A stretch of 55,555 nt of DNA from Palleronia rufa (GTDB taxonomy: Bacteria > Pseudomonadota > Alphaproteobacteria > Rhodobacterales > Rhodobacteraceae): NCBI RefSeq assembly GCF_000743715.1, contig NZ_JQEY01000018.1, positions 156-55,710 on the forward strand, written 5' to 3'. The stretch's first letter is position 1, and every line of letters begins with the position of its first letter. The translations under genes and the position numbers were made by a program. Below the pieces are notes generated by a model, which had not been told where the DNA came from, did not search any database, and was given only the letters and a program-made list of their open reading frames with translations. Shown here piece after piece: positions 1 to 55,555 of this stretch.

Positions 1-192
1 GCGATCTGGCGAAACTGGAGCGGATACCACCGCCGAAGCCGCGTCGAAACCAAGATGCACTGCGTTAAATTGCTGGGGCAGCGCCTCATGGCGCGGGACT
101 TCGACCGACAAGTCGCGGAAGTCCAGGTCCGCATCGCCGTCATGAACGGCTACACCGCCCTTGGCATCCCTGTCACAGAGGCCGTGGGATGA
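1..192 (+). CDS. IS5-family transposase, C-terminal part only
   Basis: The reading frame is open from the first base to a TGA at 190-192 and encodes 63 residues of the transposase C-terminus. It contains the region around the last catalytic acidic residue (RSRVETKM, E being the likely third residue of the DDE triad). By eye it differs from the C-terminus of the transposase at 4403-5335 at about 10 of 63 positions, so the two are related but distinct elements. The N-terminal part lies outside the window. The gene is oriented opposite to the 4403-5335 copy. It is a partial gene because of the window edge; there is no sign of an internal frameshift. Confidence 0.85.
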   Translation, partial: AIWRNWSGYHRRSRVETKMHCVKLLGQRLMARDFDRQVAEVQVRIAVMNGYTALGIPVTEAVG

Positions 193-246
193 ATCCGTCC
201 GGGGAAAGGGGAATCTCGGGTATTAAAAGCTTTGTGCAACAGAGCC
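1..246 (+). mobile_element. Right part of an IS5-family insertion sequence (left part outside window)
   Basis: The first 192 bases encode the C-terminus of a DDE transposase. About 40 bases after its stop lies a terminal sequence, gctttgtgcaacagagcc (229-246), which resembles the end of the complete IS5-family element at 4349-5400. The left part lies before base 1, so intactness cannot be judged. No target duplication can be assessed with one end only. Confidence 0.8.
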
Positions 247-401
247 GATTTTTTACACAAGAGCGATTCGCTGTATAGCGACACAATCCAAGCGATAGTT
301 CGATGTGGCGTATTAGCCTCACGTTAGGGAGCGGGCGATAGGCCTTGGCCATCCCGCGGCGCCCGGTTCGGGACGACCGCATCCTGCCGGAGGTTCGTCC
401 A

Positions 402-902
402 ATGACCGTTGCAAACCTGTTTCTCCTGGCGGCGTCCGGCATCTTTTTCGGGACGGGCCTTGCCGCAGCGCTGGGCGATCTCCGGCGGCGGCGGATCGCC
501 AACCGGCTGGTGCTCGCCTTGGTGCTCGGAGCGCCCATCCTGGTGATCGGAGGGCAGATGGCGCCGTCCGTGTTCGCCGGCGCGCTGGCGCTTTCGGCCA
601 CCATGCTGATGCTGGGCACCATGCTCTTTGCGCGTGGCTGGATCGGCGGCGGCGATGTGAAGCTCATCTGTGCAATGGCGATCTGGTTTCCGCCGGGCGA
701 TGCCCTCTGGTTCGTCTACCTGGCGCTTTTGTTCGGCGGCGTGCTGGCCCTGGCCGTGCTTGCGCTGCGCGTCCTGTCCCGGCGCGGGCTGGTTCCGATC
801 GCCGCGTCGCAGCGTCCGCTGATCGAAGCCACGCTCTGCGTGCCCTACGGCCTATCCATCGTGGCCGCGGGGGCGGTCGTGTTTGTATCTGTATGGCTTT
901 GA
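402..902 (+). CDS. TadV/CpaA-type prepilin peptidase (A24 family)
   Basis: A 166-residue integral membrane aspartic peptidase that would cleave the leader of Flp-type prepilins at the inner membrane. Seen: the two A24 catalytic aspartates, D26 in ALGDLRRRRIAN and D85 in the GxGD motif GGGDVKL, with several hydrophobic segments between and after them. The ATG at 402 is chosen over an in-frame ATG at 345 because GGAGG at 389-393 sits 8 nt upstream and the protein then starts directly with a membrane segment. It lacks the N-methyltransferase domain of long PilD enzymes, as is usual for CpaA/TadV. It opens a row of tad genes, but no Flp pilin gene, its expected substrate, is present nearby. The flanking IS end (to 246) lies about 155 nt upstream, so native promoter DNA may be short. 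Confidence 0.87.
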   Translation: MTVANLFLLAASGIFFGTGLAAALGDLRRRRIANRLVLALVLGAPILVIGGQMAPSVFAGALALSATMLMLGTMLFARGWIGGGDVKLICAMAIWFPPGDALWFVYLALLFGGVLALAVLALRVLSRRGLVPIAASQRPLIEATLCVPYGLSIVAAGAVVFVSVWL

Positions 903-954
903 ATCGAATTCGGTTTTTAAGGCGATGTTATCGTGACGGCGCGATGATCGGGGA

Positions 955-1842
955 ATGTTGAGAATCATCATCCTGCTCGTGGCGCTCGGTGCCGGCGGTC
1001 TCGCCGCCTGGATGTCGGTGCGTTACCTGGGCCAGCAGCCCCAGGTCGTGGAGGTTGCCGTGGACGTGCCCCGGGCCGAGGTTCTGGTGCTGGGGCAGGC
1101 GTTGCCGCGCGGATCCGTCATATCGGCCGATGACCTCCGCTGGCAGCCTCTGCCGATCGAGGGCGTTCCGGAAATGGCGATCCTGCGTGAGGAGCGGCCC
1201 GGCGCGGCGGAAGAGCTCGTCGGACGGGTCGCCCGCGCCGACCTGTTGAAGGGCGACGCCCTGCGCGCCGAAAACCTGGTGGATGGCGGTGCCGGACTGA
1301 TGTCCCTGGTCCTTCGACCCGGAATGCGCGCGGTCGGTGTCCGCATCACCGAGGACAATACCGCCGGCGGTTTCATCCTGCCGGATGACAAGGTCGATAT
1401 CCTGCATACGGTCGTGCGCGACGTCGATGGCGACGGTCAGGCGACCGGGCTCAGCCGCACGATCCTCACCAATGTGCGGGTCTTGGCCATCGGGCAGACC
1501 TCCGCCCGGAGTGCCGCGAAGAATGTCGAGACCGGCGCCACGGTCAGGCCGGGATCGGACGTGACCGCCTTCGGCGATACGGCAACCGTCGAACTCACGC
1601 CCGAACAGGCAGAGATCCTGACGGCCGCCCAGTCCTCCGGTGCGCTATCGCTGTCGCTGCGCGCCGTTTCGGATTTCGGAGATACCGCAATCGGCGCGGA
1701 TGCGATCATCGAGGCGACCGGCTCGGACCGAAAACAAGCTGAGGCGTCGGGGGCCGCTCGCGGAAAGGGCCCTCAGCCGGGGCCGGGATCCGTCAGGGTC
1801 ATCGACGGAGGAGAAATCCGCACCGTGAGCCTTCAAAACTGA
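955..1842 (+). CDS. cpaB: Flp pilus assembly protein CpaB (RcpC)
   Basis: A 295-residue periplasmic pilus-assembly protein, anchored by an N-terminal hydrophobic segment (about residues 2-18). An SAF-like domain follows (about residues 45-70, around QALPRGSVISADDL), and then the RcpC/CpaB domain with the typical LRPGMRAVGVRITEDN stretch and a D-K-V-D-I-L segment. In known Tad systems CpaB works with the secretin CpaC/RcpA at the outer membrane. The secretin gene would normally follow cpaB, but here the next gene is cpaE/tadZ, so rcpA is missing at this locus. The C-terminal 40 residues are Gly/Pro/charge-rich and probably disordered. The start ATG is 52 nt after the prepilin peptidase stop. 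Confidence 0.85.
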   Translation: MLRIIILLVALGAGGLAAWMSVRYLGQQPQVVEVAVDVPRAEVLVLGQALPRGSVISADDLRWQPLPIEGVPEMAILREERPGAAEELVGRVARADLLKGDALRAENLVDGGAGLMSLVLRPGMRAVGVRITEDNTAGGFILPDDKVDILHTVVRDVDGDGQATGLSRTILTNVRVLAIGQTSARSAAKNVETGATVRPGSDVTAFGDTATVELTPEQAEILTAAQSSGALSLSLRAVSDFGDTAIGADAIIEATGSDRKQAEASGAARGKGPQPGPGSVRVIDGGEIRTVSLQN

Positions 1843-1886
1843 TGCTCGGACCCGCCAGAGGGCAGCGCCCGAAAGGAAGATAGACG

Positions 1887-3149
1887 ATGAGCAAGTTCGA
1901 GAAGATCGATACGGCAACGGCTCCGGCGGTTCCGGAACTCAGGCCTGCCGTGTTCATGCCGCAGATCACCGTGGGGGCATTTCCAATCCTCGACGAAACC
2001 CGCGACACGCTTGCGGCCGTGATCGCCGATCGGCGCATGTCACGGGTTACGCTGGGCTGTGAGATTGGGGGACTCGACACGGCGATCCGGAAGTACGCTG
2101 AGGAGCTCACCCCGAAGCTCTTGCTCATAGAGGTTGAGGACAGTTCCGAAACATTGATGACGAAGCTCGACCGTCTGGCCGCGCTCTGCCCGCCCGAAAC
2201 GATCGTGGTCCTGCTGGGTGCTTGCAACGACGTCACACTCTACCGGGATCTCAAGCGCAGAGGGATCGCCGAATACCTGCTGACGCCGGTTACCGCGCTT
2301 GGCCTGATCAATGCGCTCGGCGACGTTCTGAACGACGAGAGCGTGGATCGTCGCGCCCCGGTCACGGCGTTCTTCGGCGCTCGGGGCGGGTGCGGAACAT
2401 CGACGCTTGCGCAGAACGTCGCCTGGGAGCTGGCGCACAGGTGCGATACCTCGGTGATGCTGATCGACTTCGACATTGCCTCCGGGACATCGGCGCTGCG
2501 CCTCGATCTCGAAGGGCCCGGCACGGTCGTCACCGCGCTGGACGAAGGCGACCGGCTCGACATGGCGGTGCTCGACCGAATGCTTCTGCGCAAGGGGTCC
2601 CGGTTTGCCCTGCTCCCATCTCCAGCAGATCTTGCGGATGTGGGCGATTATCAGACCGCCGACTTGCGGCGGGTCGTCGATGTCGCCCGGCAGACGACGT
2701 CGCATGTGGTTCTGGACCTGCCGTCGGGCTGGTCGCGCTACGTGCAGGGCTTCCTGGACCTCGCCGACACGACGATGATTGTCGCAACGCCGGATCTGGT
2801 GTCGCTGCGAAACTGCGGCAAGATTGTGCAGGGCATGCGCCGGGCGCGGCCGAACGACGCCGCGCCGCGCCTGGTGCTGTCACAAGTGGCCGTACCCCGC
2901 AGCCAGCAGATTTCGCCTGAGAAATTCGCAAAATGCGTGGGCATTCCTGTGCACGAGCAAATCGCCTTTGACGCAGCGGCATTCAGTAAGGCCGAAAACG
3001 AAGGACGTCCAGTATCGGACAGCGCGCCCAAAAGCATCGCGGCCAAACAGATCGTCTCCCTGACCAGGTCTCTGAGCAGTCAGGGAGCGGCGAAACCCTG
3101 GTCCGGGCACCGTCGCCTGCTTCCAAATCTGCGGGGATTGTTCTCATGA
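1887..3149 (+). CDS. CpaE/TadZ-like pilus localisation ATPase
   Basis: A 420-residue protein of the MinD/ParA-like CpaE/TadZ family, which places the Tad secretion machine at a cell site. The N-terminal about 150 residues resemble an atypical receiver domain (EYLLTPVTALGLINAL). From about residue 163 comes a deviant Walker A motif, GARGGCGTST, in which the signature lysine position is arginine. This substitution is common in TadZ proteins and suggests weak or altered ATP hydrolysis. A second motif, MLIDFDIASGT, matches the switch/Walker A' region. The stop overlaps the next start (ATGA, 3146-3149), so the genes are probably translationally coupled. An AGGAAG sequence lies just upstream of the start. 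Confidence 0.85.
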   Translation: MSKFEKIDTATAPAVPELRPAVFMPQITVGAFPILDETRDTLAAVIADRRMSRVTLGCEIGGLDTAIRKYAEELTPKLLLIEVEDSSETLMTKLDRLAALCPPETIVVLLGACNDVTLYRDLKRRGIAEYLLTPVTALGLINALGDVLNDESVDRRAPVTAFFGARGGCGTSTLAQNVAWELAHRCDTSVMLIDFDIASGTSALRLDLEGPGTVVTALDEGDRLDMAVLDRMLLRKGSRFALLPSPADLADVGDYQTADLRRVVDVARQTTSHVVLDLPSGWSRYVQGFLDLADTTMIVATPDLVSLRNCGKIVQGMRRARPNDAAPRLVLSQVAVPRSQQISPEKFAKCVGIPVHEQIAFDAAAFSKAENEGRPVSDSAPKSIAAKQIVSLTRSLSSQGAAKPWSGHRRLLPNLRGLFS

Positions 3150-3619
3150 CCTCAACTGCGAAGACCAATCCTGGTGTCCGGCTTCTGAACCGGATTGCGG
3201 AAGATCGCCGAGGCGGTTCAGCGGTCGAATTCGGGCTTATCGCGCCGATGATGCTGGCGGGGCTCCTCGGTGTGGTCGACGTCGGGGGGGCTGTGAACGA
3301 GCGAATCAAGCTGGACGCGATCCTTCGGGCCGGTGCCCTGGTCGCCATGACAGACCCCGGCGCAGCGGCTGTCAGCGACACGCTCAGTGTCGTCGACGCC
3401 GGACAGGGAGCGACCGACCAACGCGCGAGCCTCACGCTCGATGTTCAGCGCTACTGCGCTTGTCCTGGCGATACAGGGGCGACAGTGGCGTGCAGCACGA
3501 CCTGCCCCGGCGCTCAACCGACCGCGATCTTCTATCGGCTTAGCACCGGTACGACCTATGACGGAATGGTCCTACCACGCATCAGCCTAGGCGCGGAAAG
3601 CCGGGTAAGAATTCGATGA
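3146..3619 (+). CDS. TadE-like pseudopilin
   Basis: A 157-residue TadE-family protein. The N-terminal basic stretch ends in RRGGSAVEFGLIAPMML, which carries the Gly/Ser-x-x-x-Glu prepilin-type processing signal typical of TadE (cleavage before a hydrophobic helix with E at +5). The exported C-terminal part contains a cluster of four cysteines (CACPGDTGATVACSTTC region, around residues 104-120), which could form disulfides in the periplasm. It overlaps tadZ upstream and the next tadE-like gene downstream (ATGA at 3616-3619), giving a three-gene translationally coupled block. In Tad systems the prepilin peptidase processes TadE pseudopilins, and that enzyme is encoded at 402-902. Confidence 0.8.
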   Translation: MTSTAKTNPGVRLLNRIAEDRRGGSAVEFGLIAPMMLAGLLGVVDVGGAVNERIKLDAILRAGALVAMTDPGAAAVSDTLSVVDAGQGATDQRASLTLDVQRYCACPGDTGATVACSTTCPGAQPTAIFYRLSTGTTYDGMVLPRISLGAESRVRIR

Positions 3620-4020
3620 TACGCGCCTTTCGGGCAGCGCGCTGCCTGCTACGTGACAGGATCGGCGGATCTGCACTGGAATTTGCGCTCGTCGCGATGC
3701 CGTTCGTTCTGGTGCTGCTCGGAACACTCGAATTTGCCCGACTGGTGTTTTATCAGAATGCCCTTGCCAATGCGACGACGGCCGCGGCACGGATTTTGCT
3801 GCTCGACACGACCGCGACACCAGAGACTTTGAAGCAGTACATCGCCGCCCGAATCCTGAACGCAGATCCGGATCGGCTTACGGTGACGTTTTCCGATGCG
3901 TCAGACGGCGGGGTCACCTATCGCACGATCGCGACCACCTATGCGTTCGACTTTGTCGCCTCGACCCTATTCGACTTTGAAATCACCGTGGGGAACGATA
4001 CCAAGGTGCCAATTTTCTAG
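3616..4020 (+). CDS. TadE/TadG-like pseudopilin
   Basis: A 134-residue protein with a basic N-terminus followed by GGSALEFALVAMPFVLVLLGTLEFAR, the characteristic TadE signal and hydrophobic helix (residues about 17-42). A small periplasmic domain follows. It starts in the stop codon of the preceding tadE-like gene and is the last tad gene here. In complete loci the ATPase CpaF/TadA and the membrane proteins TadB and TadC accompany such genes; none lies in the window. After its stop at 4020, DNA up to the transposase fragment at 4234 shows no gene. Confidence 0.8.
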   Translation: MIRAFRAARCLLRDRIGGSALEFALVAMPFVLVLLGTLEFARLVFYQNALANATTAAARILLLDTTATPETLKQYIAARILNADPDRLTVTFSDASDGGVTYRTIATTYAFDFVASTLFDFEITVGNDTKVPIF

Positions 4021-4233
4021 CTGTTTAGCCAACGTCATTCGGGGGCGGTGGCCTTGCGGCGGATGGTATGACTGGTTTCTCGCAATAGGGTCTTCGTATC
4101 GGATCTGGCAGTGACGCCGGTCGCCCCGTCGACAGAGTCGCAGGCGATCAGACGGAGGTTTGGATGTCCGCTCAGCTTCGGCGCGGCAGCCAGTGCGAAT
4201 TCGGTCTAGGGCGGCCGGTGCTGTCGGTCGGCT

Positions 4234-4348
4234 ATGTCGCACAAAAAGACCCGCATGAGAGAACCGACATCGCCTGACTTGAAGGCGCCGAAGCGCCGCG
4301 GGTCGCTGACGATCTGGTTCAATCCAGAGATGGACTGGGGTGCCGACC
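4234..4348 (+). pseudogene. 5' fragment of a second IS5-family transposase, cut by the IS at 4349
   Basis: From the ATG at 4234 about 38 residues are encoded, including KRRGSLTIWFNPEMDW. This aligns with the N-terminus of the intact transposase at 4403-5335 (KQRGSLTIWFDPDMVW). The similarity stops exactly where the inverted repeat of the next element begins (4349). No continuation of this transposase is found after that element's right end at 5400. The simplest reading is an older IS disrupted by insertion of, or recombination with, the newer element, followed by loss of the rest. Confidence 0.75.
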
Positions 4349-4367
4349 GGCTTTGTTGCGCAAAGAC
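4349..4367 (+). repeat. IS terminal inverted repeat, left
   Basis: The sequence ggctttgttgcgcaaagac is the exact reverse complement of 5382-5400. Confidence 0.93.
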
Positions 4368-4402
4368 CGTAAATCCCGGACTTCCCCTTTCCCCGGACGC
4401 AC

Positions 4403-5335
4403 TTATCCCACAGGCTCTGTGATGGGTATGCCGAGCGCGGTGTAGCCGTTCAGCACGGCGGCGCGGATCTGAAGTTCGGCGACCTGGCGATCGAAGTCGC
4501 GCGCCATGATGCTCTGCCCCAGTAGCTTCACGCAATGCATCTTCGTCTCGGCGCGGCTCCGGCGGTGGTATCCGCTCCATTTTCGCCAGATGGCGCGGCC
4601 GAGGTATCTCGATGCGCGCAGAGCCTCGTTCCGGGCAATGGCGGCTGGGGTTGATGGCTTCCACGGCTTGGCATTCTTGCGCGGCGGTATGACGGCATGG
4701 GCGCCGCGGTCGGCGACGGCGTCATGGCACTTGCGCGTATCGTAGGCTCCGTCAGCGGTGATCGATCCGATCTCCACGCCGGCGGGGATCTGGTTGAGCA
4801 ACTCGGGCAGCATGGGCGCGTCCCCGACGTTGCTTCCGGTGATCTCGATGGCTCGGATCTCCAGCGTCTGTTCGTCGACGCCGATGTGGATCTTGCGCCA
4901 TAGACGGCGTTTCGCGCCGCCATGCTTGCGGGCGTTCCACTCGCCTTCACCCTCTGCCTTGATGCCGGTGCTGTCGATCAACAGGTTCAGCGGCCCATCT
5001 GAGCCGCGGTAGGGAATAGTCACGGACAAGGTCTTCTGGCGCCGGCTCAGTGTGCTGAAGTCGGGCACCGCCCAGTCGAGGCCGACCAGGCGCAGGAGGC
5101 TTTCAATGAACCCGGTCGTCTGTCGGAGCGCCATGCCGAAAAGGACTTTCATCGTCAGGCATGTCTGGATCGCGGCGTCGCTATATAACGGCTGCCGGCC
5201 TCGCTTGCCGGTCGGCGGCGGCACCCAGACCATGTCCGGATCGAACCAGATCGTCAGGGAACCACGCTGCTTCAGCGCTTCGTTGTAGGCCGGCCAGTTC
5301 TTTGTCTTGTAGCTCGGCGGGATCGGTCTGCTCAT
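4403..5335 (-). CDS. IS5-family transposase, intact
   Basis: A 310-residue DDE transposase that cuts and joins the ends of its own IS. Seen: the first catalytic aspartate in LLIDSTGIKAEGEGEW, the second in SITADGAYDTRKCHD, and the glutamate in the RSRAETKM helix with the conserved Y(2)R(3)E(6)K spacing around it. Its length matches the family (IS903 transposase is about 307 residues). It fills most of the 1052-bp element, leaving 65 nt before the start and 54 nt after the stop. No frameshift or internal stop is visible, so it may still be active. The transposase fragment at the window start is similar but not identical. Confidence 0.93.
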   Translation of the reverse strand: MSRPIPPSYKTKNWPAYNEALKQRGSLTIWFDPDMVWVPPPTGKRGRQPLYSDAAIQTCLTMKVLFGMALRQTTGFIESLLRLVGLDWAVPDFSTLSRRQKTLSVTIPYRGSDGPLNLLIDSTGIKAEGEGEWNARKHGGAKRRLWRKIHIGVDEQTLEIRAIEITGSNVGDAPMLPELLNQIPAGVEIGSITADGAYDTRKCHDAVADRGAHAVIPPRKNAKPWKPSTPAAIARNEALRASRYLGRAIWRKWSGYHRRSRAETKMHCVKLLGQSIMARDFDRQVAELQIRAAVLNGYTALGIPITEPVG

Positions 5336-5381
5336 GCAGGACAGCTACCACGCTGGATTCACGAGATGAATCCCTCACCCA

Positions 5382-5400
5382 GTCTTTGCGCAACAAAGCC
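5382..5400 (+). repeat. IS terminal inverted repeat, right
   Basis: The sequence gtctttgcgcaacaaagcc is the exact reverse complement of 4349-4367. Confidence 0.93.
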
Positions 5401-5505
5401 ACATCGCGGGCTCTTCAGGGATACGTTTCGCTGCCACAGGCGTCTTGCAGGACAAACCGACGCGCGGCTTTGACACCCGAAGGCTGTCGCTGGATGTTGG
5501 TGCGC

Positions 5506-6663
5506 ATGAGTCGCTTTACCCCTGATTCTGACGACCTGGCCCATGCCACCCGTCTGCGGCGCAGGCTGCACCGCAACCCCGAGCTTTCCGGGCGGGAGGC
5601 CGGGACGGCCCGTCTGATCGCCGCCGAAATGCGTGCTTCGGGTGCGGATGAGGTTCTGACCGGGTTGGGCGGTCACGGCGTTGCGGCGGTATTCGGGACC
5701 GGACCGGGGCGGCGGGTGCTGATCCGGGCCGAGCTCGACGCGCTTCCGATCCCCGAAGAGACCGGCGCGGCCCACGCGTCCGAGGTGCCGGGCGTCGCGC
5801 ACCTGTGCGGCCATGACGGCCACATGGCGATTCTCGTGGCGCTGGCCCGGGCCCTGGGGCGCGACCGGCCGGACGGTGCGGCGATTCTGCTGTTCCAGCC
5901 GGCCGAGGAGGACGGTGCCGGCGCTCGTGCCGTTCTCGCCGATCCGCGGACCGCCGGACTGCGCCCGGATCTGGTTGTGTCGCTCCATAACCTTCCGGGG
6001 TTGCCTCTTGGCCATGTGTCGCTCGCCGCCGGTCCGATGGCCTGTGCGTCACGTGGGATGCGCGTGCGCCTCAAGGGGCGTGCGGCTCATGCGTCGCAGC
6101 CCGAAACAGGTGTTTCACCCCGTATGGCGGTGGTCGATCTGCTGCAATCGCTGCCCGCGCTTGGCTCCGAGGCGCCTTTCCCGGACGACGATTTCGCCCT
6201 TGTGACCGTCGCCCGGGTCGCCATGGGGCAGAAGGCGTTCGGCGTCTCCCCCGGAGAGGCGGAGGTCTGGGCGACGCTGCGCTGCCTTCACGACGACCGG
6301 ATGGCGGCGCTGGTCCGCCGCGCGGAAACGCTGGTCCGAAAGGCTGCTGCTGCCGCCGGCGTGACCCCCGCGATCGACTATCAGGAGGTCTTTTCTGCCG
6401 CCACCAACCACCCCGCCGCGGTGGCCGCCCTTCGCGGGGCGCTGGACGATTTGGGCGTGGCCCACGGACCCACGGGCCAACCCTGGCGTCCGTCTGAGGA
6501 TTTCGGACTGCTGTCCCGGCTCGGCCCCGCCGCCATGCTCTTTCTGGGGTCGGGGCAGCTGCAACCGCCCCTGCACGACCCGCAATTCGACTTTCCAGAC
6601 GCCTTGATCGCCCACGGCGCGGCGATCTGGGCGCGGCTTATCGAGCGGGATCAGAGCACGTAG
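5506..6663 (+). CDS. M20-family amidohydrolase (aminoacylase/hippurate hydrolase-like)
   Basis: A 385-residue cytoplasmic metallopeptidase-fold amidohydrolase that would remove an acyl or similar group from an N-substituted amino acid. Seen: [14 protein letters not shown] near the N-terminus, the metal-binding [10 protein letters not shown], the [11 protein letters not shown] segment with the catalytic/metal glutamates, and [11 protein letters not shown]; these are hallmark blocks of the M20D group. The exact substrate cannot be read from sequence. ATG 5506 is preferred to the ATG at 5494 because it starts with the usual short N-terminus; neither has a strong ribosome-binding site. The upstream 105 nt begin at the IS end, so its original promoter may have been displaced. 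Its stop overlaps the 3' end of hslU by 13 nt, tail to tail. Confidence 0.88.
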
Positions 6664-7958
6664 CGGCTCACATCCACCGACCGCGACAGCTCGCCCAGAT
6701 GTGTCTCGACGAAGGCGGCATCCACCGACACCTCTGTGCCGCCCTTGTCCGGCGCCTCGAACGACAGTTCCTCGAACACCCGCTCCATGACGGTGTAGAG
6801 CCGCCGCGCGCCGATGTTCTCGACCGACTCGTTCACCTCTGCGGCGATGCGGGCCAGGGCGGCGATGCCATCCGCCGTAAAGGCGACGGTCACTTTCTCC
6901 GTGCCCAGAAGGGCGGTGTACTGACGGGTCAGGGCATTGTCCGTCTCGGTCAGGATGCGGATGAAATCCTGTTCGGTGAGCGCGCGAAGCTCCACGCGGA
7001 TCGGCAGGCGTCCCTGCAGTTCTGGCAACAGATCCGATGGCTTGGCCACGTGAAACGCACCCGAGGCGATGAACAGGATATGGTCCGTGCGGACCGACCC
7101 GTACTTTGTCGTCACCACGGTGCCCTCGATCAGCGGCAGCAGATCGCGCTGCACACCCTCACGGCTGACCTCGCCGCCGCGGGCGTCCTGCCTGGCGCAG
7201 ACCTTGTCGATCTCGTCCAGAAAGACAATGCCATTCTGCTCGACCGCCTTCAGCGCTTCCTTTTGGACGCTCTCGTCGTCCAGAAGCTTGTCGGCTTCCT
7301 CTGCCAGCAGGACGTCGTAGCTGTCGGCCACGGTCAGGGTCTTGCGGACGGTGCGGCCCTGGAACGCCTTGCCGAACAGGTCCCCGAGATTCATGCCGCC
7401 GGCCTGTCCGGGCTGCATCCCCGGCATCTCCAGATTGCCAAGCGGGTTCGACGTGTCCTGCACCTCAAGCGTGATTTCCGTGGCGTCCAGCTCACCGGCC
7501 TTGAGCTTCTTGCGGAACATGTCGCGGGTGCCCTCACGCGCGTTTTCTCCCGCGATGGCGTCGATCACCCGGGCCTCCGCGTTGGCTTCGGCACGGGATT
7601 TCACGTCCTCGCGCATGTGGTCGCGGGTCATGGTGATCGCCTGCTCGACCAGGTCGCGGATGATCTGCTCCACGTCGCGGCCGACATACCCGACTTCCGT
7701 GAACTTGGTTGCCTCGACTTTCAGGAACGGCGCGCGGGCCAGCTTGGCCAGCCGGCGCGAGATCTCGGTCTTGCCGACGCCGGTCGGGCCGATCATCAGG
7801 ATGTTCTTGGGATAGACCTCTTCCTGCATCTCCTGTGGCAGTTGCTTGCGCCGCCAGCGGTTCCGGAGCGCCACGGCCACGGCGCGCTTGGCGTCCTTCT
7901 GCCCGATGATGTAGCGGTCCAGCTCCGAGACGATCTCGCGGGGGGTCAGGTCGGTCAT
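6651..7958 (-). CDS. hslU: HslU, ATPase subunit of the HslVU protease
   Basis: A 435-residue AAA+ unfoldase that forms hexameric rings, unfolds substrates and feeds them to the HslV peptidase in the cytoplasm. Seen: the N-terminal [16 protein letters not shown] block, Walker A GPTGVGKT at residues 57-64, the pore-loop motif GYVGRD soon after, the inserted I-domain, Walker [10 protein letters not shown], and the C-terminal tail ending in SRYVL, which docks into HslV. The length is normal. A GAGAGGA ribosome-binding site lies 4 nt before the ATG. It lies downstream of hslV on the same strand with a 180-nt gap, the usual hslVU order, although the gap is larger than in many genomes. Confidence 0.97.
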
Positions 7959-8138
7959 GGGGTCCTCTCGATGTAGATCTGGCAGGTAGCGAGTCCGCCC
8001 GCGGATTTAAAGGCGACCCGTCTCAAGACCGGCGTGGCGTCTTGGGGAAGCGCGCGCCAGCGGGGACAATCTCCGCGCAGACCGCAAATCGCTCCGTGGT
8101 GGCCAGTCCGGCCGCCGCGCGGACGCATCCCGGCGCGG

Positions 8139-8696
8139 CTAGGCCTGCAACGCCTCTACCGTCAGGTTGCCGTTCGTATAGACGCAGATGTCGGAGGCGA
8201 TCTCCATCGCGCGCCGGGCGATGGTTTCTGCATCCATGTCCGTGCCCATGAGCGCGCGGGCGGCGGCCAGCGCGTAGTTGCCGCCAGACCCGATGCCGGC
8301 CACGTCATGCTCTGGCTCCAGCACGTCGCCGGCGCCCGTGATGACATAGAGTTCGCGACCGTCCGAGACGATCAGCATGGCCTCCAGCTTCTGCAGATAC
8401 TTGTCCGTGCGCCAGTCCTTGGCCAGTTCGACGGCCGCACGCTGAAGCTGGCCCGGCGTCGCCTCCAGCTTGGATTCCAGCCGCTCCAGCAGAGCAAAAG
8501 CGTCCGCGGTCGACCCCGCGAACCCGGCAATCACGTCGCTGCCGCCCGGCGACAGCCGCCGCACCTTGCGTGCCGTTCCCTTGATGACCGTGTCGCCCAG
8601 GGACACCTGCCCGTCGCCGGCGATCACCACCTTGCCGCCGCGCCTGACGCCGATGATCGTGGTGCCGTGCCAGCCGGGGAACCTGTCTGAAGCCAT
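8139..8696 (-). CDS. hslV: HslV, peptidase subunit of the HslVU protease
   Basis: A 185-residue N-terminal-threonine peptidase (proteasome beta-like) that forms dodecamers capped by HslU. Seen: [14 protein letters not shown], where the propeptide would be removed to expose Thr12 as nucleophile, and [14 protein letters not shown] further on. The internal ATG at 8696 is preferred to the ATG at 8705, because AAGGGA lies 8-9 nt upstream of the former but directly abuts the latter. Short propeptides of this kind are usual in Alphaproteobacteria, unlike the one-residue Met of E. coli. No heat-shock promoter could be assigned with confidence in the upstream DNA. Confidence 0.96.
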
Positions 8697-9107
8697 GTCT
8701 CGCATCCCTTGGGTTTTGCGGGCATATGGGGCCAGAGGGTGCCGTGGACAACAGCCGCCGAAACGCGGAAAGGATCGCGCGGGCGCAGCGCGACCGTCAC
8801 GGGTCCCGATCGGTAGCGCGATGGCGGTCTGGACGGCGCTGGCCGCAGAGATGGGTGCCGATACCGCAGCCAGGCCGTCGGGGGTAGGGAGGCACGCAAG
8901 GGCAAGACGACGTTGCGGACGTAACTGCGTTTCTCGCGAGAGGGTGAGGCACCAACCCGGAAGTCGGGCCGGTCTAGCGGAGCCTGAGCCTCACCACATG
9001 GCCGCGGCTGACCGGCGACACCAGGAAATTGACCGTCTTGCGGGCGCGGCGCCTGCACGGTCTGCGGGCGCTCGCGCGGATCCTCTCGGGGTCAAAGTCC
9101 GAGCGGA
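8697..9107. other. Intergenic region without recognisable gene
   Basis: This 411-nt stretch between the hslV start and the trxA stop, both minus-strand genes, must hold the hslVU promoter. I see no convincing coding frame, tRNA or strong hairpin terminator in it. Confidence 0.5.
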
Positions 9108-9428
9108 TCAGATCTCTTCCTTGATCCAGCTTTCGAGGGATGCCTTCGGGGCCGCGCCGATCTTGTTGGACACCACCTGACCGCCCTTGAACATGAACAG
9201 CGCCGGGATGCCGCGGACGCCCATCTGCGCCGGGGCGTTGGGGTTTTCGTCCACGTTGACCTTCACGATCTTCACCCTGCCCTCGTATTCCTCGGACAGT
9301 TCTTCCAGCGCCGGGCCGATCTGCTTGCATGGACCGCACCATTCCGCCCAGAAATCCACTACCACGGGGAGGTCGGATTGTTTCACTTCGGCGTCGAAGG
9401 TCTCATCGGTGACGGCGACGGTGGCCAT
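9108..9428 (-). CDS. trxA: Thioredoxin
   Basis: A 106-residue cytoplasmic thiol-disulfide reductase. Seen: the active site [11 protein letters not shown], the conserved cis-proline in [14 protein letters not shown], and the KVNVDENP strand. The size is typical of thioredoxin 1. An AGGAGA ribosome-binding site lies just before the ATG at 9428. It follows addA on the same strand after 52 nt, an arrangement common in Rhodobacteraceae, so it is probably read from the addBA transcript as well as any local promoter. Confidence 0.96.
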
Positions 9429-9480
9429 GGTATTCTCCTGATTGGTCAGGGGCGGAACCTATGTACCGGCCCCGAACCCG

Positions 9481-12400
9481 TCAAGGTTCCGACCGGGCGA
9501 AGGCCGCGGCGGCGAGGGCCGCGTCCAGAGGCGTCAGGCGCGGCACGCGGGTCCACAGCAGCGCCGTTTCAACGATACGGCCGGGATAGATCTGGGCAAG
9601 CGCATGGGCATAGGCGCCCATTTGCCGCAAAAGGCCCTCCGGCGTTTCCTTTGCCGTGTCCGGGACCGTACGGTTCGATTTGTAGTCGATAGCCAGAACG
9701 CGGTCCGGTGCCACGATCAGGCGGTCCACAGACCCCACGATACGCGCGCCGGACGGGTGGTCCGCGACCAGCGCCACCTCCGTCAGTGCCGGACGGGCGA
9801 AGAGGCCCGAAAGCTCCGGCGCGGACAGGACCGAGCGCGCCTCGTCCAGCAGGTCCGCGATCTCCGGCTCCGCCACGCCGTCGCCGGTCAGAAGCCGGCG
9901 GGCGGTCCGGTCCCAGGTGTCCGGCGTCGCGCGGGGCAGGTGCTCCAAAAGCAGATGGATGCGGCTGCCGCGCAAGGTGGCCCCAGCCTCTGGGCCGGTG
10001 TCGGCCTCCAGATTCGGGGACAGGGTGTCCAGCACCTTCGCCCCGCCAAGGCCGGAGGGCGACACCAGCCGCAGCGGCTCTGCCGGCGGGCCGGGAGGGT
10101 GGTGCGCCCAGTCGTGCAGGGCCACGCGCGGAGCGCCTGCGTCGCGCGTGGCCGGCAGGTCTGGCGCGGGACCGGCATCCCAGCTCCCGGACGCTAGCCG
10201 CCGGCCCGCGCCGTTCGGCGTCTCCAGCGCTGCGGTGTCCAGCGTGTCCAGTCCACGGGCGATCTGGCCGTACCAGCTTTTGGCCGCGTCGGCGGGCTGC
10301 CCCGCGCCACAGACGATCAGCCAGGTCTCCGCCCGCGTCATCGCCACGTAGAGCAACCGGTCGTATTCCGCATCGTCCGCCGCAGCGGCTGCCTCTAGCA
10401 GCGGCGTCACCGCCGGCACACGCTCTTCCCTCGCGGGCCGCCAGAGCACCGGCCCATCCGGCACCGTCAGGAAGCGCGGCACGTGGCCGGATCCGCCATG
10501 GACCGTGTCGGGCAGGATCACGACGGGTGCCTCCAGTCCCTTGGCGCCATGCACCGTCATCACGCGCAGGTTCCGCCCGCCGGCTTCGGCCTGCCGCTTC
10601 ACCGTGGCGTCGCCCGCGTCGAACCAGGACAGGAATCCGGTCAGCGACGGGACGTCCATCCGCTCGTAGTCCAGCGCCTGGGCCAGAAGCGCGTCGATGG
10701 CGTCGATGCACTCTGGCCCCAGCCGTCCGATCAGCCTTGCCCGCCCGTCGTGGCGCCGCAGGAGCCGGTCGATCAGTTCGAACGGGCGCAGGAAGTCGGC
10801 CTGGGCCATCAGGTCGTCGATGATCGCCATGGCGGTCGGATGGGCAGCGCTGTCGCGCAGGTTCTGCCACAAGAGCCGCCCGTCGCGGCCCTGCGCCAGC
10901 CGGTAGAGGTCGTCCTCCGACAGGCCCAGAAGCGGGGAGCGCAACGCCTCGGCCAGCGAAAGGTCATCCTCCGGCAGCGTCAGGAACCGCAGCAACGACA
11001 GGATGTCCCTCACCGCCAGATCGTCGGCCAGGGTCAGCACATCCGCGCCGGCAATGGCGATGCCGCGCGCCTTGCAGGCCCGGATGATCGGATGAAAGAG
11101 CTTGTTGCGGCCCCTAACCAAGATCAGGATATCGCCGGCATGGATCCTGCGGCGGCCTCCACTGCCATCCGGCACGGTCTCATGCCCGTCGATCATCCGG
11201 GCGATGGTATCGGCCAGATCGCGGGCCAGCGTCCCGGTCGCGCTGACGGGAGACGGCCTGTCGAGCGGATCCTCCCAGTCGGTGTCCTGGGGTGTCTCCT
11301 GCTCTTCGTGGAGAGACCACAGATCTACCCGACCCGGCAGCGCGTCGTGAAAGGCAAGATGCCTGACGCCGCTGCCCAGCCCGGCCGAAAACACCGCATC
11401 CACCGCCCGAAGGATCGCCGGAGAGGACCGGAACGAGTGCTGCAATTCCAGCCGCGCCATCCCTTCCGCACCCAGCTGGGCGGAGAAATGGTCGTGCATC
11501 CGGTCGAACCCTTCCGGATCGGCGCCTTGGAACGAATAGATCGACTGTTTCTTGTCGCCCACGACAAAGATCGACCGCTCACCCGCGCCACGTGTGCCGT
11601 GACCGGAGGCGAATTCCCGGGCCAGCGCCTCGATCACCTGCCATTGCGCCGGGCTGGTGTCCTGCGCCTCATCCACAAGGATATGGTCGATCCCGCCATC
11701 GAGGCGATAGAGCACCCACTCCGCCACCTCCGGCCGTGTCAGGAGGTGCCGCGCGCCCAGGATCAGGTCATCGAAGTCGAGCCATCCGAGCGCTTCCTTC
11801 CGCGTCCGGTAGAGCGCCAGCCATGGGACCGCGAAGCGGTTGAGCGCCAGCGACCGCTCCAGGGTGGTCAGCGCCAGCCGGGCCGTCCTGGCGTCCTCTA
11901 CCCTGCGCATCAGATCGTTCAGCGCGGCGCAGTCACCGCCCAGGGCCGCGCGGGTGGCCCTGGTCGGGTAGGCGTCGATCTTGGCGGTGTAGGGCGATCT
12001 GGCTCCGGCGCCGGTGAGCAGACAGCCCTCCAGGATCTCCAGCGTGCTTGCGGTCCAGGGCGGGACAAGCCCTGCGAACCGGCCCGCGTCCTTCTGGTCG
12101 TTGACCGATCCCTGTCCCATGGCCCCGGCCAGCCTGGCAAAGAGCGCATCCTCGCCGCCCAGGAACACGCGGGCCGCCAGATCGTCCCGTTCCAGCCCGT
12201 CCGGCAGATCCAGCACGCGACGCAGATCGGCCTCCGTCACCGCAGCGAAGCGGTCCCGGGACGCGGCGACGGTCTGGGCAAGCTCTTCCAGCGGTCCGTT
12301 GCTGAGCCGCGCGGCATCGCGGACCGCCTCCGGCGCGGTCTCGGCCAGCGCCTCCAGGCAATCCGCGCGAAGCTGCGCCGCGGTCCGGTCGTCCATCTCG

Positions 12401-12825
12401 GCGAAGTCGGGCGATACGCCGGCCTCCAGCGGGAACCGCCGCAACAGCGCCGCGCAGAACGAATGGATGGTCTGGATCCGCAATCCGCCGGGCGTCTCTA
12501 TGGCCAGCGCGAAAAGGCGGCGGGCGGCGGCCAGATCCGCGTCCCCCAGTGCCGGCTCTCCCAGGTCCGACAGGGCGGTGCGCAAGGGGTCGTCCGGCAT
12601 CATGGCCCAGACGCCCAGGCGCTTGAACAAACGGTTCTGCATCTCGCTCGCCGCGGCCTTGGTGTAGGTCAGGCAAAGGATGTTCTGCGGCGGCGTTCCC
12701 TTCAGCAGCAGCCGGGCGACCCGGTCGGTCAGCACCCGCGTCTTGCCGGATCCGGCGTTCGCCGACAGCCAGGTGGAGCGGTCCGGCCGCGCGGCCTCGA
12801 TCTGGCGGCGGGATGCGTCGTTCAT
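9481..12825 (-). CDS. addA: AddA, double-strand-break repair helicase-nuclease
   Basis: A 1114-residue UvrD-like helicase with a C-terminal RecB-type nuclease. It pairs with AddB to process DNA double-strand ends for RecA loading. Seen: Walker A SANAGSGKTRVLTDR near residue 25, NILCLTYTKAAASEM, DDLI, Walker B ILVDEAQDTSPAQWQ, the LQHSFRSS block, RVMTVHGAKGLEAPVV, a helicase motif VI-like YVAMTRAETWL, and the nuclease core SVDRLIVAPDRVLAIDYKSNR with the catalytic D and K. The start at 12825 is chosen because it overlaps the addB stop (ATGA) and begins right before the helicase domain; a longer in-frame extension to 12864 would run into addB. This is the alphaproteobacterial form of the enzyme. 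Confidence 0.95.
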   Translation of the reverse strand: MNDASRRQIEAARPDRSTWLSANAGSGKTRVLTDRVARLLLKGTPPQNILCLTYTKAAASEMQNRLFKRLGVWAMMPDDPLRTALSDLGEPALGDADLAAARRLFALAIETPGGLRIQTIHSFCAALLRRFPLEAGVSPDFAEMDDRTAAQLRADCLEALAETAPEAVRDAARLSNGPLEELAQTVAASRDRFAAVTEADLRRVLDLPDGLERDDLAARVFLGGEDALFARLAGAMGQGSVNDQKDAGRFAGLVPPWTASTLEILEGCLLTGAGARSPYTAKIDAYPTRATRAALGGDCAALNDLMRRVEDARTARLALTTLERSLALNRFAVPWLALYRTRKEALGWLDFDDLILGARHLLTRPEVAEWVLYRLDGGIDHILVDEAQDTSPAQWQVIEALAREFASGHGTRGAGERSIFVVGDKKQSIYSFQGADPEGFDRMHDHFSAQLGAEGMARLELQHSFRSSPAILRAVDAVFSAGLGSGVRHLAFHDALPGRVDLWSLHEEQETPQDTDWEDPLDRPSPVSATGTLARDLADTIARMIDGHETVPDGSGGRRRIHAGDILILVRGRNKLFHPIIRACKARGIAIAGADVLTLADDLAVRDILSLLRFLTLPEDDLSLAEALRSPLLGLSEDDLYRLAQGRDGRLLWQNLRDSAAHPTAMAIIDDLMAQADFLRPFELIDRLLRRHDGRARLIGRLGPECIDAIDALLAQALDYERMDVPSLTGFLSWFDAGDATVKRQAEAGGRNLRVMTVHGAKGLEAPVVILPDTVHGGSGHVPRFLTVPDGPVLWRPAREERVPAVTPLLEAAAAADDAEYDRLLYVAMTRAETWLIVCGAGQPADAAKSWYGQIARGLDTLDTAALETPNGAGRRLASGSWDAGPAPDLPATRDAGAPRVALHDWAHHPPGPPAEPLRLVSPSGLGGAKVLDTLSPNLEADTGPEAGATLRGSRIHLLLEHLPRATPDTWDRTARRLLTGDGVAEPEIADLLDEARSVLSAPELSGLFARPALTEVALVADHPSGARIVGSVDRLIVAPDRVLAIDYKSNRTVPDTAKETPEGLLRQMGAYAHALAQIYPGRIVETALLWTRVPRLTPLDAALAAAAFARSEP

Positions 12826-15752
12826 CCGACATCTCCGGGGTCGGCGGCATCCGCGTCGGTCCATTCGCCGTAACGGGCCAGGTGGTCGTAGTCGTAGGCG
12901 TACCCCATCCGCTGCATGGCGCGCCGAGAGACGTAGCCCTGGCCCCGGGTGCGGTAGCTGCCGATGAGCGCCTGCAATTGGGCCAGGGTGACGGCGGGAT
13001 CCAGAAAGTCCTCTCCGCCCGGATCGCGGAGCGGATGGGGCGTGTCCTTGCGGGTGCGGCCAAGCCCGATATGGCAGATCGCGGCGACCGGGGCGGCGGG
13101 GGCGCCGTCGAAGGCACCGGCCTCTGCCATGATCGCCTCAAGCAAAAGTTGCCGGTCGTAGTGGCGCATGACCTTCAGGCTGGGCGGCATGCCGGTCTTG
13201 TAGTCGTAGATCACCAGCCGCCCGTCGTCCCGCCGGTCGATCCGGTCCGCCTTTCCCGTCAGGACGAAGCCCCGCAGGCCCGGTACCTCGTACCGGCCGG
13301 AACATTCCTGGACAAGCGGTGCCGCATCCGATCGCCGGCGCACCTCTCCGGCCAGCACCCAGTCGGCCACCGCCGCAAGCTGAACCTGCCATTGCAGGCG
13401 CGTCGTCCGCCAGGGCACTTCGGCCAGCACGTCGTCGGCGATGGTCAGGAATGCGGCACGGGCACCTGGGTCCGCGGGGTCCGGGATCTCGTGGATCGCG
13501 CGCTCCATCACCGCGTGAAAAACCGTGCCGCGCAGGGGCGCGTCGGCGGTGGGGCGCGGGGGCTGCAGCGCGCGCAGGCCCAGGACGCGGCGCGCGTAGA
13601 TGGCGTAGGGGTCGCGACTCAGCCGCTCCAGCTCTGTGACCGACAGCTCTGCGGGGCGTGTCGCCAGCGGCGGGCGCGGGGCAGGCCGTCGGGCGGGGGT
13701 GCCCGGGACGACACGGGTCGTCGCGGCGCGGGCGGCGTCGATCCAGACGCGGCCCCGGTCGCGCATCTCCTCCAGCGCCGCAGGCCCGTCGGAGCCGGTG
13801 AGTCCGGCCAGAAGGTTGGTCAGCCGGTTCAGCCAGCGCGACATCACCGTTTCCGCCTCCGCGTCCCGCGCGGACCGGCTGAGCACCACCTCAGGGGCGG
13901 CGATGGCCTGCTGGAAGTCATGGGCCGAAAGCCCGATCCGCCGTTCCGGCAGCAGCAGGCCCGCCGCCTGCCGCATGGACCGGTTGAGCCAGGGATCGGG
14001 CGCCGGCGCCTCAGGCCAGGTGCCTTCGGACAAACCGGCAAGGATCACCAGGTCGGCGCCTTGCACACGTGCCTCCAGCGTGCCCCAGATCATCACGTCC
14101 GGACGGCCCGCGTCCGGGCGGCGGACCTCTTGGCCGGACAGATGCGCGTCGATCAGGATGCGGTACTCCGACGGCGTCATCGCCCCTGCGGCACCGGCAG
14201 CGTCGGCAAGCGCCCGCATCGCCTCCTGCGCCGTGCGGCCCGGCGCCTCCTGCCAGAGATCGGGGGCCAGTCTCTCGGTCTCGGCGAGGTGCCCGGCGAC
14301 CAGCGCGGCGGTCTCCGCCGCGCCCATGGCGGCCAGCCGGTCGAGAGATGCGGCCAGCGCCTCCGCCCATCCTGCGTCGCCGCCGCGCGCGCGGTCCCGC
14401 GCCGCCCAGCGCCGCAGATCCGCGCCCGACAGCTCCGGCGCGCCTTCCTTGCGCAACCACAGATCCAGCGTCCGGCTTCGCAGAAGATGCGCGCGCCGGT
14501 CGCCCCCGGTTCCGGTGAGGGGGTGCTTCAGAAGCGCCAGCAGCGCTTCCGGGTCGGGACGCGTCCCGATCAGCGCGGCCGTCTGGCGCAGCAGCCGTCC
14601 CGGCGCGGTCAGGTGCAGCGGCAGCCCCGCACTGTCATCGGCCACGATGTCCCAGCGGTCGAGCGCCGCCTGCACCCGCCGCGTCAACCCCCGGTCCGGC
14701 GTGATGAGCGCGGCGATCCGGTCCGCATCCACCGCGCCACGCAGCCGCATGGCGATGGCCTCTGCCTCTTCCGCCGGGTCCGCGGCCTCGATCAGCGTCA
14801 TGTTCGTTGTGGCGCGGCGCATGTCGCCCAGCGACGGGCCCTCTCGCATCCACTGGTCGGTGACCGGGGCAGGCCGCAGCGCCATCGAAACCAGGGCGTT
14901 GCGCGCCGGAACCGGCACGCAGTCGCTCCACCGCGAAATCGCGGCCGGTTCCATGTCCAGCGCGCGGGCCAGCCGGGCGAAGCGGTACTGAGGATGATCC
15001 TCCGAACTCATCGGATCGGACAGCCGGTTCCAGATCGCGGCGGGCATCGCGAAATCGACGCCCGGCAGGACCACGGCGCCCTGGGGCAGGCGGGCCACCG
15101 CCTCCATCAGCAGCGCCACCGGCCCGCGGGAGCCGGTCGAACCGGCCACGATTACCGGATGCGCGGGCGGCGACAGCGCCCAGCGGGCGGCCAGGGTCTC
15201 TGCCGCCAGCCTGAGCCGCGCGTCCGCGCCGGGCAGGGTATCTTCTCTCAGGAATTCCCGCACGATCGTCAGAAATCGCAGCGCGCGCTGCCAATGGCTG
15301 GAGTGGTTTGCGACGTCCAGCCGCTCCAGGACATCGGGCGAGACGCCTTCAGCCCCCATTTCGTCAAAAAGTTGCGCCAGGCTGCCTGCCAGGTCATGGA
15401 CCGCGCTGACCGGGGCCAGCGTCGGGTCCGCCTGGATCATGCGGCGGACAAGCTGGGCCAGGGCCAGCCTGCGGCGCAGGGCGGGTTCGGGCGGGGGCAG
15501 GTCCGTCAGAAGCGGGTCCGCCGCCAGCCGGGTCAACAGGCGGATGCGCGGCAGAAGTCGCGGTGGGCCGGCCGCGAAGAGCGCCGTCAGGCGGCGCTGC
15601 ATCCGTGCCGTGTTCACGAAGATCTCGACCCGCGCCCAGTCCTCTGGCGGCGCGTCGCCCAGGCGCGATTCAAGGCCTCGGATGAGTTCGGCGGGAAAGT
15701 CGGCGCCGGGCGGCAGGCCGAAGACGCGCGGCGTGGGCTGGGCCTCAAACAC
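12822..15752 (-). CDS. addB: AddB, double-strand-break repair protein
   Basis: A 976-residue partner of AddA with an inactivated helicase-like body and a C-terminal nuclease domain. Seen: the N-terminal FGLPPGADFPAELIRGL, the central WGTLEARVQGADLVILAGLSEG segment typical of alphaproteobacterial AddB, and the nuclease motif GKADRIDRRDDGRLVIYDYKTG near the C-terminus. The GTG at 15752 is chosen as start because it lies in GTGTTTGA overlapping the stop of the upstream gene (15745-15752) and begins just before the conserved N-terminus. An open frame continues to 15974 but would lie inside the upstream gene. The stop overlaps the addA start, so the two subunits are translationally coupled. Confidence 0.94.
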   Translation of the reverse strand: MFEAQPTPRVFGLPPGADFPAELIRGLESRLGDAPPEDWARVEIFVNTARMQRRLTALFAAGPPRLLPRIRLLTRLAADPLLTDLPPPEPALRRRLALAQLVRRMIQADPTLAPVSAVHDLAGSLAQLFDEMGAEGVSPDVLERLDVANHSSHWQRALRFLTIVREFLREDTLPGADARLRLAAETLAARWALSPPAHPVIVAGSTGSRGPVALLMEAVARLPQGAVVLPGVDFAMPAAIWNRLSDPMSSEDHPQYRFARLARALDMEPAAISRWSDCVPVPARNALVSMALRPAPVTDQWMREGPSLGDMRRATTNMTLIEAADPAEEAEAIAMRLRGAVDADRIAALITPDRGLTRRVQAALDRWDIVADDSAGLPLHLTAPGRLLRQTAALIGTRPDPEALLALLKHPLTGTGGDRRAHLLRSRTLDLWLRKEGAPELSGADLRRWAARDRARGGDAGWAEALAASLDRLAAMGAAETAALVAGHLAETERLAPDLWQEAPGRTAQEAMRALADAAGAAGAMTPSEYRILIDAHLSGQEVRRPDAGRPDVMIWGTLEARVQGADLVILAGLSEGTWPEAPAPDPWLNRSMRQAAGLLLPERRIGLSAHDFQQAIAAPEVVLSRSARDAEAETVMSRWLNRLTNLLAGLTGSDGPAALEEMRDRGRVWIDAARAATTRVVPGTPARRPAPRPPLATRPAELSVTELERLSRDPYAIYARRVLGLRALQPPRPTADAPLRGTVFHAVMERAIHEIPDPADPGARAAFLTIADDVLAEVPWRTTRLQWQVQLAAVADWVLAGEVRRRSDAAPLVQECSGRYEVPGLRGFVLTGKADRIDRRDDGRLVIYDYKTGMPPSLKVMRHYDRQLLLEAIMAEAGAFDGAPAAPVAAICHIGLGRTRKDTPHPLRDPGGEDFLDPAVTLAQLQALIGSYRTRGQGYVSRRAMQRMGYAYDYDHLARYGEWTDADAADPGDVG

Positions 15753-16419
15753 GGGAAAGAAGATCCTCGGCGATGGCGACGCCCTCCGGGCGGCCCACAT
15801 CGGCCCAGTGGCCGGGATGGACGATGCCTCGAAGCTGGTCCGCCGCGGCAAGGCGGGTCCAGACTTCCGACAGGGAAAAGACCGGCGCGGGGTGCGGGGC
15901 CAGCGTGTCGGGGTCGATGATCTGCGCACCCGTATAGACCAGATCCCCGCCGCGGCTGAGCCGGCCCATGGCATCGATGGCGAAATCTCCGCCCCCAGCG
16001 CGCCCCAGGGCGCGGGACAGCGGCACCAGCATCAGGAGTGCGCCGATTCCGCCCGTCCAGGCGCCGTCGAGCGCGCAAAGCGGGTTCGGCCCGGTCCAGA
16101 CGGCGTCCGAGTTCAGCGTATAGACAGGGCCGCCGCCCAGCATCGGCAGCGCGTGGCGCAGCCCGCCGCCGGTATCGAGCAGCGCGTCGGTCTCTGCGGA
16201 CACGACGACCGACCGGGCGATCAGATGCGGCTCTATCCGGTCGCGCAGATGATGGATGTTGGCGACGATCGGCGCGGCGCCCGCCGCGCGGCCCAGGTCC
16301 AGCGCGTGGTCGAAGAGCGGGCGACCCGCGACCTCGACCATCGGTTTCGGCCGGTCCCTTGTCAGCGCGCCCATGCGCGTGCCGCGTCCGGCGGCGAAGA
16401 TCATCAGCGGGCGGGTCAC
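15745..16419 (-). CDS. murU: Nucleotidyltransferase, MurU-like (N-acetylmuramate 1-phosphate uridylyltransferase)
   Basis: A 224-residue sugar-1-phosphate nucleotidyltransferase. Seen: the nucleotide-binding signature MIFAAGRGTRMGALT followed by RPKPMVEVAGRPL, and the central NSDAVW strand (metal-binding D). In Pseudomonas, MurU adds UMP to MurNAc-1-phosphate made by AmgK, allowing cell-wall sugar recycling and intrinsic fosfomycin tolerance. The gene directly upstream is an AmgK-like kinase whose stop overlaps this GTG start (GTGA at 16416-16419), which supports the assignment strongly. On sequence alone the family also contains mannose-1-phosphate guanylyltransferase-like enzymes, so the substrate is an inference from context. 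Confidence 0.85.
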   Translation of the reverse strand: MTRPLMIFAAGRGTRMGALTRDRPKPMVEVAGRPLFDHALDLGRAAGAAPIVANIHHLRDRIEPHLIARSVVVSAETDALLDTGGGLRHALPMLGGGPVYTLNSDAVWTGPNPLCALDGAWTGGIGALLMLVPLSRALGRAGGGDFAIDAMGRLSRGGDLVYTGAQIIDPDTLAPHPAPVFSLSEVWTRLAAADQLRGIVHPGHWADVGRPEGVAIAEDLLSRV

Positions 16420-17351
16420 CCGGCCACCCCCAGCGCGCGCAGGGGCGCGTGAAGCGGTCGGGTCGCCGGATCGGCCAGGCAGCGCCGGATGAGCGCGCGG
16501 ACGCGCGGGACAAGGTTCAGATAGCCAGGCTTGCCGCGCGTCGCGGCGAGACGGGAGAAGATGCCCAGAATCCGCAGGTGCCGCTGCAGCGACTGGAGCG
16601 CATAGGCCGTCCGGAAGGCGTCCGGCTCCTGTCCCGTGGCGGCGGTATAGCGCGCGATCATCGCGGCCTCCACCTCCGGCGACACGTCCCTGCGCGCGTC
16701 CTGCAGAAGCGAGGCGAGGTCATAGGCCCGGTGCCCGGCCAGCGCGTCCTGAAAGTCGAGAAGCCCCACCCGGGCGATGCCCTGCCGTTCGGGAAGCCAG
16801 ACGAGGTTCTCTGCGTGGTAGTCACGGTGCAGCAGCACGTCGGTTTGCCGCGCATGGGCGAAAAGCAGATCGGTCAGGGTCGCGGTCAGGTCGACGACGG
16901 CCGCGGGGTCCGGGTCGGCAACGTGATGCTCCCAAAGCGGGGCGAGGAACGCGGCCATCTCTTCCGGCCCGTAGGGCGAAGCCCAGTCCGGTGCGGGTTG
17001 GGCATGGAGCGTCGCCAGCAGGTCGGTCGCGGCGGCCATCAGCGGCACCTCGCGCGCCGGATCGGCGGCGATGCGGCGCGCGAAGATCGCATCGCCCAGG
17101 TCCTCCATGAGGATCAGGCCGCGCCGTGTGTCGCTGGCAAGGATCTCCGGGACCGACAGGCCAAGGCCGTAAAGATGGTGGGCGGCGCGCAGGAATGGCG
17201 CGATGTCGCCCGCGGGATCCTCCATCAGTACGGCGGTGGCCCCAGGTCGGCTGAGCCGCGTGTAGCGCCGGGCGGAGGCATCGCCGGCCAGCGGCGTCCG
17301 CACGGCATCGGCCCAGGCATCGCCCGCCGGTCCGGCGATCATCTCAGCCAC
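16416..17351 (-). CDS. amgK: Aminoglycoside-phosphotransferase-fold kinase, AmgK-like
   Basis: A 311-residue kinase. Seen: the APH-fold catalytic loop VLLHRDYHAENLVW (Asp and Asn) and the metal-binding LLDFQDALAGH. In the known pathway AmgK phosphorylates N-acetylmuramate and N-acetylglucosamine at the anomeric carbon, and the product is used by MurU, which is encoded next. A GTG at 17351 within the 3' end of tsaE is the probable start (GTGGCTGAGATG); an ATG three codons later is the alternative. It overlaps its neighbours on both sides, so tsaE-amgK-murU-addB-addA forms a continuously coupled operon. Confidence 0.85.
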   Translation of the reverse strand: MAEMIAGPAGDAWADAVRTPLAGDASARRYTRLSRPGATAVLMEDPAGDIAPFLRAAHHLYGLGLSVPEILASDTRRGLILMEDLGDAIFARRIAADPAREVPLMAAATDLLATLHAQPAPDWASPYGPEEMAAFLAPLWEHHVADPDPAAVVDLTATLTDLLFAHARQTDVLLHRDYHAENLVWLPERQGIARVGLLDFQDALAGHRAYDLASLLQDARRDVSPEVEAAMIARYTAATGQEPDAFRTAYALQSLQRHLRILGIFSRLAATRGKPGYLNLVPRVRALIRRCLADPATRPLHAPLRALGVAG

Positions 17352-17823
17352 CCAGAGCCCCTTTCAACCGGGACAGGCGCTCGGCCCAGGCCGCATCTGG
17401 GCCCGCGATGGTGATCCGCCGTCCCTCACCCTCTGGCGTGAGGGTGACGTCGAGCGCCAGAGCGGGGGAGATGTCCAGCCGGTCGGGCCATTCGATCAGC
17501 GCGATCGCCTGTCCCAGGGCGTCGTCCAGCCCCAGTTCGGCCAGTTCCGACGGATCCGCCAGACGGTAGAGATCGGCGTGGATCATCTCGACCCCGTCCG
17601 CCTCATAGGTCTGGACGAGCGTGTAGGTGGGTGACGGCACGTCCTCGACCCGGCCATGGGGGGCTTGGCGGGATTGGATGATCCGGCGTGCAAGGTGGCT
17701 TTTGCCCGCCCCCAGATCGCCGGACAGCAACACTGCGTCGCCGGCACGCAAAAGCGGCGCCAGCGCCGTGGCCAGGCGATCCGTGGCATCGGGATCCGGC
17801 AGGTAAAGCGTCATCGAGGCCAT
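17344..17823 (-). CDS. tsaE: TsaE, tRNA threonylcarbamoyladenosine ATPase subunit
   Basis: A 159-residue P-loop ATPase that works with TsaB and TsaD to make the t6A modification at tRNA position 37. Seen: Walker A LSGDLGAGKSHLARR near residue 35, SPTYTLVQTY, HADLYRLADPSELAELGLDD and LIEWPDRL, all signature TsaE blocks. The start is ATG 17823; an ATG three codons in (17814) is equally possible. It leads the amgK-murU-addBA block, an arrangement seen in other alphaproteobacteria, and follows the PAS protein gene after 40 nt. Confidence 0.93.
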   Translation of the reverse strand: MASMTLYLPDPDATDRLATALAPLLRAGDAVLLSGDLGAGKSHLARRIIQSRQAPHGRVEDVPSPTYTLVQTYEADGVEMIHADLYRLADPSELAELGLDDALGQAIALIEWPDRLDISPALALDVTLTPEGEGRRITIAGPDAAWAERLSRLKGALGG

Positions 17824-17863
17824 GGCCGCAGGATGACGCCGCCGCGGTCGGCCATCAAGCCGA

Positions 17864-19402
17864 TTACGCCTTGAGCCGGGTCTCTATCAGCTGATGGGCA
17901 CGGGTCGGCATCAGTGCGCTCACTTTCGCCTCCTGCGCACGGAAGCGAACCAGAAGCGCGCCGGTCCGCAGCGTCGTGGCGCAAAGCGAAATTCGGCGGC
18001 CGTCGTCCAGCCGCAGGTCCAGCCCGTCGGGATTGACGCCGTTGCTGCCCAGCCGCGTGGCCATGTCCGCCCAGATGGGATCCGGTTCGCACCGGCTGCG
18101 CCAGCTTTCCAGCGCGTCGCGGAGCGATAGCTGGCTCACGCTGTCGGCCGTCTCGACCCCCCAGAGCAGGTCATAGGCCCCGTTGGTCAGGGTCAGCGTA
18201 CCCGCCGTGTCGAAGACGGCAACGGCGTCGGGCAGGGCGTCGAGCGTGGCGCGGCCGGTCTCGATCTCGCTGCGGAAGCGCCGGGTCAGGCCGATCTCGG
18301 CGCTGATGTCCTCCATCAGAAGGGCGAAGGCGCCGTCGGGTTGCGGCCGCCCGGTGATCCGGTAGGTGTGCGACCCGGGCAGATGCCATAGCTCGCAGTA
18401 GGTGCCGTTCTGGGCGGTGCGCTCCACGTCCATCACCTTGTCGCGCCAGGATGCGTAATCGCGCGGCTCGGGGATCATCTGTCGCGACCGCAGCGCGTCT
18501 AGGAAACTCTCGACCGTGGGGCGGGCGATGAGCATGTCGATGGGCAGGCGCGTGAGATCGGTCAAAGCGGGATTGAAGATCGTCAACCGGCGGTGGCGGT
18601 CGAAGATCGCCAGACCCACGGTCAGATGCGCGAACGTGTGGGACATGGTGGATTTGAACGTCGCAAGCGAGGTCTCCGCCGCAACCAGCGCATCCGCCGG
18701 CACCGCCGAGACCATGAGTCCGCCTTCCATCTGCACCGCGGTGCAATCGAACCAGTTCTGGTCGAGTTGCACGCGGCGGGTTTCGCCGGCCGCAAGATCC
18801 AGATCCAGGAATAGCGGCGCGGGGGGCCATGTCGGCTCTGCCCGGGTGACGGTCCGAAGCTGCTCCAGATAGGCGTTGTTGACCCAGTTGATGCGTCCGG
18901 TTTCGTCCTGCCGCCAGATCGCGTGCGGCATGCTGTCCCCCATCCGCCGCAAGCTGTCGAGCTCCTGCTGCGCGGCCTCGTGGCAGGCGCGGTCCAGCTC
19001 TACCCGCAGGTGCGGGTCCTCGCTCAGCGTCAAGCGGATACGGTCGCCGTCGAGCCTGAGAGACAGCCGGCCGATCCCGTCACGCGCCGCCAGCGTGCGG
19101 TCGCCCCGCTCGGCAAGGAAGCTGAGCGCACGGGGAAGTTCGGGAAAGCGGTCCGACAGCCACTGCACGAGCCTGTCGGCAGAGCGTCCATCCTGTCCCA
19201 GACGGTCGAGAATCTCACGGGCGGGTTCGGTGGCGTCCAGGATCGCACCCTCGTCCAGTACGAAGGTCGTGGCGGGCAGCGGCTCCCCGATCAAACGCAC
19301 ACGCCCCAGGGGCCGCATCAGCCACGCCGCCGCCGCAAGGCCGGCGGACACGGAAACGAGGCCCGGCACAAGGCCGAGCATGAGAGCATCCATCAGCAAC
19401 AC
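17864..19402 (-). CDS. Membrane-anchored PAS-domain protein, no output domain recognised
   Basis: A 512-residue protein. An N-terminal hydrophobic segment (about residues 5-30) suggests an inner-membrane anchor. PAS-like folds follow: PHAIWRQDETGRINWVNNAYLEQL (around residues 155-180), a second around VGLAIFDRHRRLTIFNPALTDL, and a third around LDALPDAVAVFDTAGTLTLTNGAYDLLW. No histidine-kinase H-box or ATPase motif, GGDEF, EAL or HTH is visible, so it probably senses or scaffolds without its own catalytic output. The start is a GTG at 19402 or an ATG at 19393. It sits between regB and tsaE, all minus strand, with an 80-nt gap to regB. Confidence 0.75.
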   Translation of the reverse strand: MLLMDALMLGLVPGLVSVSAGLAAAAWLMRPLGRVRLIGEPLPATTFVLDEGAILDATEPAREILDRLGQDGRSADRLVQWLSDRFPELPRALSFLAERGDRTLAARDGIGRLSLRLDGDRIRLTLSEDPHLRVELDRACHEAAQQELDSLRRMGDSMPHAIWRQDETGRINWVNNAYLEQLRTVTRAEPTWPPAPLFLDLDLAAGETRRVQLDQNWFDCTAVQMEGGLMVSAVPADALVAAETSLATFKSTMSHTFAHLTVGLAIFDRHRRLTIFNPALTDLTRLPIDMLIARPTVESFLDALRSRQMIPEPRDYASWRDKVMDVERTAQNGTYCELWHLPGSHTYRITGRPQPDGAFALLMEDISAEIGLTRRFRSEIETGRATLDALPDAVAVFDTAGTLTLTNGAYDLLWGVETADSVSQLSLRDALESWRSRCEPDPIWADMATRLGSNGVNPDGLDLRLDDGRRISLCATTLRTGALLVRFRAQEAKVSALMPTRAHQLIETRLKA

Positions 19403-19482
19403 ATCCGTCCCCCATGCGTTTTTCTTCTAGGGATTCGCATACTAAGCTTAATGGGGTGTTAATTCGCGCTTGCGTGCTGCGA

Positions 19483-20892
19483 TCAGCGGGTCGGGAGGTT
19501 TGGGCCCAGCGGACTCCGGTCCGCCGCGACCGCCAGGGTTTCACGCGGCCAGACCGCCGAGGCGATGGCCCCCGACCGCGCGGTATCCGGAATGGCGTGG
19601 CCGAACCCGTCGCGGGCGTTCGCGAAAGTGATCTCGGCGCCGGATCGCTCCAGCAGCGTCTTGGCAATGAAGAGTCCCAGGCCTAGCCCTTCATATCCCG
19701 GCCGGCTGTCGGGGTGCGTGCCGTCCTTTCGGTGGCGCAGGAACGGATCGCCCAAGAAGGGCAACGCCTCCGGCGGGAAACCGGGGCCGTCGTCGGAAAT
19801 CCTGAGCGCAACGACCGTGTCGCTCCAGCGGATGTCCACCCAGACCCGCACCTGCGCGAAATCGACTGCGTTCTGGATCAGGTTGCGCGCGCCGTGCACG
19901 ATCTCCGGTCGGCGTTCGATACTGGGCTGACTTGCGTCGGAGCCGGCCTCTGCCCGGCAGTCGAACACCAGGTCGATGCCCCGGCCCCGATGGGGCTCGG
20001 CCGCTTCCTCGATCACTGATGAAACCGGGGCGATCCGGATGTGGCGATCCTGGTTCCCCGCTTGCCCCATGCTGCGCAGGATCTCGCGGCACCGGTCGGC
20101 CTGGGCGCGGATCAACACGGCATCATCACGCAGGGTGTCGGTTTCTGCCTCGTCGATCATCTCACCTGCCACCAGGGCAATGGTCGAAAGCGGCGTGCCG
20201 AGTTCGTGGGCCGCCGCGGCCACCACACCGCCCAGATCGGTCAATTTCTGTTCGCGCGCCAGCGCCATCTGGGTCGCTGCCAAGGCATCCGACATGGTGG
20301 AAACTTCGGAAATCACCCGCCGCGCATAGGCAGCTTGAAACACGATACCGATCACGATGGCGGCCCAGAACCCCGCAAGGAATAGCGGTGGAAGCTGGAG
20401 TATCCGGCCTTCGACATCCTCTAGCGGAAGGTGGAAGAACAGCAGCGTCGTGATCAGCCCGACCGCGATCGCGCAGACGACGATCGTGCTGTTGCGTCCC
20501 AGTGCGGTGGCCGAAATCGCAACCTGTGCCAAGATCAGCAGGGCGAATGGGTTGTTGAGGCCCCCCGTCAGCGCAAGCAGAAGGCTCAGCTGCACCATGT
20601 CGAGGATCAGCGCGGCCAGAAGCTCGGTCTCCGACAGGCGCTTGTTTTGCGGAAAGATCAGCACCGCCATCAGGTTGGTGATGATCGCGGCGCCGATGGT
20701 GGCGTAGATCAGCCCGATTTCGAACTGCAGAGAGAAGGTGGAGCGCCCGACGATGACAGCCACGATCTGACCGGAGATGGCGATCCAGCGCAGCAGGACC
20801 AGCGTACGCATCCGGACCCAATTCGCACGCCGGTCGAATGCATGGCGCGGGTCGAGCGCATCCGTGGCGGGCAGAAAATGCGGATTGGCCAT
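19483..20892 (-). CDS. regB: RegB/PrrB redox-sensing histidine kinase
   Basis: A 469-residue inner-membrane kinase that senses the redox state of the quinone pool and phosphorylates RegA, controlling respiration, photosynthesis, carbon and nitrogen fixation genes in related bacteria. Seen: about six N-terminal membrane segments, the quinone-binding heptapeptide GGLNNPF at 110-116, the H-box AAAAHELGTPL with His229, the redox cysteine Cys268 in QADRCREIL (39 residues after His229, matching RegB Cys265), the N-box NLIQNAVDFA, and the G-boxes DDGPGFP and GLGLGLFIAKTLLERSG. The ATG at 20892 (MANPHFLPATDAL) is chosen; a longer frame extends upstream without homology. It is divergent from regA. Confidence 0.95.
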   Translation of the reverse strand: MANPHFLPATDALDPRHAFDRRANWVRMRTLVLLRWIAISGQIVAVIVGRSTFSLQFEIGLIYATIGAAIITNLMAVLIFPQNKRLSETELLAALILDMVQLSLLLALTGGLNNPFALLILAQVAISATALGRNSTIVVCAIAVGLITTLLFFHLPLEDVEGRILQLPPLFLAGFWAAIVIGIVFQAAYARRVISEVSTMSDALAATQMALAREQKLTDLGGVVAAAAHELGTPLSTIALVAGEMIDEAETDTLRDDAVLIRAQADRCREILRSMGQAGNQDRHIRIAPVSSVIEEAAEPHRGRGIDLVFDCRAEAGSDASQPSIERRPEIVHGARNLIQNAVDFAQVRVWVDIRWSDTVVALRISDDGPGFPPEALPFLGDPFLRHRKDGTHPDSRPGYEGLGLGLFIAKTLLERSGAEITFANARDGFGHAIPDTARSGAIASAVWPRETLAVAADRSPLGPNLPTR

Positions 20893-21305
20893 GGCTCCGG
20901 CTTGTAATGCGGCACCGGGGGCTGGATCAATGCGGCGTGTGTGGTCCCCTATTGTCCGCCGGGTATGCCGCGTCTCGGTCCCGGTCCGGCCGGTCATGGG
21001 GAGGGCAAAGATTACGGTCATCGGACCGACTCCACCGCGACGTCGGCCTTGCCTTACAGGGCCGGCGCGCGCATCCGGCCATGATCCGGCACAACGCGAA
21101 GTCTGCGGCAGGGATCGGACGATTGTCGCCCCGATGCTGCCGGATGCCGCCTTTGCCACGCCGGTGCGCGGTGACCGGCAGTCGGACTGCCGCTGCCGGG
21201 CGGGGGTGTGCCGCTCCGTCCTCCGACAAGGCGTGTATGCGGGCACGATTGACGCGGCGGGACCGTCGCCTAGCTATCCGTTGGAGAGAACCTCCGGGAG
21301 ACGGC
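20893..21305. other. Divergent regB-regA intergenic region
   Basis: This 413-nt region between the divergent regB and regA starts must hold both promoters. In Rhodobacter the senC/prrC (Sco1-like) gene lies here; I find no such coding sequence or remnant in either strand. Confidence 0.6.
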
Positions 21306-21860
21306 ATGGAGAACGCAGCAAGCAAGGAGATCGGGCCGGACACGTCCCTTCTGCTGGTCGATGACGATGAAGCCTTCGTGAAGCGCCTTGCCCGCGCAAT
21401 GGAAAAGCGCGGGTTCACGGTCCAGACGGCGGAAAGCGTTGCCGCGGGTCGCACCATGGCGTTGCGCAACCCGCCGGCCTATGCGGTGGTCGATCTGCGG
21501 CTGGAGGACGGCAACGGACTTGATGTGGTCGAAGCGATCCGCGAGAAGCGGGCCGATGCGCGGGTGGTGGTTCTGACCGGCTACGGCGCCATCGCCACGG
21601 CGGTCGCCGCCGTGAAGATCGGCGCGACCGACTATCTTGCCAAGCCGGCCGATGCGAACCAGATCACCGCGGCGCTGCTGGCGACCGGCGACGACCTGCC
21701 CCCGCCGCCGGAGAACCCGATGTCCGCCGATCGGGTGCGCTGGGAGCATATCCAGCGCATCTACGAGCAATGCGACCGCAATGTGTCGGAAACTGCCCGG
21801 CGGCTGTCGATGCACCGCAGGACGCTACAGCGTATCCTGGCCAAGCGCAGCCCGCGCTGA
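21306..21860 (+). CDS. regA: RegA/PrrA/ActR response regulator
   Basis: A 184-residue response regulator, exactly the usual RegA length. Seen: the acidic pocket LLLVDDDEAF, the phosphoacceptor Asp63 in VVDLRLEDGNGLDVV, VVVLTGYGAIATAVAAVKIGATDYLAKPAD with the conserved T and K, the proline linker LPPPPENP, and a C-terminal Fis-type helix-turn-helix (NVSETARRLSMHRRTLQRIL). It binds DNA and activates or represses redox-controlled operons when phosphorylated by RegB, encoded divergently upstream. GGGAGA precedes the ATG at 21306. It converges on the LysR gene with only 9 nt between stops. Confidence 0.96.
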   Translation: MENAASKEIGPDTSLLLVDDDEAFVKRLARAMEKRGFTVQTAESVAAGRTMALRNPPAYAVVDLRLEDGNGLDVVEAIREKRADARVVVLTGYGAIATAVAAVKIGATDYLAKPADANQITAALLATGDDLPPPPENPMSADRVRWEHIQRIYEQCDRNVSETARRLSMHRRTLQRILAKRSPR

Positions 21861-21869
21861 TCGGCCCGC

Positions 21870-22745
21870 TCATTCCGCCTGCCGCCTGAGCCAGCGCGTC
21901 AGGGTCCGCAGGTCCGGCGACAGGCGATCCTGCCGCGTGACCAGATGATAGGCCAGGGCGGTCCGGCCCTCCTCCAGCACCACGTGCAGACCGCCGCGGG
22001 CGATGTCCGCCTCCGCTATGACACGAGGCAGGATGCCGACCCCGTGACCGGTGCGGATGATCTCCAGAACCATGGTGATGGTCGGCATGCTCCGAAGCCG
22101 CACGGTCGCCACCGGCAGGCCGCACTGCTCGGCCCAGAGAAGATCTTCGGTATTGTTGGCTTCGGTGAACCATTCCAGATGGGCGAGTTCGGCCAGGCTG
22201 GCGACCGGTCCGGGCACGAGTGCGGGAGATGCGACGACCGCGTGGCCCGCGGCCATCAGCCGTTCGGAGTGAACGCCGGACCAGGGCCCGCGTCCGTAGC
22301 GCACCGCCAAGTCGAAGTTCTGCACCCTGAGATCGACCATCTCGGGAGAGGGCACCAGCTCCAGCTCGATCCCCGGATGGCGCGCCCAGAAGTCCCCGAT
22401 CCGGGGCATGAGCCAGTTCGCGGCGAAAGACGGGGTCAGCGATAGCCGAAGCGGCCGCGCCGCATCGCGGTCCTCCAGATCGCGCGCGGCGGCGGCGATG
22501 GTCGAGAACCCGTCGGTAAGGGCGGCCGCCAGGCTCCGGCCCTCTGGTGTGGGGCGCATGGACTGTCCGTCGCGCAGCAGGAGCGGGCAACGGAAATGGC
22601 TTTCGAGCTTGCGGACATGCTGGGCGATGGCGGGATGGGTGACGTTGAGTTCCCGCGCTGCGGCAGACAGCGAGCCGTGCCGAACCGCCGACTCGAACGC
22701 CCGCAGGGCTTGCAGGGACGGAACGCCGGCCCAGTCCATTGTCAC
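21870..22745 (-). CDS. LysR-family transcriptional regulator, GcvA-like
   Basis: A 291-residue regulator. Seen: an N-terminal winged HTH (LQALRAFESAVRHGSLSAAARELNVTHPAIAQHVRKLE, residues about 10-47) and a substrate-binding domain with NFDLAVRYGRGPWSGV and a GVGILPRVIAEADI segment, typical of the GcvA/AmpR branch. The start is 22745 (MTMDWAG) or 22739. Its effector is unknown. It is transcribed away from a 43-residue peptide gene at 22882, and LysR proteins often control the divergent neighbour. No clear T-N11-A site could be singled out in the 136-nt spacer. Confidence 0.9.
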   Translation of the reverse strand: MTMDWAGVPSLQALRAFESAVRHGSLSAAARELNVTHPAIAQHVRKLESHFRCPLLLRDGQSMRPTPEGRSLAAALTDGFSTIAAAARDLEDRDAARPLRLSLTPSFAANWLMPRIGDFWARHPGIELELVPSPEMVDLRVQNFDLAVRYGRGPWSGVHSERLMAAGHAVVASPALVPGPVASLAELAHLEWFTEANNTEDLLWAEQCGLPVATVRLRSMPTITMVLEIIRTGHGVGILPRVIAEADIARGGLHVVLEEGRTALAYHLVTRQDRLSPDLRTLTRWLRRQAE

Positions 22746-22881
22746 CTCATCTAACAGGTCTGAAGACTTCCTGACTCGCGCCGTCGGCGCAGGCGGACTA
22801 CTCCCTGAGCATAAGACACGGTTCGAAGAAAGCGAGACTTACGAACCGGTCTGTCCAGCCGTCTCGCAAAGGAGAGTCCTT

Positions 22882-23013
22882 ATGTTCAGCATCTTCGCCG
22901 CCACATTCCTGACCGCCACGGGTCAGAACCGCGCGGAATCCCCCCTTGTCGAGCGGCGCCGGCTGCGTCCCCGCCGCCCTTTGAGCATCTTCGCGGTGAC
23001 GGACCGCCGCTAG
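22882..23013 (+). CDS. 43-residue basic peptide of unknown function, divergent from LysR
   Basis: A short open frame with a strong ribosome-binding site (AAGGAGAG, 22868-22875) and ATG at 22882. The peptide has a hydrophobic start (MFSIFAATFLTATGQNRAE), an arginine-rich middle (residues about 24-33) and a C-terminus LSIFAVTDRR that echoes the N-terminal FSIFAAT, so a short internal repeat may exist. It is not recognised as a known family; it is too short and odd for a DUF1127-type protein. Its stop overlaps that of the converging HD gene by 3 nt. Support for coding: the ribosome-binding site, the divergent LysR, and a frame that fills the gap exactly. It could also be a leader peptide. Confidence 0.55.
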   Translation: MFSIFAATFLTATGQNRAESPLVERRRLRPRRPLSIFAVTDRR

Positions 23014-23603
23014 GCCTGATCCAGAAGCTCCCGGTGCCGCGCGGTGAAGGCCGCGCGGACCTCCCGCGGCGGACGCAGCACGATGTCGAGCCCCTGCATG
23101 AGCCCGTTCGACGGCCGCCCGAAGAAACGCGTGGCCTCCGGTTCGGCGAAGCCTGCGATCTGCACCGCCTCCATCCAGGCCGAAACCCGGTCCGCCGCCT
23201 TGATTTGCCGCTTCACCTTCAGGGGCAGTGTCGCCGGCAGGCCGAACCTTTGATGAATCGCCGCTGTCAGCCGGTCGTCCAGGGTTCCGTATTCGGCCCC
23301 GACTGCCGCCTTCACCGGGGAAATCATGTCCCCGATGACGTACTCCGGTGCATCATGAAGCAGGGCGGCCAGCTGCCATCGCGGCTCAGGCCGCGTGGCC
23401 GATCGGGTGAAGATGGACTCAACCAGCAAAGAGTGTTCGGCGACTGAATAGGCGAAATCCCCGCGGGTCTGCCCGTTCCAGCGCGCGACGAACGCCAGAC
23501 CGTGGGCGATGTCCTCGATCTCGATATCCATGGGCGTGGGGTCCAGCAGGTCGAGCCTGCGCCCAGACAGCATGCGCTGCCACGCCCGTTTCGGCCGCGC
23601 CAT
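23010..23603 (-). CDS. HD-domain phosphohydrolase (YfbR-like)
   Basis: A 197-residue predicted nucleotidase/phosphohydrolase. Seen: AYSVAEHSLLVESIF (first His), ALLHDAPEYVIGD (His-Asp), and AADRVSAWMEA (final Asp), giving the H...HD...D metal ligands of the HD fold. Related YfbR enzymes dephosphorylate deoxynucleoside monophosphates, but the substrate here is unproven. The ATG at 23603 (MARPKRAWQRMLSGRRLDLLDP) is chosen; the open frame extends to 23867 without homology. It is divergent from ahcY. Confidence 0.85.
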   Translation of the reverse strand: MARPKRAWQRMLSGRRLDLLDPTPMDIEIEDIAHGLAFVARWNGQTRGDFAYSVAEHSLLVESIFTRSATRPEPRWQLAALLHDAPEYVIGDMISPVKAAVGAEYGTLDDRLTAAIHQRFGLPATLPLKVKRQIKAADRVSAWMEAVQIAGFAEPEATRFFGRPSNGLMQGLDIVLRPPREVRAAFTARHRELLDQA

Positions 23604-23888
23604 GCCCTCAGGCCCTCCGGGCGCCCATCGGTTGCGTGAACTTGCGTGCGCCGCAGGCAGCACCGGCACCGGGATCGCCAGGGGACTGCAAGCGGACCAG
23701 GTGGCCGCGCTCGCCGCCTTGTCGTGCGATCCGCAATGCCTCGTTGGGATCTGCGTTCCCGCCCATCCGTTCAGCTCCGTCGTCCTGCCGCCGATGCGTT
23801 TGCAGCGGGGCGCCGATCCTCGTTGCCTGCCGGTCCATGCGCTGCTACGTCGCGAGCGCATTTGCATACGCTAGCGGAGAGACGGACA

Positions 23889-25280
23889 ATGGCCAAGGAC
23901 TACGTCGTCAAGGATATCGCGCTTGCGGCCTACGGGCGCAAGGAGTTGGACATCGCAGAGACGGAAATGCCGGGCCTCATGGCGTTGCGCAGTGAGTTTG
24001 GCGCAACCAGGCCGCTGGCGGGTGCGCGCATCGTGGGCAGCCTCCACATGACCATTCAGACCGCCGTCCTGATCGAGACGCTGACCGCCCTGGGTGCCGA
24101 TGTGCGCTGGGCGTCGTGCAACATCTTCTCGACCCAGGACCATGCCGCGGCGGCCATCGCCGAAAGCGGCGTGCCGGTGTTCGCGGTGAAGGGTCAGACG
24201 CTCGTGGAGCACTGGGATTATTTGGACAGGTCGTTCCAGTTCGCCGACGGCGCGAACATGATCCTCGACGACGGGGGCGATGCGACACTCTACGTTCTTC
24301 TGGGGGCCCGCGTCGAGGCCGGCGAGACCGACCTGATCGAGGTGCCTCAGTCCGAGGAAGAAGAGGCGGTCTTCGCCCAGATCCGCAAGCGGATGGAAGA
24401 GACCCCCGGCTGGTTCACCAAGACCCGCGATGCGATCAAGGGCGTGTCGGAAGAGACCACGACGGGCGTCCACCGCCTGTACGAGCTGAAGAAAAAGGGT
24501 CAGCTGCCTTTTCCCGCGATCAACGTCAACGACAGCGTCACCAAGTCCAAGTTCGACAACAAGTACGGCTGCAAGGAGTCGCTGGTGGACGGGATCCGGC
24601 GTGCCACCGATACGATGATGGCCGGCAAGGTCGCGCTGGTCTGCGGCTACGGCGACGTGGGCAAGGGCTCTGCCGCATCGCTGCGCGGCGCCGGCGCGCG
24701 GGTCAAGGTGACGGAAGTCGATCCGATCTGTGCGCTCCAGGCCGCCATGGACGGATTCGAGGTCGTGCTGCTGGAAGATGTCGTCGCCAGCGCCGACATC
24801 TTCATCACCACCACGGGCAACCGCGATGTCATCCGCATCGAACATATGCGCGAGATGAAGGACATGGCGATCGTCGGCAACATCGGCCATTTCGACAATG
24901 AGATACAGGTCGCAAGTCTGAAGAACCACAAGTGGACCAATATCAAGGACCAGGTGGACATGATCGAGATGCCTTCGGGCAATCGGATCATCCTGCTGTC
25001 CCAGGGGCGGCTCTTGAACCTGGGCAACGCGACGGGACATCCGTCCTTCGTGATGTCGGCGTCCTTTACCAACCAGGTCCTGGCCCAGATCGAGCTGTGG
25101 AAGAATGGCGGTGAGTACGGCAACGATGTCTACATCCTGCCCAAGCATCTGGACGAGAAGGTCGCGGCCCTGCACCTGGAGAAGGTCGGCGCGCGACTGA
25201 CCAAGCTCGACCCCGAACAGGCGGCCTATATCGGCGTGACGCCGGACGGCCCGTTCAAGCCCGAACACTACCGCTACTGA
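23889..25280 (+). CDS. ahcY: S-adenosylhomocysteine hydrolase
   Basis: A 463-residue NAD-dependent cytoplasmic enzyme that splits S-adenosylhomocysteine into adenosine and homocysteine, clearing the product inhibitor of methyltransferases. Seen: the N-terminal [34 protein letters not shown], the NAD-binding [17 protein letters not shown], the TTGNRDVI loop, [10 protein letters not shown], and the C-terminal [11 protein letters not shown] with the terminal Lys-Pro-x-x-Tyr-Arg-Tyr. The start at 23889 follows GGAGAGAC. I looked for an SAH- or SAM-type riboswitch in the 285-nt upstream spacer but could not support one. A strong palindromic terminator follows. Confidence 0.98.
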
Positions 25281-25288
25281 GAAGAAGG

Positions 25289-25313
25289 AAAGGGCCCCGC
25301 GGGGCCCTTTTCC
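25289..25313. terminator. Bidirectional rho-independent terminator after ahcY
   Basis: The sequence aaagggccccgcggggcccttt (the two halves split below) is a 22-nt near-perfect palindrome, with arms aaagggccc and gggcccttt around cgcg. It ends in T residues on the top strand and is preceded by a purine-rich stretch that gives T residues on the other strand. It lies between ahcY and the converging symporter gene, so it can end both transcripts. Confidence 0.85.
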
Positions 25314-25358
25314 GATGTTCGAAGGGCACGGATTTTCTATGGACGTCCGCGCCGCGCC

Positions 25359-26885
25359 TCACTCGTACTTCTTGATCTCGCCCGAGCGCAGTCGACGCTG
25401 ATAGCTGGTGAGTTCCCGCTTCACGATCGGCATCAGCAGGTAAAGCGCGATGATGTTCACGATCGCCATGGAAAAGAGCATGGCATCCGAGAAGTCGATG
25501 ACGGGACCGAGGCTTGCAGCCGAACCGATCACGATGAAGAGGCAGAAAATCGTCTTGAATGTGAACTCCTGCACCTTTCCCTCACCAAAAAGGTAAGTGG
25601 TCGCCTTCATGCCGTAGTAGCTCCACGACAGCATCGTCGAGAAGGCAAAGAGCACCACCGAAATGGCAAGGAGCGGCGGGAACCATGAAAACGATGCCGC
25701 ATAGGCCGCGGACGTGAGCTCGACACCCTGCACGCCGGCGTCGGTCGCGATGCGCCCTGCCTCTGCGTTCCAGATATACAGGCCGGTCTCAGGATCCTGG
25801 TTCAAAACGCCGGTGATAACGATAACGAGCGCGGTCATCGTGCAGATCACCACCGTGTCGATGAACGGCTCCAGCAGGGCGACGTAGCCTTCTGTCACCG
25901 GCTCCTTGGTGCGGACGGCCGAGTGCGCGATTGCCGCCGAACCGATCCCTGCTTCGTTCGAGAAGGCCGCGCGCCGGAACCCCTGGATCAACGCGCCGGT
26001 AAAGCCGCCTGCGACACCGAGTCCGGTGAAGGCTCCCTCGAAGATCTGACCGAATGCCCAGAAGATCTCGTCGTAGTTCTTGAACAGGATAGCCAGCGAC
26101 ACGAGGACGTAGAAGATGCCCATGAACGGCACGACCTTCTCGGTCACCCGCGCGATCGACCTGATCCCGCCCACGATCACGATAAAGACGACCCCGGCCA
26201 GGATTACCCCGGTGATCCAGCCCGGATAGCCGCCCAACACGCCCGAAAGCTGCGCATGGGCCTGGTTGGCCTGGAACATGTTGCCGCCGCCGAGCGCGCC
26301 CAGAATCGTAAAGACGCTGAAGACGATGGCGAACAGCTTGCCGCCCGGCAGGCCGCGTTCCTGGAAGCCTTTCGTCATGTAGTACATCGGGCCGCCCGAC
26401 ACGCTGCCGTCCGGGTATTCGTTGCGGTATTTCACGCCCAGAGAGCATTCGGTGAATTTCGTCGCCATTCCGAAGAGGCCCGCGACGACCATCCAGAACG
26501 TGGCGCCAGGGCCGCCGATGCCGACGGCCACCGCGACGCCTGCGATGTTGCCCAGACCCACGGTGCCGGAAAGCGCTGTGGCCAGGGCCTGGAAATGGCT
26601 GACCTCGCCCGCGTCGTTGGGGTCGGAGTAGTCGCCCTTGACCAGCCGGATCGAATGCATGAAGCCCGAGAACTGGATCGCGCCGAAATAGACGGTGAAG
26701 ACGACCGCGCCCACCACCAGCCAGAGGGCGATCCAGGAGAAATTCGTTCCCGGCAGGTTCGCGAAGATCAGGCCGACGTACCAGCCGGTGTAATCGGCGA
26801 AAATGTTGTTGATGGTTTCGTCGATCCCCTGGGCGGCCGCCGGATGGGCGAGTGCCAGAAGGAACAGGGTCAGTAGAAGTCTCAT
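25359..26885 (-). CDS. Alanine/glycine:cation symporter (AGCS family)
   Basis: A 508-residue inner-membrane transporter for small neutral amino acids (alanine or glycine) driven by sodium or protons. Seen: an N-terminal hydrophobic leader (MRLLLTLFLLALAHPAAAQ), the family signature ATALSGTVGLGNIAGVAVAV, GGPGATFWM, GGPMYYM, and RRAAFSNEAGIGSAAIAHSA, with about ten membrane segments. The substrate is inferred from the family. The start is preceded by GGAGAG. It follows the universal stress protein gene after 14 nt on the same strand, probably one operon. The C-terminus is charged (KRELTSYQRRLRSGEIKKYE). Confidence 0.93.
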   Translation of the reverse strand: MRLLLTLFLLALAHPAAAQGIDETINNIFADYTGWYVGLIFANLPGTNFSWIALWLVVGAVVFTVYFGAIQFSGFMHSIRLVKGDYSDPNDAGEVSHFQALATALSGTVGLGNIAGVAVAVGIGGPGATFWMVVAGLFGMATKFTECSLGVKYRNEYPDGSVSGGPMYYMTKGFQERGLPGGKLFAIVFSVFTILGALGGGNMFQANQAHAQLSGVLGGYPGWITGVILAGVVFIVIVGGIRSIARVTEKVVPFMGIFYVLVSLAILFKNYDEIFWAFGQIFEGAFTGLGVAGGFTGALIQGFRRAAFSNEAGIGSAAIAHSAVRTKEPVTEGYVALLEPFIDTVVICTMTALVIVITGVLNQDPETGLYIWNAEAGRIATDAGVQGVELTSAAYAASFSWFPPLLAISVVLFAFSTMLSWSYYGMKATTYLFGEGKVQEFTFKTIFCLFIVIGSAASLGPVIDFSDAMLFSMAIVNIIALYLLMPIVKRELTSYQRRLRSGEIKKYE

Positions 26886-26899
26886 GAAATCTCTCCGGC

Positions 26900-27337
26900 T
26901 CAGGGAACGATGACGGTGGGAACGGTCGCGATCTGGGCGATGGCCAAGGGGACGGATCCGAAGATCCTGGCTCGCGCTTCGCCGCTGCCCGAGCGCCCGA
27001 CAAAGATGAATTCGGCCTTTTCCGCCGCAGCTGCCTTGACCACAAGATCCGCGACCGAACCGTGCTTGACGATGCCCGTGGCTTCGACTCCGGCTGCTTT
27101 CGCGCGTTCGAGCGCCGGCGTGATCACGTGGCTTTCGGCGCGGCTCAGCTCTTCCGTGCGGCGCTTGTGGCGTTCGGCCAGCTCTTCATTCGACAGAAAG
27201 CTGTATTGCGACCATTCGAGCACGTGGATGATGACGAGCTTTGCGCCGGCTTTGGACGCGCGTGCGATGGCGCAATCCAGCACGGCGGTATCGCTCGTGT
27301 CGTCGTCATAAGCGACGACGAAGGTCTCCTGTCCCAT
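26900..27337 (-). CDS. Universal stress protein (UspA family)
   Basis: A 145-residue cytoplasmic USP-fold protein. Seen: an N-terminal FVVAYDDDTSDTAVLDCAI strand-loop, LVIIHVLEW, and the ATP-binding G-2X-G-9X-G-S motif in GRSGSGEARARIFGS, which suggests an ATP-binding type. AAGGAA lies 8 nt before the ATG. It is the first gene of a likely two-gene operon with the amino-acid symporter, and a 7-bp inverted repeat lies in its promoter region (27360-27377). Usp proteins paired with transporters are thought to modulate them, but that is inference here. Confidence 0.93.
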   Translation of the reverse strand: MGQETFVVAYDDDTSDTAVLDCAIARASKAGAKLVIIHVLEWSQYSFLSNEELAERHKRRTEELSRAESHVITPALERAKAAGVEATGIVKHGSVADLVVKAAAAEKAEFIFVGRSGSGEARARIFGSVPLAIAQIATVPTVIVP

Positions 27338-27359
27338 TATCCCTGTTCCTTTCCGGTAG

Positions 27360-27377
27360 TGTCACAGGTTTGTGACA
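27360..27377. promoter_or_regulatory. Inverted repeat upstream of the usp-symporter operon, putative operator
   Basis: tgtcacaggtttgtgaca has 7-bp arms (TGTCACA and TGTGACA, inverted) around a 4-nt centre. It lies 23-40 nt upstream of the usp start, where a repressor or activator could act. The half-site resembles CRP/FNR-family targets only loosely, so the regulator is unknown. Confidence 0.45.
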
Positions 27378-27688
27378 TGCTTGTCTTTTCACGCTGGCGT
27401 CCCGGCGGGCATCGGTCAAGCATGGTTAACAGGGCAGCGCGCCGCTGGCCGACGCTCAAACGCCGTCACGCAGCGAGGGGGCAGGCGCCAGGGAGTGCCC
27501 TTGCGGAACTTCGTGCAGGCCCGGGGGGATTGCGAAAGTCCGGTTCGACCTGGTGGACATGCACAAAACCTGCCCGCATGTGACTCTGCGCGCCGGATGA
27601 GTCACGAGAGACAGGCCATGACCGAGCGCGCGGTGAACCAAGCCTTGCGGCGCCCTCGTCCCGCCGATCAGCGGGCTATATCCCGCGC
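27378..27688. other. Intergenic region without recognisable gene
   Basis: This 311-nt region separates two divergent genes (usp, minus strand; the FUSC-like gene, plus strand). Open frames here show no recognisable protein features. It must contain the promoter of the plus-strand gene. Confidence 0.45.
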
Positions 27689-28735
27689 ATGCTTGCCACT
27701 TTGAAACGACTGTCCTTCGAGAGCGACACACCGATGCCTTGGCGCAAGGTCGGAATGATGATCCTGGCCATGGTCGTCCCGGCGGTCGTGGCGGTCAGCG
27801 TGCTGGGGCGGCCGGGCACCATCGCGTTCGTGGCGGCCATGCCGGCTTGCCTTGCCGCAATGGATGGCGGACTGAAGGTTTCGACCTTGGTCACGCTGGT
27901 GATGGGGATGGCCGGACTCCTCAGCCTCGGCCAGCCGGACATGGCGTTGATCGTCGCCCCGCTTTTGGGCGCGATGGTCGGGATCTGCGGCTCTTTCGGA
28001 TTGGCCAAGCCGGCGATCCGGGGCTTGCTGACCTGGCCGATCTTCACGTCGCCGATCCTTGGGACCGGACAGATGCCGCTCATGTTCCTGGTCTTTCTTC
28101 TGGCGATGGCTTGGGCGATCGCGGTTGTCTGGCTGTTCGGTGAGGTGTGTTCCAGCGGTGCGGAAGACCGCGAGAGTGAGCCCTATGCGATGGTTTTCGG
28201 CGCAGCACTGGCCATCGGTCTGACCGTGTCGGTCTGGGTCGGAAACCGCTATTTCGGCGAGCACGGGTTCTGGTTCCCGCTGACCTTCGTGATCCTGGTG
28301 CTGCCGCCGCATGGGCAGCTCTTCTCCCGGACCGTGAAGCGCAGCGTGGGGACGGTGATCGGCACGGCCCTGGCGCTGTTGGCCGCAGCCGTGACGGATC
28401 AGACTTGGATCATGGTGGCGCTCGGCGGTATCAGCCTGGCGCTCGGCTTTCGGATGTTGCCGCGCAACTACACGGTCTTCACCGCCCTCGTGACCGTCGC
28501 CGTTCTGGAAGTGCTTGCACTCGTCTCTTCCGTGGATCGTCTGGCGTTGGAGAGGATCGGCACCATGGCGGCGGCGGCCGGCATGACGGCGGCGCTGGGC
28601 CTGTTGGGCGGTGGGATCCTGCGACTGGTCAGGCCCGGGGCGCTGGAGGCATTGCAGGAAACCGGGGTTGAGGACCCGCCTGTGTCGGGTCAGCGGCGCC
28701 GGGACAGCCGCGCCTCGGCCAGCCGTGCTGGGTGA
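27689..28735 (+). CDS. FUSC/DUF2955-like integral membrane protein
   Basis: A 348-residue protein with about eight to ten predicted membrane segments and a central hydrophilic stretch (EVCSSGAEDRESEPYAM, around residue 155). The second half has HGFWFPLTFVILVLPPHGQLFSRTVKRSVGTVIGTALALLAA, which resembles the FUSC-type repeat of aromatic-acid/fusaric-acid exporter proteins (the segment ending xRxxGTxxG). No membrane-fusion partner or outer-membrane factor is encoded beside it, so an efflux role is only suggested by family. No clear ribosome-binding site precedes the ATG. It stands alone between divergent usp and the converging cytochrome pair. Confidence 0.65.
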   Translation: MLATLKRLSFESDTPMPWRKVGMMILAMVVPAVVAVSVLGRPGTIAFVAAMPACLAAMDGGLKVSTLVTLVMGMAGLLSLGQPDMALIVAPLLGAMVGICGSFGLAKPAIRGLLTWPIFTSPILGTGQMPLMFLVFLLAMAWAIAVVWLFGEVCSSGAEDRESEPYAMVFGAALAIGLTVSVWVGNRYFGEHGFWFPLTFVILVLPPHGQLFSRTVKRSVGTVIGTALALLAAAVTDQTWIMVALGGISLALGFRMLPRNYTVFTALVTVAVLEVLALVSSVDRLALERIGTMAAAAGMTAALGLLGGGILRLVRPGALEALQETGVEDPPVSGQRRRDSRASASRAG

Positions 28736-28864
28736 CGGCCGGGCTCCGGCGCAATGGACACGCGTCGGCCGCTTGCCCGACGCATCTTTCTGCCGACTGC
28801 GGAGACGCTGTCCGGCGGCGGTGCCATCGGCCCCGGCTGATCCGGCCAACCAGGTAACGCGGAC

Positions 28865-29524
28865 CTACGGATGGCGTTTTTCAAGCCGGCCGCGGCTGAT
28901 CTCGACCGCCACGAGAAGTCCGTGGACGGCGACAGCCGCGCCGAGGATCATCGCCAGAAGGCGCCGGAAGAATGCCGCCGGATCTGCCGCCATCTGCAAG
29001 AAGTCCCCGCCATAGCGGAATGTCAGAAAGTCCGGCAGTCCGAGAGCGAGCGTGCCCTGCAGACCGGCCATCAGCAAAAACGCGCCCGGGATCCATAGAA
29101 GGCGGCTCGCCTTGAGGGAGGCGATGGTGCGGACCCGCGGCCAGTGCAATCCGACATGCGCGCCGGCGATCACGACGGTCCACCAAGCAACGAACCAGTG
29201 CAGCTCTCGCAGGGCGAACCTGCCGGGAAGAGGGAGGTCGGCATAGAGCCCGCGCGAAATCGACAGGCCTGTTGCCAGAAGCGTCAGGACAAGGAGCAGA
29301 AGGGCGATGTTGAGGACCACGCCGACCACGCGCCGCAGGTCGTGCCGGCCCCGCGCGAACCATCTGTACCAGGCCCTGTTGTTGATATTGTGCCAGATAA
29401 GCACCAGCGCGAAGGCCGTGCCGAAGAGTTCATGCGCGATGTTGCCCTGCCAGAAATACGCCATCGCCAGCAGAAGGCAGAGCGCGGCGCCGCAATCCAG
29501 CAAAAGGCGGAACGGCTTGAACAT
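28865..29524 (-). CDS. DUF4405/cytochrome b561-like membrane protein
   Basis: A 219-residue protein with about five membrane segments. Histidines typical of b-type heme binding sit in membrane helices: NIAHELFG, LIWHNINNRAWY, ELHWFVAWW, GAHVGLHWPRV. This pattern matches the DUF4405 group of cytochrome b561-like proteins. It would accept or pass electrons in the inner membrane. The ATG at 29524 lies 5 nt after the stop of the upstream cytochrome-P460-like gene, so the two form a pair. The start is chosen because it begins just before the first helix (MFKPFRLLLDCG). Confidence 0.7.
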   Translation of the reverse strand: MFKPFRLLLDCGAALCLLLAMAYFWQGNIAHELFGTAFALVLIWHNINNRAWYRWFARGRHDLRRVVGVVLNIALLLLVLTLLATGLSISRGLYADLPLPGRFALRELHWFVAWWTVVIAGAHVGLHWPRVRTIASLKASRLLWIPGAFLLMAGLQGTLALGLPDFLTFRYGGDFLQMAADPAAFFRRLLAMILGAAVAVHGLLVAVEISRGRLEKRHP

Positions 29525-29529
29525 GCCGA

Positions 29530-29982
29530 TCACTCGGCCTCTCGAAGCTCGTGGAACGTGTAGAGGTAGTCGCGGCCGCGCCGCTGGCGGTGGCAGGCGC
29601 TGCAGGTGGCAAGGTCCGCTTCGGTGTTGACGGTGCCGTCGGCCTGGAACCACTGGAACCGCCAGTCGCCTGCCCGCAGCTCTTCGGGAATGTCCTGCGT
29701 CTGTTCTGCGCTTTTCTCCATCACGAAGTAGCGCCTCAGCGTTCCGTTCTTGCGGAACGACAGTACGACGGGGGTTCCGTCGGGGATGGGCAGGCCGCTC
29801 TGGACGGCCTCGATCGCCTCCCGCGTGGTCAGAGCCGTCTCGATCACGGGACCGCGATCAATCGAGAGGTACGGCTCCAGGGTCGAGAGATCCGGAAATC
29901 TGATCTGGTTCGGTTCGGCCACGGCCGGCAGACACGCAAGGCTCAGGACCGTCGCCACGAGGATTTGCGCGCAGGAGGTCAT
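29530..29982 (-). CDS. Periplasmic cytochrome P460-like heme protein
   Basis: A 150-residue protein with an N-terminal signal peptide (MTSCAQILVATVLSLACLPAVA). The mature part has SFRKNGTLRRYFVMEKS, WRFQWFQADGTVN and a single c-type heme motif, CSACH, at residues 127-131, near the C-terminus. This layout matches cytochrome P460-family proteins, some of which oxidise hydroxylamine or detoxify NO; the characteristic catalytic Lys cross-link cannot be judged by eye. The ATG at 29982 is chosen over an extension to 30048 because it gives a clean signal peptide. The partner gene is the b561-like membrane protein, a likely electron acceptor. Confidence 0.75.
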   Translation of the reverse strand: MTSCAQILVATVLSLACLPAVAEPNQIRFPDLSTLEPYLSIDRGPVIETALTTREAIEAVQSGLPIPDGTPVVLSFRKNGTLRRYFVMEKSAEQTQDIPEELRAGDWRFQWFQADGTVNTEADLATCSACHRQRRGRDYLYTFHELREAE

Positions 29983-30209
29983 GAATGCCAGGAAGATGGA
30001 GGATCTAGGCGCATCACGCAACACACACCAAAACTGCGACAGAACCACACTATAGGGCTTGGCTTCGATAGGTGCGGGCCAATTCGGATAGAGCCATCGT
30101 TCGAACGGGTCAGTTCACTTGTCTATTCGCCTTCATCGGACTTCGGATCATGTCGCATTGCTCCCTCCCGCCGCTGGGTCGTCGTCGTGTTGACCCTGCC
30201 GTCGGCCGA

Positions 30210-31721
30210 TCACGACGAGAAGGCATTCGCATGTCGCTTGCGCAATTCCGCCTTCTGGACCTTGCCCATCGTGTTTCGGGGCAGTTCCGCGGCGATGACG
30301 TAGACCCGCGGTTGCTTGAATCGGGCAAGCCGTTCCGCCGCGGCATCGCGCAGGGCGGACAGGTCCGGGGGCGTATCGCCGTCCGGAACGACGACCGCGA
30401 CGAGCCCCTCTCCCATATCTGCATGCGGGACGCCGACGACCGCTGACTCCAGGACGCCCGGCAGCCCGTTCAGCACCTCTTCCACTTCCTGAGGATAGAT
30501 GTTGAACCCGCCCGAGATCACCAGGTCCTTTTCCCGCCCGACGATGGACAGATAGCCATCTGCGTCCCGCCGCCCCAGATCGCCGGTGACGAACCAGCCG
30601 TCCTTGCGCAGTTCTGCGGCCGTCTTCTCAGGCATCCGCCAGTATCCGCGGAACACGTTCGGTCCCCGGACCTCGATCATTCCGGTCTCTCCTTCTCGGA
30701 CCGGATCGGCCGTTCCGGGTTGACAGATGCGCAGATCGACCCCCGGAAGCGGCAGGCCGACGGTTCCCGGACGCCTGTCGCCATCATAGGGGTTGGACGC
30801 GATCATGTTGGTCTCTGTCATGCCGTAACGTTCCAGGATGCGAAATCCGGTCCTGTCGGTCCATTGGCGGTGCGTCTCAGGCAGCATGGGCGCAGAGCCC
30901 GACACGAAGAGCCGCATATGCGCCGTAGCGTTCCGCGTCAGGCCGGGTTCGGCAAGAAGCCGCGTGTAGAAGGTCGGCACGCCCATCATGGTTGTCGCAA
31001 GCGGCATCGCCGCCAGCACGGTGTCCGCCCGGAAGGTCGGAAGCCAGATCATCGCCCCGCCGCCGGCCAGAGTGATGTTCACCGCCACGAACAGACCGTG
31101 CGTATGGAAGATCGGCAGCGCGTGGATCAGCACGTCGTCTGCGGTGAACCGCCAGGCATCGGTCAGCGCCCGCGCATTGGAGAGCAGGTTGTCCTGGCTC
31201 AGCATGGCGCCCTTGGAGCGTCCGGTCGTTCCCGACGTGTAGAGAAACGCGGCCAGGTCGGTCCCAGCGCGTGCCACCGGCGCTATCGGTTCAGCCGAAC
31301 TGGTGGCCTCTGCCAGGGCGCCGGATCCGTCCGGACCCAGGGTCATCAGCCGGGTATCCGCAGCGGCGGCGACGGGGGCCAGCGCTTCGGTATCGCCGGG
31401 GTCGCAGATCAGCATCGCAGCCTGCGCGTCGCTGACGAAATAGGCGATCTCCGCCGCCGTATAGGCCGTGTTGAGGGGCACCAGCACCAGACCGGCCCGT
31501 ACCGAGGCCGCATAGAGCGCCAGGGCATCCGCCGATTTTCGGATCTGGCAGGCAAGGCGGTCGCCGGGGCGCAATCCGTGATCGGTCAGGGCACCGGCCA
31601 TCTTCGCCGCCCGCGCGGCAAAGTCGGCATGGGTAAGAACGTCACCGCCGGGCAGGTGCAGCAAGGTCTCCGTGCGCTCCTCATGGGGGGCAAAGAGATA
31701 GTCGTGAAGCGGATTGCTCAT
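30210..31721 (-). CDS. matB: Malonyl-CoA synthetase (MatB-like acyl-CoA ligase)
   Basis: A 503-residue ANL-superfamily ligase that would activate malonate to malonyl-CoA with ATP. Seen: the AMP-binding P-loop LYTSGTTGRSKGAMLS, the family-specific ERYGMTETNMIASNPYDGDRRPG block characteristic of MatB, GDLGRRDADGYLSIVGR, and the C-terminal catalytic lysine in NTMGKVQKAELRK. The start at 31721 follows GGAAG. In related bacteria matB sits with malonyl-CoA decarboxylase and a TRAP transporter; here it is preceded by a decayed TRAP permease fragment and no decarboxylase is visible. Methylmalonate is a possible second substrate for this family. Confidence 0.88.
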   Translation of the reverse strand: MSNPLHDYLFAPHEERTETLLHLPGGDVLTHADFAARAAKMAGALTDHGLRPGDRLACQIRKSADALALYAASVRAGLVLVPLNTAYTAAEIAYFVSDAQAAMLICDPGDTEALAPVAAAADTRLMTLGPDGSGALAEATSSAEPIAPVARAGTDLAAFLYTSGTTGRSKGAMLSQDNLLSNARALTDAWRFTADDVLIHALPIFHTHGLFVAVNITLAGGGAMIWLPTFRADTVLAAMPLATTMMGVPTFYTRLLAEPGLTRNATAHMRLFVSGSAPMLPETHRQWTDRTGFRILERYGMTETNMIASNPYDGDRRPGTVGLPLPGVDLRICQPGTADPVREGETGMIEVRGPNVFRGYWRMPEKTAAELRKDGWFVTGDLGRRDADGYLSIVGREKDLVISGGFNIYPQEVEEVLNGLPGVLESAVVGVPHADMGEGLVAVVVPDGDTPPDLSALRDAAAERLARFKQPRVYVIAAELPRNTMGKVQKAELRKRHANAFSS

Positions 31722-32150
31722 GGCCGATCTTCCGCAATCTGCGCCTGGGATTGCAAGGTCCGGGACGCCTTGCTGATCAAAAGGTTGCCGAAAGACACCC
31801 CCGTCGGCCCGGGCTGAAAGTCGGAGCCCCACCGGCGGTGAGATCAGACCGATCTGCACGTTGATCGTCAGGATGACGGCAAACCAGTTCGGATCCGGCC
31901 AACAGGATGATCGGCAGCCGTATCGGGCGACAAGGAGCGACGCCAGCATGTATGGAAAGACACCGGCGGCGCCAATGCGAACACGATCAGCACCGACCCG
32001 CGGGTGAAATTGCGCAGCACTGTCCAGATCCCGACCGGCGACCGGTGTCGGTAGATCGCCCTGGCGATCGGCGGGCCCAGCAACGCGCCGGCCGCCACCG
32101 TTTTGGACGGTGTGGCGATGCCGCCATACATCGCGTAGCGCACGCCGAAA
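31722..32150 (-). pseudogene. Decayed TRAP transporter large permease (DctM-type), C-terminal remnant
   Basis: Two minus-strand frames together give the C-terminal end of a DctM-like permease. In one frame YGGIATPSKTVAAGALLGPPIA and IWTVLRNFTRGSVLIVFALA (32143 down to about 31960) match the YGxxTPTEAA...GALLA and the following helix. After a frameshift near 31940-31960 the other frame reads VFPYMLASLLV and WFAVILTINVQIGLISPPVG (about 31855), matching the last two helices. No start or full gene is left. The next gene is matB on the same strand, so this is probably a lost malonate transporter. Confidence 0.75.
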
Positions 32151-32939
32151 GTTTCAGGGCCTGGAATTTCTCACTCCATATGCAATCGGTGGTGTCAGGA
32201 GTGCGGCGCAGCTCGCAGGCGCGGATTTCGACATGGCGGGAAGGTACGCAGGCCAGCAGAGTCGATACGATCAGCCGCCGGGGCGCGCGTCAGCGATGAC
32301 CTGGCGCGTCATGGAGATCCGCACCCGCCCTCATGGACGCGCCCCATGCATCGGGATGGCCAGGACGGCGTAGTGCTTGCCCGAGAGTATCCGCGCCACC
32401 GGTTCAGAAGAACATGGCTTCCGCCGCGATTGTCATTTCGCTGCCTCTACATGTGCGTAGAGGCTATATCCGGTGACTGCGACCTCAGCCATGCCGTCGT
32501 CCATGTTCGAGACCGCAGTGCCGGTCTCCTTCTTCGACAGCACGGCCGCAGCCGAAGCTTGGGTTCATGCGGATCGCCACGCTGCGGTCATCAGTCCGGA
32601 TGCCGTACTCCGGCGGTGCGCGCGGGCATCGCCGATGCGAACCGCCGACGCGCCCTGAAAGCCGCGCCATTCGGGTTTCGACGCGTTCGAGACCGCTCGG
32701 GTACAGTCGAAAGGTGCGCATCCAAGGCGGCCCCGGAGCACGCCGCTCCTGCCTTGCTATTCTGCTTGCGCTGCAATATTCAACGCGCGGTGGTTCGTGC
32801 GGAGCCCTTTGCGCGTTTGGGACCTGCCCTTTCCGACACGGGACCAGGCGAACGGTAGCGCGGACGACAGCAGACGGCGCATTCGCGTGGCGGGTGGTGA
32901 CGTCTGCCCCTTGGACCGCCCAAGAACCCGGAGGCCGGC
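32151..32939. other. Gene-poor stretch, probable scar of lost DNA
   Basis: Almost 800 nt with no convincing coding frame. Short open frames on both strands lack recognisable features. It begins at the broken TRAP permease fragment, so it may hold unrecognisable remains of the upstream part of that operon. GGAGG at 32930-32934 belongs to the next gene. Confidence 0.5.
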
Positions 32940-33770
32940 TTGGCTGCATTCCGCAACATGGATCCGGCGGTTTTGGTCCCCGATGCCCGCCGCACCCTGC
33001 GCGCCAAGGTCGATGACTTCGTGGGGCGGCATTTTCGTCTTGCCGGAACCCTGAAACTGCATGGCGCGGCATTGGGCTGGGATCTTCTACGCGCGCCGGT
33101 CAACGTCGCCCTTGCGCCGGTCTTCCTGCTGACCAAGCTGGCAGCGCTTCTTTTCCGGTCCGTGGGCCTGCGCCGTCCGGCGGCGTGGCTGGGGGCGCGG
33201 CGGGTTCTGCTGCCAACTTCGGTTTCCAGGGCGGTTACCGAACGCATCAGGTTGGATCTGCTTCAGGGTGCGGAGCTCGATCCGAAGATCCGCAAGCTGA
33301 TCGAGGACTATGCCGGCGTCCGCTCCGCCGTCTCGGAGATCACGACGACTCTGGTCGTGCTTGCGGCCGGAATTGCCCTTTTCGGGTCCGCGACGCCCGG
33401 TATCGTCTCTCTTGCCCCCAATGTCTCGGGGTATGTGGTCTATTCTTCCGCGGTAGAGAACTTCCCGTTGGGGGCAAGGCTGGGAAAGGTCTGGTACGGC
33501 ACCTTTCCCGTGACGCAGCCGCTCTGGTTCGTGATGGCGACGGGCGTGGCGCTGGCCATGGCCGCGTCCGTCCTAACCACCTTCGCCGGCATCGTCGCCG
33601 ATCCCATCCAGGCCAGGCTAGGCATTCACCAGCGCCGGCTGATGCGCCTTCTGGAGCGCATCGCCCTGGCCGAGGGCGCGTCGCCCCGCCTGGCGCCGGA
33701 ACACATCCTGGCGCGGCTCGCGGACCTGGCCGATGCCGGTGTAAGCCTTGTCAGGGTATTCCGCCCGTAG
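32940..33770 (+). CDS. Conserved membrane-associated protein of unknown function
   Basis: A 276-residue protein that I recognise as an alphaproteobacterial conserved hypothetical, possibly the DUF6635 group, but I cannot assign a function. Seen: VDDFVGRHFRLAGTLKLHGAALGWDLLRAPVNVALAPVFLLTKLAALLFR in the first 70 residues, hydrophobic segments around residues 135-160 and 195-220, and a charged C-terminus (RRLMRLLERIALAEGASPR). The best start is TTG at 32940 with GGAGG five bases upstream; the in-frame ATG at 32958 has no ribosome-binding site. It converges on phnE2 with 75 nt between stops. It is not obviously linked to its neighbours. Confidence 0.7.
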   Translation: MAAFRNMDPAVLVPDARRTLRAKVDDFVGRHFRLAGTLKLHGAALGWDLLRAPVNVALAPVFLLTKLAALLFRSVGLRRPAAWLGARRVLLPTSVSRAVTERIRLDLLQGAELDPKIRKLIEDYAGVRSAVSEITTTLVVLAAGIALFGSATPGIVSLAPNVSGYVVYSSAVENFPLGARLGKVWYGTFPVTQPLWFVMATGVALAMAASVLTTFAGIVADPIQARLGIHQRRLMRLLERIALAEGASPRLAPEHILARLADLADAGVSLVRVFRP

Positions 33771-33845
33771 GATCTGTCGGGACATGCCGAACCACCGCTG
33801 CCGCCCCGGGCAATGGCTCGGATGCGGTTCGCGGTTCCCGGCCGG

Positions 33846-34655
33846 CTACAATATACGGCGCCTCAGAAAGGCCGAGACGATCTCTCCGACGATCACGAGC
33901 GCGAGGATCGCGATCAGGACGGTTGCCGCCTCGGGCCAGTTGAACGTGTCGATCGCACCCTGCAGGATGATCCCGATCCCCCCGGCGCCGACAAGACCCA
34001 GAACCGTCGATTCGCGCAGGTTGATGTCCCAGCGCAGGATCGACACTGCCCAGAAGGTCGGCATGACCTGCGGCACGATGGCGTAGGCGATGACCTGAAA
34101 GCGCGATGCGCCGGTGGCCTCCAGCGCCTCGACCGGGCGCTTGTCGATCTCTTCGATGGCCTCGCCCAGCAGCTTCCCGATAAATCCGATGGACCGGAAC
34201 ATGATCGCCACGATCCCCGCCAGCACGCCCGGTCCGAAGATGGCGACGAAGAGCAGCGCCCAGATGATCGTGTTGACCGACCTGGATGTGACCAGGATCA
34301 GCCGCCCCAGCCACAGCGTCGCACGGTTCGGCGTGGTGTTCTGCGCGGCAATATAGGCCACCGGCAACGACATGAGGACAGCGATGGCGGTGGCGATGGT
34401 GGCGATGTTCACCGTCTCCAGCAGGATCCGCAGGATCGCGCCCAGGTTGGACACGTCGGGGGGATACATTCGGCCGAAGAGATCGCCCATCTGCGTGGGC
34501 GAATCCCAGACCCAGGCCCAGACGACCTCGATCGACGTCAGCGCCCAGGCGATAACGGCGGCGCAGACGGCGAAGATGGCGAAGCGGCGGGCCTTCTGTT
34601 TCGGCGTATGGCGGGACCAGTCCTCACGCCCGAACTGTTCGGCGATGCTGGTCAT
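33846..34655 (-). CDS. phnE: Phosphonate-type ABC transporter permease PhnE (second copy)
   Basis: A 269-residue inner-membrane permease with about six membrane segments. Seen: ILLETVNIATIATAIAVLMSLPVAYIAAQN, and the permease signature RPVEALEATGASRFQVIAYAIVPQ with the EAA-loop that contacts PhnC, plus STVLGLVGAGGIGIIL. The ATG at 34655 overlaps the stop of the first phnE (ATGA), so the permeases are translationally coupled and probably form a heterodimer. A longer frame upstream lies inside phnE1 and is ignored. It is the last gene of the transporter operon. Confidence 0.92.
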   Translation of the reverse strand: MTSIAEQFGREDWSRHTPKQKARRFAIFAVCAAVIAWALTSIEVVWAWVWDSPTQMGDLFGRMYPPDVSNLGAILRILLETVNIATIATAIAVLMSLPVAYIAAQNTTPNRATLWLGRLILVTSRSVNTIIWALLFVAIFGPGVLAGIVAIMFRSIGFIGKLLGEAIEEIDKRPVEALEATGASRFQVIAYAIVPQVMPTFWAVSILRWDINLRESTVLGLVGAGGIGIILQGAIDTFNWPEAATVLIAILALVIVGEIVSAFLRRRIL

Positions 34656-35446
34656 GCCAGACGCTTCCGGATGTAGCCGCTGACACCTTCGGAGACGAGG
34701 ATGACAGCGACGATGACGATGGTGATGGCCAGGGCGAAATCGTAGTCGTAGCGGCCGAAGGCGTTGGCCAGTGTCGCGCCGATGCCGCCAGCCCCGACGA
34801 TTCCCACCACGGCAGAGGCGCGCAGGTTCGAGTCGAGCTGGTAGATCGTCAATCCGATCTGGCGCGGCATGATCTGCGGAAAGATCGCGTAGAACAGCGT
34901 CGAGAAATACGGGGCGCCAGCGGCGCGCAAGGCCTCGACCTGACCGAAGTCGATCTCTTCGATGCGTTCGGCCAGCATCTTGGCGACGAAACCGACGGAA
35001 TAGACCACCAGCGTCAGCACGCCCGCGAACGGGCCGAAGCCCACCGCCTTGACGAAGATGATCGCCACGATCACGGGGTGGAAGCTGCGCGCGACGATGA
35101 TGATGGCCCGACCCAGGTAGAAGACCGGCATCGGGGCCACGTTGCGCGCGGCCATGAAGGCGATGGGGATCGACAGGGCTACCCCGCCGGCGGTCGCGAG
35201 TACGGCGATCTTGATGCTTTCCAGAAAGCCGTCGATCAAAAGGCCGCTGCGTTCGAAGCTGGGCGGGATGGCCCCGCCGAATATCCGGCCCGCCCGCTCC
35301 ACGCCTTCGACCACCCGCGCCCAGTCGACCGGAATCGTCGCCAGAACCCAGACGACATAGGCCAGAACCCCGAGATAGACGGCCCAGCGCAACCAGGGGT
35401 TGGCGATGAAAGGCGGCCGGCTCCAGGTTTCGGGATGGTCGCTCAT
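34652..35446 (-). CDS. phnE: Phosphonate-type ABC transporter permease PhnE (first copy)
   Basis: A 264-residue inner-membrane permease. Seen: FLESIKIAVLATAGGVALSIPIAFMAARN, the loop GQVEALRAAGAPYFSTLFYAIFPQIMP, and ASAVVGIVGAGGIGATLANAF. It shares the two-helix/loop pattern with the next permease but differs clearly in sequence. The ATG at 35446 overlaps the phnC stop (ATGA), and its own stop overlaps the second permease, so phnC-phnE1-phnE2 are coupled. Paired permeases are typical of some PhnCDE systems for phosphonates or phosphite. Confidence 0.92.
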   Translation of the reverse strand: MSDHPETWSRPPFIANPWLRWAVYLGVLAYVVWVLATIPVDWARVVEGVERAGRIFGGAIPPSFERSGLLIDGFLESIKIAVLATAGGVALSIPIAFMAARNVAPMPVFYLGRAIIIVARSFHPVIVAIIFVKAVGFGPFAGVLTLVVYSVGFVAKMLAERIEEIDFGQVEALRAAGAPYFSTLFYAIFPQIMPRQIGLTIYQLDSNLRASAVVGIVGAGGIGATLANAFGRYDYDFALAITIVIVAVILVSEGVSGYIRKRLA

Positions 35447-36219
35447 GACGCCTCCTGCAAATCGCCGCTTCGGTCGGCATGGGGGCTGCCCGAATAGATC
35501 CGGTCCATTTCTTCCTGATCGAGCTTGCCCGGCAGGTCGTCGAAAATGATCCGCCCGTAGCGCATACCGACGATCCGGTCGGTGTATTCCTTTGCCTCGG
35601 TCACGTTGTGGATGTTGATGAGGACCGGCAGCTTCAACTCTCCCGCCAGATCGCGCAGAAGGCCCATGATCTGCTCTGAGGTCTTGGGATCAAGGGATGC
35701 GGTCGGTTCATCGGCCAGCAGAATGTCGGGATCCTGCATCAGCGCGCGCACCACGCCGACCCGCTGACGCTCGCCGCCGGAAAGCTGGTCGGCGCGGGTG
35801 TCGGCGTAATGGGCGATGCCCACGCGCTCCATCAATTGATAGGCGCGGCGGATGTCCTCTTTGGGATAGCGGCGCATGATCGCGGCCCAGGTCGAGATAT
35901 AGCCCAGCCGTCCGGACTGGACGTTCTCCATCACGGTCAGGCGATCCACCAGATTGAAGCCCTGGAACACCATGCCGATCTTGCGCCGGGCCGAGCGCAG
36001 CTTGGCGCCGCGCAGCTTGGTCAGCTCCGTGCCGTTCAGCACGACGCTGCCCGACGTCGGCTCCACCAGCCGGTTGATGCAGCGCAGAAGCGTCGATTTT
36101 CCGGCTCCGGAGGACCCGATGATCGCCACCACGCTTTCGCCTTCGATGGTCAGGTCAAGGTTTTTCAGGACCGGATCTCCGCCGCCGTAGCGCTTGACCA
36201 GATCGGTTATCGTCAGCAT
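35443..36219 (-). CDS. phnC: Phosphonate-type ABC transporter ATPase PhnC
   Basis: A 258-residue cytoplasmic ATPase that powers the importer. Seen: Walker A AIIGSSGAGKSTLLRCINRL, the signature LSGGERQRVGVVRAL, Walker B ILLADEPTASLDPKTSEQIM, the Q-loop near GMVFQGFNLVDRLTVMENV, and the switch histidine in INIHNVTEAKEY. GFNLVDRL is the usual PhnC form. It follows phnD after 58 nt, and its C-terminal stop overlaps phnE1. Confidence 0.95.
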   Translation of the reverse strand: MLTITDLVKRYGGGDPVLKNLDLTIEGESVVAIIGSSGAGKSTLLRCINRLVEPTSGSVVLNGTELTKLRGAKLRSARRKIGMVFQGFNLVDRLTVMENVQSGRLGYISTWAAIMRRYPKEDIRRAYQLMERVGIAHYADTRADQLSGGERQRVGVVRALMQDPDILLADEPTASLDPKTSEQIMGLLRDLAGELKLPVLINIHNVTEAKEYTDRIVGMRYGRIIFDDLPGKLDQEEMDRIYSGSPHADRSGDLQEAS

Positions 36220-36277
36220 CCGCTCGCTCTCCGATGGGGCCGGCCCCGCGCGGCGCCGGCCCCGTGGTTCTGGCGGA

Positions 36278-37258
36278 TCACTCTGCCGCCAGGCCCTGGG
36301 GCGTGTATTCGACCCCGTTGGCCTTCTGGATCTGGCGGATCACCTTCCACTGGTCCTTGTAGGTGATCGGGATGAACTTGCTGACGCCGGTGAACTCCTC
36401 TCCCAGCGCCGTGCCCTCGAAATCGAAGCTGAAGAACGCCTCTTCAATCTTTTCCTTCAGCTCAGGCGTCAGGTCGTGGGCATAGGCGTAGGAGGTCGTC
36501 GGAAACGGCTCGCTCTCCCAGATCATGCGCACGTCGCCGGGATCGTAGAGACCGCGCTCGGCCATGCGGTCCACCACCTCCGAGGCCACCGGCGCGGCGT
36601 CGTAGTCGCCCGCAACGACACCCAGCATCGACTGGTCGTGGCTGCCCGAATAGGTCACTTCGTAGTCTTCACCCGGTACGACGCCCAGATCGGGGAACAG
36701 CGCGCGGGGCGCCTGATTGCCGGAATTCGACGTGGGCGATGTATGGGCCACCCGCTTGCCCGCCAGGTCGGCCACCTCCTGAATGGCGCTGTCTGCCTGG
36801 GTATAGACCTGCAGCTTATAGCCGAACTGGCCGTCGTCTGCCCCCATGATCGCGAATGGCACCGCGCCGGCGAGGTTCACGGCGAACGGCGTCGGACCGG
36901 TGGAGAAGCCCGCGATATGCAGGCGGCCGGAGCGCATCGCCTCGACCTCGGCGGAATTGGACTGCACGGCGAAGAACTGGACGTCCTTCCCGGTCACCTC
37001 CTCAAGGTGGCTGATGAACGGTGTCCAGATGTCCTCATAGATCGCCGGATCCTCAACCGGCGTATAGGCGAAGACCAGGGTATCGGGATCGCGCAGCGCG
37101 CTCTCGTCTTCCGGCGCGTCGGCGACGAGGTCCCCGTCGGCATCGCTGTACTGGCTGTCGAGCGCCGCCGTCTCTTCCTGCGCGAACGCCGCGCCGGCCG
37201 TCAGGGCGATCGCCGCCAGCAGCAGCGCCGTCGCGCGTGTCAAAGTCCTGAGCATCAT
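36278..37258 (-). CDS. phnD: Phosphonate-type substrate-binding protein PhnD
   Basis: A 326-residue periplasmic binding protein with a signal peptide (MMLRTLTRATALLLAAIALTAGAAFA). Seen: VFAYTPVEDPAIYEDIWTPFISHLEE and the binding-site region AHTSPTSNSGNQAPRALFP, which matches the phosphonate-binding Ser-Thr-Ser-Gly region of the PhnD family, and TYSGSHDQSMLGVVAGDYDAAPV. The real ligand may be a phosphonate, phosphite or an ester; no C-P lyase or phosphonatase gene is in the window to settle it. Two adjacent ATGs (37258 and 37255) follow GGAGGAGG. No convincing Pho box was found upstream. Confidence 0.92.
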   Translation of the reverse strand: MMLRTLTRATALLLAAIALTAGAAFAQEETAALDSQYSDADGDLVADAPEDESALRDPDTLVFAYTPVEDPAIYEDIWTPFISHLEEVTGKDVQFFAVQSNSAEVEAMRSGRLHIAGFSTGPTPFAVNLAGAVPFAIMGADDGQFGYKLQVYTQADSAIQEVADLAGKRVAHTSPTSNSGNQAPRALFPDLGVVPGEDYEVTYSGSHDQSMLGVVAGDYDAAPVASEVVDRMAERGLYDPGDVRMIWESEPFPTTSYAYAHDLTPELKEKIEEAFFSFDFEGTALGEEFTGVSKFIPITYKDQWKVIRQIQKANGVEYTPQGLAAE

Positions 37259-37436
37259 GTCCTCCTCCCAGTGGATCGTTCGCCTGCGGCCGTCAAAGCG
37301 CCACAGTTGCGACGATGACAACACCGAACCAGGTCACGTGCAACATCAGACGTTCGATTGCCGGAAAGACTTTCCCGGCACCGCCGTTGCGGCCCTGTCG
37401 CCACCTGCCCCGCCCGAAGATACGGCGAGCGGCCGC

Positions 37437-38462
37437 CTAAAGGATCAGGGATGCGCGGATCGCGACGCCGAGCGCCGCGGCGACGAAGACGGCCAGAAAC
37501 ACGGTCTCGGCCAACAGCAGCAATGCGGCGCCCATGCCGACTTTCAGTACGTCGCCAGGCACGGTTTTCAGCCCGACCGCTGCGATGGCGGTCAGCAGGA
37601 ACCAGCGCGACAGGGTATCGCCCAGATCCACGACCGGTGCCGGGATCAGTCCCAGGGCCGACAGGACCGCCAGGCAGACGAAGCCGATGACGAAGACCGG
37701 CACCAGGGGCGGGCGGACGTCCGAAATGTCGGCGCGGGACGCGGAACTGCGGATGACGACGGTGGCGATCATCACCACCGGAGCCAGCAGGATCACGCGC
37801 AAAAGCTTCACGAACGTCGCTGTGTCTCCCGCCTCGACCGAGATCGAATAGCCGGCGCCGACCACTTGCGCCACGTCGTGTACCGTCGCGCCGATGAAGA
37901 TCCCGGCGGCCCGGTCGTCCAGTTCGAGCCATCCCAGCATGACCGGATAGAGGATCATGGCCAGGGTCGACAAGACGGTCACACCCACGACGGTGAAGAC
38001 CAACCGGTCCTCCGACCGCTCATCCTGGGGCAGGATTGCGGCAATGGCCAGCGCGGCGGAGGCGCCGCAGATCGCCACGGCCCCGGACGACAGGAAGGCG
38101 AACCGGTGCCGGAAGCCGAAGGACCGGCTGACGGCAAGACCGAAGCCGATGGTCGCCACCACGCCGGCGATCACCATGGCGATCACGGCCGCCCCCAGGT
38201 CGGTCACCAGCTCCAGCGTGATGCGCAGACCAAGCAGCGCCACTCCGATGCGCAGCAGGGTCCGCGATGCCCAGGCGATGCCCGGTCCGGTGCGTGGCTC
38301 GGCCGACAGGAAATTCAGCGCGATGCCGAAAAGCAATGCCAGCAGCATCGACGGCGCGCCGTACTGGTTCGAGATGAATTGGCTGGAAAGCGCGATCAGC
38401 AGCGCGACGAGGAGTCCGGGCAGGAGCGCGCGCGTCCCCGGCAGGACGTCATTGAGGGTCAC
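37437..38462 (-). CDS. YeiH/TauZ-family putative sulfate/sulfite exporter
   Basis: A 341-residue membrane protein with about ten predicted helices (Cons_hypoth698/COG2855 type). Seen: SNQYGAPSMLLALLFGIALNFL, LRIGVALLGLRITLELV, SSGAVAICGASAALAIAAI, and FIGATVHDVAQVVGAG, all family blocks. A GTG at 38462 follows AGGAG 8 nt upstream. In sulfonate catabolism, TauZ and SuyZ homologues are thought to export the sulfur oxyanion released by desulfonation. The location directly after suyB and on the same strand fits that role well. It lies 129 nt beyond suyB, with a palindrome in between. Confidence 0.82.
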   Translation of the reverse strand: MTLNDVLPGTRALLPGLLVALLIALSSQFISNQYGAPSMLLALLFGIALNFLSAEPRTGPGIAWASRTLLRIGVALLGLRITLELVTDLGAAVIAMVIAGVVATIGFGLAVSRSFGFRHRFAFLSSGAVAICGASAALAIAAILPQDERSEDRLVFTVVGVTVLSTLAMILYPVMLGWLELDDRAAGIFIGATVHDVAQVVGAGYSISVEAGDTATFVKLLRVILLAPVVMIATVVIRSSASRADISDVRPPLVPVFVIGFVCLAVLSALGLIPAPVVDLGDTLSRWFLLTAIAAVGLKTVPGDVLKVGMGAALLLLAETVFLAVFVAAALGVAIRASLIL

Positions 38463-38536
38463 GGGCAGGACTCCTGGTGCGGTCGGGCGGGCGGTGAGGT
38501 CGCGGCGCGCGCGGCCGAATGGGCGGCGCGCGGACG

Positions 38537-38552
38537 CGTCGGCGCGCCGACG
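38537..38552. repeat. 16-bp perfect palindrome between suyB and the exporter gene
   Basis: cgtcggcgcgccgacg reads identically on both strands. It is in the 129-nt gap between suyB and the yeiH-like gene. There is no T-run on either side, so it is not an ordinary rho-independent terminator. It could be an RNA stem that protects or attenuates the upstream message. Confidence 0.55.
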
Positions 38553-38591
38553 TGCGCGTGCGAAGCGGCGGTGGGGCCGCTCCGGTTCCGG

Positions 38592-39770
38592 TCAGGCGCT
38601 GCGATATAGCTTGGTCATCGAGAACTCCCGGTGCCCCAGCGCTTCCGCCGCTGTGCTGCGCCCGTTTGCCGTGCGCAGGATCATCTCGATCAGCGCGTCT
38701 CCGGCCTCGTCTATGGTCTGCTCGCGCCGCAGGATGCCGGACACGTCCAGATCCACATGTTCGGCCATGGTGCGTACGGTGCGCGGATTGGCAGTGATCT
38801 TGATGACCGGCACGATCGGGTTGCCCACCACGTTGCCCTGACCGGTGGGGAAGGTGTGGATCACGGCCCCCCCAGCGGCCATCAGCGTCACGCACTCGGC
38901 CGCCGCCGAGGAGCTGTCCATGAAGTAGAGACCGTTGCCCGTGCCCGGCGCCTGCGCCGGTTCCAGGATGTCGATGAACTGCGACGTGCGGCCGATCTTT
39001 TCCAGATTGCCCAGCGCCTTTTCCTCGATCGTGGTCAGACCGCCCTCGATATTGCCCTTGGTGGGCTGGCTGTCGGACAGGTCGTCGGTCTGGTGGGCGA
39101 AGATCACGTCGTCCTGGTAGGCCTTCCACATCTTGTACCAGCGTTCGCCGACCTCTGCATTGATGGCGCGCTTCTGGCAGATGTGCTCGGCGCCGGTGAT
39201 CTCCGACGTCTCTCCGAAGAAGCCGGTGATGCCCTCTGGCAGGAGCTTGTCGTACATGTTGCCGACCGTGGGACAGGAGCCGAGCCCGGTGGTCGTGTCG
39301 CTCTCGCCGCACTTGGTGGACACCCAGAGGTCAGAGATCGAGCATTCCTCGCGCTGCTGCTCGGTGGCGATGTGGACGAATTCCTTGGCCTTCCAGCTTG
39401 CGGCGCGGATCGTCTCGAAATCACCCTTCTGCTCGATGGAGAATTCGGCAACCGGCTTACCGGTCTCGCGAATGCCGTCGGCGATGCGCCTGGTCCAGCC
39501 CGGCTCGATCCCGATCACCACCACGGCGGCGACGTTGGGGTTGGCGCCGGTGCCGATGATGGTGCGGAAATGGACGTCGAGATCCTCACCGAACTGCAAC
39601 CGGCCATAGGCATGGGGGATGGCGAGCGTGCCCTTGACGTTGTTGGCCACGGCCTCGCAGGCGGCGTTCGAGATGTCGTCCACGGGCAGGATCAGGACGT
39701 GGTTGCGCACGCCGACCCTGCCGTTCTCACGCTTGTAGGCGCGCACGGTCATGTTGGAATAGCTTGTCAT
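38592..39770 (-). CDS. suyB: (R)-sulfolactate sulfo-lyase, large subunit (SuyB)
   Basis: A 392-residue enzyme of the UxaA/altronate-dehydratase C-terminal family. With SuyA it splits (R)-3-sulfolactate into pyruvate and sulfite in the cytoplasm. Seen: [25 protein letters not shown] at the N-terminus, [31 protein letters not shown], and [18 protein letters not shown], which matches the sulfolactate rather than the altronate or galactarate branch as far as I can judge. AAGGAA precedes the ATG. The separate small subunit upstream (12 nt away), together with the sulfopropanediol dehydrogenase in the same operon, makes the assignment firm. Confidence 0.9.
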
Positions 39771-39782
39771 GTTCGGGGTTCC

Positions 39783-40073
39783 TTACCAGCGCTTCGTCTT
39801 GACGTTGTGGGTGTGGACATGTGCGCCCTTGGCCACGTCCGCGATCACCTTGCCGATGTCCTCGCCGTATTTTACGGCGGTGTCCCCGGTCTTGAGGTCC
39901 CTGAGCGCGATCTTGTGGCCGATGGGAACGTCGGCATTGGCGGTCAGGCGGAAGGTCGAGTTGTCGTGGGTGACGCAGCACAGCATGTCGGTGCCGGCGG
40001 TCAGACCCTCGACCACCACGACACCGACGTTGTCGGCGTCCTCATGCACAAGAAGATGGGGTATTTCGGCCAT
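39783..40073 (-). CDS. suyA: (R)-sulfolactate sulfo-lyase, small subunit (SuyA)
   Basis: A 96-residue SAF-domain protein, the short partner of SuyB. Seen: PHLLVHEDADNVGVVVVEGLTAGTDML and ADVPIGHKIALRDLKTGDTAVKYGEDIGK, the UxaA N-terminal fold with the motif HKIALRDL. In hexuronate dehydratases this domain is fused to the large part; here it is separate, as in characterised SuyAB. AGGAGA precedes the ATG. It is 12 nt upstream of suyB and 12 nt downstream of the zinc dehydrogenase. Confidence 0.9.
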   Translation of the reverse strand: MAEIPHLLVHEDADNVGVVVVEGLTAGTDMLCCVTHDNSTFRLTANADVPIGHKIALRDLKTGDTAVKYGEDIGKVIADVAKGAHVHTHNVKTKRW

Positions 40074-40085
40074 TGGGGTCTCCTG

Positions 40086-41048
40086 TCAGGGTTTGAGTAC
40101 GATTTTCGGTGCGGACACCCGGCCGGCGCGAATGTCCGCGAAGGCGCGCGCACCTTCGGCAAGCGGGCGGGTTTCGATCCAGTCGAGCAGGCCAAGCCGG
40201 CCGTCGAACATCGCCTGCGCCGTGGCGCGGAAATCGTCGGCGGTATAGGTATAGCTGCCGATGAAGGCGATCTCCTGCAGCGTCAGCCGCCGTATATCCA
40301 GCCCGCCGTCGCCACTGCCCAGGCCGATATGCGCGATTGCGCCCCCGGGGCGGGTGAGGGCAGAGGCCTGCGCGCGGGTCGCCGCGATCCCGACGCCGTC
40401 GATTGCGATATCGAAGCTTTCGGCCGCGACGGTTTCCGGGGCCACGGCGTCGAGTCCGCAGGTGTCGCGGATATAGGCGCGGCGGTCGGCGCTGGGCTCT
40501 ACCAGGCGGAGGGCCGTCAGGCCGGCCGCCTTCAGCACAAGCGCCGCGCCCAGCCCGATCGCCCCGCCGCCGATGACCAGCGCGCAGTCGGCGTCAGGTA
40601 CATGGGCCCGGGCCAGGCGTACCGCGTGCCAGCCGCAGGCCAGGGGTTCGCAGAGCGCCCCCTGGTCGGCGGTCATGTGCGGCGGCAGCGCCACGAGGTT
40701 CCCGGCCGGCAGCGCCACGGCCTCGGCGAAGCCCCCCTCGCGCGGGGCCATGGAGATGATCTGCCGGTCGGGGCACAGATTGTCGCGGCCCGCGATGCAG
40801 GCCGGGCAGGCCCCGCAGGTTACCAGCGGATTGACGGTAACGCGGGCGCCGGCGGCGACCCCAGCCACCTCATGTCCCAGGATCAGCGGCGCCGTCCGGC
40901 GCGCGTCGTGTCCGAGATAGGCGTGCATGTCAGAGCCGCAGATGCCCACGCTTTCGACGCGAACCAGCTCCTCTCCCATCGCGGGCAGCGGATCGGAAAC
41001 ATCGCGCAGGACCAGTGTCTCCGGCGCGGTATAGACCAGTGCTTTCAT
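40086..41048 (-). CDS. Zinc-dependent medium-chain dehydrogenase (DHPS 2-dehydrogenase-like)
   Basis: A 320-residue NAD(P)-dependent dehydrogenase. Seen: the catalytic-zinc region GICGSDMHAYLG and GHEVAG, the structural-zinc cysteines in CGACPACIAGRDNLC, the cofactor-binding ALVIGGGAIGLGAALVLKAAG, and DGVG. It is slightly shorter than the usual 340-350. The start overlaps the SDR stop (ATGA at 41045-41048). In DHPS degraders, HpsO and HpsP are two dehydrogenases thought to interconvert the enantiomers of 2,3-dihydroxypropane-1-sulfonate so that HpsN can use both. This gene is one of that pair by context. I left out the symbol because which of O and P it is cannot be told from the sequence. 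Confidence 0.82.
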   Translation of the reverse strand: MKALVYTAPETLVLRDVSDPLPAMGEELVRVESVGICGSDMHAYLGHDARRTAPLILGHEVAGVAAGARVTVNPLVTCGACPACIAGRDNLCPDRQIISMAPREGGFAEAVALPAGNLVALPPHMTADQGALCEPLACGWHAVRLARAHVPDADCALVIGGGAIGLGAALVLKAAGLTALRLVEPSADRRAYIRDTCGLDAVAPETVAAESFDIAIDGVGIAATRAQASALTRPGGAIAHIGLGSGDGGLDIRRLTLQEIAFIGSYTYTADDFRATAQAMFDGRLGLLDWIETRPLAEGARAFADIRAGRVSAPKIVLKP

Positions 41049-41818
41049 TTCACCGTGAACCCCCCGTCGACCATAAGGACTTGTCCGGTGACGTAGTCGG
41101 ACGCGGGCGCGCTGAGAAACAGCAGCGGCCCGTCGAGATCGTGCGGCGCGCCGTTGCGGCCGACACAGGTCCGCCGGGCGTTGTCGGCGGCGCGCTCGGG
41201 GTCCGCGAAGACCGCCGCCGTCAGTTCCGTCCGGAAGAAGCCCGGACCGATGGCGTTGACGCCGATGCCGCGGGGCGACCAGGCTTCGGCCAGGGCGCGG
41301 GTCAGCTGGGCGATGCCACCCTTGGACGCGCCATAGGCCACGCCGCCGGGAAAGGCGCGGTAGGATTGCAGCGAGGCGAAGAGCACGATCCGGCCCCAGC
41401 CCTTTTCGGCCATGGCAGGGGCGAGCGCCTGGGAAAGGAAGAAGGGCGCGGTCAGGTTCAGGGCAATCGTCGCGTCCCAGCCCGCTGGCGTCACCGCATC
41501 GGCGATTTCGCGGGTGTTCAGCCCGGCGGCATGAACGACGATATCGGGCGCCCCGAACGGATCCGAGACCGCGGCGGCCAGATCGGCCAGCCCATCGCGG
41601 TCGGCCACATCGGCGGCGACGGCGGCCGTCGGTCCGGGGGTCTCCTTCCGCCAGTCGGTCAGCGCATCGGCCCGGCGGGCCACGCCCACCACCGACGCGC
41701 CGGCCGCGGCCAGGACGCCGGCCGCGCGCCGTCCCAGCCCCGCGCTCGCGCCTGTGACGCAGGCGACGCGCCCGGTCAGGTCGAACAGGTCGGTCGATAT
41801 GTCGGGGGTGTCACTCAT
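41045..41818 (-). CDS. Short-chain dehydrogenase/reductase (DHPS 2-dehydrogenase-like)
   Basis: A 257-residue SDR enzyme. Seen: the cofactor motif VTGASAGLGRRAAGVL, the HAAGLN strand (variant of NNAG), the catalytic Ser in VLFASLQSYRAF, and YGASKGG (catalytic Tyr-x-x-x-Lys), followed by VNAIGPGFFRTEL. It lies between hpsN and the zinc dehydrogenase, overlapping both. Together they would oxidise one DHPS enantiomer to the 2-keto form and reduce it to the other. The assignment to this step rests on operon position and family. Symbol omitted for the reason given for the zinc enzyme. Confidence 0.83.
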   Translation of the reverse strand: MSDTPDISTDLFDLTGRVACVTGASAGLGRRAAGVLAAAGASVVGVARRADALTDWRKETPGPTAAVAADVADRDGLADLAAAVSDPFGAPDIVVHAAGLNTREIADAVTPAGWDATIALNLTAPFFLSQALAPAMAEKGWGRIVLFASLQSYRAFPGGVAYGASKGGIAQLTRALAEAWSPRGIGVNAIGPGFFRTELTAAVFADPERAADNARRTCVGRNGAPHDLDGPLLFLSAPASDYVTGQVLMVDGGFTVK

Positions 41819-43118
41819 GCGCGGTCAGGTCGAAATTCTCGCCGGGGAAGTATTTCGCCAACCGGATGTCGGCGGTGCGGGCGTGGCCCTCCATGCCTTC
41901 GAGCCGGGATATCCGGGCGGTGGCCTCCGCCACGGGCTTCGCACCATCGCGGGTGGCGCGTTGCCAGGTGACGATCTTCATGTATTTGTGGACCGACAGC
42001 CCGCCCGTGTAGCGCGCGGCCCCCGAGGTCGGCAGCACATGGTTGGTGCCGGACGCCTTGTCCCCGAAGGCAACGGTCGTTTCCTCTCCCAGAAAGAGAG
42101 AGCCGTAGCAGGCCAGCCGGCCAAGCCACCAGTCCAGATCCTCGGCCTGCACGGTCAGGTGTTCGGGGGCGTAGCTGTCCGAAGCTTCCGCCATCTCCTC
42201 GCGGTCGGCGCAGACGATGACTTCGGCGTAGTCGCGCCATGCCTTGCGGGCGTTGTCGGCATTGGTCTGGGGCAGATCGTCGATGAGGGCGGGGACCAGC
42301 TCCATCACCCGCCCGGCCAGGGCGCGGTCGTCGGTGATGAGCCAGACCGGAGAGTTGTATCCATGCTCGGCCTGGCCTACCAGATCGGCCGCCACGATCT
42401 CGGGGTCGGCGGTCCGGTCGGCCAGGATCAGGCTGTCGGTGGGACCGGCGAACATGTCGATGCCGACGCGCCCGAAGAGGATGCGCTTGGCCTCTGCCAC
42501 GAACTGGTTGCCGGGACCGACCAGGATATTTGCGGGCGGCAGGCCGAAGAGGCCGAAGGTCATCGCGGCCACGCCCTGCACGCCGCCCATGGCCAGGATG
42601 TGATGCGCGCCGCAGAGATCGGCAGCATAGACGATGGCGGGCGCGATGCCGATGCCGGGGCGCGGCGGCGAGCACGCAGTAATGGTGCGGCAGCCCGCGA
42701 CCTTCGCGGTGGTCACGGTCATCACCGCGCTGGCCACGTGACTGTAGCGCCCGCCGGGCACGTAGCAGCCCGCCGCGTCCACGGGGATCGCCTTTTGCCC
42801 CGCGATCAGGCCCGGCAGGACCTCTGTCTCGAAATCGGAAACGGTGGCCAGTTGCGCCGCGGCAAAGCGGCGCACGTTGTCATGGGCGAAGCGGATGTCG
42901 TCCTTGAGCCGTTCGGGCACGCGGGCCGTGGCGGCGTCGATCTCCTCGCGGGTCAGCAGCACGTTGCCGTCGTAGCGGTCGAACTTGGCGGCGTATGCGC
43001 GCGCCGTATCCTCGCGCCCGGTTTCGATGGCGTCCAGGATGTCCTTGACGATGGCCTGGGTCTCGCCCGCGTCGCTGGCCGACGTCAGGGTCGCTTTCTT
43101 GAGATACTCTCGTGCCAT
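41811..43118 (-). CDS. hpsN: Sulfopropanediol 3-dehydrogenase (HpsN)
   Basis: A 435-residue HisD-family NAD-dependent enzyme. Characterised HpsN oxidises (R)-2,3-dihydroxypropane-1-sulfonate in two steps to (R)-sulfolactate. Seen: PVDAAGCYVPGGRYSHVASAVMTVTTAKVAGC, GVQGVAAMTFGLFGLPPANILVGPGNQFVAEAKR, FAGPTDSLILAD, AEHGYNSPVWL and SYAPEHLTVQ, a HisD-like core with the catalytic His/Glu region. It would be easily misread as histidinol dehydrogenase, but no his gene is nearby and its neighbours are TRAP transporter, SDR, zinc dehydrogenase and suyAB. It is 10 nt downstream of hpsM and overlaps the SDR start. Confidence 0.92.
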   Translation of the reverse strand: MAREYLKKATLTSASDAGETQAIVKDILDAIETGREDTARAYAAKFDRYDGNVLLTREEIDAATARVPERLKDDIRFAHDNVRRFAAAQLATVSDFETEVLPGLIAGQKAIPVDAAGCYVPGGRYSHVASAVMTVTTAKVAGCRTITACSPPRPGIGIAPAIVYAADLCGAHHILAMGGVQGVAAMTFGLFGLPPANILVGPGNQFVAEAKRILFGRVGIDMFAGPTDSLILADRTADPEIVAADLVGQAEHGYNSPVWLITDDRALAGRVMELVPALIDDLPQTNADNARKAWRDYAEVIVCADREEMAEASDSYAPEHLTVQAEDLDWWLGRLACYGSLFLGEETTVAFGDKASGTNHVLPTSGAARYTGGLSVHKYMKIVTWQRATRDGAKPVAEATARISRLEGMEGHARTADIRLAKYFPGENFDLTAHE

Positions 43119-43128
43119 GGTCAGCGTC

Positions 43129-44460
43129 CTATTGGTAGATGTCGGGAAGTAAGGCGGTCGAGATCATCGGCACATAGGCGATCATCAGCGTGACCAGCAG
43201 CATGAAGAACACGAACGGCATCGCCCGGTAGGCGATCTTCAGGATCGATTCCCGGGTCAGCCCAGCCACCACGAACAGGTTGAGGCCCAGGGGCGGTGTG
43301 ATGAACCCTACGCCGAGTGCGGTGATCATCATGATGCTGAACTGGATCTCGTTCATGCCGATGTCATCCGCCAGCGGCTTCAGGATCGGCGCCAGGATGA
43401 CGATATTTGGTGTCGTCTCCATCACGCAGCCGGCGGCGATGAGGATCAGGATCATCATCAGGATCAGCACCCAGGGCTGTTCGCTGACCGTCGTCGCGGC
43501 GCTGACGAACCCCTGGGGCACGCCCAGGATCGCCAGCGCCTGCGCCAGCGGCAGGGAGAAGGCGATGATCGGCAGGATGATCCCGTTTACCTTGGCCGAA
43601 TTAACCAGCATTGCCGGAAAGTCCGAGAACCGCAGCGTGCCCAGGATGAAGCCCATGACGATGGTCACGACCACCGCCGTGGCGCCGGCCTCTGTCGGTG
43701 TCAGCCGCCCCGAGAAGATGCCGTAGAAGATGATGCCGGGCACGATGAAGGCGTACCAGCCGGATTTCAGCGCCCGGCCCAGCTGGCTTCCCCATTCGCC
43801 GAAGGTCATCGGCGCGCCGCCCTCCCAGGCATAGAGACGGTTCATGATCAGGTTGGTGACCAGGATCGACACCAGGATGGCGATGCCGGGGATCACCGCG
43901 GCCAGGAACAGGGTCGATGCCGAGATGCCCAGCACCAGGCCGATGATGATGTAGGCGATCGACGGCGGGATCAGGATGCCGGTACAGGCACCGGCAGCCA
44001 CCAGCGCGCAGGCATAGGGTCTGGGATAGCCGCTCTCGACCAGTCGGGCGATGGTCATGCGGCCCACCGCGGCCGCTCCCGCCGCATCCGAGCCGGAGAT
44101 TGCCGCGAACATCCCGCAGACCAGCACAGTGGCCGAGCCGAAGCCGCCCTTGGTCCAGCAGGTCAGGGCCTCGGCGACGTCCAGGAACTTGCGCGACAGG
44201 CCCGTTCGCACCAGCACGTCGCCGGTCAGGATGAAGAGCGGCACGGCCGTCAGCGCGAAGGCGTCGATGCCCTGGAACAGGCTCTCTCCCACCAGGCTGA
44301 GCGGCAGCGCGCCAGAGATGACCAGCATAGCGATGGCCGCGGCGCCGATCGCCGCCCAGACCGGGACGGCCAGGGCGATGAGACCCACGAAGAGCAGCAC
44401 CGGGCCGTAGAAGTCCCAGCCGAGTTCGACGGTCTGGGCCTGTAGTTGGTTGAACAGCAT
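43129..44460 (-). CDS. hpsM: TRAP transporter large permease (HpsM-like DctM)
   Basis: A 443-residue inner-membrane permease with about 12 helices. Seen: PLFILTGDVLVRTGLSRKFLDVAEAL, AAISGSDAAGAAAVGRMTIARLVESGYPR, ILIPPSIAYIIIGLVLGISASTLF and GVGFITPPLGLNLFVVAGLTRE, all DctM blocks. The ATG at 44460 is chosen; the frame extends to 44529 but that overlaps the small subunit gene. It couples to DctQ and the binding protein to import an acidic substrate, inferred to be DHPS from the catabolic genes that follow. Confidence 0.9.
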   Translation of the reverse strand: MLFNQLQAQTVELGWDFYGPVLLFVGLIALAVPVWAAIGAAAIAMLVISGALPLSLVGESLFQGIDAFALTAVPLFILTGDVLVRTGLSRKFLDVAEALTCWTKGGFGSATVLVCGMFAAISGSDAAGAAAVGRMTIARLVESGYPRPYACALVAAGACTGILIPPSIAYIIIGLVLGISASTLFLAAVIPGIAILVSILVTNLIMNRLYAWEGGAPMTFGEWGSQLGRALKSGWYAFIVPGIIFYGIFSGRLTPTEAGATAVVVTIVMGFILGTLRFSDFPAMLVNSAKVNGIILPIIAFSLPLAQALAILGVPQGFVSAATTVSEQPWVLILMMILILIAAGCVMETTPNIVILAPILKPLADDIGMNEIQFSIMMITALGVGFITPPLGLNLFVVAGLTRESILKIAYRAMPFVFFMLLVTLMIAYVPMISTALLPDIYQ

Positions 44461-44470
44461 GGCCCGACCC

Positions 44471-44986
44471 TCAGTCGAAGAGTTTGTCGCCTTCGTACAC
44501 GGGGCGCCCGTGACGAAGGTCGGCGACATCGCGGATCAGCGATTGGACGAGGCGCAGCATCACCAGCCCGAAACCGATGGGCACGGCGGCGAGGAACCAG
44601 ACCTGGCTGATCCGAAGGCCATGGGTGACAGACCCGAACCTGGCCGAGACCAGTACCGTTTCGAGCGACCAGTAGAAGGCCACCAGCGCCACGGCGAGCA
44701 TCACCAGATCGCCGAAGATATAGAGGGCCGCCTTCGCCCGCGGTCCCACGTACTGCATCAGCACATCTATGCGGATATGGCCGCGTTCCTTGACCGCCGC
44801 TGCGGCACCGATCCAGGCAAGGTAGATGAAGGAGTAGCGGACGACTTCCTCGCCCCAGATCGAGGAATAGGACAGAAGCTCGCGCCTTAGCACCTCGATG
44901 AACATCGTGGCGACGAGCATCACGTAGAAGACCAGCAGCAGCCAGCGCTCGGCGTTCGCATTCAGCAAGGTGATCAGCCGCGACAT
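44471..44986 (-). CDS. hpsL: TRAP transporter small permease (HpsL-like DctQ)
   Basis: A 171-residue protein with four predicted helices. Seen: RWLLLVFYVMLVATMFIEVLRRELL, SIWGEEVVRYSFIYLAWIGAAAAVKERGHIRIDVL (typical DctQ helix with the EE and ERGHI motif), and a short cytoplasmic tail. The ATG at 44986 has GAGAGAGGA 4 nt upstream; an upstream extension to 45064 lacks homology. It lies 120 nt after the binding-protein stop and 10 nt before hpsM. Confidence 0.9.
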   Translation of the reverse strand: MSRLITLLNANAERWLLLVFYVMLVATMFIEVLRRELLSYSSIWGEEVVRYSFIYLAWIGAAAAVKERGHIRIDVLMQYVGPRAKAALYIFGDLVMLAVALVAFYWSLETVLVSARFGSVTHGLRISQVWFLAAVPIGFGLVMLRLVQSLIRDVADLRHGRPVYEGDKLFD

Positions 44987-45106
44987 GGAATCCTCTCTCT
45001 CCCCCGGACACGGTTGGCGTTCGTGCGGGCCCCGGCAGGGCTGGCGAATGGATCGTGGTCTCAAGGGTCGTGCGGGGCCGCGAAAGGCCGCCCCGCGCGG
45101 CTCCGG

Positions 45107-46252
45107 TCAGGCGTCGTTCACGTAAAACCGGCCCATGGTGTCGGCGGCTTCCTCTAACTTGGCGAAGGCCTCCATCGAGCCGGCCAGGTCGGTCTTGTAG
45201 GCGTCCCACTCGGACCGCTGATAGCCGCCTGCCTCCGTCCATTCGGCCATCTGGGCGTCGTCGAGCGTATGGAACTCGACCCCGGCCTTGCGAAGCTCCG
45301 CCATGGCATAGGCGCGCGCGGACGGTACCTTGGCGAGGTTCTGGTGCATGGTCATCTCACCGGCGAATTCGATCCCCTCCTGCACGTCGGCAGGCAGGCC
45401 GTTGAACCATTCCAGGTTGAGCGAATAGACCTGACTGTCCGGCACCGCCTGGGTAAAGGTCACGTGGCTGAGGATGTCCCCGAACCCGAAGACGTAGAGC
45501 GCGCCCACCGCCGGGTCGAGCGCATCGGCCACGCCCTGCTTGATCGCCGACGGAGTCTCACCCCATGCCACCGGCGTCGGATTCGCGCCGACCATGCGGT
45601 AGTATTGCTGCAGCATCTCCGATCCTGGAACGCGGAACTTCACACCCGCCAGATCGCCCGGCGTCATCACCGCGTTGCCGCCCCGTCGCACGGCGACGAC
45701 CCGGGGGTCGATGACAACGTAGAAGAGCGGCTTGAAGCCCGAGGCCTCGACCTTGGGATTTACCTCGGACTTCCAGGTGTCCGACGATACCAGATTGGTG
45801 AAGCGTTGGTTCGAGCCGCAGAAATACGGCAGATTGATGAGGTCCACCACCTTGGCGAAGGGCGCGAAATTCGCCAGCGAATGCTGCGCGCCCTGGATCG
45901 TGCCCGACTGCACGGCCTGAACCAGCGCACCGCCTGCGCCAAGCTGCCCGCCAGGGGCAAGCTTGACGTACACCTTGCCGTCGGTGGCGTTCTGGATGTT
46001 CTCCTTGAGGTCCAGCTGCATGATCGGATAGCTGCGAGACGCGCCCAGCACATAGGCTGTGGCGATGGTCATCTGGACCTCCGCGGCGGCTTCGCGCTCC
46101 CGCTCCTCCTGCTGGGTCTGGGCCACGGCTGCATCCGACCACAGCATCCCCGCCGCACCGGCGACCATGGCCGCGGTAAAGCCGCCGCTGCCCGCGAGTT
46201 TCAGGAAATTACGCCGACCCGCCCGGTCCAGCTCCTTCGTTTCGGTGTCCAT
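45107..46252 (-). CDS. hpsK: TRAP transporter substrate-binding protein (HpsK-like DctP)
   Basis: A 381-residue periplasmic binding protein with a twin-arginine-type signal (AGRRNFLKLAGSGGFTAAMVAGAAGMLWS), so it may be exported folded. Seen: the ligand-binding FKPLFYVVIDPRVVAVRRGG region and GVKFRVPGSEMLQQYYRMVGANPTPVAWGETPSAIKQGVADALD, the standard DctP core with the conserved Arg that contacts the carboxylate or sulfonate. The ATG at 46252 follows GGGAGGA; the ATG at 46267 lies too close to the preceding gene. It is the first transporter gene of the DHPS operon. Confidence 0.9.
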   Translation of the reverse strand: MDTETKELDRAGRRNFLKLAGSGGFTAAMVAGAAGMLWSDAAVAQTQQEEREREAAAEVQMTIATAYVLGASRSYPIMQLDLKENIQNATDGKVYVKLAPGGQLGAGGALVQAVQSGTIQGAQHSLANFAPFAKVVDLINLPYFCGSNQRFTNLVSSDTWKSEVNPKVEASGFKPLFYVVIDPRVVAVRRGGNAVMTPGDLAGVKFRVPGSEMLQQYYRMVGANPTPVAWGETPSAIKQGVADALDPAVGALYVFGFGDILSHVTFTQAVPDSQVYSLNLEWFNGLPADVQEGIEFAGEMTMHQNLAKVPSARAYAMAELRKAGVEFHTLDDAQMAEWTEAGGYQRSEWDAYKTDLAGSMEAFAKLEEAADTMGRFYVNDA

Positions 46253-46263
46253 GGTGTCCTCCC

Positions 46264-46479
46264 TCATGGTTTGTCTTTTTCTGCCGGAAGGCGGGTGGCC
46301 GGTTGGTCAGGATCGACCGCCGCCTCGCGCTTCAGAATCGCCACCGTGAATACGATGGCCGCCACGAAAAGCACGAGCGCTTCTGCCAGGTCGCTCAGGA
46401 CCGGTGACGCGAACAGGGCGCCGGCCAGCACGTTGAGGATGTAGATGGCAAAGATCGCGGCGGCGGCGATGAGAAACAC
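46264..46479 (-). CDS. 71-residue two-helix membrane protein at the head of the DHPS operon
   Basis: A small protein with two predicted membrane helices (FLIAAAAIFAIYILNVLAGALF and ALVLFVAAIVFTVAIL) and a charged C-terminus. A GTG at 46479 follows GGGAGGGGGG. Its stop is 11 nt upstream of hpsK, and the two operators lie upstream of it, so it is probably the first gene of the operon. It is not recognised. It could be an accessory subunit of the TRAP transporter or a small stabiliser. Confidence 0.65.
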   Translation of the reverse strand: MFLIAAAAIFAIYILNVLAGALFASPVLSDLAEALVLFVAAIVFTVAILKREAAVDPDQPATRLPAEKDKP

Positions 46480-46519
46480 GTGGCCTACCCCCCTCCCAAA
46501 GTGTGCGATTCGAGATCAC

Positions 46520-46533
46520 TGTAAGTGCTTACA
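46520..46533. promoter_or_regulatory. LacI-type operator, site 1
   Basis: tgtaagtgcttaca is a near-perfect 14-bp inverted repeat of the LacI-family kind (AAG/CTT core). It lies between the LacI-type gene and the divergent DHPS operon, 41 nt upstream of the 71-residue gene's start. Confidence 0.75.
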
Positions 46534-46541
46534 TTTCGTCC

Positions 46542-46555
46542 TGCAAGCGCTTACA
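46542..46555. promoter_or_regulatory. LacI-type operator, site 2
   Basis: tgcaagcgcttaca is a near-palindromic 14-bp site, sharing the AAG-x-GCTTACA core with site 1. The centres are 22 bp apart (about two helical turns), so two dimers could bind the same DNA face. Confidence 0.75.
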
Positions 46556-46629
46556 TCACGCTACGTCATCTGTCGCCTTGCACTTTTGCGCGGCGTTGGC
46601 GTAAGGCGCGGCAGCGAAGGGAAAAATCG

Positions 46630-47676
46630 GTGACGAGAAAGCGCGATACGCACCGCCGCAGAGCGGGCAATGCCACACTAAGCGATGTGGCCGCGGCCGC
46701 CGGCGTGTCCACGGCGACCGTCTCCCGGTGCCTCAACGCGCCGCAACTGGTGCAGCAGGCAACGCGCGCCCGGGTTGAGGATGCTGTCAATCGGCTGAGC
46801 TATGCGCCGAATTTCGGCGCCCGCGCCCTTGCCGTTCGGCAGACCGACACCGTCGGCGCAATCGTGCCGACGCTTGACAACGCGATCTTCGCGCGGGGCC
46901 TGCAGTCATTCCAGGAAGAGCTCGGCAAGGCGGGGGTCACGCTTCTGGTCGCAAGTTCGCTCTACAAGGCCGATCTTGAGAACGCGCAGGTCAGAACCCT
47001 GGTCGCGCGCGGCGCCGATGCGCTGCTGCTGATCGGATACGACCGCGAACCGGCGGTCCATGAGTTCCTGAACCGCCGGAACGTTCCGCATCTGGTCGCC
47101 TGGGCACATGATCCCGACCGGGCCGTGCCGTCCGTCGGGTTCGACAACCGCGCCGCGATGCGCGGCCTGGCCGCGCGGGTTCTTGCCTTGGGTCATCGCA
47201 GGTTCGGCCTGATCACGGCCCAGCGTATTGGCAACGACCGCGCCCGTGGCCGCTGGCTTGGGGTGCTCGACGTGCTCCGGGAGGCGGGGCTGGACGACTC
47301 CGCTCTGACAATTCACGAAACGACCTATTCATACGAGAACGGCCGCGCGGGGTTGAGGAAGATCCTCTCCGCAGCCGATCCGCCAACGGTCGTGATGTGC
47401 GGTAACGACGTTCTTGCGGCGGGAGCGTTGCAGGAGGCGCGAGAGATGGGGCTGAGCGTTCCGCGGGACCTGTCGATCACCGGCTTCGACGATATCGAAA
47501 TCGCCAAGATCACGCATCCGCGGTTGACGACGGTGCGGGTTCCTCACCGAGAGATGGGACGACGCGCGGCGCGGATGCTCCTGTCCCTGCGCGCCGAACC
47601 TGAAGAGCCCTGTAGCTATCGGCTCGATACCAGCATCCGCATGCGCGACTCTCTGAGCGCCCCCGGAGCGTCTTGA
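46630..47676 (+). CDS. LacI-family transcriptional regulator of the DHPS operon
   Basis: A 348-residue regulator. Seen: the N-terminal HTH with hinge (TLSDVAAAAGVSTATVSRCLN, then LSYAPNFGARALAVRQTDTVGAIVPTL) and a periplasmic-binding-like sensor domain ending in GFDDIEIAKITHPRLTTVRVP. The GTG at 46630 has GAAGGGA about 8 nt upstream; the frame runs back to 46525, across the operators. It is divergent from the operon and the operators are between the two. The likely inducer is DHPS or sulfolactate, from context. Confidence 0.85.
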   Translation: MTRKRDTHRRRAGNATLSDVAAAAGVSTATVSRCLNAPQLVQQATRARVEDAVNRLSYAPNFGARALAVRQTDTVGAIVPTLDNAIFARGLQSFQEELGKAGVTLLVASSLYKADLENAQVRTLVARGADALLLIGYDREPAVHEFLNRRNVPHLVAWAHDPDRAVPSVGFDNRAAMRGLAARVLALGHRRFGLITAQRIGNDRARGRWLGVLDVLREAGLDDSALTIHETTYSYENGRAGLRKILSAADPPTVVMCGNDVLAAGALQEAREMGLSVPRDLSITGFDDIEIAKITHPRLTTVRVPHREMGRRAARMLLSLRAEPEEPCSYRLDTSIRMRDSLSAPGAS

Positions 47677-48006
47677 TTGCGGCGTTCTGCGGAACTTGCC
47701 GAATGTAGGCATCGGCAAGGTCACCGGCCGGATAGGGGGGGGCGGGCCGGCGCGTCGGAGTTTCGCATCTTCTGGTCCGTCGACTTCTGTCGGGCCAGCC
47801 CAGCGAGTGCCGCCACGAATTTTTCTCCCGGAGGGCCGGTTCGACGATCCCGTCCAGAAGTCGCTGCAACAGCTGGCGCTAGCCATCTCGGTCATGCCAG
47901 TGACGAACTTGTTTTCGGTGCGGCGCAAACTGGGCAGCGGGCTGGCGGCCGGCCGATGCTGGCGCCCCTTCCTACGCGCGATCCGCAACCGGCCGGATCT
48001 CTGGGC
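47677..48006. other. Intergenic region without recognisable gene
   Basis: This 330-nt region lies between two converging genes (the LacI-type regulator and the asparagine-synthase-like gene). Short open frames exist on both strands but have no recognisable domain. Confidence 0.45.
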
Positions 48007-49959
48007 TCACTCCCAACGGCTCTGCCATGTCGATAGCATCGTCAGCGCCCAGAGGTGGCGGCCCCAGTTGCGGCTGCCGGCCATGTGCTCGGAGAACTTC
48101 TTCACGGCGCAGTCGGGGTCGAGCACCCCGATCCGCGCAAGGCTGTCAGGGCTGACCGCGTCGCCGACCATGTCCCGCAGCGGTCCCCGTATCCAGGCAT
48201 CGACCGGAATGCCGAACCCTTTCTTCGGACGATCGTACAGCTCTTTCGGAAGCCTGCGCTCAAGAAGCTTGCGAAGCGCGACCTTGCCGACCCCGGCGTT
48301 CAGTGTGAGGTCGCGTGGCATTGCCCAGGCGAATTCCACCACATTGTAGTCGAGCAGGGGCGAGCGCACCTCAAGCGATGCGGCCATGGAGGCGCGATCC
48401 ACCTTCACCAGCACATCGTCCGGAAGATAGATCGCGGTGTCCAGCGCCATCATCTGATCGACTTTCGAGCGCAACCCGGAGACGTCCTGCGTCTCGAACG
48501 GCCCGCTCGCGCCAAGGCGCGCGTCGGCGTTGAGATCCGCATCAGACCACATCGTGAAGGATCTGTCGTACCGGGCGCGAAAGCTCGGCGCCGCGGCGAT
48601 GGTGGCGAGCTTCTTCAGTCTGTCCGAACTGATCTGCCGGCCGATGCGACCCGGCAGCGCCGCCCCGGCAAGCGCCACGGCGCGTTCCATATGCCGATCC
48701 GGAAAGCGCTGGATCGCCCCGAACGCGCCGCCCGGAAGGTATCGAAGGTATTTGTCGAGCTTCTGCGCAGCCCAGTAACGATTGTATCCTCCGAAGGATT
48801 CGTCGCCGCCGTCGCCCGACAGCGCCACCGTGACTTCGGACCGGATCAGCCGCGAAACCAGAAGTGTCGGAAGCTGCGACGGATCGCCCAGCGGTTCATC
48901 GAAAACGTCCGGCATCTCCGGGACAAGGGCAAGCGCGTCAGCGGCCGTCGCGGTCATCTCTGTATGGGCCGTTCCCAGGAAGGCGGCTGTCTTGGCGGCA
49001 GCATCGGCCTCATTCACGTCTTCGTCGTCGAACCGGATCGTATAGGTCGACACGGTTCGCGATGCCTGTTCGCACATCATCGCGGTGATCAGGCTGGAGT
49101 CGATGCCGCCGGACAGAAAAGCGCCAACCGGCACGTCCGACACCAGCCTCTCCGCCGTCGCACGGGACAGCAGGGCATCCAGGCGCTCCAGCGCCTCACG
49201 CGGGTCGGTGATCGGTTCGGACCGCCCGCGCTCAACCGCCGCGTCGAACGACCAGAAGCGTTTCGCGGTGTCCAGGACATCCTGGACGCCGCGGGGGGGC
49301 GCGTCGACCGACAGCTCGACCCAATGACCGGGCGGCATCTTGATGACGCCCTCATATATTGAGTGGGGGGCCGGAACATAGCCATAGCGCAGATAAAGCG
49401 CCCGGGCACGCCGGTCTGTCGTCGGCGCGGCGAAGGCCGGATGGGCACGCAGTGCTTTCAGTTCGGACGCAAAGCAGAGGCTGCCGCCGGAAACGCCGAC
49501 GTAAAGCGGCTTCTTTCCCAACCTGTCCCGGGCAAGGATCACGCGTCGGGTCTGCCGGTCGAAAACGGCGAAGGCAAACATTCCGTTCGCCTTGTGCAAC
49601 GTCTTTTCGACTCCGTACCTTTCGATGCCGGCCAGAAGCGCCTCCGTATCGGAATGCCCGCGAAATACCGCTCCCTGTCTTTCGAGATCGGCCCGCAGGG
49701 CGGCGAAACCGTAGATCTCACCGTTATAGACGATCTCGAACCGGCCGCTCTCCGAGCGCATCGGCTGCGCACCGGTCTCCGACAGGTCGATGATCGCAAG
49801 GCGACGATGCCCAAGGGCGACGCGGCCCTCGGGATCGATCCAATGGCCGTCGCCGTCAGGGCCGCGATGCCGGATCGCGGCCGTCATCGCGCCCGCGATC
49901 GCACGTGCCTGTCCCCGGTCGCGTGATCTGGACTCCATAAAGCCGGCAATTCCGCACAT
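48007..49959 (-). CDS. Asparagine-synthase-like glutamine amidotransferase (AsnB type)
   Basis: A 650-residue two-domain enzyme. The N-terminal class-II glutaminase has the catalytic Cys2 (MCGIAGFME) and RHRGPDGDGHW, HRRLAIIDLSETGAQPM, YNGEIYGFAALR. The C-terminal synthetase domain has the ATP-binding GAFLSGGIDSSLITAMM and AVALSGDGGDESFGGYNRYW. It would form an amide using glutamine nitrogen; homologues in surface-polysaccharide loci amidate sugar acids or other acceptors rather than make asparagine, and this longer-than-minimal form fits that. The partner is a glycosyltransferase gene just upstream (one base between). The substrate is unknown. Confidence 0.85.
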   Translation of the reverse strand: MCGIAGFMESRSRDRGQARAIAGAMTAAIRHRGPDGDGHWIDPEGRVALGHRRLAIIDLSETGAQPMRSESGRFEIVYNGEIYGFAALRADLERQGAVFRGHSDTEALLAGIERYGVEKTLHKANGMFAFAVFDRQTRRVILARDRLGKKPLYVGVSGGSLCFASELKALRAHPAFAAPTTDRRARALYLRYGYVPAPHSIYEGVIKMPPGHWVELSVDAPPRGVQDVLDTAKRFWSFDAAVERGRSEPITDPREALERLDALLSRATAERLVSDVPVGAFLSGGIDSSLITAMMCEQASRTVSTYTIRFDDEDVNEADAAAKTAAFLGTAHTEMTATAADALALVPEMPDVFDEPLGDPSQLPTLLVSRLIRSEVTVALSGDGGDESFGGYNRYWAAQKLDKYLRYLPGGAFGAIQRFPDRHMERAVALAGAALPGRIGRQISSDRLKKLATIAAAPSFRARYDRSFTMWSDADLNADARLGASGPFETQDVSGLRSKVDQMMALDTAIYLPDDVLVKVDRASMAASLEVRSPLLDYNVVEFAWAMPRDLTLNAGVGKVALRKLLERRLPKELYDRPKKGFGIPVDAWIRGPLRDMVGDAVSPDSLARIGVLDPDCAVKKFSEHMAGSRNWGRHLWALTMLSTWQSRWE

Positions 49960-49960
49960 G

Positions 49961-51088
49961 CTATCGGATCTCCAGCGGGTCGCGCGCGGGGCTCACAGCC
50001 GCCTCCCTGTCTTCCATGACACTTTGGTACTGGGCGATGACGTCGGGCAGTGCGTATCGGCCGCGAATTCTCTGCGTTGCCCGGCGGGACAGATCTGCGT
50101 ACCGTTCGGGCGAGATCTGCGCCATCCGCCGCATCGCATCGGCAAGCATCCCGGCGTCCCGCGGCGGCACGACCGTTCCCGTGTCCCCGACAATCGCGGA
50201 CGCGTCGCCCACATCGGTCGTCACGACGGGCCGTCCAAAGGACATGGCTTCGGCGACCACGTTCGGAAACCCCTCAGTCCGGGATGACAGGACGAGCACG
50301 TCGATTTCGGTGTAGAACGCGCTGATGTCCGAGACCGGTCCCCGAAGATCGACGCGCGACGGATCCAGGCCGGCGCTTCGGATCTGCCTTGCGAGTTCTG
50401 GATTGTCCGGTGTCATTCGGGGCCCCACCGCGATGAACCGGGCATCGGGCATCTCACGCGCCAGTCTTGCCGCTGCGGCCAGGAAGGTCGGATGGTCCTT
50501 CTGCGGATTGTGGCGCGCGGCGATACCGAAAACACGTGGTTGCCGCGCAGAGTGGTCAGGCGCGGAAGGGATTTCGACCCCGTTCGGGATGACCAATGCC
50601 CGCCGGTCGTCAAATCCGGCCGCCGCGTGCTGGCTGCGGGCCCGTTCCGAATTGTAAACGATCCCGTCGCAGCGACGCGACAGCCGCGCGGCCACATGTA
50701 CAGCGGACCGCAATCCGCGCCCCATCGAGCTTGTATCGTCCAGCGCCTGTCTCACGGTCCATAGAATCCGGCCACGATGACCGGCGAGGCGCGCCGCGAC
50801 CAGACCGAAGATGGCAGAGTGATACATCCAGCACAGGATCGTCGCGTGGCGATGGCGCCGGAAGATTCTGGCCAGCTTCCACAGGCCTGCCGGTGCTGTC
50901 GAGACACCCACGATGTTCAAGGCGTGGAACTGGATGTCGGGATTGGCGATCCTCTCTCGCGCCTGGTCCGACACGGTGTTCAAGGACACCACCACGACTT
51001 TCGACCCCGCGCCGTCGCGCAGGATGCGAGCGAGCATTGTCTGCGCGCCGTCCATCGAGTCGAAATCCGTGATAACGTGAATCTGCAT
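49961..51088 (-). CDS. Glycosyltransferase family 4 protein
   Basis: A 375-residue GT-B-fold glycosyltransferase, probably cytoplasmic or peripheral at the inner membrane. Seen: IHVITDFDSMDGAQTMLARIL near the N-terminus (G in the donor-site loop), IVYNSERARSQHAAAGF, VIPNGVEIP, GIAARHNPQKDHPTFLAAAARL, VLSSRTEGFPNVVAEAMSFGRPVVTTDVGDASAIV (the E...E nucleotide-sugar-binding region typical of GT4). With the adjacent AsnB-like gene it suggests a surface polysaccharide function. No sugar donor can be named. Confidence 0.87.
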   Translation of the reverse strand: MQIHVITDFDSMDGAQTMLARILRDGAGSKVVVVSLNTVSDQARERIANPDIQFHALNIVGVSTAPAGLWKLARIFRRHRHATILCWMYHSAIFGLVAARLAGHRGRILWTVRQALDDTSSMGRGLRSAVHVAARLSRRCDGIVYNSERARSQHAAAGFDDRRALVIPNGVEIPSAPDHSARQPRVFGIAARHNPQKDHPTFLAAAARLAREMPDARFIAVGPRMTPDNPELARQIRSAGLDPSRVDLRGPVSDISAFYTEIDVLVLSSRTEGFPNVVAEAMSFGRPVVTTDVGDASAIVGDTGTVVPPRDAGMLADAMRRMAQISPERYADLSRRATQRIRGRYALPDVIAQYQSVMEDREAAVSPARDPLEIR

Positions 51089-51423
51089 ATGGCGCCCTTC
51101 GCTGCACGATCCTCGTCAGTACCTGAAACCTTGCAGTGTACACAGCCACTGTTCATCGGGCCGGACCCCTATCCGAAAGACGTACTGGACCACCGAGCAG
51201 GCGATTTCCGGCTCAACACGAATAAGATCGGCAGATCTCGCCTACCGTGAGCGCACAAAGGACAAATCCCTGCGAAGGCGGCCGGGACCCAAGGATTTCG
51301 GCAATCGCGGCCCCGCGCTGGAGCCGGGGCGCGAGGTGCGCCGCGGAAACCCGTCGACCGCGGTGCGACGGCTCGTTTTGCCGGTCGGTCGGGAGTGCAT
51401 GGCCAGACTGCCTGTGTGGTTCT
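51089..51423. other. Intergenic region without recognisable gene
   Basis: This 335-nt region separates the glycosyltransferase start from the mntH stop, both on the minus strand. It must hold the polysaccharide-gene promoter. No coding frame with recognisable features was found. Confidence 0.45.
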
Positions 51424-52713
51424 CTACGCGGCCAGGAATGGGATGGGAATGCCGAACACAGCCGCAAGCAGGACGAAATTCAACGCCAGAACCGCACAGG
51501 CCCCCAATCTTGCCAGAAGGCGCAAGGTTACGCCGGGGATGAAATCGCCCATGATGTCCCGGCGCGACGAGAAGATGATCAGAGCGATCATCGGGACCGG
51601 AAGCGCGATGGAAAGGACGACCTGACTCATGACAAGCGCCTGCGTCGCGTTAGCACCCATGCCGACAACCGCGAAGGCGGGCACCATGGTCACCAGACGG
51701 CGTATCCAGATCGGAACATGGAAATGCAGGAATCCCTGCATGATCATCTGCCCGGCCATGGTCCCGACGACAGAACTGGATATGCCCGAAGCGATGAGAG
51801 AGGCCAGGAACATGCCAGCCGCCGCCGCACCCAGCAGCGGCGTCAGGGTGTGATACGCGGTCTCGATCTCGGCGACCTCAGAATATCCCTGGTGAAAGGC
51901 ACTGGCGGCCATGATGACCATCGCGATATTGACCATGCCCGCGACAGCCAGCGCCAGAACGACCTCCACGTTGGAATAGTTGAGGATTTTTCGCCGATCC
52001 CGATCGTTTCGGATGTCCGCGCGCGATTGCATCAAGCCTGAATGCAGATAGATCGCATGCGGCATCACCGTGGCCCCGATAATTCCGACGGCGATGGTCA
52101 GGGCCGCGGCGTCGGGTACCATCGGTTGCATCAGGCCAAGACCCGCCGCAGCCCAGTCGACCGGGGCAATGAGCATTTCCGCAAGGTAGGACAGGCCGAT
52201 CACGCCCACCATCGCACCGATGATCAGCTCCATCGGGCGAAAGCCCTGGCCTTCGAAGATGAGGATCGCGTAAGTCACGATCGCGGTGATGACCATGCCG
52301 ACGAGCAACGGCAGCCCGAACAGAAGCGACAGCCCGATCGCGCCGCCAAGAAATTCCGCCAGATCCGTGGCCATCGCCGCCACTTCGCTGATGACCCACA
52401 TGATCCACACGACCGGTTTCGGGAAATTGTCACGCGACAGTTCGGCAAGATTCTTGCCTGTCACGATGCCCAACCGCGCGGAAAGCGCCTGGAACAGCAT
52501 CGCGATGAGGTTCGCAAGAAGTACCACCCACAGCAGGGAATACCCGTATCCCGCACCCGCCTGGATGTTCGTCGCGTAGTTGCCCGGATCCATGTAGGCG
52601 ACCGAGGCGATGATCGCCGGTCCGGCGAAGACCAGTTTGCTCCGCCATCCCCGGCGCTCCCCGCTCAGGACACCCGCGATGCCGCTGCGTGTTCTGTTGG
52701 TAAGGTTCTGCAT
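51424..52713 (-). CDS. mntH: Manganese/divalent-metal transporter (NRAMP, MntH)
   Basis: A 429-residue inner-membrane proton-coupled importer with about 11 helices. Seen: the metal-binding first motif AYMDPGNYATNIQAG and the helix-6 motif VGIIGATVMPHAIYLHSG, both hallmark NRAMP blocks, and ATDLAEFLGGAIGLSL. The ATG at 52713 is chosen; a TTG at 52728 is the alternative. It is divergent from mntR, and a near-palindromic element (52746-52759) sits 33 nt upstream of the start, so manganese repression is likely. Confidence 0.94.
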   Translation of the reverse strand: MQNLTNRTRSGIAGVLSGERRGWRSKLVFAGPAIIASVAYMDPGNYATNIQAGAGYGYSLLWVVLLANLIAMLFQALSARLGIVTGKNLAELSRDNFPKPVVWIMWVISEVAAMATDLAEFLGGAIGLSLLFGLPLLVGMVITAIVTYAILIFEGQGFRPMELIIGAMVGVIGLSYLAEMLIAPVDWAAAGLGLMQPMVPDAAALTIAVGIIGATVMPHAIYLHSGLMQSRADIRNDRDRRKILNYSNVEVVLALAVAGMVNIAMVIMAASAFHQGYSEVAEIETAYHTLTPLLGAAAAGMFLASLIASGISSSVVGTMAGQMIMQGFLHFHVPIWIRRLVTMVPAFAVVGMGANATQALVMSQVVLSIALPVPMIALIIFSSRRDIMGDFIPGVTLRLLARLGACAVLALNFVLLAAVFGIPIPFLAA

Positions 52714-52745
52714 GGCATCTTCCGGCAAGTTTCGAAGACCGAAAC

Positions 52746-52759
52746 ATAGCTATGGCTAT
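52746..52759. promoter_or_regulatory. Putative MntR operator near mntH
   Basis: atagctatggctat is a 14-bp near-palindrome with the core AGC-x-ATGGCT. It lies 33 nt upstream of mntH and shares its core with 52824-52837. Confidence 0.7.
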
Positions 52760-52823
52760 AATTACTGCAAGGGGCACTATATGGTCGTGTTATGTTCTGA
52801 TCCAGTTTCGGTTGGTGAAATAC

Positions 52824-52837
52824 TCAGCCATGGCTAT
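52824..52837. promoter_or_regulatory. Putative MntR operator near mntR
   Basis: tcagccatggctat contains the perfect 10-bp palindrome agccatggct and lies 37 nt upstream of mntR. The shared core with the site at 52746 suggests one regulator acts on both divergent promoters. Confidence 0.7.
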
Positions 52838-52874
52838 AGGGTAGCTCCGCCAACACCGTTCGCTGACAGGACAC

Positions 52875-53321
52875 ATGTCGAACACACGCCCTTCCGATAA
52901 AAAGCAGGCCGACCATTTCGCGCGCGCGCGCGAAGCCCAGTCCGTCGCGCTGCTTGAGGACTACGTGGAGATGATCGGGGATCTTCACGAGGAGTTGGGG
53001 GAGGCGCGTGTCGCCGATCTGGCGCAGAGAATGGGGGTGGCCCAACCGACCGCGACCAAGGCGATCGCCCGGCTCAAGCGCGAGGGGCTGGCCACCTCGC
53101 GGCGGTACCGTGGCGTGTTCCTGACCGAAACGGGCGCGGCGCTGGCAATGCGGGTCAGAGCGCGGCATCGTACGGTCGTCGCATTTCTCGTGGCTGTCGG
53201 GGTCCCCGAGGACGTCGCCGAAATGGATGCCGAGGGGATCGAACATCATGTGTCCCGCCATACGCTGACCGCGTTCGAGGATTATCTGGCGAACCGGCTC
53301 GCGGCAGATCATCGCCCCTAG
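52875..53321 (+). CDS. mntR: Manganese-responsive regulator MntR (DtxR/MntR family)
   Basis: A 148-residue regulator with an N-terminal winged HTH (LEDYVEMIGDLHEELGEARVADLAQRMGVAQPTATKAIARLKREGL) and a dimerisation/metal domain around AEMDAEGIEHHVSRHTLTAFEDYL, whose Glu and His residues are in the positions expected of the metal site. It has no C-terminal SH3-like domain, as in MntR. The gene is divergent from mntH, which it probably represses when manganese is plentiful. The start at 52875 follows GACAGGACAC; the ribosome-binding site is weak. Confidence 0.9.
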   Translation: MSNTRPSDKKQADHFARAREAQSVALLEDYVEMIGDLHEELGEARVADLAQRMGVAQPTATKAIARLKREGLATSRRYRGVFLTETGAALAMRVRARHRTVVAFLVAVGVPEDVAEMDAEGIEHHVSRHTLTAFEDYLANRLAADHRP

Positions 53322-53445
53322 GTCTCGTACGCTGGCGCTTATACAGCGTCGCATAAGCTACATGCCGCTGTTTTACTTCGATCCTTGACCGCATCTGGAG
53401 GGCACCGCCGCGACCCGGTCGCGGCTCAACCCGAAAGGATAAGAC

Positions 53446-53697
53446 ATGCGCAAGTTTTTGATTGCCACCGCGATGGTCGCCGCCCTGCCCGCTCTTGCCG
53501 CGGAAGTCACAAAGGACGCCCAGCTTGGTACGACGATGGACGAGGTCAAGGCCAGCCTTGTCGACATGGGCTATGACGTCCGCAAGGTGAAGATGGAAGA
53601 TGGCGAGATCGAAGCCTATGCCGTGATGGGCGACACGCTCAGCGAAGTGTTCGTCGATCCGGCAACAGGTCAGGTCACGAGAATCGTGGCGAAGTGA
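53446..53697 (+). CDS. PepSY-domain periplasmic protein
   Basis: An 83-residue protein with a signal peptide (MRKFLIATAMVAALPALA) and a short PepSY domain (TTMDEVKASLVDMGYDVRKVKMEDGEIEAYAVMGDTLSEVFVDPATGQVTRIV). PepSY proteins often bind or inhibit and many occur with cytochrome b561-like proteins. AAAGGATAA lies just before the ATG. It is 7 nt upstream of a cytochrome b561-like gene, so the three genes 53446-54822 form one operon. The ligand or partner is unknown. Confidence 0.85.
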   Translation: MRKFLIATAMVAALPALAAEVTKDAQLGTTMDEVKASLVDMGYDVRKVKMEDGEIEAYAVMGDTLSEVFVDPATGQVTRIVAK

Positions 53698-53704
53698 TCC
53701 CGTC

Positions 53705-54289
53705 ATGCTGAGGGAACACTATCTTGGCAGCGGGCGCGACAGCGCCCGCAGCGGCAAGACGATTCAGGTCTGGGATCCGTTGGTCCGCCTGATCCACTGG
53801 GGCGTCGTCCTCATGGTTGTGATCAACGCCGCCATCGTCGCGAAAGACAGCCAACTCCACCTTTGGGCGGGCTACACGATGCTGGTGCTTGTCGGGGTCC
53901 GACTGCTCTGGGGGGTGATCGGCACTCGGCCCGCGCGGTTCGCGGCCTTCCCACCGAATCCGTTTCGGGCACTGGACTACGTGAAAAAAATGCGACGCAG
54001 TGACAAGACCGTGCATCTGTCACACAATCCGCTCGGAGCCTTGATGGTCTACAATATCTGGACGACGCTGCTGTTGATCGCAACGACCGGCTACATGATG
54101 GGCACGATAAGGTTCTTCGGTGTCGTCTGGGTAGAGCGGGCGCACGAGCTGGCATATGACTGGTTGCTGGTGTCGATTGCAGCCCATATCCTGGGGGTTG
54201 CCTTCGATATATGGCGTTCGGGTGTCCCGCTTGTTCAGGCGATGATACACGGCGCCAAGCGCATCCCGAACGATACGCCGGTCGAATGA
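53705..54289 (+). CDS. Cytochrome b561/b-type membrane protein
   Basis: A 194-residue inner-membrane protein with four or five helices. Seen: WDPLVRLIHW (His31), HLWAGYTML (His52), HNPLGALM, ERAHELAYDWLLVSIAAHILGV (His147, His161). These are the ligand pattern of two b hemes seen in cytochrome b561 and Ni,Fe-hydrogenase-type cytochrome b. It would transfer electrons between the quinone pool and a partner, perhaps the PepSY protein or an external redox protein. Its stop overlaps the start of the next gene (ATGA). Confidence 0.85.
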   Translation: MLREHYLGSGRDSARSGKTIQVWDPLVRLIHWGVVLMVVINAAIVAKDSQLHLWAGYTMLVLVGVRLLWGVIGTRPARFAAFPPNPFRALDYVKKMRRSDKTVHLSHNPLGALMVYNIWTTLLLIATTGYMMGTIRFFGVVWVERAHELAYDWLLVSIAAHILGVAFDIWRSGVPLVQAMIHGAKRIPNDTPVE

Positions 54290-54822
54290 AAAACGGTCTG
54301 CAACTCTCCAGGAACGACAGGCGGCGGGCAGCGACGCTCGCCGTCATCATTCTGGTGCAGGCGCTCTGTGCCGCATTCTTTTTCAGCGATGTCGTTTCCG
54401 ACTTCAAGTCCGACAAGTATCTGAGTGAGGTCCATTTCTATATGGAGGCGATTGCAACGCTCGTACTGATTGCCGGCGTCGTTTTTCTTATGATCGAATT
54501 GCGCAAGATCATGACCCGTATGGAACAACTGGATCGCGGGCTGCGTGCCGCCCGCGGCGAGATGGCAGAAATCATAGATGCGTTTTTTGAGGAGTGGGAT
54601 CTGACGCCATCAGAAAAAGACGTTGGGCTGCTCATTCTCAAAGGATTCGACAACGAGGCGATATCGCAACTTCGCGGGACCGCGGCGGGAACCGTCAGGG
54701 CACAATCGACGCGCATCTATTCAAAGGCCGGTGTCGAGAGTCGCGCCCAGCTGTTCAGTGTGTTTCTCGATGAGTTGCTGGCCGGTGAGGGTCGGCAAGA
54801 CGGAGGGGATCTCAAGGCATGA
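54286..54822 (+). CDS. Membrane-anchored LuxR-type HTH protein
   Basis: A 178-residue protein with two predicted membrane helices (about residues 17-37 and 54-73), a coiled, charged linker (RTRMEQLDRGLRAARGEMAEI region, about 75-100) and a C-terminal GerE/LuxR-type HTH (LTPSEKDVGLLILKGFDNEAI...GTVRAQSTRIYSKAG, about 106-150). The HTH has the LTPxE and VRxxxxRIYxKxG features of the family but no receiver or autoinducer domain. The start at 54286 overlaps the cytochrome b stop, so it is translationally coupled to a heme protein. A redox-linked, membrane-bound regulator is a reasonable inference. Confidence 0.82.
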   Translation: MKNGLQLSRNDRRRAATLAVIILVQALCAAFFFSDVVSDFKSDKYLSEVHFYMEAIATLVLIAGVVFLMIELRKIMTRMEQLDRGLRAARGEMAEIIDAFFEEWDLTPSEKDVGLLILKGFDNEAISQLRGTAAGTVRAQSTRIYSKAGVESRAQLFSVFLDELLAGEGRQDGGDLKA

Positions 54823-55059
54823 CGGCACGGCATCGAAAGAGCCATACCCTGTCACGTATTGGGTAGGTGCGGCCCGGTGGGCTCGACGCAGACAACGGCA
54901 GCGGTTCTGCAGCCGGCCCGTTTCTCGGCGTGGCGGCTGCGGTCATCAAACCGAGCGCAAGGCTGCATAGAAATTCGTCTCCATAGGGGCCCTGAGGTGG
55001 CGCCCGGTTCCCGGACAGGTTGGCGGCGCTGCCAGGCTTGCCGGTTGATCGTGCCGCCT
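54823..55059. other. Short region without recognisable gene
   Basis: This 237-nt region follows the LuxR-type gene and precedes the IS3-like remnant. Nothing can be supported here; a minus-strand frame crosses it, but only as the tail of the transposase frame. Confidence 0.4.
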
Positions 55060-55555
55060 TCAGACCGGGGCCCTGGTGGGCCTCTATCGGTCCGCCGAGC
55101 GCGGAGTGTGGGCGCTCGGTGTTGTGAACGTCGATCCACCTGCCGATGTCCGCCCGTGCCGCGGACCCTGTTTCGAAGGCGCGCAGGCAGACGCAGTCGT
55201 GTTTCGGGGACCGCCATGGCCGCTCGATCGTGACGTTGTCCATCCGGAGCGCGGCCGTCCACCCAGACCTTCACCGCCGCATCCGGCAGGGCTTGCGTGA
55301 ACCGCGGGCTGGTGAATTGGCTGCCCTGGTCCGTGTCGAATCCGGTCGCCCGGAGCCGAAGAGCCCCGGAAGAGCATCGTCCGGTGCCTCGATGCGAAAC
55401 TCGGCGTCCATGGCGTTCGACAGCCGCCATGCCGGCACCCGGCGTGTCGCCCGGTCCACGATCGCGACCGCCGCATCGGAATGCAGGCGATATCCGCGCA
55501 CCAGGCTTGGTTTGGCCGGTCGATCGGCAGACCCCGGAGCAGAGATCTTATACAC
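55060..55555 (-). pseudogene. IS3-family transposase (OrfB-type), frameshifted and cut by the window edge
   Basis: Three minus-strand frames together give a DDE integrase-core protein. RRVPAWRLSNAMDAEFRIEA (frame reaching the window end) matches the region before the second catalytic Asp. DTDQGSQFTSPRF (a second frame) holds the second Asp. MDNVTIERPW and NTERPHSALGG (a third frame, from 55243 down) hold the third catalytic Glu and the C-terminus. At least two frameshifts split it, so it is not functional as read, unless the frameshifts are sequencing errors. The rest lies beyond the window. Confidence 0.8.

Follow-up and report, generated by a model that had tools for sequence, protein, structure and literature searches.

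A PepSY protein, a cytochrome b561 and a membrane-tethered LuxR-type protein encoded in one operon: a candidate co-component regulator in Palleronia rufa and its relatives

Near the end of a 55,555-nucleotide stretch of Palleronia rufa DNA (contig NZ_JQEY01000018.1; the whole stretch is called the window here), genes for a PepSY protein, a cytochrome b561 and a LuxR-like protein follow one another on one strand. The locus raises the question of what might pass between a membrane cytochrome and a DNA-binding protein tethered to the membrane, and what part a PepSY protein could have in it. The original prediction described the operon as a compact redox-to-transcription device, in which the cytochrome or the PepSY partner could signal directly across the membrane to the LuxR head.

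Operon layout and protein architecture

The operon has the layout that had been predicted for it (Table 1). The genes stand in the order PepSY, cytochrome, LuxR, with 7 nt (53698-53704) between the first two, and the last two share an ATGA overlap (54286-54289) composed of the cytochrome stop codon TGA and the LuxR start codon ATG. The mechanical open reading frame of the LuxR gene opens further upstream, at 54211. The start at 54286 is supported by its recurrence, since an in-frame ATG or GTG giving a 4-nt overlap is possible in 20 of 45 cytochrome-LuxR pairs, the window's included.

Directly upstream of the operon (51424-53321) are mntH on the minus strand and an MntR-type regulator gene on the plus strand, and the gap between the mntR stop codon and the candidate operator is 6 bases. 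Downstream of the LuxR gene lies an integrase-core (IS-type transposase) remnant, and the last base of the window is the end of the contig. A phage origin of the operon was considered and rejected, there being no DNA-level match in a phage collection. A perfect inverted repeat with 9-base arms and a 1-base gap occupies 53407-53425, between the operator and the PepSY start, and could form an RNA hairpin; a similar stem was seen by eye at the equivalent place in two other loci (L031 and L217).

Table 1. Features of the operon and its upstream region (window positions)
Feature	Position	Strand	Basis
PepSY_2 protein, 83 aa, predicted periplasmic	53446..53697	+	Pfam, hydropathy
Cytochrome b561 (PF01292), 194 aa, 4 hydrophobic helices, 4 invariant helix His (two-heme type)	53705..54289	+	Profile, alignment
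Membrane-tethered LuxR/GerE regulator, 178 aa	54286..54822	+	Pfam, hydropathy, AlphaFold2
Candidate operator palindrome TACGC-TGGC-GCTTA	53328..53341	+	Alignment with relatives, de novo family motif
Third half-site TAAGC, 12 nt after palindrome	53354..53358	+	Read from sequence

The first gene product matches the Pfam family PepSY_2 (49.6 bits against a cut-off of 24.3). The single feature from which a periplasmic location is predicted is a signal-like hydrophobic segment at its N-terminus (residues 4-22, by hydropathy). With that predicted location, the protein is the kind of partner that co-component systems have, one with a periplasmic domain encoded beside the regulator. It has no cysteine, which rules it out as a thiol redox sensor, and thiol chemistry in PepSY is therefore not the signal here. 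When the last 72 residues of the PepSYs from 41 trios were compared, 30 had no cysteine and nine had two; two cysteines are also present in all four PepSYs beside cytochromes that have no LuxR gene (L191, L193, L195 and L196).

The cytochrome matches Ni_hydr_CYTB in Pfam (69.3 bits, cut-off 30.1), and hydropathy gives it four transmembrane helices. Among 27 aligned cytochromes, His 31, His 52, His 147 and His 161, together with His 107, are invariant. We take the first four to be the four helix histidines, with the heme-ligand role that they have in the family. In profile, helices and histidines the protein is a prokaryotic cytochrome b561 (PF01292) of the two-heme type. No relative of it (P0002) was found in a sequence search of solved structures at E up to 0.1. 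Its AlphaFold2 model (pLDDT 88, pTM 0.83) has FdnI and the E. coli superoxide oxidase as its best fold matches.

The LuxR-like protein has one Pfam domain over the cut-off, GerE (25.2 bits, cut-off 23.5). The predicted absence of a receiver, kinase or autoinducer domain was borne out, in that none is among the Pfam matches with E up to 0.1. The protein is consequently outside the LuxR-type quorum-sensing class, which has an autoinducer-binding domain, and it has the composition of a membrane-anchored one-component regulator, with a DNA-binding domain and transmembrane segments in one chain and neither kinase nor receiver. Its N-terminal half is two transmembrane helices (hydrophobic segments at residues 15-33 and 52-70). 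The AlphaFold2 model has helices at 2-41 and 48-103, followed by the helix-turn-helix (HTH) (mean pLDDT 88, pTM 0.63). This suggests a layout of two transmembrane helices joined by a short loop, presumably on the periplasmic side, a long linker helix and a C-terminal HTH. The modeled HTH resembles those of response regulators, for example that of NarL bound to DNA (1je8), with a best E of 0.02; a sequence search of solved structures gave no relative of the protein (P0003) at E up to 0.01. A partial match was obtained to NCBIfam NF047608, the LIC13292 family of transcriptional regulators (residues 39-168, E 5e-14). The likeness extends over the second transmembrane helix and the HTH, and membership was rejected, the score of 52.7 bits being far under the curated cut-off of 200. 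The term LIC13292 was not found in the literature searched.

Conservation and distribution

The neighborhood survey confirmed that the three genes are conserved together. Thirty best-match cytochrome loci, the window included, were fetched within the family; PepSY is present at all 30 and a LuxR gene at 26. Among 74 cytochrome matches listed and compared by hand, an adjacent LuxR match accompanies 32 of the top 39 and one of the other 35, and in that single case (G017) the LuxR match is on the opposite strand. Because the same order and strand recur across many genera while the flanks differ (10 loci inspected), the arrangement is beyond chance. At L191, which has no LuxR gene, the cytochrome gene is divergent from a gene for an OmpR-type response regulator, which points to a possible exchange of the regulator.

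Five other families of the class have the trio as well (L118, L120, L121, L122 and L124). Cytochrome and LuxR genes without a detected PepSY gene were found in two more families (L123; L151 and L152) and in another class (L157). The trio was also found on three plasmids; one, the mobilizable plasmid L218 of Paracoccus fistulariae, has a length of only 7,465 bases and counts a VIT gene besides the trio among its cargo. G066, the only congener of the window's genome covered by the searches, had no LuxR or cytochrome match. Given these last two observations, the module looks patchy and mobile.

A gene of the VIT family of iron/manganese transporters directly follows the trio on two plasmids (L217:5161-7221 and L218:2184-4303) and, by Pfam, at L035:3170-5298, and tblastn found a VIT relative after the LuxR-less PepSY-cytochrome pair at L191:1224-2732. 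VIT genes are present at only five of 221 loci, two of which are the same place, and iron or manganese as a general function was rejected on that ground. At L214:5712-8486 and L216:6455-8487, genes read by eye as a cytochrome bc1 (petABC) operon precede the trio in the same orientation. Two genomes of other families (L197:5462-8176 and L198:1812-4489) have a tethered LuxR gene after genes for a b561-type cytochrome, a DUF1924 (SHP-like) protein and a DHC protein; the cytochrome is itself a DHC fusion, by Pfam at L197 and by eye at L198.

From the LuxR side, P0003 has a match at E 1e-3 in 106 of 149 genomes of the same family, some of these being matches to the HTH only. Our sample consisted of 30 plus 80 loci fetched among the P0003 matches listed, four named loci, and loci from the class, phylum and cytochrome searches; the weaker of the listed matches, most of them partial or confined to the HTH, and matches beyond the listing were not taken in. 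After removal of duplicates, 146 distinct tethered LuxRs scored at least 80 bits with the family profile, a threshold that excluded 20 of the 52 loci of one wider search. Both PepSY and cytochrome genes accompany 41 of these LuxRs, a cytochrome gene only accompanies four, a PepSY gene only 77, and neither 24. A same-strand PepSY gene is thus found within about 1.5 kb upstream at 118 of the 146 and a cytochrome gene at 45, a share too high for the family at large because the sample was built outward from the sequences most similar to the window proteins. Of the two partners of the tethered LuxR, PepSY is the more constant, and the cytochrome is optional.

A FastTree phylogeny of 114 members was split (support 92) into 49 rows containing all 35 cytochrome-linked members and 65 without a cytochrome, most of which have one or two PepSY genes. 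The cytochrome label changes about 8 times on the tree, versus 30 with shuffled labels. Many cytochrome-less members are near genes read by eye as trpF/trpB and pth, in clusters that comprise 37-49 loci. In a sister family (L019, L026, L030 and many of L037-L114, for example L058), one or two larger PepSY genes precede the tethered LuxR gene; the sister family has no cytochrome and often carries the operator TAAACC-NN-GGTTTA. At L107 no PepSY gene was detected, and the gene directly before LuxR appears by eye to encode a secreted, acidic product that has EF-hand-like repeats. One genome (L117/L143) has two different PepSY-LuxR pairs, convergent tail to tail.

A candidate operator and its likely reach

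Upstream of the operon is a palindrome (Table 1) that is one base off the consensus TAAGC-N4-GCTTA and has one broken pair. Its weight comes from conservation in relatives and not from rarity in the window, where the pattern is no rarer than chance (1.45 matches expected, two strand matches, both at this site). The upstream regions of six trios, when aligned, contain invariant stretches. The TAAGC half-site that follows the palindrome could instead be part of a -10 element.

An unbiased scan covered all palindromes with 5-base arms and gaps of 0-8 in 145 upstream zones, none longer than 500 bp. (The 146 LuxRs give 145 zones because zones were keyed by locus identifier and L117/L143 holds two LuxR genes.) The top two palindromes, both at gap 4, were TAAAC-N4-GTTTA, in 31 zones with 1.2 expected, and TAAGC-N4-GCTTA, in 12 zones with 0.11 expected, the expected counts being taken from the rest of the same loci. 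Across the 145 zones and gaps of 0-8, no other word outside the motif TAARC-N4-GYTTA came near these counts. As a control for base composition in the words themselves, the 19 other orders of TAAAC totaled 2 and the 59 of TAAGC totaled 1, and the TAAAC and TAAGC words at other gaps were found at most once.

The exact motif is present in 44 of the 145 zones and, within 800 nt, at 57 of the 145 loci: 11 of 41 trios, 1 of 4 with a cytochrome only, 41 of 76 with PepSY only, and 4 of 24 with neither. Exact sites are absent from most trios, being found at 12 of 45 cytochrome loci. Among 44 cytochrome-type regions (three plasmids included), the TAAGC form was found with at most one mismatch in 21 and with at most two in 27, and there was none in 17. 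Of 58 exact sites, 14 have a TAARC word at exactly +12 nt, and 10 of these 14 belong to cytochrome loci; the inexact site of the window is outside these 58. A related TRAACYNNRGK element, a pattern written after these very sequences had been viewed, accompanies 11 of the 23 LuxRs that have His 140 instead of Gln 140 (0.27 expected). A separate perfect operator for this His 140 clade was not found. An ACCGAA-N5-TTCGGT palindrome is present in five of the 23 His 140 loci, and the three positions viewed were more than 400 nt ahead of where the scanned region ends.

The occurrence of the site with LuxR in trio, PepSY-LuxR and partnerless settings is the reason that we assign it, as probable, to LuxR. 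The tethered LuxR probably binds DNA beside its own operon, at this candidate operator, and the conserved upstream site suggests that the anchored protein controls that operon.

The variable base of the motif follows a residue of the recognition helix. Residue 138 is lysine at all 42 loci with exact TAAAC sites and arginine at 14 of 15 with TAAGC, the lone exception being L144 (Lys 138), which has a mixed site. With one mismatch allowed and ambiguous loci, L144 among them, left out, residue and base agree at 70 of 71, pairing lysine with A and arginine with G. The pairing crosses the gene content: cytochrome trios with Lys 138 (L184, L194) have TAAAC, and cytochrome-less loci with Arg 138 (L021, L036, L125, L154) have TAAGC. 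Residue 138 has changed independently only one or two times on the tree, so the covariation is not independent evidence. It is consistent with, and no proof of, a contact between residue 138 and the variable base. We take position 138 to correspond to a base-contacting lysine of NarL.

LuxR probably has few targets, chief among them its own operon. Twelve genomes with Arg 138 LuxRs, ten of which were chosen since the site was already known there, hold 19 exact TAAGC sites, 10 of which precede a tethered LuxR gene by at most 1.5 kb; a reversed control pattern has 37 matches in the same genomes, and the TAAGC palindrome is thus not in excess genome-wide. Twelve genomes with Lys 138, most of which had already shown a site, hold 12 sites of the stricter form TAAACYNNRGTTTA, seven of which lie equally close before a tethered LuxR gene, with 4 for the reversed control. 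Each of the 24 genomes scanned has 0-3 exact copies. Because exact copies are rare and often upstream of a tethered LuxR gene, the target looks mainly local. In the window's own genome, a genome-wide regulon was rejected: the only further exact palindrome, at C3:152996, looks by eye like a longer hairpin, and tolerating one mismatch gives 60 strand matches, where the reversed control pattern reaches 271.

Proposed mechanism, alternatives and known systems

We consider it reasonably likely that LuxR and PepSY form an autoregulated co-component transmembrane regulator whose regulated redox output is the cytochrome b561. The operon would then be a self-contained, autoregulated circuit from periplasm to promoter. 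PepSY, as the co-component, would dock on the short periplasmic loop of LuxR or on its transmembrane hairpin, and a periplasmic or membrane condition would set it free or bound. Its state would alter the dimerization of two tethered HTH heads on the TAARC-N4-GYTTA site upstream of the same operon, and the main output would be the operon itself, that is, the dose of cytochrome b561 and PepSY. The cytochrome would most likely link the quinone pool by electron transfer to a donor or acceptor in the periplasm (superoxide, a metal or another protein), and may feed its own state back to PepSY or LuxR. We infer three parts of this scheme: the binding of LuxR to the site, PepSY as the input partner, and the cytochrome as a regulated redox enzyme. 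Modulation of LuxR by PepSY would have precedents, since DbfQ, a small periplasmic PepSY protein encoded beside a kinase gene, binds the sensor domain of that kinase, DbfS (parts of PMC12714742); co-component regulators are also described in parts of PMC10269533.

As regards the redox-to-transcription reading, the conserved trio and the probable binding of LuxR to DNA beside its own operon, as deduced from the candidate site, speak for it, and what does not stand is the cytochrome as the general sensor of the family. PepSY is more constant (118 versus 45 of 146) and the operator occurs at 4 of the 24 partnerless loci, which argue against such a sensor. The cytochrome is more simply explained as an output under regulation, or as an extra input in certain clades; that it also reports its redox state is a possibility, in view of L197 and L198, where the same LuxR family comes after a b561-type cytochrome. 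That the cytochrome b561 itself is the redox sensor, signaling directly to the tethered LuxR in the membrane with PepSY as an accessory, seems to us decidedly unlikely. The recurrent 4-nt overlap (20 of 45 pairs) would agree with this, as would the four of 45 cytochrome-LuxR pairs with no detected PepSY, one of them at a locus of another class (L157/L208), and the presence of the same LuxR family after the DUF1924, DHC and b561-type cytochrome genes of L197 and L198. The cytochrome gene, however, is not directly upstream at 101 of the 146 tethered LuxRs, yet operators of the same type occur there, and the cytochrome-linked LuxRs are confined to one half of the tree, but with about 8 gains or losses. 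A joint version, in which a diheme quinone-reactive cytochrome b and PepSY together gate a membrane-tethered LuxR that binds only its own promoter, we regard as unlikely. If true, it would be a third architecture for sensing membrane electron flow, in which a redox enzyme monitors the electrons passing through it and adjusts its own amount with no kinase, receiver or second messenger.

Plain local regulation is, in our judgment, a somewhat unlikely account. LuxR would sense another cue, such as membrane stress or a small molecule, the enzyme under its control would be the cytochrome, perhaps acting as a superoxide oxidase or an electron donor, and PepSY would serve the cytochrome. The retention of PepSY with the cytochrome at all four LuxR-less loci fits this, and so does the closeness of the cytochrome model to FdnI and the E. 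coli superoxide oxidase. PepSY, however, is also kept beside LuxR where the cytochrome is absent (77 of the 146 loci) and is therefore tied to LuxR independently of it. It appears quite improbable that the operon is an iron or manganese module, in which PepSY binds the metal, the cytochrome reduces it and LuxR controls export or uptake. The VIT genes that continue the operon on the plasmids L217 and L218 and in L035, the VIT relative at L191, and the mntR and mntH genes adjoining the operon in the window would suit such a module, but the VIT count given above is low and no mntR or mntH stood out by eye among ten loci inspected. Very improbable, finally, is the binding of the upstream palindrome by another regulator, with LuxR acting elsewhere: the residue-base covariation is phylogenetically weak, but the site accompanies the LuxR family in varied settings, the four loci without PepSY and cytochrome included, and its variable base tracks a recognition-helix residue. 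One family thus offers a constant PepSY partner, a defined candidate operator and an output that in some clades is a redox enzyme, and makes it directly testable how a membrane-held HTH locates and controls a promoter.

ToxR and TcpP have the partner proteins ToxS and TcpH. The co-component regulators ToxR, TcpP and VtrA/VtrC, as portrayed in parts of PMC10269533, combine a membrane-anchored DNA-binding protein with a partner and lack a kinase, as does the system here, which differs from them in its two transmembrane helices, C-terminal GerE HTH, PepSY partner and diheme cytochrome. The same survey notes that tests exist for few transmembrane transcription regulators, about 57% of which possess no domain other than the DNA-binding one; the words LuxR, GerE, PepSY and cytochrome are absent from its main text. 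The SHP/DHC/cytochrome b operons with Orf1-RR-SK1 share with the present operon a cytochrome b, a periplasmic accessory protein and a dedicated regulator, but their regulators are mostly sensor kinase/response regulator pairs in the parts of PMC2909971 concerned, unlike the tethered LuxR; LuxR and PepSY are absent from the text of that paper. The window operon was rejected as a member of that group, its flanks being PepSY, LuxR, an MntR-type regulator and the integrase-core remnant, with no DUF1924 or DHC gene beside the cytochrome. In the literature searched, judged mostly by titles and abstract openings, the combination of PepSY, cytochrome and tethered LuxR was not found; PMC4373377 names a cytochrome b561 in Dinoroseobacter, in passages that do not name LuxR or PepSY.

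The nearest likeness on the PepSY side is to the DbfQ-DbfRS and BqsS-type modules, in which, as here, one or two small periplasmic PepSY genes lie directly upstream of the gene for a membrane signal transducer (parts of PMC12714742, whose text does not contain "cytochrome" or "one-component"). Their transducer is a kinase with a response regulator, and here one tethered HTH protein replaces both. The type of regulator is known; what appears to be new is a PepSY co-component with a LuxR-headed transmembrane regulator, joined in this branch to a cytochrome b561. The role of PepSY proteins, published as that of a direct regulator of a histidine kinase, would be widened by their association here with one-component regulators.
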